A stretch of 20,777 nucleotides of DNA, from the IMG/VR virus record IMGVR_UViG_3300003409_000047, positions 72 through 20,848 of that record; one strand, given 5' to 3'. Origin of the DNA: a virus. The notes below the pieces were generated by a model that saw nothing but the letters and a program-made list of their open reading frames with translations, was not told the origin of the DNA and did not search any database. A program made the translations under genes and the position numbers. Positions 1 to 20,777 of this stretch are shown piece after piece; within the stretch, counting starts at the first letter, position 1, and each line of letters starts with the position of its first letter.

Positions 1-332
1 CCGATTCGTATATCCACGCCCAAGAGCTCAGCCATGTAACGAAGCTGGATAACAGTTGGGTTCCACGCATCCGTATATAGGAAATAATCTCCATCTTTAA
101 TTTCTCCTTTACAAAACATCTCGCCAATCTGTTCGAGTTGTTTAGATTTATAAACGTTAGTACCACCGAAGTTAAGGAAAGCCCCAGGCGTAGTAGCCTG
201 AGGCGTTTCCCCACCGCTAATTACTTTAACTTCTTTACCCGTAGACCTTTTCAACAATGTCGGTACATAGTCTTTCCATTGTTTAGTATAACGTGTATCA
301 ACTGCTTCGATGTCTACGATGTAAATAGTCAT
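1..332 (-). CDS. Conserved phage protein of unknown function, C-terminus beyond the window
   Basis: The 110 codons visible start at an ATG at 332, preceded by AAGGAAG as ribosome-binding site and only 3 bases after the stop of the upstream gene. The C-terminal part lies outside the window. The protein opens with a hydrophobic strand (MTIYIVDIEAVDTRY), then a segment with PQATTPGAFLNFGGTN, and ends here with DYFLYTDAWNPTVIQLRY followed by AELLGV. The alternation of short hydrophobic strands and helices, and the TDAWNP..IQL segment, loosely recall the N-terminal half of GT-B glycosyltransferases, but no catalytic residue can be assigned. It is the last visible gene of the block with the DpdA-like and QueD-like genes, so a role in DNA base modification is possible. 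That is inference only. Confidence 0.75.
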   Translation of the reverse strand, partial: MTIYIVDIEAVDTRYTKQWKDYVPTLLKRSTGKEVKVISGGETPQATTPGAFLNFGGTNVYKSKQLEQIGEMFCKGEIKDGDYFLYTDAWNPTVIQLRYMAELLGVDIRI

Positions 333-335
333 TAA

Positions 336-542
336 TTACTTCCTTTTTGAAAATTGGTAACGTGGCTGGCGGTGCCGATAGTTTTTACGTTTGCTCGCTT
401 GGAACGCACGAAAGTTTGAATTACTTTTGTCGTAAAGGTGAGCAGGATTGAACTCACGGAGTTCAAATCGGCAAAAATCGAGGTATGCTTCGAGATCAGT
501 GAATACACGGTCATACGCATCGCGGTTGAACTTAATTGCCAT
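336..542 (-). CDS. Small conserved phage protein, 68 aa, basic C-terminus
   Basis: The start at 542 has an AGAGGA ribosome-binding site 9 bases upstream, and the stop lies 3 bases before the next start. The N-terminal 35 residues look like an amphipathic helical domain (FTDLEAYLDFCRFELREFNP). The last third is strongly basic and aromatic (KRKNYRHRQPRYQFSKRK), as in small nucleic-acid-binding proteins. I recall similar 60-70-residue proteins with a YLDFCR motif in marine T4-like phages, without known function. A longer frame at 332-625 overlaps it in another phase but has no comparable start signal and would run into the next gene. Confidence 0.7.
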   Translation of the reverse strand: MAIKFNRDAYDRVFTDLEAYLDFCRFELREFNPAHLYDKSNSNFRAFQASKRKNYRHRQPRYQFSKRK

Positions 543-566
543 TTTAATATTCCTCTTGCTATCAAG

Positions 567-1049
567 TTATTGTGGTTTAGGATAAAAAATTGAACAGCCA
601 TTTTCGCCATCTTCGGCGACATCAATCTCTACAAAGCGGCCGGGATACTTCGCAGAAATTTTCTCATACAGTTCATCCGCAATCATTTCGCATGAACGAT
701 GATTTAGAACGAGCACTTCACTGTCGGTTGTACTCTCTCCATTATAGAGTCTTTCCATCCAGCGTTTGAACTGGATGAACTCGATGTCTCTATCGTTGTG
801 GAACACCTCGATGCGCACCCGGAAATGAAAGATATGGCGATGAGGCACACCAAGAAACGACACATCGTCCCAATCACCTGTTGCCAATTTCGGGTCACTA
901 TCTGCTCCTGGATACATATGAACACCTTCTTTACGGAAGGTAACCCATATACTTCTATTAGCTTTACTTAGCGGATTATTCATTTTTGCGTCTTCTTCTT
1001 TCATTCGTCTCATCATATAGTTGTGATAACTTTCTTGTTGTACACTCAT
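567..1049 (-). CDS. QueD/6-pyruvoyltetrahydropterin-synthase-like T-fold protein
   Basis: This 160-residue protein follows the layout of the PTPS/QueD T-fold family. A first strand carries a histidine (WVTFRKEGVHMYP, His44). A HxH pair in PHRHIFHFRVRIEV (His70, His72) corresponds to the family's HGHxY...V segment. IEFIQFKRWMERL (89-101) matches the VIDFxDLK helix. SCEMIADELYEKI (119-131) matches the TAENLA helix. VAEDGENGCSIFY (144-156) matches the final VxETPxxxAxY strand with its glutamate (Glu146). His44, His70 and His72 could be the zinc ligands. The family's DHxxLN element and catalytic Cys are not obvious, so activity may differ. QueD makes 6-carboxytetrahydropterin on the preQ0 pathway, which fits the DpdA-like gene two genes upstream. 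The fold assignment is by eye. The start lies 7 bases after the preceding stop, with only a weak ribosome-binding site. Confidence 0.6.
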   Translation of the reverse strand: MSVQQESYHNYMMRRMKEEDAKMNNPLSKANRSIWVTFRKEGVHMYPGADSDPKLATGDWDDVSFLGVPHRHIFHFRVRIEVFHNDRDIEFIQFKRWMERLYNGESTTDSEVLVLNHRSCEMIADELYEKISAKYPGRFVEIDVAEDGENGCSIFYPKPQ

Positions 1050-1056
1050 TATATTA

Positions 1057-1575
1057 CTACTCTACTATTTTGTCAAGACCATACTTTGCCCAATCTGTGA
1101 ATTTAGTGCGATCTTTTAGATCGTGTAAACTGTGACACCAAACACCTGGATTGGACGCTTTAAATCCTTTGTCGTCAATTTTAACCATTGTGTTATAATT
1201 CCATTGATCGATGTAAGGAATCACTACACGGAGTTGCGGAATAAAATGATTATATTCTACTAACGGTCCGTCTAAAAATTCTTCGGAAACATCTAAAGGA
1301 ATATCCAAACTACAAATGATATCCTGTTCCAAGAAATGTTCAATCATTTCTTCCCATGCTTCATAGTCTTCTGCTATTTTTGGTTGGTAACTATGATTAG
1401 AACCGAAGAAGATGTGTTCACATTCTTCTTTCTCATACCAAAGTTGAATGTCAGCAGGATCTTTTAAACCTGTTACAAACAATGTTTTTAAATTGTAAGC
1501 AGGAGTCTTTTCAACTTCATATCCTACAAAAAAGTCAACGTCACTATTAACACCCGAAGCATAGTTTCTTTTCAT
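1057..1575 (-). CDS. Conserved phage protein of unknown function, 172 aa, in the DpdA-like operon
   Basis: The start overlaps the stop of the DpdA-like gene by one base (TAATG), so translation is probably coupled. The protein is acidic, with alternating strands and helices: KTLFVTGLKDP (30-40), HIFFGSNHSYQ, AWEEMIEHFLEQDIICSLD, IPQLRVVIPYI, and a conserved-looking C-terminal segment around NPGVWCHSLHDLKDR. This order loosely resembles half a TIM barrel. Its place between a TGT-fold and a T-fold enzyme makes a link to 7-deazaguanine chemistry attractive. A relation to QueE was considered, but the radical-SAM CxxxCxxC motif is absent, so that enzyme activity is not supported. I recall relatives of this protein in T4-like phages but no function. 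Confidence 0.7.
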   Translation of the reverse strand: MKRNYASGVNSDVDFFVGYEVEKTPAYNLKTLFVTGLKDPADIQLWYEKEECEHIFFGSNHSYQPKIAEDYEAWEEMIEHFLEQDIICSLDIPLDVSEEFLDGPLVEYNHFIPQLRVVIPYIDQWNYNTMVKIDDKGFKASNPGVWCHSLHDLKDRTKFTDWAKYGLDKIVE

Positions 1576-3101
1576 TAGACAGTTTCCTTTGCTAGTCCTT
1601 CATGATATAGTTCTTCCAATTCGAGAAGTTTCTCGTCATTTGGATCGTTAAAATCTTCAACACCGCCTGTTTTTTGATCTTCATCAAACAAGTTGTTGAA
1701 GGTATTATTCGCAACGCCGCCTTTCAAACGCATACCCATCATGTTATTCAACATGGGCTTTGCTTGTTCAATCATTTCAAAAGGCTTTTCGCTCGCGAAC
1801 AATTCTTCTACGAAGCGATCAAAGTACAATACATTACGTGGAACCCAATCACTGAATTCATCACTCATGTCTGAATCTTTGATCTTACGCCACTCTCTCC
1901 AATCTGGTTTGAATCGAGCAGTTTCGATATCCATTAAGTTGTTAGCACGTTGTACCGCAACAATGTGACAGTATGTATTATGTGCCATCATTAGTGCATA
2001 ACTAAAACTATCCCAAGATGTTTTTCCAATCTTGCCTATTTTGTTTTCCATTCCTTCTTTGTACCAGCAGACGTCACCTTGTGTGATTCTTCGTCCGATT
2101 TCTGATTCGAAAGGGAAGGGGATGTCAAAAGCCTGGCTAATGGCTTTGTTGTCGGGTGCTTTGTCCATGATGACTGACCACCGCTTGTTTGTGTGTTGTG
2201 CGTTTGTGTACACAAGTCCGTGTGCTGTTGCGATAAACGGTGAGGCGCAATCAAAAGATATGGTAAAGTTTTCATTAACGGTCTTTCTTACTTGTCGTTG
2301 AATACTAGTCAAATAACACGACCAGTCTAGTTGAGCTGTGCCTAAGAAGTGCATCCAGTCTCTATCATCTAACAGTTTTTCGTCACGCAATGTAATGATA
2401 CGTTTAAGTGCGATTTCCATATCACACATATTTTTACCACCCATTGCCCACCCTTCTGTTGGAAGATGTTTAACTGCTTGATACCAAGCATCAGCAGTTT
2501 CCCAATCACTACCTTGTAATACGTTTAAGAACTTTGTTTGTCCTAAGCGATTACGAATAAAGTAGTCATTGTTGTGTAGTGTTTTATTTAAACAATCATC
2601 AAAACTTTTTAGTCCTGTCTTAGGCGAATGAATATGATCGCTTGCCCAAGTCGGAACATCGAGTAGCATTGACCAATCAGCAGTTAGTTCAAGCCAGTTT
2701 AAAATTTGACTACGAGTTTTATCAGCACTAGCACCTTCAAAATTATGCCAATCAAACTTAAGAACACCTTTACCAATCTGATATCCGCCTGAGTCGCCTA
2801 AGATAACAGTATTCTTTCTGTCTCTATTTTGAATCATAGAATCTTGTACAAGTGTTTTGTCAAGATCTAGTTGTGCGTGGCCTGCTGAATACAAACCATA
2901 CTTGTATGTAAAATAACCTTCTTCTGGATTTAGAAAGTTCATACCTTCAATGCCGCGATCAAAGCCTTGCGGAATACGATCCTGTGGAACGAATTCGCCT
3001 TGTCTTTGTTTAGATATGTATGTGGAATAGAAAGTACTAATCGCAGGCAAATACACTGCGTAGTCTTTCTGTAACGGTGTTAAGTTTACTGGTGCTTTCA
3101 T
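1575..3101 (-). CDS. TGT-fold DNA 7-deazaguanine transglycosylase (DpdA-like) with clamp-binding-type peptide
   Basis: The 508-residue protein shows the landmarks of tRNA-guanine transglycosylases in order. LGDSGGYQIG (101-110) matches the substrate-binding DSGGFQ motif. MLLDVPTW (145-152) matches the FDECTP region. FLNVLQGSDW (191-200) matches GIVQGG. GWAMGGKNM (217-225) matches GYAIGGL. HFLGTAQ (251-257) matches LMGVGTP. ISFDCASPF (281-289) matches the nucleophile segment FDCVLPT with Asp284. ALMMAHNTY (369-377) matches the TIHNLY helix. The CxCxxC zinc site of tRNA enzymes is not seen. In phages, DpdA members of this superfamily exchange guanine in DNA for preQ0-type bases, protecting it from restriction. 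Unusually, residues 466-473 (NTFNNLFD) repeat the polymerase's C-terminal peptide. The start lies 8 bases after the clamp stop, with no clear ribosome-binding site but a CCTAAATA box 5 bases before the ATG. Confidence 0.85.
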   Translation of the reverse strand: MKAPVNLTPLQKDYAVYLPAISTFYSTYISKQRQGEFVPQDRIPQGFDRGIEGMNFLNPEEGYFTYKYGLYSAGHAQLDLDKTLVQDSMIQNRDRKNTVILGDSGGYQIGKGVLKFDWHNFEGASADKTRSQILNWLELTADWSMLLDVPTWASDHIHSPKTGLKSFDDCLNKTLHNNDYFIRNRLGQTKFLNVLQGSDWETADAWYQAVKHLPTEGWAMGGKNMCDMEIALKRIITLRDEKLLDDRDWMHFLGTAQLDWSCYLTSIQRQVRKTVNENFTISFDCASPFIATAHGLVYTNAQHTNKRWSVIMDKAPDNKAISQAFDIPFPFESEIGRRITQGDVCWYKEGMENKIGKIGKTSWDSFSYALMMAHNTYCHIVAVQRANNLMDIETARFKPDWREWRKIKDSDMSDEFSDWVPRNVLYFDRFVEELFASEKPFEMIEQAKPMLNNMMGMRLKGGVANNTFNNLFDEDQKTGGVEDFNDPNDEKLLELEELYHEGLAKETV

Positions 3102-3109
3102 AATAATAT

Positions 3110-3847
3110 TTAGGCCGCCTGTGCTGGAATGATATATTTGTAATTTGCTAGTCCGCTGTCTAATTCAATTTGGATAGCGCCATCGTTACTAAGACTCATC
3201 TTAGTATTGTTTACATCAGCAATCTTAAGAATACTTAGGATTGGAAGTACTGGCCAAGTCCAGCCGCGATCTAAAGTACCTTCAACATCAGTAGCAAAAG
3301 TAAATTCGCCTGCGTGTGAACTAGCATCACCAAAACTAAATTTCAAGTTGCCTTGATCTGTTTTAGCAAGGAATGTTGGATGCTCTGGGTTTGCGCCAGC
3401 TTGAAAGCTCATACGCTGTACACCAGCAAGTGTTGGAACAACAGTAACGTTCCAGTTAGCGCCACGGAACTTAACAGTTTTCATCTTCTCGTTAATAATT
3501 TCCATGTTCATAAAACGATAATCGTTTTTGAAGTCGCCATCTTTATTTTCAAAGTGGATGCCTACTGGAACTGTTTCTCCGTTACGATCTGCTGTAGTAA
3601 TACTGATCTTAGCATCTTCTTTGTATTCACTACCATCTAGCAAATACTTTAGTTTGTTAAGTTGTGGCATACCAAAGATACCAATCATGTCTGCGTATGG
3701 ATTATGTGTTTCTGCTTCCATAATCACAGAGCGGTCGTCAGCCATTGAAAAGATCGAAGTCTTACTTTCTTCACCTGTAACCTTTACGGTAGTAAGAAAG
3801 CCTAAGTTCTGTGTATGGCTTACAATGTCTTGTAAAATGTCTTTCAT
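3110..3847 (-). CDS. 45: DNA polymerase sliding clamp (gp45-like)
   Basis: This 245-residue protein lies directly downstream of the polymerase gene. It shows repeated beta-rich segments typical of a PCNA/gp45 ring subunit, including ETHNPYADMIGIFGMPQL, AKISITTADRNGE, KTVKFRGANWNVTVVPT, WTWPVLPILSILKIADVN and LANYKYIIPA. T4 gp45 is 228 residues, so the length fits. The protein would form a trimeric ring on DNA, holding the polymerase and recruiting other factors, in T4 also late transcription. Its clients bind through short hydrophobic peptides, and two proteins in this window carry near-identical candidates (polymerase and DpdA-like). It has its own near-consensus promoter at 3872-3900. The ribosome-binding site before the ATG is AGGAGA, about 8 bases upstream. 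Confidence 0.8.
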   Translation of the reverse strand: MKDILQDIVSHTQNLGFLTTVKVTGEESKTSIFSMADDRSVIMEAETHNPYADMIGIFGMPQLNKLKYLLDGSEYKEDAKISITTADRNGETVPVGIHFENKDGDFKNDYRFMNMEIINEKMKTVKFRGANWNVTVVPTLAGVQRMSFQAGANPEHPTFLAKTDQGNLKFSFGDASSHAGEFTFATDVEGTLDRGWTWPVLPILSILKIADVNNTKMSLSNDGAIQIELDSGLANYKYIIPAQAA

Positions 3848-3871
3848 TGAGATGTCTCCTGATTTCTATAT

Positions 3872-3900
3872 AGTATAGTAGATTTATTTAGGTTTGTCAA
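3872..3900 (-). promoter_or_regulatory. Sigma70-type promoter for clamp/DpdA-like operon
   Basis: On the minus strand TTGACA (3900-3895, six of six) is separated by exactly 17 bases from TATACT (3877-3872, five of six). Initiation would fall near 3865, giving a leader of roughly 18 bases that contains the AGGAGA ribosome-binding site of the clamp gene. It lies in the 60-base gap after the polymerase stop and allows clamp, DpdA-like, QueD-like and following genes to be expressed separately from the polymerase by the host enzyme. Confidence 0.75.
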
Positions 3901-3907
3901 CACTTTT

Positions 3908-6577
3908 TTATTCAAAATCAAACAAACTGTTAAATGTGTTGTCTTGCCTTGTTTGACTGATGTCCCAGTCAAGCACACCGATCAAGTTACCGAGTTTTTC
4001 ATCAATAACTGTTCTTTCCATTTGGGAATCATCAAATGGTAATTCTTTGAACCATTCTGGAAGCCTAAGTTCGTCAACCGGATAAGCCACACTAGTAAAT
4101 CCCATTGGGTTATCCTTTACTTTACAAACAATAACTTTAGCACCGTCCGTGATGTTCATTGAATACTTGTCGCCGTTCATACGCTTGAGTGTGTTCCAGT
4201 TAATACTTGCTCTTACGTGTCCTGGCATATTTGCTTTACCAAGTTTCTTTTCCTTTGCTTGGTATTCGGTAATCTTATTAGCACGTTTAGGCGAACCTTT
4301 CTCCCAACCCGGCCTTCCATGAAAGTCTGTTCTAAACTCAGTAATGTAATCTAGTACTGCTTCCTTTTCTTTACCTGACAACACCATTTCTAATACTTCT
4401 TTTAAAAAGTCTTGAATTACAACAGGAGTATCTGATCGCTTAAGATCTAGACCCATTGCCTTGATGTTACCTTCTTTACCGTCTGTATCTACACGGAAAC
4501 CTTCCATGTCATAGTACAGTACAGCATAACGTTTCTTGGTAATAAACAGTCCGCTTACAGCAACTACTTCTCGACCTGCTTTAATTACTTCGCCTCTACT
4601 CTTAGGACAATGAAACTTGTCTAACATCATTTTAGGAAAACTTGCTGATGCTTCGTCCGCGATTTGATCGTAAAGTTTCACGATACTATCTTTATCCCAC
4701 GGAATTTGTCCTTTTTCGATTTCATTACGAAGAACTGGATACGCACTAAAATAGCAAGAGTCAGTGTCGCCATAGATAACTGCTTTACCTTTGTAGTCGT
4801 ATTCACCTGTAATAATTTCGTTAATCTTACTAGCCATGTGTTTAACAATAGTACGACCAGTTAGTGTGGTCGACTGTCCGATTCTATTATCAAAGAATCT
4901 ACATCCTGGATTAAGAATAGCACCATACAAACTGTTCAAGTTAATCTTCTTAACTAGCTGACGCTTGTCCCAATATTCGATTTCAATTTTATTTCCAGCA
5001 TCTTTGGCTTCTTTTAGTTTGGCTTGCATTTCTTTACGTTCAGCATACCAACGTTTTAGTAGTCCAGGAATGATACCTTCTTTTTCGTAAGTAAAAATTG
5101 TACCGTTAGCACTAAGCATCCACGGTTGATTACTCTCAAAAATTAAGTCATAAATTTGAGCGCCTGATAACGTATCGCTGTTACCATCTTCCCAGTCGAT
5201 AGTAATTTCTTTTGCTACATTACGTTCCATAACAAGTTCGTATTCTAAACTACCAAACTGCCCTTCCCATGCCGCGGCAAACGACTTCTTATTACGAATC
5301 ATTTGTTCGTCGATGTAGTTCTTGGTATAATCCTGTCGTAGTTGTCCTACGATAGTTTCTGGACCCATGTTCAACGCACGAATCGCTGACGGATACAGAG
5401 AGTTGATATCTACGGAGCCAATCCATTGTGCGATGCCTTTTTTAGGATACGCAACATAAGCACCTGCCGCAGGTTCACTGCCGGGCTCTCGCCTAATCCT
5501 GTTAGGAACGATAAAGCCACGTCTGTGTGCCTCGTTGATAATACCTTGTTCTGTAACAGCAACAGCACCCATTGTTGTTTGTAGCATAACAGTATTTTCA
5601 TGAGCAACTGTGTTTGCGAGATCAATAAACTTTAGTTTCTTATCTAGTTTGTCCAACAGCGCAGTATCCTGTCTGTTATATTCAATGAACGTTCTAAAGT
5701 CATTGTTGTATAACTGATCAAGTGTGCCTTCGTAAACAGTTTTATTTTCGCCGATTTCCATTTCGCCAATAGCATCTAGTCGATATGTATGACGTTCTTC
5801 ATAGGTATATTTGCGATATAGTTCAAGACTGTCTAAGTGTACACGACCGTAAAAGTCATACGTAACACTTTGTCTACCAAACTTTTCGTACTCACGCTTC
5901 TTAGGAAGTTGATCCCATAAGCAAAAACGTCTAGTATCCTCTTTGCTTAGTACTTTAGTTACACGATTAACAGTATACGGAATATCAAAGCCTTCACTGT
6001 TCCAACCAGTTAAAATGTCAGCATCTTGAATTAGGTCCAAGAAAGCATCTAAAAGCTCACCTTCTGTTTCAAACAAGTAAGTGTTGTCAAACTCTTTAAC
6101 AGCATCTTGTGCTTCTTCCATAGACATTGTTTTGGGAGGAATCGCAAAACAGACTAATGTATCTAACCACTGAAGATGAATAGCAATAGATGTAATTGGC
6201 ATAAACGCATCTTCTGGCGATGCGTAACCACGTTCCGGATCAAAGTCGACCTCAATATCGAAAAACGCAACATTTAGTTTAGGTGCGTCTTGATTGAGAT
6301 AGTTGTCCTCTAAACATCTAAAGATAGGATTGATATCACTTTCGTATAGTTTTTTATTGCTGTAGATTTTTTGTTCTTTGTGGAAGTCTTTTAGATTTTT
6401 ACACGTTACTCGAGACAATGGTTCTCCATGAATGCTAGTGTACTTTCCTTTAGCATCTGGATAATAAAAAACATATCTTGCAGGGTATTCTTTAAATTGA
6501 CGCTTACCTTCGGCGTCTCGTTCGACAACATGAATAGTGTCGGTATCACGGTTGTAGAAAGCATCTACGTAACTCAT
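3908..6577 (-). CDS. 43: Replicative DNA polymerase, family B (gp43-like)
   Basis: The 889 residues match T4 gp43 (898) in length and motif order. Proofreading exonuclease: Exo I FFDIEVDF (Asp107, Glu109), Exo II TGWNSEGFDIPY (190-201), Exo III EYNRQDTALL (299-308). Polymerase: motif A SVDINSLYPS (388-397), motif B KRQLVKKINLNSLYG (538-552), motif C VIYGDTDSCYFS (600-611). The extreme C-terminus, DNTFNSLFDFE, resembles the clamp-binding tail of T4-type polymerases. The gene is intact, with no intein or homing endonuclease. The start at 6577 is supported by AAGGAGAT 3 bases upstream, and a hairpin at 6593-6612 may be an autoregulatory operator. Confidence 0.97.
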   Translation of the reverse strand: MSYVDAFYNRDTDTIHVVERDAEGKRQFKEYPARYVFYYPDAKGKYTSIHGEPLSRVTCKNLKDFHKEQKIYSNKKLYESDINPIFRCLEDNYLNQDAPKLNVAFFDIEVDFDPERGYASPEDAFMPITSIAIHLQWLDTLVCFAIPPKTMSMEEAQDAVKEFDNTYLFETEGELLDAFLDLIQDADILTGWNSEGFDIPYTVNRVTKVLSKEDTRRFCLWDQLPKKREYEKFGRQSVTYDFYGRVHLDSLELYRKYTYEERHTYRLDAIGEMEIGENKTVYEGTLDQLYNNDFRTFIEYNRQDTALLDKLDKKLKFIDLANTVAHENTVMLQTTMGAVAVTEQGIINEAHRRGFIVPNRIRREPGSEPAAGAYVAYPKKGIAQWIGSVDINSLYPSAIRALNMGPETIVGQLRQDYTKNYIDEQMIRNKKSFAAAWEGQFGSLEYELVMERNVAKEITIDWEDGNSDTLSGAQIYDLIFESNQPWMLSANGTIFTYEKEGIIPGLLKRWYAERKEMQAKLKEAKDAGNKIEIEYWDKRQLVKKINLNSLYGAILNPGCRFFDNRIGQSTTLTGRTIVKHMASKINEIITGEYDYKGKAVIYGDTDSCYFSAYPVLRNEIEKGQIPWDKDSIVKLYDQIADEASASFPKMMLDKFHCPKSRGEVIKAGREVVAVSGLFITKKRYAVLYYDMEGFRVDTDGKEGNIKAMGLDLKRSDTPVVIQDFLKEVLEMVLSGKEKEAVLDYITEFRTDFHGRPGWEKGSPKRANKITEYQAKEKKLGKANMPGHVRASINWNTLKRMNGDKYSMNITDGAKVIVCKVKDNPMGFTSVAYPVDELRLPEWFKELPFDDSQMERTVIDEKLGNLIGVLDWDISQTRQDNTFNSLFDFE

Positions 6578-6592
6578 TTCATCTCCTTATAC

Positions 6593-6612
6593 ATACCAAT
6601 TTCGGCTGGTAT
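6593..6612 (-). promoter_or_regulatory. Candidate translational operator hairpin upstream of the polymerase gene
   Basis: On the minus strand ATACCA pairs perfectly with TGGTAT across an eight-base loop (GCCGAAAT). The hairpin ends 15 bases before the ATG and 4 bases before the ribosome-binding site AAGGAGAT (6588-6581). T4 gp43 represses its own translation by binding a stem with an eight-base loop next to its ribosome-binding site, so position and shape match, although the loop sequence differs. The rest of the 84-base gap shows no clear promoter. Confidence 0.5.
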
Positions 6613-6661
6613 AACCAATTCGATCACTTATGGCTGATCTTGCCTTTCTCACTTCTATTTA

Positions 6662-6946
6662 TTACCACCAACTTGCGGCAACCCCGAAACCGAATACGTT
6701 TACACAGGCAAAGTATGTTGTTAACAACATAACCCACGCCGCACCTCTGCGATAGCTTGCGTATGCTTGTGTAATACTGCCGACAAAAAACCCAGGATAT
6801 ACAACAAGCATATTTGGATTTTTAGCATTGATAGCTAGTGTAAGACTAGCACCTACTGTAAAAATAAAACTTATTAGTTCTAATACAAATGCTGTTTTAT
6901 CGGATTCGTAACTATTGATCCAAAAATCTATTACTTTTTGTTTCAT
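6662..6946 (-). CDS. Small integral membrane protein, 94 aa, PnuC-like appearance
   Basis: Three hydrophobic segments are visible: about 17-39 (FVLELISFIFTVGASLTLAI), 46-64 (MLVVYPGFFVGSITQAYAS) and 69-92 (AAWVMLLTTYFACVNVFGFG). A charged N-terminus and a conserved-looking YRRG turn separate or precede them. The arrangement, with VYPGFFVGS between helices and a terminal aromatic stretch (SWW), loosely resembles half of a PnuC nicotinamide-riboside transporter, which would fit the NMN-adenylyltransferase-like gene at 10785-12185. The protein is much shorter than PnuC (about 200-240 residues) and the relation is uncertain. It starts 3 bases after the DsbA-like stop, with a weak ribosome-binding site, so is probably coupled to it. 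It ends with tandem TAA codons. Confidence 0.75.
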   Translation of the reverse strand: MKQKVIDFWINSYESDKTAFVLELISFIFTVGASLTLAINAKNPNMLVVYPGFFVGSITQAYASYRRGAAWVMLLTTYFACVNVFGFGVAASWW

Positions 6947-6949
6947 GAA

Positions 6950-7219
6950 TTAGTCTTTCGATGGAAGGTTGTTAGTGATACCAAGAATTCCTTCAATTTC
7001 TTCCCATTCGTCTTCATGTTTTGCCCATTCGTCTTTGTGAGCAATTTTGATTGCTTTGTTAATTACTGCTGGCTTAATTTCCAATTCTTCTGCTACTGCC
7101 TTTACTGTGTCTTTTAATCCTGCCTGTAGATCCTCAACTTCTCGAAGAACTGTTGATCCTTCTTTAATCAAACGTTCAAGTTTAGCTTTTTCTTCCGGAC
7201 CGTAATGTGATCGTGCCAT
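6950..7219 (-). CDS. dsbA: DsbA-like double-stranded DNA-binding protein
   Basis: The 89-residue protein has the same length as T4 DsbA and a comparable plan: a charged helical N-terminal half, then DTVKAVAEELEIKPAVINKA followed by KIAHKDEWAKHEDEWEEIEG, resembling the T4 arrangement of DELGVDGKMFNRLLALYHKDN followed by an acidic helix. The MARSHYGPEEK start is well supported by AGGAG 8 bases upstream of the ATG. T4 DsbA binds double-stranded DNA near late promoters and modulates late transcription, so this may be a regulator. It is the first gene after the terminator/promoter element at 7246-7291. Assignment is by visual comparison with the T4 protein; a generic small helix-turn-helix-like phage protein is the alternative. 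Confidence 0.65.
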   Translation of the reverse strand: MARSHYGPEEKAKLERLIKEGSTVLREVEDLQAGLKDTVKAVAEELEIKPAVINKAIKIAHKDEWAKHEDEWEEIEGILGITNNLPSKD

Positions 7220-7245
7220 AAATTAATCTCCTAGTTAATGTGTTT

Positions 7246-7274
7246 ATTATATAGCCATAAAAAAAGACAGTCAA
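7246..7274 (-). promoter_or_regulatory. Sigma70-type promoter for the dsbA-like gene, overlapping the terminator
   Basis: On the minus strand TTGACT (7274-7269, five of six) and TATAAT (7251-7246, six of six) are separated by exactly 17 bases. The -35 box lies in the descending arm of the terminator hairpin and the T-run of that terminator forms the middle of the spacer. Initiation would be near 7239, about 20 bases before the dsbA-like ATG, leaving the AGGAG ribosome-binding site in the leader. Confidence 0.8.
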
Positions 7275-7291
7275 GTAAAAAGACTGTCTTT
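7259..7291 (-). terminator. Rho-independent terminator ending the head-protein operon
   Basis: On the minus strand a perfect 10-base inverted repeat (AAAGACAGTC at 7291-7282, GACTGTCTTT at 7272-7263) encloses a nine-base loop, and a run of seven T residues ends at 7259. It lies 20 bases after the stop of the 303-residue head protein, the last gene of the 13760-7312 block. Confidence 0.85.
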
Positions 7292-7311
7292 CTTTACCGT
7301 TTTAGAATATA

Positions 7312-8223
7312 TTATTCTGAAATAATTTTTTTGGATACGTCCCAAATACCGCCACGTGATTCGTAAATCTTAGCGGCAACTGCTTCTGCTTTTAGACCAC
7401 CTTCGGAAACTTTTGAGCTTGCGACACGCTTTGCCCAATTCCAAAGGATTGTATCAACAGCATCAATTTTCATTTCGCCGTTACTTTCTTTTACAATCTT
7501 GATAGCATCTAAGAACTTCATTGATTCAGCAACTGCTTGCTTCTTAGTAGCAACAACTGATTCAGTTTTAGCACCTTTCTTGTTAGCAATGGCTTTTTGT
7601 AAGCCTGCTGGAAGTTTCTTTTGTTTTGCTGAAAGTCCTTTTGAAGCAGGCTTTTTCTTGTCTCCGCCTTTTGCTTTTTTATCTTTTTGAGCTTTTTCAA
7701 TTGGCTCTTCTTTATTGCCGTCACCGTCAACATCTGGATAATCAGGCATTTTCTTCTTGGCTTCTTTAACAAGTTTGGACTTAACAGATTCAAGGATATT
7801 TTCAATTTCTTCATCAAAAGTTTTTGCTTTTTCTTCTGATTCGTTTTTAACTTTAACTTTTTCTAGTTTGGCACCTTTGTTAACAAATTTGCCTTCAACT
7901 TCTTTAACTTTGGACTCTTCTACAGTTTCAACAGACTCTTGTACCTTGTTACAATCACAGTGAGAGCAACCAGGGCCGCAAGTGCAATCTTCTGCTTTTA
8001 CATCAGAACCGCAACACTTGTCTGAGCAGTAACCTGCTTTTGCTTCATCAACTTTTTGTGATTCAGCAAGCACTGTTGAAATACCTGCTTTGATACGTAG
8101 TTGTGCCGCTTCACTAAGCATTACTGGTGCTTTTGTGTCTGCTTTAGGAGCTTCAGCATCGGGATTAGCGATGTCCGTAGGCTCAATATCTCTTAATTTT
8201 TTTACGATTGCGTTAAAGTCCAT
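7312..8223 (-). CDS. Head-interior/prohead-core-like polyprotein, 303 aa, with Cys cluster
   Basis: This is a highly charged, low-complexity protein made of modules. Residues 66-91 hold eight cysteines plus His88 (YCSDKCCGSDV...DCTCGPGCSHCDC), a likely metal-binding knot, with no other cysteine in the protein. Residues 164-169 carry a DVDGDG calcium-loop-like motif. A Lys-rich linker contains LSAKQKKLPAGLQKAI (197-212). A C-terminal folded part includes AVDTILWNWAKRVA. Several hydrophobic-x-Glu|Ala/Ser/Gly positions (Glu38, Glu54, Glu60, Glu145, Glu154, Glu233, Glu274) fit the T4 gp21 prohead-protease pattern, suggesting cutting during maturation as with T4 core proteins. It is the last gene before the terminator. 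The start has an AAGGAT ribosome-binding site. Function is inferred from composition and context. Confidence 0.75.
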   Translation of the reverse strand: MDFNAIVKKLRDIEPTDIANPDAEAPKADTKAPVMLSEAAQLRIKAGISTVLAESQKVDEAKAGYCSDKCCGSDVKAEDCTCGPGCSHCDCNKVQESVETVEESKVKEVEGKFVNKGAKLEKVKVKNESEEKAKTFDEEIENILESVKSKLVKEAKKKMPDYPDVDGDGNKEEPIEKAQKDKKAKGGDKKKPASKGLSAKQKKLPAGLQKAIANKKGAKTESVVATKKQAVAESMKFLDAIKIVKESNGEMKIDAVDTILWNWAKRVASSKVSEGGLKAEAVAAKIYESRGGIWDVSKKIISE

Positions 8224-8227
8224 TGTT

Positions 8228-8575
8228 TTATCCTTGTTTGCGTTTAAGCCACTGCTCTTGTAGGCTTTGTGTTAGTTCTTTTTGTACAGATTCATTGTAT
8301 GATTCTGTTTCATCCTCGTCAGGAAGTTCTGCTGTAGTGTCTGTATCGCCGAACTTTGACTCATACTTCATGTAATGATATACACTAGCAAGATAATCGC
8401 TTGCTTTAGTAATCTTAGCCTGAGTCCAACCTTGTAGCTCGTCACCAGATTCAATCATTTTGAATAGTTTTGTTGCGTATTCAGCGGCTCTATATAGCTC
8501 GCTTCTAGCCATATCAGCTTCATGATCCGGCTTCACATCATCTGCTTCGTTAATAATTGACACTTTTTTCTCCAT
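8228..8575 (-). CDS. Probable head-interior protein, 115 aa, with prohead-protease-type N-terminus
   Basis: The N-terminus MEKKVSIINEADD contains Ile-Asn-Glu|Ala at residues 8-11, a good match to the T4 gp21 cleavage pattern. The rest is a compact helical domain: ADMARSELYRAAEYATKLFK, then QAKITKASDYLASVYHYMKY, followed by an acidic C-terminal third. I recall this helical domain in T4-like marine phages, without known role. The start at 8575 has no clear ribosome-binding site; instead GATAAATA lies exactly 5 bases before the ATG. The gene ends 4 bases before the 303-residue protein, indicating co-expression. Confidence 0.8.
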   Translation of the reverse strand: MEKKVSIINEADDVKPDHEADMARSELYRAAEYATKLFKMIESGDELQGWTQAKITKASDYLASVYHYMKYESKFGDTDTTAELPDEDETESYNESVQKELTQSLQEQWLKRKQG

Positions 8576-8592
8576 ATAACTATTTATCTTTG

Positions 8593-8835
8593 TTAGCCTC
8601 TTTTAAGCACACCCTGGCCAGCCATCAATTCGTCACCGTCTAGTGCGTTTGGAGCAACCTTACCCTTGTGAAATTTAGGCTTTTGTGTTTTTGGTGCTCT
8701 TGTACCACTTTTTCCGGGCGAACCAGTATAAGACTTGTCTTTACTGTGTTTAGCAACAGGTGTACCTGAGCTAACTGCTGGAGTAGCAGTAGCGGTTGCT
8801 GAAGCATATTCTACTATAATATCTCTAATCTTCAT
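8593..8835 (-). CDS. Basic head-interior-like protein, 80 aa, with capsid-targeting-type N-terminus
   Basis: It begins MKIRDIIVE|YA, closely like the T4 internal-protein targeting peptide MKTYQEFIAE|A in length and in the final hydrophobic-x-Glu. After the presumed cleavage the chain is Ser/Thr/Ala/Pro-rich, then strongly basic (KSGTRAPKTQKPKFHKGK), and ends with NALDGDELMAGQGVLKRG. No fold is evident, so it is probably disordered. The start overlaps the stop of the preceding gene by 4 bases (ATGA). Confidence 0.75.
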   Translation of the reverse strand: MKIRDIIVEYASATATATPAVSSGTPVAKHSKDKSYTGSPGKSGTRAPKTQKPKFHKGKVAPNALDGDELMAGQGVLKRG

Positions 8836-9017
8836 TTTATTTCCGTAACGGTTCTAATAACACTCTTTTTACCATACTGTGCTAATACAAGTCTACGTGC
8901 CATTTCTCTGTTCTTTGCTACTACAGTAGTATCAATAACTTGGCTGTAAGAAGGCATATTAACTTTTATGCCAACCTTCCATAGTTTAAAACCTTTTATT
9001 AGCTCTTGGTACTTCAT
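8832..9017 (-). CDS. Small basic protein of unknown function, 61 aa, in the head-protein cluster
   Basis: The protein starts MKYQELIKGFKLWKVGIKV and ends VAKNREMARRLVLAQYGKKS followed by VIRTVTEIK. It looks like a single small alpha/beta domain (strand, strand, helix, strand) and is net positive. The N-terminus is reminiscent of the cluster's targeting peptides but lacks a clear hydrophobic-x-Glu site. The start follows the previous stop by 7 bases and has AATAAATA 4 bases upstream instead of a ribosome-binding site. The stop overlaps the next start by 4 bases. Confidence 0.7.
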   Translation of the reverse strand: MKYQELIKGFKLWKVGIKVNMPSYSQVIDTTVVAKNREMARRLVLAQYGKKSVIRTVTEIK

Positions 9018-9024
9018 AATGTAT

Positions 9025-9267
9025 TTATTTCTTTTTAGACTTGCGCTTTTTGTTTGAAAATAACTTTTTAACGTTCATGTATTCGCCGCCCACAGGAACA
9101 TCAGCGGTAGCGTTTTGCTTGGTTACAATACCAACACCTGCGGCATCCTCGTTTTTCTTCCGTCCAGCACAATGCGCTTTCTGCGAAAACCCCTTAGGAT
9201 TACTACAGTTAATTGAGCGTTTGTATTTATTGCTCCATTTCTCTGTTACAACTTCTGCTATTCTCAT
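9025..9267 (-). CDS. Basic head-interior-like protein, 80 aa, with NCSNPKGFSQKAHCAGRKK module
   Basis: The N-terminus MRIAEVVTE|KW has the hydrophobic-x-Glu ending of capsid-targeting peptides. Residues 19-37 form a basic module with two cysteines (NCSNPKGFSQKAHCAGRKK) that I recall from several T4-like phage structural proteins. The C-terminus FSNKKRKSKKK is polybasic, suited to binding packaged DNA. The start overlaps the preceding stop by 4 bases. Confidence 0.75.
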   Translation of the reverse strand: MRIAEVVTEKWSNKYKRSINCSNPKGFSQKAHCAGRKKNEDAAGVGIVTKQNATADVPVGGEYMNVKKLFSNKKRKSKKK

Positions 9268-9464
9268 TTCTTTTTCTTCTTTGGTAAACCCTTGTGCTTT
9301 GTAGCGGCAAAGTCTTTTACATCTGACTTTTTCATGTCCTTGGCCACTTTACCCGCTTCTCCGCTCTTTTTCATATCGCCTTTCTGCATTGCTCTAACGA
9401 TACCAAAGAATTGTTGTTGTTTTTTGCTGGCCGCCTTTTCTGTTACAATGTCTCTAATTTTCAT
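9264..9464 (-). CDS. DUF3008-like basic protein, 66 aa, with capsid-targeting-type N-terminus
   Basis: After MKIRDIVTE|KA, almost identical to the start of the 80-residue protein at 8593-8835, comes a module very like DUF3008: KKQQQFFGIVRAMQKGDMKK, AGKVAKDMKKSDVKDFAATK, HKGLP. The protein ends in a run of five lysines. DUF3008 proteins are small, basic and of unknown function, and are found in bacteria and phages. Here the family module appears as a likely packaged cargo. Four-base overlaps with both neighbours indicate coupled translation. Confidence 0.8.
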   Translation of the reverse strand: MKIRDIVTEKAASKKQQQFFGIVRAMQKGDMKKSGEAGKVAKDMKKSDVKDFAATKHKGLPKKKKK

Positions 9465-10576
9465 TTCTTTCTACCTGATTTCATATTAGCACACCAGTGA
9501 TACATTTTGGCCTTTTCGCCTGAGCTGTTCTTAGCACGTTTGCGTAAATCTGTCACGCTACCGTTACAACTAGCACCTGAACGCTTTACACGCCCTGGTC
9601 TGCTTTTGCCTTTTACTTTACCGTCAGCAAAGTTTTCTTTAATAACTGACAATGCTTCTAATATATCTTCTGATGTAATAGTATAACGCATTTTTCCTCT
9701 AGGCTTTAGAGTCTTGCCTACGATAAATTTCAACCATTGCGAAATTTGTTCGTAATCGTTTGTTTGTTGTATTTTATCAGCGATTAGATCAACTACAATA
9801 CCTTTGACTGAGCTAGTAGGAACAACAAGCTCACCTTCACGTTGAATACTTTCTCCACCGCCATCGCCACCCATGTCGCCTCCGGAGCCTCCGATAGATC
9901 CTACAAATCCTCCGACCGGGTATCCGTAACGCAACTTACGTTTTTTCTTTTTGCGTCCTTCTTCAACTTCGTCATCCTTGGTTGCTATCATCTTGCCCAA
10001 GTCTCTGCTCTTGAGATTCTGTGGTTGATGTTTCTCTTCCCCTGAGCCAATTCGTCTGGCACGATTTAGGCCATCCAGAATGACTTTTAATGAATCTTCG
10101 TCTGCTTGAAACTTGACTCCGATGCCTCCTGCTTTTTCCCATGCTGTTATATTCGCTCCTCTGTCGTCGATCAATACATTAGGTGTACCGTCTGCGTTTA
10201 CCGCATGTTTTTCTTTATTTGGTGTAATAAAAATTTCTGTGGGTTGAGGATTTAAATGTTTTTTAATCCACTCTCTTTTGTGCTTTTCTGAATTGGCAAA
10301 ATCGTTTCTAAGTGGACTAGAGATAATACCGTAACTACCTGCGGCTTGTACAGCAAGATCTACAATTTTATCTGTTACAGGAAATTTAGGAAGTCTAGCA
10401 AAAAAATCAGTACCAACCATTTTATCAAGTGTAGGATCAACTTTAGCAGGAGGTACATCTCTGTAGCTCTTTGCTCCGGCAAGTTTAGCATACTCCTCAA
10501 AGAAGTTTGCTAGAACACCATCCATGTCTAGATAAACTTTTACACCTTTTGGTAGCTCTAATTCACTTGCTCTCAT
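9461..10576 (-). CDS. HAD-type nucleotidase-like enzyme fused to a basic head-protein tail
   Basis: Residues 1-175 form a HAD-superfamily hydrolase like the 5'(3')-deoxyribonucleotidases: motif I YLDMDGVLANFF (15-26) with the two aspartates, a GIISSPLRN segment (83-91), a lysine region around 122-124 and motif IV LIDDRGANI (135-143). Substrates would be phosphomonoesters, perhaps nucleotides. At 204-207 VEE|G, followed by a Lys/Arg run and a Gly/Tyr-rich stretch (219-241), looks like a prohead-protease site and linker. A helical domain (258-315) and a basic Cys-containing tail (CNGSVTDLRKRAKNSSGEK, then KMYHWCANMKSG, 337-368) follow. The fusion suggests an enzyme carried into the head or released by processing. 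Four-base overlaps join it to both neighbours. Confidence 0.8.
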   Translation of the reverse strand: MRASELELPKGVKVYLDMDGVLANFFEEYAKLAGAKSYRDVPPAKVDPTLDKMVGTDFFARLPKFPVTDKIVDLAVQAAGSYGIISSPLRNDFANSEKHKREWIKKHLNPQPTEIFITPNKEKHAVNADGTPNVLIDDRGANITAWEKAGGIGVKFQADEDSLKVILDGLNRARRIGSGEEKHQPQNLKSRDLGKMIATKDDEVEEGRKKKKRKLRYGYPVGGFVGSIGGSGGDMGGDGGGESIQREGELVVPTSSVKGIVVDLIADKIQQTNDYEQISQWLKFIVGKTLKPRGKMRYTITSEDILEALSVIKENFADGKVKGKSRPGRVKRSGASCNGSVTDLRKRAKNSSGEKAKMYHWCANMKSGRKK

Positions 10577-10785
10577 TTTCTACCTCTAAACTTTGCTGGC
10601 ATTCCTAACCAATAAGGTCTGCTAAACCAAAGCTCAAACCATTCTTTATCACCCGGCTTGATTTTTCTTTCTCTTTCAATTTCTTTTTTTTCAGTACCTG
10701 TGACACTGATATTAGAACCTTCGTATGGTTGATAGCCCTTAAATTCGTTAATACCCGCTAGTGTCTTTAGTCTATCTAAATCCAT
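10573..10785 (-). CDS. Small head-cluster protein, 70 aa
   Basis: The start MDLDRLKTLAGINE|F contains Ile-Asn-Glu at 12-14, compatible with prohead-protease cutting. Downstream are KGYQPYEGSNISVTGTEKKE, a charged helix (EIERERKIKPGDKEW) and a conserved-looking aromatic segment FELWFSRPYWLGMPAKF. No enzyme motif is visible. The frame overlaps the NMNAT-like stop by one base and the HAD gene start by 4 bases, so it is translated as part of the coupled chain. Confidence 0.75.
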   Translation of the reverse strand: MDLDRLKTLAGINEFKGYQPYEGSNISVTGTEKKEIERERKIKPGDKEWFELWFSRPYWLGMPAKFRGRK

Positions 10786-12185
10786 TATTGATCATCTACT
10801 GGTTTTCTAGTTAAAAGAATCTTGCCTTGAAGTTGTGGTTTGTTTTTAATAATAGCAAGTGCGTAGTTGTTAGCACCTTTCTTTACACTGAATACTTTAG
10901 GCTCACCTTTTTGCTTATAAATTTTACCGTCAATTTTAATATACCAAGGACCCTGTTGGTCTCTTTTCATAATCTCATCTTCGTGTCCGAGCTCGTATTC
11001 TAGTTCTTTACGTTTAAATTCTCTTTTAGAAGCACTACCCCAGTCAAAGTCATCGTATGCTTCGTTTTTACCTGCGTTTGCCATTTTAGGATCCAAATCA
11101 GCAACTCCTTTAATTTGTGCTAATTTATGCAAGTCATTTTTGTCTAACGGACCTGCTGTAATACGCTTAGGATAATTTAATTTAATATATAATTCAAGAT
11201 CTTCTTTGTCCATATATGCGTATGGAGTAAAGTCTGCGTCTATGGTCTTACCTTGGGGAGTCACAATAGTGTGCCAAATCTTTACATTGTCATCTTCTCG
11301 ATCTTCGTCGGGCATGTATTTGTGGCCCATTACTTCTATATCGAGATAACCTTCAGCAATTGAATTCATATCGTATTTCTGGCCCTTGTGTTTTTGATAA
11401 CCAGTGTTTTGATCTCTCTTTTTATCCTTGTGAGAACCTGCGGCATTACTTCTGCGAAGTGCTTCCATATCACGCCAATTAGGATCTCTTGGTTTAATCG
11501 AAGCACCACCCATTGGCTTCACCAATGTTGCTTCGCTTTTATTTGATTGATGATTTAAGCCAAGTGCTTGACGTACATCATCAAACATTGGTTTTGCTAA
11601 ACTTTCTACAGGTACACCCTTTTTAAAAGTTTCAAAATCATTATTTGCTGCCGCTTCACGCATTTTACTTGCGCTCATGCCACTAGCATCGTCTGCTTCT
11701 TCGTCTCTAAATCCACCTTCTTCAACACTAACTTCTTGGATGTTAAAGTTAATATGTCCTGCTTTGTCAGGCGTATTATTAAAAGGAAGAACTTGACTTT
11801 CAAATTCTTGTACTCTGTCCGAACCACAAACAAGAACTACCTTCTCATAGCCCTTGGTTTCTAAACTTTTCATAACAGCCATAATAGTGTTTAGGCTAGG
11901 ATCTGTACTAATAGGAATATCAAAAAACTTTTGTGCGTATGATAGTTTCTGTTTCCATTGTAGTGGATTTTTGATTTTGTCCCAAGGTCTAAGTTTTTGT
12001 GTTTTATCAGTTAGAAAAGGTGTATGGGTCATTGTTAAAAACAATATAGGATCTCCCCCATATTGTTTTGCTTTAGCATTGATAGCATCGACCAGCACAC
12101 CGTGACCTGTTGTTGGAGGATTTAATCTTCCAAAACCAATTACTGCAGTTTTTAATTTATCCTCAAAAAGGTCAAATAATCTCAT
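10785..12185 (-). CDS. NMN-adenylyltransferase/cytidylyltransferase-like enzyme fused to head-protein modules
   Basis: Residues 12-210 form a nucleotidyltransferase of the HxGH superfamily: IGFGRLNPPTTGHGVLV (16-32) with the TTGH signature, VVLVCGSDRVQEF (116-128) and MSASKMREA (170-178), corresponding to the ISSTxxR motif. Such enzymes transfer AMP or CMP, for example to NMN. The enzyme is preceded by MRLFDLFE|D, a Leu-Phe-Glu start resembling a capsid-targeting peptide. It is followed by a basic linker, Ile-Ala-Glu|Gly (276-279), an acidic beta domain, and a C-terminal module with GPWYIKIDGKIYKQKGEP and ANNYALAIIKNKPQLQGKI. Superfamily assignment is firm; the substrate is not. The start overlaps the preceding stop by 4 bases. 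Confidence 0.85.
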   Translation of the reverse strand: MRLFDLFEDKLKTAVIGFGRLNPPTTGHGVLVDAINAKAKQYGGDPILFLTMTHTPFLTDKTQKLRPWDKIKNPLQWKQKLSYAQKFFDIPISTDPSLNTIMAVMKSLETKGYEKVVLVCGSDRVQEFESQVLPFNNTPDKAGHINFNIQEVSVEEGGFRDEEADDASGMSASKMREAAANNDFETFKKGVPVESLAKPMFDDVRQALGLNHQSNKSEATLVKPMGGASIKPRDPNWRDMEALRRSNAAGSHKDKKRDQNTGYQKHKGQKYDMNSIAEGYLDIEVMGHKYMPDEDREDDNVKIWHTIVTPQGKTIDADFTPYAYMDKEDLELYIKLNYPKRITAGPLDKNDLHKLAQIKGVADLDPKMANAGKNEAYDDFDWGSASKREFKRKELEYELGHEDEIMKRDQQGPWYIKIDGKIYKQKGEPKVFSVKKGANNYALAIIKNKPQLQGKILLTRKPVDDQ

Positions 12186-12526
12186 CCGTTGTAGTCCTTG
12201 CTTTTGATATGTGCTAATTGCTCTTCAGCGATCCTTTTTGCTAATTCTAAAATACTTTCATTACTAAAAATATCATCTTTAATATCTGACAATTCATATT
12301 TGTCAGCATAATGTTCAGCACATTGTTTCAATGGCTTTACATAAAATTTATAAGAAGTTTCGTCATCGGGATTCTGTCTGTGTTTTTTAATAGCAGGAAA
12401 TAATACATTAGACACGATATCATTGTCGTTATCAATATAAAACTTTAGATCGTCTAGATAATTAATATCTGGATTTAATCTAGGATCTTCGTTATCGGGT
12501 CTTGAAAATAATTCCATTAATCTCAT
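12182..12526 (-). CDS. Small acidic protein of unknown function in the head-protein cluster, 114 aa
   Basis: The start chosen, at 12526, gives MRLMELFSRPDNEDPRLNP, close to the MRLFDLFED start of the next gene. It has AAGGAG (12538-12533) 6 bases upstream. A start 81 bases further up would overlap the previous gene by 71 bases and lacks such a signal. The protein is acidic and helical, with DLKFYIDNDNDIVSNVLFPA, a central YKFYVKPLKQCAEHYADKYE and a C-terminal LAKRIAEEQLAHIK helix. No known domain was recognised. It ends overlapping the NMNAT-like start by 4 bases. Confidence 0.75.
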   Translation of the reverse strand: MRLMELFSRPDNEDPRLNPDINYLDDLKFYIDNDNDIVSNVLFPAIKKHRQNPDDETSYKFYVKPLKQCAEHYADKYELSDIKDDIFSNESILELAKRIAEEQLAHIKSKDYNG

Positions 12527-12532
12527 ACTAAA

Positions 12533-12538
12533 CTCCTT
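12533..12538 (-). promoter_or_regulatory. Ribosome-binding site that decides the start of the 114-aa protein
   Basis: AAGGAG on the minus strand lies 6 bases upstream of the ATG at 12526-12524 and overlaps the stop codon of the preceding gene (12539-12537). It supports this start over the longer frame beginning at 12607. Confidence 0.8.
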
Positions 12539-13760
12539 ACCACTTACGGCATGACCAGTAACGTGCTTTAGTGCGTGGACCTGGATTAGCGCAGTTGTGT
12601 CTGGCACGGAAACTCTTGCGTCTAGCAGGATTAGATTTTTTAATCTTCATGTTAGGATCACCAAAGTTTACTTTTTTAACATTACCTGTCTTTGGATCAC
12701 GTACATATACTTTAAACTTCTTAACGTCGCCTCTTGTAGGCTTGCCAAGGCTTACTTTGCGTCCTTGATATTCTGCTTCTTCAACGCTTTCTGCTCTTGC
12801 TGAACTTACTTGTGCTCTGATATTATCAGCACCTTTCATTCCTGCTTCAAGTGCTTGATAGTCTTTTTTGATTTTTGCAGCGTGTTTTTGCATTTGATCA
12901 ATTTCCATCTCGTAGTAATCACGATTGGGACCTGGAGGAGTCATATACATAATATTCTCTGTACGCTTAATGGTATCCATTGTATTTTTATACAAGTCGT
13001 CTAATGCTTTTAATCTTTCTTCTGGACTTTCATTTGCTTCATCAACATTGATATCTTCTCTTTCCATCTCTGGATTAGGATCTTTAACTTTACTACGATC
13101 CCACTCAGCGCCGCCTTCCCATGCTTTAACAGCATCGTCAACAAAGCTCATAATTTCTTTCGGATCACTTTTCATGTCTGCTTTAGCAACAAAGTTTTTA
13201 ATCATATTGTATGTTTTGCTTCCAATAGCAGGGGTTTCTTCTGGAGCAACACTAACAATAGCATTAGCAAGTTTTTCTACATCGTTTGAAAGTTCAATAC
13301 CGGCATCTGTTTTAAAACTAATTTTTCCTGTGGCGTCAGCCATAAGTCTTGCGACATCAATCCATTTCTTTTCCGAGTCGCGCTTTTTATCGAGATCGAC
13401 GGTTGCTTCTTCAATATCTTCTGGGATACAACTACCTTTTGAACCACGTGTTGCGCCAGGCTTTTTGCGCCAACCTTTACGACACTTGTCATAAATTTTG
13501 CTGTTTCCGTGTTGCTCGCCTTCGTCAAGTTCTTCTTCAAAGACTTCGCCATCATATAAAAAAGCACCATTCTCTTGAATGTGTGCTAGTGCTTCGTCGT
13601 CTACATCGACAACGATTCCGTCCTCTAGGACGTCTGTGATTGTAGTTGAAATTTCTAAATCTTCTGAAAAACTAAGACCGAACTCGTCGCCTACTTGTGG
13701 GCCTGACGGTTCTGTTTGTGATTCTTCAATTTGCTTGAGCCTGTCAAGAATGTCGCGCAT
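12537..13760 (-). CDS. Multidomain head-interior polyprotein, 407 aa, with repeated prohead-protease-type sites
   Basis: The start MRDILDRLKQIEE|S resembles a capsid-targeting peptide. Modules are separated by hydrophobic-x-Glu|Ala/Gly sites: LDE80|G, IEE118|A, VDE241|A, VEE328|A. Between them lie an acidic beta domain (20-75), a basic Cys-containing module (GNSKIYDKCRKGWRKKPGAT followed by RGSKGSCIPE, 85-114), a helical domain (125-215), a coiled-coil-like helix pair (246-308), and a basic C-terminal module ending RRKSFRARHNCANPGPRTKA then RYWSCRKW (380-407). The last module is reminiscent of a basic domain common at the end of T4-like phage structural proteins. Maturation cutting would release basic peptides into the head. 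The leader forms a nine-pair hairpin around the start (13759-13795). Confidence 0.8.
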   Translation of the reverse strand: MRDILDRLKQIEESQTEPSGPQVGDEFGLSFSEDLEISTTITDVLEDGIVVDVDDEALAHIQENGAFLYDGEVFEEELDEGEQHGNSKIYDKCRKGWRKKPGATRGSKGSCIPEDIEEATVDLDKKRDSEKKWIDVARLMADATGKISFKTDAGIELSNDVEKLANAIVSVAPEETPAIGSKTYNMIKNFVAKADMKSDPKEIMSFVDDAVKAWEGGAEWDRSKVKDPNPEMEREDINVDEANESPEERLKALDDLYKNTMDTIKRTENIMYMTPPGPNRDYYEMEIDQMQKHAAKIKKDYQALEAGMKGADNIRAQVSSARAESVEEAEYQGRKVSLGKPTRGDVKKFKVYVRDPKTGNVKKVNFGDPNMKIKKSNPARRKSFRARHNCANPGPRTKARYWSCRKW

Positions 13761-13795
13761 AGTATAATCCCCTTATTACGGTAATGTTATACTAT
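13759..13795 (-). promoter_or_regulatory. RNA hairpin masking the start of the 407-aa head protein
   Basis: ATAGTATAA (13795-13787 on the minus strand) pairs perfectly with TTATACTAT (13767-13759). The right arm includes the first two bases of the ATG (13760-13758), and the AAGGGG ribosome-binding site lies in the 19-base loop. A transcript beginning within the left arm would lack the full stem. Confidence 0.6.
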
Positions 13796-13812
13796 ATTTA
13801 TGCTTTTGTCAA
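13784..13812 (-). promoter_or_regulatory. Candidate late (CATAAATA) or sigma70 promoter for the head-protein operon
   Basis: CATAAATA (13802-13795, minus strand) differs at one base from the T4 late consensus TATAAATA and would start RNA near 13789. A perfect -35 box TTGACA (13812-13807) is followed after 17 bases by a weak -10 (TAACAT, 13789-13784). A better -10, TATAAC, has only a 15-base spacer. The late reading fits the structural genes downstream. Confidence 0.5.
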
Positions 13813-13814
13813 TC

Positions 13815-14165
13815 TTAATGATTAAAACGTATTTCGCGAATTGTGCCGTTTGTGATATTGTATGCGGCTCTTACCCATACAAAATTACCAGTAAAATTGC
13901 GATATGTACCGGTTTGCGAGCTACTGTCAACGCCGAAGTCTGTTTGATCAATATCAAACCAATCGTCTTCAGTAGGGGTAATAGCAAGTGTGCCTTGCAT
14001 TTTGATAACACCAACAAAGTCGTTTGTGCGATAAGTCACAGTGTGTAATCCATCTGAAAGGTTATAGTAACCGTCTCCTTTTGCTTTATCAGTAAAAGAG
14101 AAGGTAGAACTATCTACAGATTCCGTTGATTCATTTGTTAATAATACAATACTTTGTGTTGGCAT
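13815..14165 (-). CDS. Conserved phage protein of unknown function, beta-rich, 116 aa
   Basis: The protein is almost entirely predicted strand and turn, with FSFTDKAKGDGYYNLSDG, HTVTYRTNDFVGVIKMQGTL, EDDWFDIDQTDFG and a C-terminal NFVWVRAAYNITNGTIREIR. It has no signal peptide or membrane segment. The Trp/Tyr-rich beta pattern suggests a small structural or decoration-type domain, and I recall relatives in marine T4-like phages with no assigned function. The start has GATAAATA exactly 5 bases before the ATG and only a marginal AAGG further up. It lies directly before the promoter/hairpin of the head-protein operon. Confidence 0.75.
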   Translation of the reverse strand: MPTQSIVLLTNESTESVDSSTFSFTDKAKGDGYYNLSDGLHTVTYRTNDFVGVIKMQGTLAITPTEDDWFDIDQTDFGVDSSSQTGTYRNFTGNFVWVRAAYNITNGTIREIRFNH

Positions 14166-14169
14166 AGTG

Positions 14170-14844
14170 TTATTTATCCTTGATTACGAATTTGTATATT
14201 GTGCCTACAAACTCAGGACTATGAAGTTTCATAAACAATATTAGATTTTCATCTTCAATAAGTATGTATCTACGATCCCAATTTATGTCAGTGTTAAGGA
14301 ACCAATTAGTAAGACTTTTAGAAAGTGTAGTCTTGTCACCCTGCTGTGCTAGCCATGTAACAAAATTACTTTTCTTATCATATGTTCCGCAATGCGGTTT
14401 TAAATAAACCCTATATTGAAACCTTTTGTGAGGTAGTCTTTTTACAAATATTGATTTTTCTTGAGATACTAATTGATCAATATTTTTTGGATCAGGCTCA
14501 GCAATTAATCTAATATACTCGTTGAATTCCATTTCAACATGTTTGATTAAATTAGTATCGTTTGTATACAAATCAAGCAGGTCGCCTTCGATACGTTTTT
14601 GATAAGTTTCTTTTTTGTAGTTGTTTAGTAAAAGACCAAGTTCTATTAGTTTATCTTTGTTACCAGCCGCACGGTTATACAAACTATGCGGATAGTAAGA
14701 ATCTTGTCTATGATCGTTGAAGTAATTTGATAAGTGTGATACGTCATTTTTGTAACGCATCACACTTACGCCAGGTAGCCTTAAACTTATTTTATAAAGC
14801 CATTTACTGTAAAATAAACGAGTTGTTTCATTACGTATCGTCAT
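14170..14844 (-). CDS. Unknown protein, 224 aa, overlapping the ClpA gene
   Basis: No known family was recognised. The N-terminal third is basic and aromatic (RLFYSKWLYKISLRLPGVSV, then MRYK). The middle is helical and charged, with LIELGLLLNNYKKETYQKR and HVEMEFNEYIRLIAEPDP. The C-terminal third is strand-rich, with FVKRLPHKRFQYRVYLKPHC, NWDRRYILIEDENLILFMKL and a YKFVIKDK end. There is no signal peptide or membrane helix. Its start lies 14 bases inside the end of the ClpA gene, so the two are translated together. By context it could be an adaptor or substrate partner of the phage ClpA, which has no ClpS-like gene nearby, but this is conjecture. Confidence 0.8.
   Translation of the reverse strand: MTIRNETTRLFYSKWLYKISLRLPGVSVMRYKNDVSHLSNYFNDHRQDSYYPHSLYNRAAGNKDKLIELGLLLNNYKKETYQKRIEGDLLDLYTNDTNLIKHVEMEFNEYIRLIAEPDPKNIDQLVSQEKSIFVKRLPHKRFQYRVYLKPHCGTYDKKSNFVTWLAQQGDKTTLSKSLTNWFLNTDINWDRRYILIEDENLILFMKLHSPEFVGTIYKFVIKDK
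14171..14178 (-). promoter_or_regulatory. Late-promoter-like box 5 bases before the 116-aa gene start
   Basis: GATAAATA on the minus strand matches seven of eight bases of the T4 late consensus TATAAATA. With T4 spacing, RNA would start at the A of the ATG at 14165. The same arrangement occurs before starts at 8575 (8581-8588), 19591 (19597-19604) and 3101 (3107-3114), and one base closer at 9017 (9022-9029). Confidence 0.35.
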
Positions 14845-17155
14845 TTGGAATAAGGTTACCCTTCTGTATTCTATTGTGTGCTTTCATTGCTCTTTTTTGA
14901 AATTTATCTAAGTCGTCTCCTAGATTTTTAATTTCGAATGATAGCGCATCATCAACAATAGTTACAAAAACTCTGCCACCTTCTTTTAGATCACCAAATA
15001 GAATTTGGCGACTTAACGGCGATTTAATGCTTTTATCGATGATTCTTGACAATGGTCTTGCTCCCATCTTAGCATTATAACCTTTTTCAGCAAGCCAATC
15101 TCTTGACTTATCATCTAATACAATTTCAACATGCTTGTCTTGAATTTGAAGATTAAGTTCACGGATAAACTTATCAACAATAATACGTACAGTTTCTGGT
15201 TGTAGTTTACCAAATCTTACGATAGCATCGAGTCTATTACGGAACTCAGGAGCAAAGTATTTTTTAACTGCTTTAATATCTTCGTCATTTACTTCAAGGT
15301 CGTCGAACCCGATGCTGTTGCGTTCATTGTCAGCGGCACCTAAGTTTGAAGTCATAATAACAATAGTATTACGAGCATCTGCTTTTTTACCATTAGACCC
15401 AGTAACAAAGCCGTTGTCCATTAATTGTAGTAAAATATTACTTACATCTTTGTGTGCTTTTTCAATTTCATCAAGCAAAAGAATTGAATTAGGATTCTCT
15501 TGTAGTTTTGTAATAAGCTGTCCTGAATCTTCATCGTGTCCTACATATCCTGGAGGAGCACCAATTAGTTTAGCAACTGAGTGTTTCTCTTGATATTCTG
15601 ACATATCAAATCTAATCAATGGCATTGACATTTTGTCTGACAACTGTTTTGCTGTTTCAGTTTTACCACAACCTGTCGGACCAACAAACAAGAAACTACC
15701 AATCGGCTTGTCTGGTGATTTCATTCCGGATTGTGCTACAAAAATCTTATCAAGTAAGTTTCCAATAGCATCGTCCTGCCCAAACACTGCGTTCTTTAAA
15801 TTATTTTCTAAGTTAGCAAGATTAGTACTTTCTTTTTCACTAACATTCTCAAAAGGAATCTTAGTCATTTTACTAACTTCAAACATAATTTGTTCTAAGT
15901 CGACTAAGTTTGTTTCTTCACTAGGATCGTCGATTACTTTAAATCTAGCACAAGCACAGTCGATAATGTCGATTGCTTTATCGGGTAATTTTTTATCAGT
16001 CATGTACTTCACTGACATTTTAACTGCTTGGTCAATAGCGGCGTCAGTAATTTTAACATTGTGGTACTGTTCGTAATAACGTTTCAGTCCACGAATAATC
16101 TTTCTAGTAAGTTCTGGGCTTGGTTCCTCAACATCAACACGTTGGAAACGTCTCATTAGTGCGCGATCACTTTCGAAGTGTTTGCGATATTCTTCCCAGG
16201 TTGTACTAGCAATAACTTTTAATGTGCCTTTGGTTAACATAGGCTTTAGCATATTAGCAAGGTCGTTCGCACTTCCGTTTGCCGCGCCAGCACCATTCAT
16301 CATGTGTGCTTCGTCAATAAACAGAATGATTTTACCTTTCTTCTCTAATGCTTTTAATACTGCTTTTAACCGTTCTTCAAAATCACCTCGGTATTTACTA
16401 CCGGCAAGTAACGCACTAATATCTAAAGTGTATACCATGTGATCTTTAATAAACGTTGGAACTTTTCCTTGCGCAATTTTTAACGCTAACCCTTCAGCGA
16501 TAGCAGTCTTACCCACGCCTGGCTCGCCGATAAGCAATACGTTTGATTTTGTACGTCTTGCTAAAATAAGTTGAATATCTTCTAATTCAGTTTCACGTCC
16601 GATGACAGGATCAATTTTTTTCTGTTTAGCCTTTAACGAAAGATTATCACAATAAGCATTTAAAATTTTATCTAACTGTCCTGCTGACAACTTTTGTTCC
16701 TCGCTCTCTTCTATAAAATCATCGCACTTTTCGGTAAAGTATTCTAAGAATTTATCTTTGTTTATACCTGCTTTAGTCAAGTAGTAATAAGCGAAACTTT
16801 TCTTCTCGCCTAATATAGAAAGGATCATATCTTCAATTTCGATCCTGCTTCTGCTACTAAAAAGTGTTTGTGTAAAAGCTCTGTTCAAAGCACGTTCAAC
16901 ACTTTGAGTTCTGCGGGGCTTTTCTTTTAATTCTGGATTAGTAATATCTGTTAAGTTGTTCTTTAGATAATGTTCTAAATTAGCTTTAATGTAATCTGAC
17001 TTCGCGCCGAACTCCTCAAGACTACGATAAGTTTCCTCATCGCACATAATACTAAACATCAAATGTTCGATTGTTACATACTCGTGATTTAATTTACGAG
17101 CAATGTCAATAGCATGTTCAAAAACAGCCTGTAATTTATCACTGGGTTCTAGCAT
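14831..17155 (-). CDS. clpA: ClpA-type AAA+ unfoldase
   Basis: The 774-residue length matches bacterial ClpA (758 in E. coli). A Clp N-domain (1-145) is followed by two AAA+ modules. D1 has Walker A GEPGVGKT (210-217), Walker B LFIDEAH (278-284) and MRRFQRV (334-340). D2 has Walker A GPTGCGKT (492-499), Walker B LLLDEIEKAH (559-568), TSNLG (602-606) and FAPEFRNRLDAI (634-645). The ClpB middle domain is absent. The SIGF sequence at 614-617 aligns with the IGL loop by which ClpA docks on ClpP, so the product could load substrates into host ClpP, as no ClpP is encoded here. ClpA is uncommon in T4-like phages. The start lies 17 bases inside the deformylase gene, with GAGG 13 bases upstream. Confidence 0.95.
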   Translation of the reverse strand: MLEPSDKLQAVFEHAIDIARKLNHEYVTIEHLMFSIMCDEETYRSLEEFGAKSDYIKANLEHYLKNNLTDITNPELKEKPRRTQSVERALNRAFTQTLFSSRSRIEIEDMILSILGEKKSFAYYYLTKAGINKDKFLEYFTEKCDDFIEESEEQKLSAGQLDKILNAYCDNLSLKAKQKKIDPVIGRETELEDIQLILARRTKSNVLLIGEPGVGKTAIAEGLALKIAQGKVPTFIKDHMVYTLDISALLAGSKYRGDFEERLKAVLKALEKKGKIILFIDEAHMMNGAGAANGSANDLANMLKPMLTKGTLKVIASTTWEEYRKHFESDRALMRRFQRVDVEEPSPELTRKIIRGLKRYYEQYHNVKITDAAIDQAVKMSVKYMTDKKLPDKAIDIIDCACARFKVIDDPSEETNLVDLEQIMFEVSKMTKIPFENVSEKESTNLANLENNLKNAVFGQDDAIGNLLDKIFVAQSGMKSPDKPIGSFLFVGPTGCGKTETAKQLSDKMSMPLIRFDMSEYQEKHSVAKLIGAPPGYVGHDEDSGQLITKLQENPNSILLLDEIEKAHKDVSNILLQLMDNGFVTGSNGKKADARNTIVIMTSNLGAADNERNSIGFDDLEVNDEDIKAVKKYFAPEFRNRLDAIVRFGKLQPETVRIIVDKFIRELNLQIQDKHVEIVLDDKSRDWLAEKGYNAKMGARPLSRIIDKSIKSPLSRQILFGDLKEGGRVFVTIVDDALSFEIKNLGDDLDKFQKRAMKAHNRIQKGNLIPNDDT

Positions 17156-17654
17156 GTTTGTTATTTTTCCTCATTTTCTTAATTGCTAAATCTAACTTTA
17201 ATTTACTAATTCTATCAGTATAACATATTCCGTTAAGATGGTCAAACTCATGTTGAAAACATTTTGCCAAATACCCGTCCATCTTTACTTCATGTAAGTT
17301 TCTGTCTCTGTCATAGAACTTTGCTTGTATCCATTCAGGTCTTGATACTTTAAAATATAAACCTGGAAAACTTAAACAGCCCTCGTCATCTAATACTAGC
17401 GTATCACTAATTTCAGTGATCTCAGGATTAAAAACAGCAAAAGGTTTAGGAAAGCCTGGAATAGTAGTGCTTCCCATAACAAATACTCTTTTCAATAATC
17501 CTATCTGATTAGCGGCAAGTCCAATGCCTTTGTTTTGTATCATAAATTCACACATATCTTTTTCTAGTTGTGAAGCATCGCCGTCCTTTTCAAAATCCCA
17601 AGGCTCGGCAACTTGATATAATGTTTCTTGTTGACCTAGTTTAAACTTTTCCAT
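17139..17654 (-). CDS. def: Peptide deformylase
   Basis: All three family motifs are present: GIGLAANQ (43-50), EGCLS (91-95, metal ligand Cys93) and QHEFDHLNG (134-142; ligands His135 and His139, catalytic Glu136). The enzyme removes the N-terminal formyl group from nascent proteins using a divalent metal, usually Fe2+. The 171 residues are the length of bacterial enzymes, unlike many shortened marine-phage deformylases that lack the C-terminal helix; here a C-terminal helix with a basic end (LKLDLAIKKMRKNNKHARTQ) remains. The gene overlaps the DnaJ gene by 14 bases and the ClpA gene by 17, forming a coupled unit. Confidence 0.95.
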   Translation of the reverse strand: MEKFKLGQQETLYQVAEPWDFEKDGDASQLEKDMCEFMIQNKGIGLAANQIGLLKRVFVMGSTTIPGFPKPFAVFNPEITEISDTLVLDDEGCLSFPGLYFKVSRPEWIQAKFYDRDRNLHEVKMDGYLAKCFQHEFDHLNGICYTDRISKLKLDLAIKKMRKNNKHARTQ

Positions 17655-18456
17655 TTCTCAAATCCGAAAGTGTTTTAATTTCATGTTTGCTTAATTTCTT
17701 TGGTATTCTTACTTTTAATTTAATTAATAAATTTCCTTTAGCACCATTATGTGGATTCGGTAAACCTTCACCTGTTACTCTTAGTACAGTATCAGGTTGT
17801 GATCCAGCCGGTACAGATACAGTAAATGTTTTTCTATCTAAAGTAGTAACAGAAATATCAGTTCCTAACATAACATCGTATACATTAATGTTTTGTTCTA
17901 TGATAAGATCGTCTTCTTGTCTTTTAAATGTATGATGCCTTCTAACGTTAACACGGACAATTAAATCGCCTGCCGGATATCTAGGATTGCTGTGATCTCC
18001 CATTTGCGGATATCTAATTTGAGATCCGTGGTGTACACCTTTAGGAATGTTAATTGTTACTAATTTTGTGTTACCGTTTCTGAATCCAATTTGTGCGTCA
18101 ATAGTCTTACCAAATAGCACATCTTCTAGTTCAATTTGAACTTCAGCATGGATCGGAGGATTTCTGTTTGGTGCTTGTCTAGCAAATCCAAAGTTCTGAA
18201 ACATATCTCCAAACACATCTTCAAAAGGATTTTGTCCTCCTGCGAAGTTTGAACTATTATAATGTCTTTGTGGATTATCGTACATAGCACGTTTCTGTGG
18301 ATCTTTTAGTGTGCTATATGCTTCGTTAACTTTTTTAAATTCAGCCTCATCGCCACCACGGTCAGGGTGGTGTTTCATAGACTTCTTTTTATACGCCTTG
18401 CGTATATCTTCGTCTGAAGCGTTTTTATTAATACCGAGAATAGAATAGTAGTCCAT
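17641..18456 (-). CDS. DnaJ-type co-chaperone without zinc finger
   Basis: The J-domain covers residues 1-65, with DYYSILGINKNASDEDIRKA and the essential HPD at 30-32, so it should stimulate host DnaK. A short Gly/Phe/Asn-rich linker (66-95, including GGQNPFEDVFGDMFQNFGF) leads to two C-terminal substrate-binding domains (about 104-271; IELEDVLFGKTIDAQI, LVTINIPKGVHHGSQI, VPAGSQPDTVLRVTGEGLP). No CxxCxGxG zinc repeats occur, so this is a class II (CbpA-like) protein. At 271 residues it is shorter than CbpA (about 306). The ATG lies 5 bases after GATAAGTA, and there is no strong ribosome-binding site. Confidence 0.93.
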   Translation of the reverse strand: MDYYSILGINKNASDEDIRKAYKKKSMKHHPDRGGDEAEFKKVNEAYSTLKDPQKRAMYDNPQRHYNSSNFAGGQNPFEDVFGDMFQNFGFARQAPNRNPPIHAEVQIELEDVLFGKTIDAQIGFRNGNTKLVTINIPKGVHHGSQIRYPQMGDHSNPRYPAGDLIVRVNVRRHHTFKRQEDDLIIEQNINVYDVMLGTDISVTTLDRKTFTVSVPAGSQPDTVLRVTGEGLPNPHNGAKGNLLIKLKVRIPKKLSKHEIKTLSDLRNGKV

Positions 18457-18500
18457 ACAATTACTTATCGTACAGACTACCTTGAAGATTTATTATTGAT

Positions 18501-18854
18501 TTACTTTTTCTTATCGGAGTATGCGTTCGCACCAAAATAGGCTGCCACTAACGCAGAAATCGCTACAAAGTAAGTTGGAGCAATGTCGCCAATAATTGCC
18601 GCGGCTTTATCTAAACCAAACAAAGAAGTAATCATAATTGTTGTAGGATAAAGTAACATTCCAAACAACGCAAACCATGTCATGTATCTCATCGCATCAC
18701 GACGAGCATCAGCATCTTCTAGTGCCTTGCGTTTAAATTCTAGATCCATAGCCGCTTCTTCTGCGCTAATGTGACCATCACCATTACGGTCCATGTCTCT
18801 TGCTACGTCAGCATCGACTTCGACTGTAACTGTTTTCTTTTCTTCATCTGCCAT
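18501..18854 (-). CDS. Holin-like membrane protein with EF-hand calcium loop
   Basis: Residues 22-33 (DRNGDGHISAEE) are a textbook EF-hand loop with ligands at positions 1, 3, 5, 7, 9 and 12. A charged helix (34-56) follows, then two membrane segments (about 57-80, MTWFALFGMLLYPTTIMITS; and 92-111, APTYFVAISALVAAYFGANA), and a KKK end. Its size, two helices, charged C-terminus and place next to spanin and endolysin genes suggest a holin. The calcium loop at the N-terminus is unusual. The function is inferred from context only, and some other small membrane protein is possible. An AAGGAG ribosome-binding site precedes the start, and a late-promoter-like AATAAATA (18890-18883) lies upstream. 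Confidence 0.75.
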   Translation of the reverse strand: MADEEKKTVTVEVDADVARDMDRNGDGHISAEEAAMDLEFKRKALEDADARRDAMRYMTWFALFGMLLYPTTIMITSLFGLDKAAAIIGDIAPTYFVAISALVAAYFGANAYSDKKK

Positions 18855-18882
18855 TTTAATCGCTCCTTAATGTATGATAAAG

Positions 18883-18890
18883 TATTTATT
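18883..18890 (-). promoter_or_regulatory. Late-promoter-like box upstream of the holin-like gene
   Basis: AATAAATA on the minus strand matches seven of eight bases of the T4 late consensus and overlaps the o-spanin stop codon. It lies 28 bases before the ATG, leaving room for a leader with the AAGGAG site. This is a normal late-promoter distance, unlike the boxes 5 bases from starts. Confidence 0.45.
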
Positions 18891-19266
18891 TTGCTTCGGG
18901 TTGAATTTCCTCTGGCTTTACTGCTTCTTCGTAGTATAGAATAATTTGTTTTTGCTGTTCGATATATCTACGAAGTTCAGCAAAGTTTAGAGAAAGGTTT
19001 TCGTAATCTTTTACAGAGATAGCAATGTAAGCATCGCCGCCGTTCTTAGCTTCGAAGTCTTTTACAAATTCGTCATAATTTTCTTTTGAAACCACATAGA
19101 TTTTAATGTCATTCAGTTGAACTGGTTTAGGCCAAGCAACTGTTGGTACAGTAGTTTTTACTGTATTAGTTACTACTTGTATCTGTGGTTCCGGTCTGAG
19201 CATCGAGCATCCCGTTGTCAGGAGCAGTGATAGACTCAAGATCATCCCATAACTTATTAGTCGCAT
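18886..19266 (-). CDS. Outer-membrane spanin-like lipoprotein (Rz1-like)
   Basis: The N-terminus is a lipoprotein signal: MRLISYGMILSLSLLLTTGC with Cys20 as the lipidation site and Ser at +2, favouring the outer membrane. A Pro-containing linker (PTVAWPKPVQL) and a helical C-terminal part (VKDYENLSLNFAELRRYIEQ) follow. The first 101 bases overlap the i-spanin gene in another frame, the classic Rz/Rz1 arrangement. Spanins fuse inner and outer membranes as the last step of lysis in Gram-negative hosts. At 126 residues it is longer than lambda Rz1 (60). An AGAGAA ribosome-binding site lies about 8 bases upstream of the ATG. Confidence 0.75.
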   Translation of the reverse strand: MRLISYGMILSLSLLLTTGCSMLRPEPQIQVVTNTVKTTVPTVAWPKPVQLNDIKIYVVSKENYDEFVKDFEAKNGGDAYIAISVKDYENLSLNFAELRRYIEQQKQIILYYEEAVKPEEIQPEAK

Positions 19267-19591
19267 TTTGCATTCTCTGTTGAATTAAACCTGGCTTTTT
19301 ATTTGCCAAGTGTGTTAGATTGTGTTTTTGTAGAGTAGAACGAAGTTCATCTCCGTACTGCTCTGCTTTTTGTAAATCTGTACTTAGTTGTGTGTTTAGT
19401 TCGCCTAGTCTTTTGGACTCTGCTCTTTCAAGTTGTAATGATTGTTCACTAGTTTGAACAGCAATTTCCATTTTAGCAACATTGGCTCTAGCAGTTTCTA
19501 AATCACTTTGAAGTTTTTTGACATAGAAAACACCACCAGCGGCCGCTGAAAGTAATACTAAAATCATCGCAATTCTAATTGAACTAAACAT
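19166..19591 (-). CDS. Inner-membrane spanin-like protein (Rz-like)
   Basis: A single N-terminal membrane anchor (IRIAMILVLLSAAAGGVFYV, 5-24) is followed by a long coiled-coil segment (KLQSDLETARANVAKMEIAV to LQKAEQYGDELRSTLQKHNL, 26-92) and a conserved-looking LANKKPGLIQQRMQNATNKL in the C-terminal third. The topology is that of lambda Rz. It lies directly after the endolysin gene and contains the start of the lipoprotein gene. The start has GGTAAATA 5 bases upstream of the ATG and no ribosome-binding site, so it may depend on translation of the endolysin gene 8 bases before. Confidence 0.8.
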   Translation of the reverse strand: MFSSIRIAMILVLLSAAAGGVFYVKKLQSDLETARANVAKMEIAVQTSEQSLQLERAESKRLGELNTQLSTDLQKAEQYGDELRSTLQKHNLTHLANKKPGLIQQRMQNATNKLWDDLESITAPDNGMLDAQTGTTDTSSN

Positions 19592-19599
19592 AAAAGTAT

Positions 19600-20469
19600 T
19601 TACCCTAGTAATTCAGCAAGTGTTTTTGGTCCAGCAATACCATCTGCTACTAAATCATTTTCATGCTGCCATGCCTTCAGTGCACGCTCAGTACCTGGTC
19701 CGAAGACACCGTCTGCACCAATACCTAATGCCTCTTGCATCATTTTAACGCCTTCGCCGCGGCAACCTTTACGTAGTACACCAATATCATCAATATCGAT
19801 TGTTTCACCATCATCTTCGCCTAGATCTTCAGCATCCATACCAAGTACTTCCATAGCATGTTTGTAACGTCTTTGACGATCTTCTAGTCCGATATTACCA
19901 CCGTTGATCTTCTTAGTCATCTTTACAACATCGTCTGTGTCAGCAATGTCGTTTAGGTTGTTTGCGTCCCAGAACCAGCAAGCTGATTCAATAGCGCCTG
20001 CTGGCGTTGCTACGTACTCTGCCGCTTCTTCTGCTGTCATGTCTACGCTCTTACCAAAACGTGTATAGTTATCACGACCAGTAAGTTGCTTTAGTCCACG
20101 ACCACGGAAACGCCAGCCGTCACCTTCTTCGACGTTGCCCATCTTGTACTTACGGAACTCATCGTTGTAAACACGGTTGGCAATCATCTCTGGATTGCGA
20201 GCATACTCATCTGCGTCTGCTTTTGGCGCATCACCGAAGTAACGACCAAATACCGCACGAAGTGCTTTCGCACTATAATTTAGATTTTCTTCAAGGCGCT
20301 TAAAGCCGCCTGATTCGTGAGCGCACTGACTTAGGAAGTGTGCTACTCTGCGCTCTGTAGTAATGCCATACTTTGGCAATAGTTCGCATAAAGCATCATA
20401 CCAGTTATCAGGATTATCATCAATAATCTCTGCTAGGTGCTCTTTCGTAAAGTCAAATTCAAAACTCAT
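19600..20469 (-). CDS. Endolysin: GH19 chitinase-like lysozyme with C-terminal peptidoglycan-binding domain
   Basis: The N-terminal domain (1-210) resembles phage and bacterial GH19 glycosidases: HFLSQCAHESGGF (44-56) with the presumed catalytic Glu52, YSAKALRAVFGRYF, and WRFRGRGLKQLTGRDNY (119-135), which lines the cleft. An acidic linker (DAEDLGEDDGETIDIDD) joins it to a PG_binding_1 domain (about 229-289; RKGCRGEGVKMMQEALGI, ADGVFGPGTERALKAWQ, DGIAGPKTLAELL). No signal peptide is seen, so export should need the holin. The start has AAGGGA about 9 bases upstream. It lies first in the endolysin, Rz, Rz1, holin-like order. Confidence 0.93.
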   Translation of the reverse strand: MSFEFDFTKEHLAEIIDDNPDNWYDALCELLPKYGITTERRVAHFLSQCAHESGGFKRLEENLNYSAKALRAVFGRYFGDAPKADADEYARNPEMIANRVYNDEFRKYKMGNVEEGDGWRFRGRGLKQLTGRDNYTRFGKSVDMTAEEAAEYVATPAGAIESACWFWDANNLNDIADTDDVVKMTKKINGGNIGLEDRQRRYKHAMEVLGMDAEDLGEDDGETIDIDDIGVLRKGCRGEGVKMMQEALGIGADGVFGPGTERALKAWQHENDLVADGIAGPKTLAELLG

Positions 20470-20486
20470 TTGTATATCCCTTCTTT

Positions 20487-20777
20487 TTAATAGATTTTAA
20501 TCTTCATGGCTTTTTTGCCGTTTTCTAGAACAAAGTCATCACCGTATTTTGTAATGTTCATTTCCCCTAGTAGTTTAGTTAACCAAAGTACTTCTGCTGT
20601 ACTCTTAGTATCTAATTTAATTGTTTCTGATAATTCTTTGCTTATATCTTTAGCAAGACCGAATGATTCAAGTTTAAAAGACAATGAAACTCCAAACGGT
20701 TTTTTAATAGTAATAGTATCGCCTTCGACAATTAATTCGTCTTTATATGTTTTACCAAAGAACTTGTTGATACTTTC
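20487..20777 (-). CDS. Unknown phage protein, C-terminal 96 residues only
   Basis: The frame stays open to the right edge, so the N-terminus lies beyond the window. A TTG at 20684 could be read as a start, but the sequence continues upstream without a stop as a plausible protein (ESINKFFGKTYKDELIVEGD, TITIKKPFGVS), so it is treated as partial. The visible part has a beta-rich beginning, a central charged helix region (LAKDISKELSETIKLDTKST followed by AEVLWLTKLLGEM) and an end KKAMKIKIY. No domain was recognised. It stops 17 bases before the endolysin start. Confidence 0.65.
   Translation of the reverse strand, partial: ESINKFFGKTYKDELIVEGDTITIKKPFGVSLSFKLESFGLAKDISKELSETIKLDTKSTAEVLWLTKLLGEMNITKYGDDFVLENGKKAMKIKIY

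Follow-up and report, generated by a model that had tools for sequence, protein, structure and literature searches.

A clamp-binding-type peptide shared with the DNA polymerase suggests that phage DpdA enzymes locate phage DNA by riding on the replication clamp

The DpdA-like guanine transglycosylase encoded in the window analysed here (the whole stretch of 20,777 nucleotides taken from IMG/VR virus record IMGVR_UViG_3300003409_000047) was found to carry in its tail a peptide closely resembling the C-terminus of the DNA polymerase of the same phage, which suggests that such enzymes reach phage DNA by holding on to the replication clamp. The explanation that we regard as the best, and as quite probably correct, is that this peptide docks the enzyme on the phage's own sliding clamp and thus targets the base exchange. 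An xFxxLF(D/E) motif in a flexible DpdA tail, of the same kind as the polymerase end, would dock the DpdA in a hydrophobic pocket of the PCNA-type clamp encoded next door; such a tether would keep the enzyme, with its TGT fold, on phage DNA that is double-stranded and newly replicated, and would thereby direct the exchange of guanine for a 7-deazaguanine to the phage genome. Docking in the clamp pocket is proposed by analogy with the peptides of T4 gp43, gp55 and gp33 on gp45, and we infer that the window DpdA binds the clamp in this pocket, is coupled to the fork and modifies DNA.

As summarized in Table 1, the three genes lie on one strand. The preliminary description of this DNA had placed the clamp gene between those of the DpdA and the polymerase, and this arrangement was confirmed by the PCNA-fold model of the clamp; the order polymerase-clamp-DpdA on a single strand was further observed in 200/200 loci. 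The 508-aa DpdA-like protein gave no Pfam match above the cut-off and no PHROG match, and the clamp gene matched phrog_12062, of which the function is not annotated, with no informative family match. As PDB sequence searches with the DpdA and clamp profiles returned nothing useful, folds were compared instead. With the AF2 model of the window DpdA (pLDDT 89.3, pTM 0.88), all best Foldseek matches were tRNA-guanine transglycosylases (prob 1.0, E 7.5e-8), including the Z. mobilis TGT, with a modest TM-score (0.41/0.54), and the clamp model matched PCNA and sliding clamps (prob 1.0, E 5e-11). Among 54 DpdA homologues, D103 (DSGG) and D284 (ISFD) were invariant, and we likened them, by motif and not by superposition, to the TGT catalytic aspartates, D102 and D280. 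The 7-deazaguanine genes were counted in the genomes of relatives, the window's own record spanning only 20.8 kb: FolE was present in 10/10, QueD in 9/10, and QueC was clear only in the Vibrio phage. The PA5oct annotation additionally includes QueE, and a deazaguanine synthesis and incorporation system has been described for this phage (PMC7824862). Considering the TGT fold, the invariant aspartates, FolE and QueD in the relatives and the PA5oct description, DpdA is a reasonable name for the 508-aa protein, and DNA base exchange is predicted for its lineage.

Table 1. Features of the window (plain coordinates) and of other loci (locus or genome handle before the colon)
Feature	Coordinates	Strand	Basis
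DpdA-like guanine transglycosylase, 508 aa	1575..3101	-	AF2 model, Foldseek, invariant aspartates
Clamp-binding-type peptide NTFNNLFD (DpdA residues 466-473), putative	1683..1706	-	sequence; F472 conservation
Predicted disordered tail holding the peptide, residues 458-484	1650..1730	-	pLDDT <50
C-terminal helix (residues 490-506; L492, L495 and E496 conserved)	1584..1634	-	model, alignment
Sliding clamp, 245 aa, PCNA fold	3110..3847	-	AF2 pLDDT 92.9; Foldseek
Family B DNA polymerase, 889 aa	3908..6577	-	PF00136 1.5e-34; phrog_262 2.5e-204
Polymerase C-terminal peptide NTFNSLFDFE	3911..3940	-	C-terminal [LF]F core shared by 145/145 polymerases
172-aa gene immediately downstream of dpdA	1057..1575	-	no Pfam or PHROG match
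160-aa gene, conserved downstream of dpdA	567..1049	-	phrog_17812 (function not annotated), 1e-32
Gene truncated by the window edge	3..332	-	by eye like PA5oct EST35_0317
PA5oct EST35_0317	L082:11617-12678		glycosyltransferase group 1, weak, 1.1e-3
PA5oct polymerase	L082:3605-8831		annotated as two genes
Klebsiella phage K64-1 polymerase	L131:4410-7412		~42% identity
HNH-type protein	L254:11616-12017; L191:2163-2570; L031:6290-6712; L034:7016-7342; L208:12363-12782		PF01844, 1.2e-4
~175-210-aa family	L163:6887-7489; L234:8761-9354; L070:11277-11870; L151:11524-12138; L236:12399-12953; L179:10170-10748; L059:12846-13367		no Pfam assignment
~134-146-aa protein	G003:77757-78197 (in L021/L243); L062:15165-15567		no Pfam match
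Amidoligase-like protein, Vibrio phage 2.275.O	L083:11726-12838		PF12224 just below cut-off

The DpdA peptide NTFNNLFD and the polymerase C-terminus (QDNTFNSLFDFE, i.e. NTFNSLFDFE) were equal at seven of eight residues, exactly as had been claimed; only 1 of 20,000 DpdA shuffles matched the last 10 polymerase residues as well, and the best match among the other window proteins tested did not exceed 4/8. The two genes use the same codon at four of the eight motif positions, three of the differences being synonymous. These differences indicate that no recent DNA copy is involved and that the likeness is one at the protein level, and gene conversion was rejected as the source of the shared peptide on the same ground.

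With regard to the setting of the peptide, the preliminary description had spoken of a polar, probably flexible C-terminal tail. The tail is indeed polar and predicted to be disordered, but the DpdA peptide itself is not terminal, being followed by about 35 residues that include a predicted helix. In the AF2 model the DpdA fold stops ahead of residues 458-484, and the peptide is thus placed outside the TGT fold rather than buried in it. Among the 54 divergent homologues, F472 was the sole residue conserved at 90% or more after position 391. In a set of 60 DpdAs, N466 was retained in 58, F472 in 56, F468 in 48 and L471 in 42, and residues 473-491 varied in both sequence and length. Conservation in this set extended to R458, G461, G462, L492, L495 and E496, and hence the tail may have further functions.

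The peptide was then compared across loci. Single-sequence scans of IMG/VR with the PA5oct and Vibrio 2.275.O DpdAs gave no matches, and alignment-based scans succeeded; the sample of 226 loci contained 145 distinct DpdA/polymerase pairs. All 145 polymerases terminate in an [LF]F core. The DpdA peptide was nearly always kept, often varying with the polymerase C-terminus, and was retained at about 33-93% DpdA identity in tails whose flanks diverge. With a matrix built from the polymerase C-termini alone, scores exceeding the 1% shuffle level were obtained for the tails of 80 of the 145 DpdAs, versus 0/580 control windows of those DpdAs. The strict motif [FYM]xx[LFM][FY] was present in 107 of 141 distinct DpdA tails, and the other 34 mostly keep the xF core (either HF or an LF that lacks the aromatic residue upstream); about five of the 141 are degenerate (L137, L152, L245, L251 and L252). 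Most DpdAs have the peptide in mid-tail, and some have it at the last residues (L083, L135, L140, L164, L204 and L273), a shift that would be expected of a movable docking motif.

All seven polymerases having FF for LF were paired with a DpdA that also has FF (L047, L134, L135, L136, L140, L182 and L200), as exemplified by the polymerase/DpdA pairs NEFFEF/QQFFEF (L135) and NEFFEF/QAFFEF (L140), each at the protein end, and NTFTKFF/NTFGKFF (L047). FF appears somewhere in the tail of four other DpdAs, at the motif core in just one (L141). On the DpdA tree, the polymerase FF changes were independent in three cases, with a parallel DpdA change in two or three and an opposite one in none; three such cases are too few for the covariation test to attain significance. 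A change of another kind was seen in Vibrio phage 2.275.O, in which the polymerase ends NNNDLFGW and the DpdA NNTDLFDW. In one subclade the DpdA has NISNSLF or NEFNRMF, whereas the polymerase keeps F and L, indicating that the DpdA does not track the polymerase residue by residue.

To assess specificity, the C-terminal 60 residues of the gene-like ORFs in four large genomes were scanned for the strict motif. In PA5oct, G003 and G005, the carriers were essentially the polymerase and the DpdA, the few other ORFs being probably spurious or chance matches; in G001, the polymerase was picked up but not the DpdA, of which the peptide is NTFNKHF. In a survey of 94 neighbour ORF families, the polymerase, the DpdA and one HNH family stood out. 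The other enriched groups were small and were either spurious-looking or among the candidate carriers described below, other large families were near zero, and the family of the 160-aa gene was essentially without the clamp peptide.

A comparable arrangement was found in phage 9g, in which the gene order is also polymerase-clamp-DpdA. Its DpdA resembles that of the window as a phage DpdA seen here beside a clamp gene, and ends LQDLFDE; unlike the window DpdA, it is shorter (317 aa), belongs to another subfamily and is accompanied by a beta-type clamp. 9g-type DpdAs are encoded adjacent or close to a beta-type clamp gene. Of the 13 divergent 9g-type DpdAs aligned, 12 terminate in LF, LFV or LFDE, and most have Q in the motif; L314 does not vary at all and F315 hardly does, and the rest of the C-terminus is variable. 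The ends read IQELF (PaMx25, Iggy), IQGLF (CA8), AQELF (HD01), IMELF (K4PH164), QMELF (a Stenotrophomonas phage), EQRLF (RHEph04), QPGLF (VpKK5), QQGLFV (BcepGomr), QPELF (Me-ZS1) and QRRLF (Dp-1), the exception being Edwardsiella phage ZHS, with QSLW. Judged from their residues, these ends resemble beta-clamp-binding peptides, for which a weak consensus, C-terminal QLxLF, has been reported (PMC4549789). In seven 9g-type loci, a hydrophobic-F pair near the terminus was found in 7 of 157 gene-like ORFs, five of them DpdA. The clamp motif was looked for and found absent in DpdA2 of Vibrio phage nt-1, which is not encoded beside a clamp gene; its hhalign comparison with the window DpdA gave an E of 0.24, the H-LG and ISYD/ISFD motifs being aligned. 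The DpdA of mycobacteriophage Typha has a C-terminus without such a peptide, and that of Phosso, encoded a long way from the clamp gene, has the end IVEGLF, which is at most a weak form.

The 9g DpdA has been demonstrated experimentally to act on DNA, inserting preQ0, or archaeosine together with Gat-QueC (PMC6884629). With Gat-QueC it modified E. coli plasmids in the presence of no other 9g replication protein, and the phage clamp is thus not strictly required there; the host beta clamp might substitute in this assay. The word "clamp" is absent from the main text of that paper (PMC6884629).

It is also quite possible, though short of probable, that the DpdA is clamp-bound without following the fork, the clamp serving to discriminate phage from host DNA or to retain the enzyme on double-stranded DNA at clamps left after replication. 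Such a role would accord with T4 gp55 and gp33, which are clamp clients acting away from the polymerase (PMC2988020), and with T4 alpha-glucosyltransferase, whose clamp contact is not the main cause of its glucosylation share according to PMC13216743; the computed evidence, however, does not separate such a role from fork coupling. Since shared covarying peptides need only a common ligand, the peptide could instead dock another partner, for example the clamp loader, the single-strand-binding protein or a host protein. We consider this unlikely, because the clamp gene stands between polymerase and DpdA in every one of the 200 loci, and because the 9g-type phages, with their different clamp type, have peptides like the beta-clamp consensus (PMC4549789).

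That the match is a coincidence, or a functionless gene-conversion relic between genes that are neighbours, might be argued from this proximity and from the shortness of the motif, but is hardly credible and was already disfavoured, given that half of the motif codons differ, that the peptide persists over the above range of DpdA identity despite diverging flanks, and that it is absent from the DpdA control windows. Nor does the peptide appear to serve the transglycosylase structurally or at a dimer interface, which we hold to be very improbable: TGTs dimerise and other tail residues of the DpdA are conserved, but residues 458-484 are disordered in the model and the position of the peptide relative to the fold shifts from mid-tail to the last residues. 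Many phage DpdAs are, we conclude, clients of the clamp, and we infer that they bind it physically.

Peptides of this kind are well characterized in T4, in which the polymerase, gp55 and gp33 bind gp45 via interchangeable hydrophobic-acidic C-terminal peptides, with a divergent linker bearing the clamp peptide in gp55 and with a clamp epitope functional at an internal position in a gp55-gp33 fusion (PMC2988020). The gp43, gp55 and gp33 proteins of T4/RB69 are thus alike to the present pair in having short peptides common to unrelated proteins, flexible divergent linkers and a phage clamp as the partner, but they are a polymerase and late-transcription proteins that perform no base exchange, and their motif is at the very C-terminus. 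By analogy with T4/RB69, the window polymerase C-terminus presumably binds the window clamp. In Klebsiella phage K64-1, which was not among the DpdA matches, a related polymerase ends QDFGFFS, and a clamp-type polymerase end probably occurs independently of a DpdA.

Clamp-tethered DNA modifiers are already known. T4 alpha-glucosyltransferase, a phage DNA-modifying enzyme on a phage sliding clamp, binds gp45 (Sommer 2004; confirmed by PMC13216743, which cites it), and this direct precedent makes a clamp-bound DpdA a variation on a known theme. It is an unrelated enzyme that glucosylates hydroxymethylcytosine, and the accessible part of PMC13216743 describes no peptide shared with the neighbouring polymerase; as its clamp contact is not the main determinant, caution is due in assuming a large effect of the tether. 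DNMT1, tethered to PCNA, likewise modifies bases on newly replicated DNA (PMC9690074), but is a eukaryotic methyltransferase. IS transposases bearing QLxLF at the C-terminus are, like the 9g-type DpdAs, mobile-element DNA enzymes with beta-clamp peptides (PMC4549789), but use the host clamp and serve transposition.

No description of a clamp-bound DpdA was found in the literature searched, most subscription journals lying outside the search. The added interest is that two unrelated DpdA lineages and two clamp types would be involved. The matter bears on the redirection of a tRNA-modifying fold to double-stranded DNA and on the choice of phage over host DNA by DpdA, to which a clamp tether would be a simple answer, and restriction and mass-spectrometry assays already exist for phage 9g in E. 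coli. If the proposal is true, the C-terminal peptide would provide a quick signature of DNA-acting transglycosylases encoded beside phage clamps.

A broader proposal, advanced tentatively and with more doubt than expectation, is that clamp tethering is general among phage DpdAs and evolved repeatedly, at minimum once with a PCNA-type and once with a beta-type clamp, and that DpdA forms a replication-coupled modify-and-cut toolbelt with an HNH nuclease and perhaps another putative nuclease family on the clamp. The HNH-type protein, encoded downstream of DpdA, has a comparable peptide at its C-terminus (NPNFSKFFEEV, NPMFNNFFEEV, NQMFTSLFEEV, NRMFSDLFEEV and, in L208, NPNFNKHFEEIKHEQ), and by this likeness is a possible clamp-bound nuclease. 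The ~175-210-aa family near DpdA, nuclease-like by eye only, has mostly LF-type ends (KALFEAAA, RNLFEGL, QNLFAYDN, NTTLFE and APLFED; IRHFELV in L179).

Several further observations were made around these loci. The two copies of the ~134-146-aa protein downstream of DpdA, 42% identical to each other, end DEMFYSLFEEQE and DTHFDSLFEVIQ, the G003 copy lying between DpdA and folE. The amidoligase-like protein encoded after DpdA in Vibrio phage 2.275.O starts with a similar-looking peptide, MFNELFDFNDRY, at its N-terminus. A suspected gp55-like sigma of 204 aa in L126, which ends EDFETLFTGLKTN with the same peptide, was dropped because no relative was present among the loci. By eye, the gene cut off by the edge of the window looks like EST35_0317, the gene after DpdA in PA5oct. 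The PA5oct polymerase has a homing endonuclease between its two annotated genes, and its C-terminal piece retains the clamp-type end HFDSLFGW.

Follow-up and report, generated by a model that had tools for sequence, protein, structure and literature searches.

A probable set of head-addressed proteins in a giant marine phage, many of them apparently cut into several pieces by the head protease

Eleven consecutive genes at positions 7312-13760 of the window (the whole stretch of DNA analysed here, 20,777 nucleotides) raise the question of whether their products, several of which begin alike, are addressed to the phage head. A sequence-only reading had proposed that they share a head-import signal of the T4 type. 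We found all 11 ORFs in place, on the minus strand and head to tail, and their genes predict that the block is very probably a head-cargo operon of targeted polyproteins that are cut by a protease.

The block and its N-termini

The features of the block and of the interval around it are listed below by coordinate, with candidate cuts marked by a slash.

3908..6577, minus strand: family B DNA polymerase, one border of the conserved interval
7312..8223, minus strand: 303-aa protein with a Cys-rich centre and 12 candidate [ILVM]-x-E sites, none within the first 14 residues
8228..8575, minus strand: 115-aa acidic protein, MEKKVSIINE/ADD
8593..8835, minus strand: 80-aa basic protein, MKIRDIIVE/YASATATATP...NALDGDELMAGQGVLKR
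8832..9017, minus strand: 61-aa basic protein, MKYQELIKGF, a tag-like start without cut Glu
9025..9267, minus strand: 80-aa protein, MRIAEVVTE/ followed by module A (KWSNKYKRSINCSNPKGFSQKAHCAGRKK)
9264..9464, minus strand: 66-aa protein, MKIRDIVTE/ followed by a DUF3008 module (PF11450, E 2.5e-5)
9461..10576, minus strand: 371-aa protein with a 5'-deoxyribonucleotidase (NT5C, HAD) domain (PF06941, E 1.8e-6; phrog_2643), a basic linker and C-terminal module B
9464..9634, minus strand: module B, 57 aa, with SVIKE before it (codon 9635-9637)
10573..10785, minus strand: 70-aa basic protein, MDLDRLKTLAGINE/FKG
10785..12185, minus strand: 466-aa protein with an MRLFDLFE tag, then an NMNAT/cytidylyltransferase-like domain (phrog_3041, E 2.9e-44)
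codon 11352-11354, minus strand: internal candidate site SIAE/GYLD in the 466-aa protein
12182..12526, minus strand: 114-aa protein from ATG, MRLMELFSRP, a tag-like start without cut Glu at the T4 distance
12537..13760, minus strand: putative 407-aa polyprotein with N-terminal MRDILDRLKQIEE, a Cys module (DKCRKGW..GSKGSC) and C-terminal module C
12540..12776, minus strand: module C, 79 aa, basic CxnC (AEYQGRKVSLGKP...RARHNC..YWSCRKW)
codon 12777-12779: candidate cut after E328 of the 407-aa protein, directly before module C
14831..17155, minus strand: ClpA/ClpB-like ATPase, the other border of the conserved interval (phrog_4871, E 1.1e-254)

Genes of the clpA and dnaJ types adjoin the block. 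Its proteins had been described as small and mostly basic, and this held in part: 8 of the 11 are basic (pI 7.7-10.3), but three are acidic (8228, 12182 and 12537, by first coordinate) and four, of 303, 371, 407 and 466 aa, are not small. The motif [ILV]-x-E lies within residues 1-14 in seven of the 11 genes, as first counted, and in eight if gene 12182 begins at its ATG (first base 12526) and not at the upstream GTG. The sole N-terminal Glu of the cut type in this gene is at residue 5, and its counterparts in relatives begin MLLKELF and MRLFEF. At the eight-gene count, the block (8/11) differs from the other window genes (2/17) with a Fisher p=0.0018. In genes 8832, 9461 and 12182 the start looks like a tag, but no Glu cut is clear at the T4 distance, and an N-terminal cut Glu is absent from three of the 11 (8832, 9461 and 7312). 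Taken alone, the count of seven is suggestive only, because the bare motif is weak: among proteins of at least 60 aa it occurs in 73 of 380 and 30 of 132 in two whole relatives (G014 and G011, respectively). Genome-wide it is hardly enriched in G014, where control windows gave 62, 61 and 77 against those 73, and the signal shows in the locus-wise comparison alone.

The motif across related phages

For that comparison, non-redundant N-termini encoded between clpA and the DNA polymerase in 44 related contigs were set against those of the flanking genes. The motif was present within residues 1-14 in 92/179 N-termini of the interval vs 21/123 from the flanks (p=5e-10), and its fraction was higher in the interval than in the flanks at all 44 loci. 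Glu precisely at residue 8-10, which is the T4 length, was found in 48/179 vs 4/123 (p=1e-8), while 27 of the 92 motif-bearing N-termini had their first Glu as early as residue 5, a shorter distance than that of T4. Between interval and flanks there was no enrichment of the motif at residues 15-28 (36/179 vs 21/123, p=0.31), nor, in the same comparison, of [ILV]-x-D (30/179 vs 19/123, p=0.44), of the reversed E-x-[ILV] (40/179 vs 31/123) or of the phiKZ-type [AGST]-x-E within residues 1-14 (21/179 vs 26/123, a result that applies to short propeptides); an -x-K variant was enriched a little. The comparative test confirms the observation and makes it solid, with the enrichment limited to residues 1-14 and to [ILV]-x-E. 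Position, length and motif are right for a T4-type import signal, and the proposal of a shared signal is further supported by gp21 in relatives and by tagged homologues in published virion proteomes, both described below.

Recent duplication of small genes, or a constraint on translation starts in overlapping genes, could also make N-termini similar with no targeting involved. Several block genes do overlap by 4 bases, two have the start MKIRDI in common, and K/R is over-represented at position 2 of the proteins within the locus. Against this, the motif is kept in 49 of 108 non-redundant in-locus proteins without a BLAST match to any window protein, and therefore does not mark one inherited gene family; the -x-D and reversed motifs are not enriched, -x-K only slightly so, and the Glu rule returns deep within proteins at module borders, which largely refutes this explanation and leaves it hardly credible.

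The nearest named relatives of the window DNA polymerase are those of Phosso (52%) and Atu_ph07 (46%). We considered Atu_ph07, the nearest phage with virion proteomics among those examined, as support and rejected it: its virion-protein cluster, reported as CDS 284-329 (PMC6102473), includes its clpA, but its clpA-polymerase genes carry no such tags and the interval holds no cargo of this type. In phage CBB, for which 55 proteins identified by MS appear in the published Table 4, only nine N-termini fit a strict tag pattern; by eye they are unlike cargo tags, and no set of such N-termini was found.

Internal borders, capsid site and head protease

On the sequence evidence, the N-terminal x-E rule also marks module borders inside proteins, which is new here. 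Three unrelated basic Cys modules, A, B and C, have Glu at -1 in all 53 distinct contexts (module A, 15/15 copies and 10/10 contexts; module B, 43/43 copies and 23/23 distinct contexts; module C, 80/80 copies); position -3 is I/L/V/M in 49 of the 53, whereas -2 varies. Judged from these contexts, the border pattern is the L/I-x-E cut rule reported for T4 gp21 (PMC9026906), and since internal borders follow it, the larger block proteins look like polyproteins. Module A also ends the S-SM2 protein SSM2_108, in which TPTNSVGNGG comes directly after a predicted cut Glu; in S-CREM2 gp154 the residues behind the predicted Glu are ADEKQQQ. In nine small phages in which gp21 was not detected, an untagged module C homologue opens its gene, with no cut site ahead. 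The AlphaFold model obtained for module C was of too low confidence to be used (mean pLDDT 56, pTM 0.34).

Capsid proteins of the same lineage, those of G014, G011 and CBB, have a matching site and read LAE, LSE or LRE ahead of SATAGATSAGN. Cutting the CBB capsid protein there would take it from a calculated 42.1 to 37.2 kDa, in agreement with the 42.2 and 37 reported from a gel for the related 121Q (PMC5646251). The N-terminus of the mature capsid protein is itself imitated by another module, which follows Glu in 17/17 contexts; in G014, for instance, the capsid protein has LAE/SATAGATSAGN and a small protein of the window-type locus LIE/TASAGATSAGS. The 8593 protein has position and tail in common with this mimic family, the mimic stretch being degenerate in the window copy, and no mimic was found in Melnitz, C48C1 or HTVC008M. 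When mimics were compared with 15 capsids, the phage's own capsid was best in 4 of 6 phages, tied in DSL-LC02 and third in S-SKS1, so that tracking of the capsid of its own phage appears only partly supported. A broader proposal is tentative and falls a little short of probable: marine T4-superfamily phages may package polyproteins with exchangeable modules separated by prohead-protease sites, and one of these modules, once released, would mimic the mature capsid N-terminus (the T4 N-fist stretch), dock cargo on the shell and follow the capsid from phage to phage.

The sequence-only reading had held that a genome without a gp21-type protease would speak against its proposal. Relatives do encode such a protease: of 17 large related contigs, 7 have Peptidase_S77. 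The phage itself is known from two fragments, the 20.8 kb record and the 54 kb contig, and no gp21 was found on either; for a record as short as 20.8 kb the empty Pfam search says little. The family is also present in HTVC008M, S-SM2, Melnitz, C48C1, immuto and Atu_ph07 (6/6), as well as in CBB and S-CREM2. Tag and internal Glu sites might instead serve some other sorting or degradation, for example through the neighbouring ClpA-like ATPase and DnaJ, leaving the products in the cytoplasm. That the site fits both the sequence preference of gp21 and the border in the capsid proteins of these same phages, that tagged homologues occur in virion proteomes and that phage CRP-6 fuses module C to an XkdF-type prohead protease make such a role very improbable.

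Virion proteomes, known systems and predicted function

Cyanophage virion proteomes hold homologues of the window nucleotidyltransferase with the same kind of tag. The putative cytidylyltransferase T4-GC190 is reported from S-SM1 virions (PMC3037559), and its S-SM2 member starts MKSFFQFLSE/A; a cytidylyltransferase is likewise reported from S-CREM2 virions (PMC10665884) and starts MKNFSSFLTE/A. Four of five S-CREM2 matches to a T4-spaced pattern fell among the 28 MS-detected of 162 non-structural ORFs (p=0.0033), a comparison that was not blind, the pattern having been written after 57 of these N-termini had been inspected; bare [ILV]-x-E gave p=0.044.

Most block proteins start with an 8-14 residue peptide resembling the T4 capsid-targeting sequence (about M-K/R-I/L-x-D/E-I/L-I/V-x-E). 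We infer the following course. The peptide would bind the scaffold core and so bring its protein inside the prohead, and there a protease of the gp21 type would cut after I/L/V-x-E. Polyprotein cuts would free small basic Cys modules and enzymes (NMNAT/cytidylyltransferase-like, 5'-nucleotidase) and, in relatives, also the mimic of the mature capsid-protein N-terminus. The basic modules would bind DNA, sitting on the packaged genome or on the inner shell, and enzymes and modules would be injected along with the DNA. The same proteins could be scaffold or core components, cut and gone from the head before packaging like most T4 gp22 and gp67, and not injected; cleavage of the T4 core proteins is reported to yield several fragments each, most of which exit the head (PMC9026906). 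The cargo, however, holds enzyme domains without evident scaffold use and homologous enzymes stay in mature virions, which renders a scaffold role unlikely.

Head cargo of this kind resembles T4 IPI, IPII, IPIII and Alt, which are cut by gp21 and have a short M-K propeptide, of about 7-20 residues in proteins of this type, with a hydrophobic core and L/I-x-E before the cut; as among the T4 internal proteins, different bodies follow like tags, and the gp21 family is present in the block's relatives. For T4 IPIII, a change of the cut-site Glu to Asp is reported to preserve entry and abolish cleavage (PMC9026906). Unlike the T4 set, the block joins a far larger number of cargo genes in a single operon and often has a 9- rather than 10-residue tag, and the block and its relatives have repeated internal sites, with predicted cuts, before exchangeable modules, as well as other enzymes and capsid mimics. 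The T4-like cyanophages S-SM1, S-SM2 and S-CREM2 have a virion-associated cytidylyltransferase, SAM hydrolase, kinase and Cas9-like nuclease, and share with the block the homologous cytidylyltransferase and tag-like N-termini (MKNFSSFLTE, MKDFDSFLEE, VKRFDAFLTE), whereas their tags are nearer the T4 length, their cargo differs and their loci lie elsewhere in the genome. The ejection proteins of phiKZ and SPN3US (cut by gp175/gp245) also make up a bolus inside the head and are likewise processed after Glu, but several SPN3US propeptides are long (127, 125 and 124 residues) where the block has short tags, and phiKZ cuts at S/A-x-E where the block sites are I/L/V-x-E.

Applied to giant marine phages and cyanophages, such a sequence rule would predict which uncharacterized genes have products that travel in the head and where these are cut, and many 'hypothetical proteins', enzymes included, would become testable injected cargo. 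Once injected, the enzymes may have NAD or nucleotides as their substrates during the first minutes of infection, and a copy of the shell protein's own N-terminus may be a new way of docking cargo on the capsid.

The tagged block and its relatives

The window is a 20.8-kb fragment of a phage record, and a 54-kb contig (G001, L001) carries the same phage. The closest matches of its DNA polymerase come from Sinorhizobium phage Phosso (52%) and from Agrobacterium phage Atu_ph07 (46%), the latter described as a T4-superfamily giant phage (PMC6102473). The genes concerned are arranged as follows.

3908-6577: DNA polymerase gene, one flank of the block
7312-13760, minus strand: 11-gene block, between the polymerase and ClpA-like ATPase genes
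14831-17155: ClpA-like ATPase gene, the other flank

Elsewhere in the window, an overlapping gene pair at 18886-19591, which we take to be a likely Rz/Rz1 spanin pair, combines an N-terminal membrane segment with a lipoprotein-like start and adjoins a lysozyme-like gene. The product of 18501-18854 is possibly a holin: two membrane-like segments come after an EF-hand-like stretch (DRNGDGHISAEEAAMD).

The sequence-only reading had proposed an N-terminal Ile/Val/Leu-x-Glu tag for the block, and counting bore this out: [ILV]-x-E lies within residues 1-14 of 8/11 block genes versus 2/17 other window genes (p=0.0018, which refers to 8/11), or of 7/11 if gene 12182 (genes are named by their lower coordinate) starts at GTG rather than ATG. 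For comparison across related phages, 79 contigs were taken from two scans, the second of which retained the top 80 among 592 confirmed relatives, with L001, L003, L004 and L005 (own, distant or duplicate) excluded; genes were called by a custom script, and the 44 contigs with both locus borders (clpA to DNA polymerase) formed the analysis set. Raw counts gave the motif in 317/566 genes inside the locus versus 81/558 outside. When N-termini with 50% identity across 25 residues were reduced to single representatives, the proposed tag remained enriched (92/179 inside versus 21/123 outside, p=5e-10), although p-values here are guides because the contigs have common ancestry. The motif fraction was higher inside than outside in 44/44 loci, and 49/108 in-locus representatives without a BLAST match to any window protein carried the motif. 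Typical starts among the relatives are MKIRDIINE, MKIHDIISE, MKITEVLVE, MRARQFINE, MKILEIIE and MRAKEFLTE.

Within the non-redundant set, residues 15-28 evidenced no enrichment (36/179 versus 21/123), nor did [ILV]-x-D (p=0.44) or [AGST]-x-E (p=0.99) in residues 1-14, while [ILV]-x-K (p=0.02) and [ILV]-x-[QN] (p=0.046) were little enriched. The Glu fell at residues 8-10 in 48/179 inside versus 4/123 outside N-termini (p=1e-8), at residues 4-6 in 32/179 versus 4/123, and at residues 15-21 in 26/179 versus 18/123.

Well away from its window-type locus, the related genome G014 has a second group of genes with tag-like starts (327252-353945 and 5225-5485), namely MKINEIVLE, MKIKDVMVE and MRFQEFKTLLTE/AAKVGR (slashes denote candidate cuts). 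In phage Melnitz (L126 5353-6609) such a start heads a DUF6267 protein (PF19782, E 3.6e-105), whose look-alikes, judged by eye from an HLED stretch, have similar starts in giant-phage loci (G014 351819-352913, L066 gene 12).

Internal module borders

Different proteins share one or another of three basic, paired-cysteine modules that are unrelated to one another; A and B follow a start tag or long unrelated stretches, and C follows such stretches.

Module A: consensus KWSNKYKRSINCSNPKGFSQKAHC
Module B: consensus NFADGKxKGKSRPG...CNGSVTxLR...YHWC
Module C: consensus AEYQGRKV...RARHNC..YWSC

Search patterns that did not include the preceding residue retrieved Glu at -1 in every copy from the loci, G011 and G014 (A 15/15, B 43/43, C 80/80), and likewise in distinct upstream contexts only (10/10, 23/23 and 20/20), where I/L/V/M occupied -3 in 10/10, 20/23 and 19/20; position -2 had no strong preference, except D/E before module C. 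T4 gp21, the prohead protease, cuts after L/I-x-E (PMC9026906). In gp21-bearing C48C1, HTVC008M and immuto, the module-C homologue is preceded by LTE, LEE and LDE, whereas in nine small phages without detected gp21 (HTVC026P, Kolga, CRP-901, HTVC111P, CRP-235, CRP-2, CRP-6, HTVC106P and HTVC202P) it starts at or near its own Met (Kolga, M-AKYQGR), its first stretch differing in CRP-235, CRP-2, CRP-6 and HTVC106P. In Roseobacter phage CRP-6 (L140 235-813), module C and a prohead protease of the XkdF type (PF14550, E 1e-7) form one fused protein. The simplest reading of these borders is a protease site at each.

In gene 7312, a KKMPDYPDVDGDGNKEEP stretch (window 7642-7770) directly follows LVKE/A and resembles another cut-out module; a pattern search for further copies matched this one only.

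Capsid-protein mimics

The capsid proteins of G014, G011 and phage CBB, of which that of G014 was tested and is homologous to mature T4 gp23, have LAE, LSE or LRE before SATAGATSAGN[VI]ATLN, a probable cut border. The calculated loss in CBB (42.1 to 37.2 kDa) fits the gel values of related phage 121Q (42.2 to 37; PMC5646251). The same genomes encode small proteins resembling this predicted mature N-terminus: MRLRELIE/TASAGATSAGSVAAV in the window-type locus of G014, MKILEIIE/SASAGATGASGIATV in G011 and MKKKKVNE/NASSGATSAGGIASV in CBB. Each was the top non-self match to its own genome's capsid N-terminus, a score reached by 0, 1 and 0 per 100 shuffled capsid peptides, respectively.

Scores of at least 33 against the G014 capsid N-terminus were obtained by 34/566 inside versus 0/558 outside genes, in 32 of 44 loci, two of the 34 being module-B proteins at threshold. 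The 32 genes at 38 or more represent 17 distinct contexts, with Glu directly before the mimic in 17/17 and I/L/V/M at -3 in 11/17, by our own count. By its position and its tail, window gene 8593 falls into this family, but its mimic stretch is degenerate.

The virion protein gp160 of cyanophage S-CREM2 and SSM2_108 of S-SM2 match their own, different capsid N-termini (shuffles 0 and 0 of 100). SSM2_108 reads MKTLKQFLKE/TPTNSVGNGGYTSAGGQTVAGYD and the S-SM2 capsid protein MIAE/QPTNAVGNGGYTSSGGQTVAGFD; SSM2_108 also carries module A at its C-terminus, which links the cyanophage proteins with the window. Similar proteins occur in S-SKS1 and DSL-LC02. Against 15 capsid N-termini, the own capsid ranked first in 4/6 phages, joint first in DSL-LC02 and third in S-SKS1. 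No mimic was found in C48C1, HTVC008M or Melnitz (shuffles reached the score in 85, 19 and 28 of 100). In T4, the capsid-protein N-terminal region is reported to be disordered in the prohead interior and to reach the outer surface upon expansion, its 25-residue N-fist contacting four subunits (PMC9958956).

Virion homologues and proposed head cargo

The putative cytidylyltransferase T4-GC190 was detected in S-SM1 virions (Sullivan et al. 2010, PMC3037559); its S-SM2 version (130761-131987; N-terminus MKSFFQFLSEAQ) and window gene 10785 are homologous. The 52 proteins found in S-CREM2 virions include a cytidylyltransferase, a SAM hydrolase, a kinase and a Cas9-like nuclease, regarded by the authors as maybe encapsulated, maybe contaminants, with no mention of a targeting peptide in the parts of that article consulted (PMC10665884). 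The first three begin with MKNFSSFLTE, MKDFDSFLEE and VKRFDAFLTE, and the nuclease (OR473000 7704-10313, L164) has tag-like RFASFMAE/A at residues 18-25, raising the possibility that a Cas9 relative travels inside a phage head. A T4-spaced pattern, not blind to these data, matches 5/186 S-CREM2 ORFs, 4 of them detected by MS; minus 24 named structural proteins, 4/5 matches lie among the 28 detected of 162 (p=0.0033).

In titles and abstract openings of the open literature, we found nothing on capsid mimics or on operons of tagged cargo in marine phages or phages like Rak2. T4-type targeted internal proteins are known; the block described here would extend them to polyproteins and capsid mimics.

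The tag, its predicted cut rule, the module borders and the mimic are borne out by sequence comparison. By analogy with T4, the tag would bind the core, the tagged protein would be built into the prohead, and gp21 would then take off the tag. In T4 IPIII, residues 4 and 7 are the main targeting positions and 8 and 10 serve processing, Asp at 10 blocking cutting, not entry (PMC9026906); this separability may explain genes 12182 and 8832, whose tag-like starts have no cut Glu there. Of six giant phages, only the related 121Q was reported to show in its heads the bubbling that a large inner body should produce (PMC5646251). Freed basic modules may neutralise DNA or line the shell, and the enzymes (a 466-aa NMNAT-like protein and a 371-aa 5'-nucleotidase) would reach the host together with the DNA.
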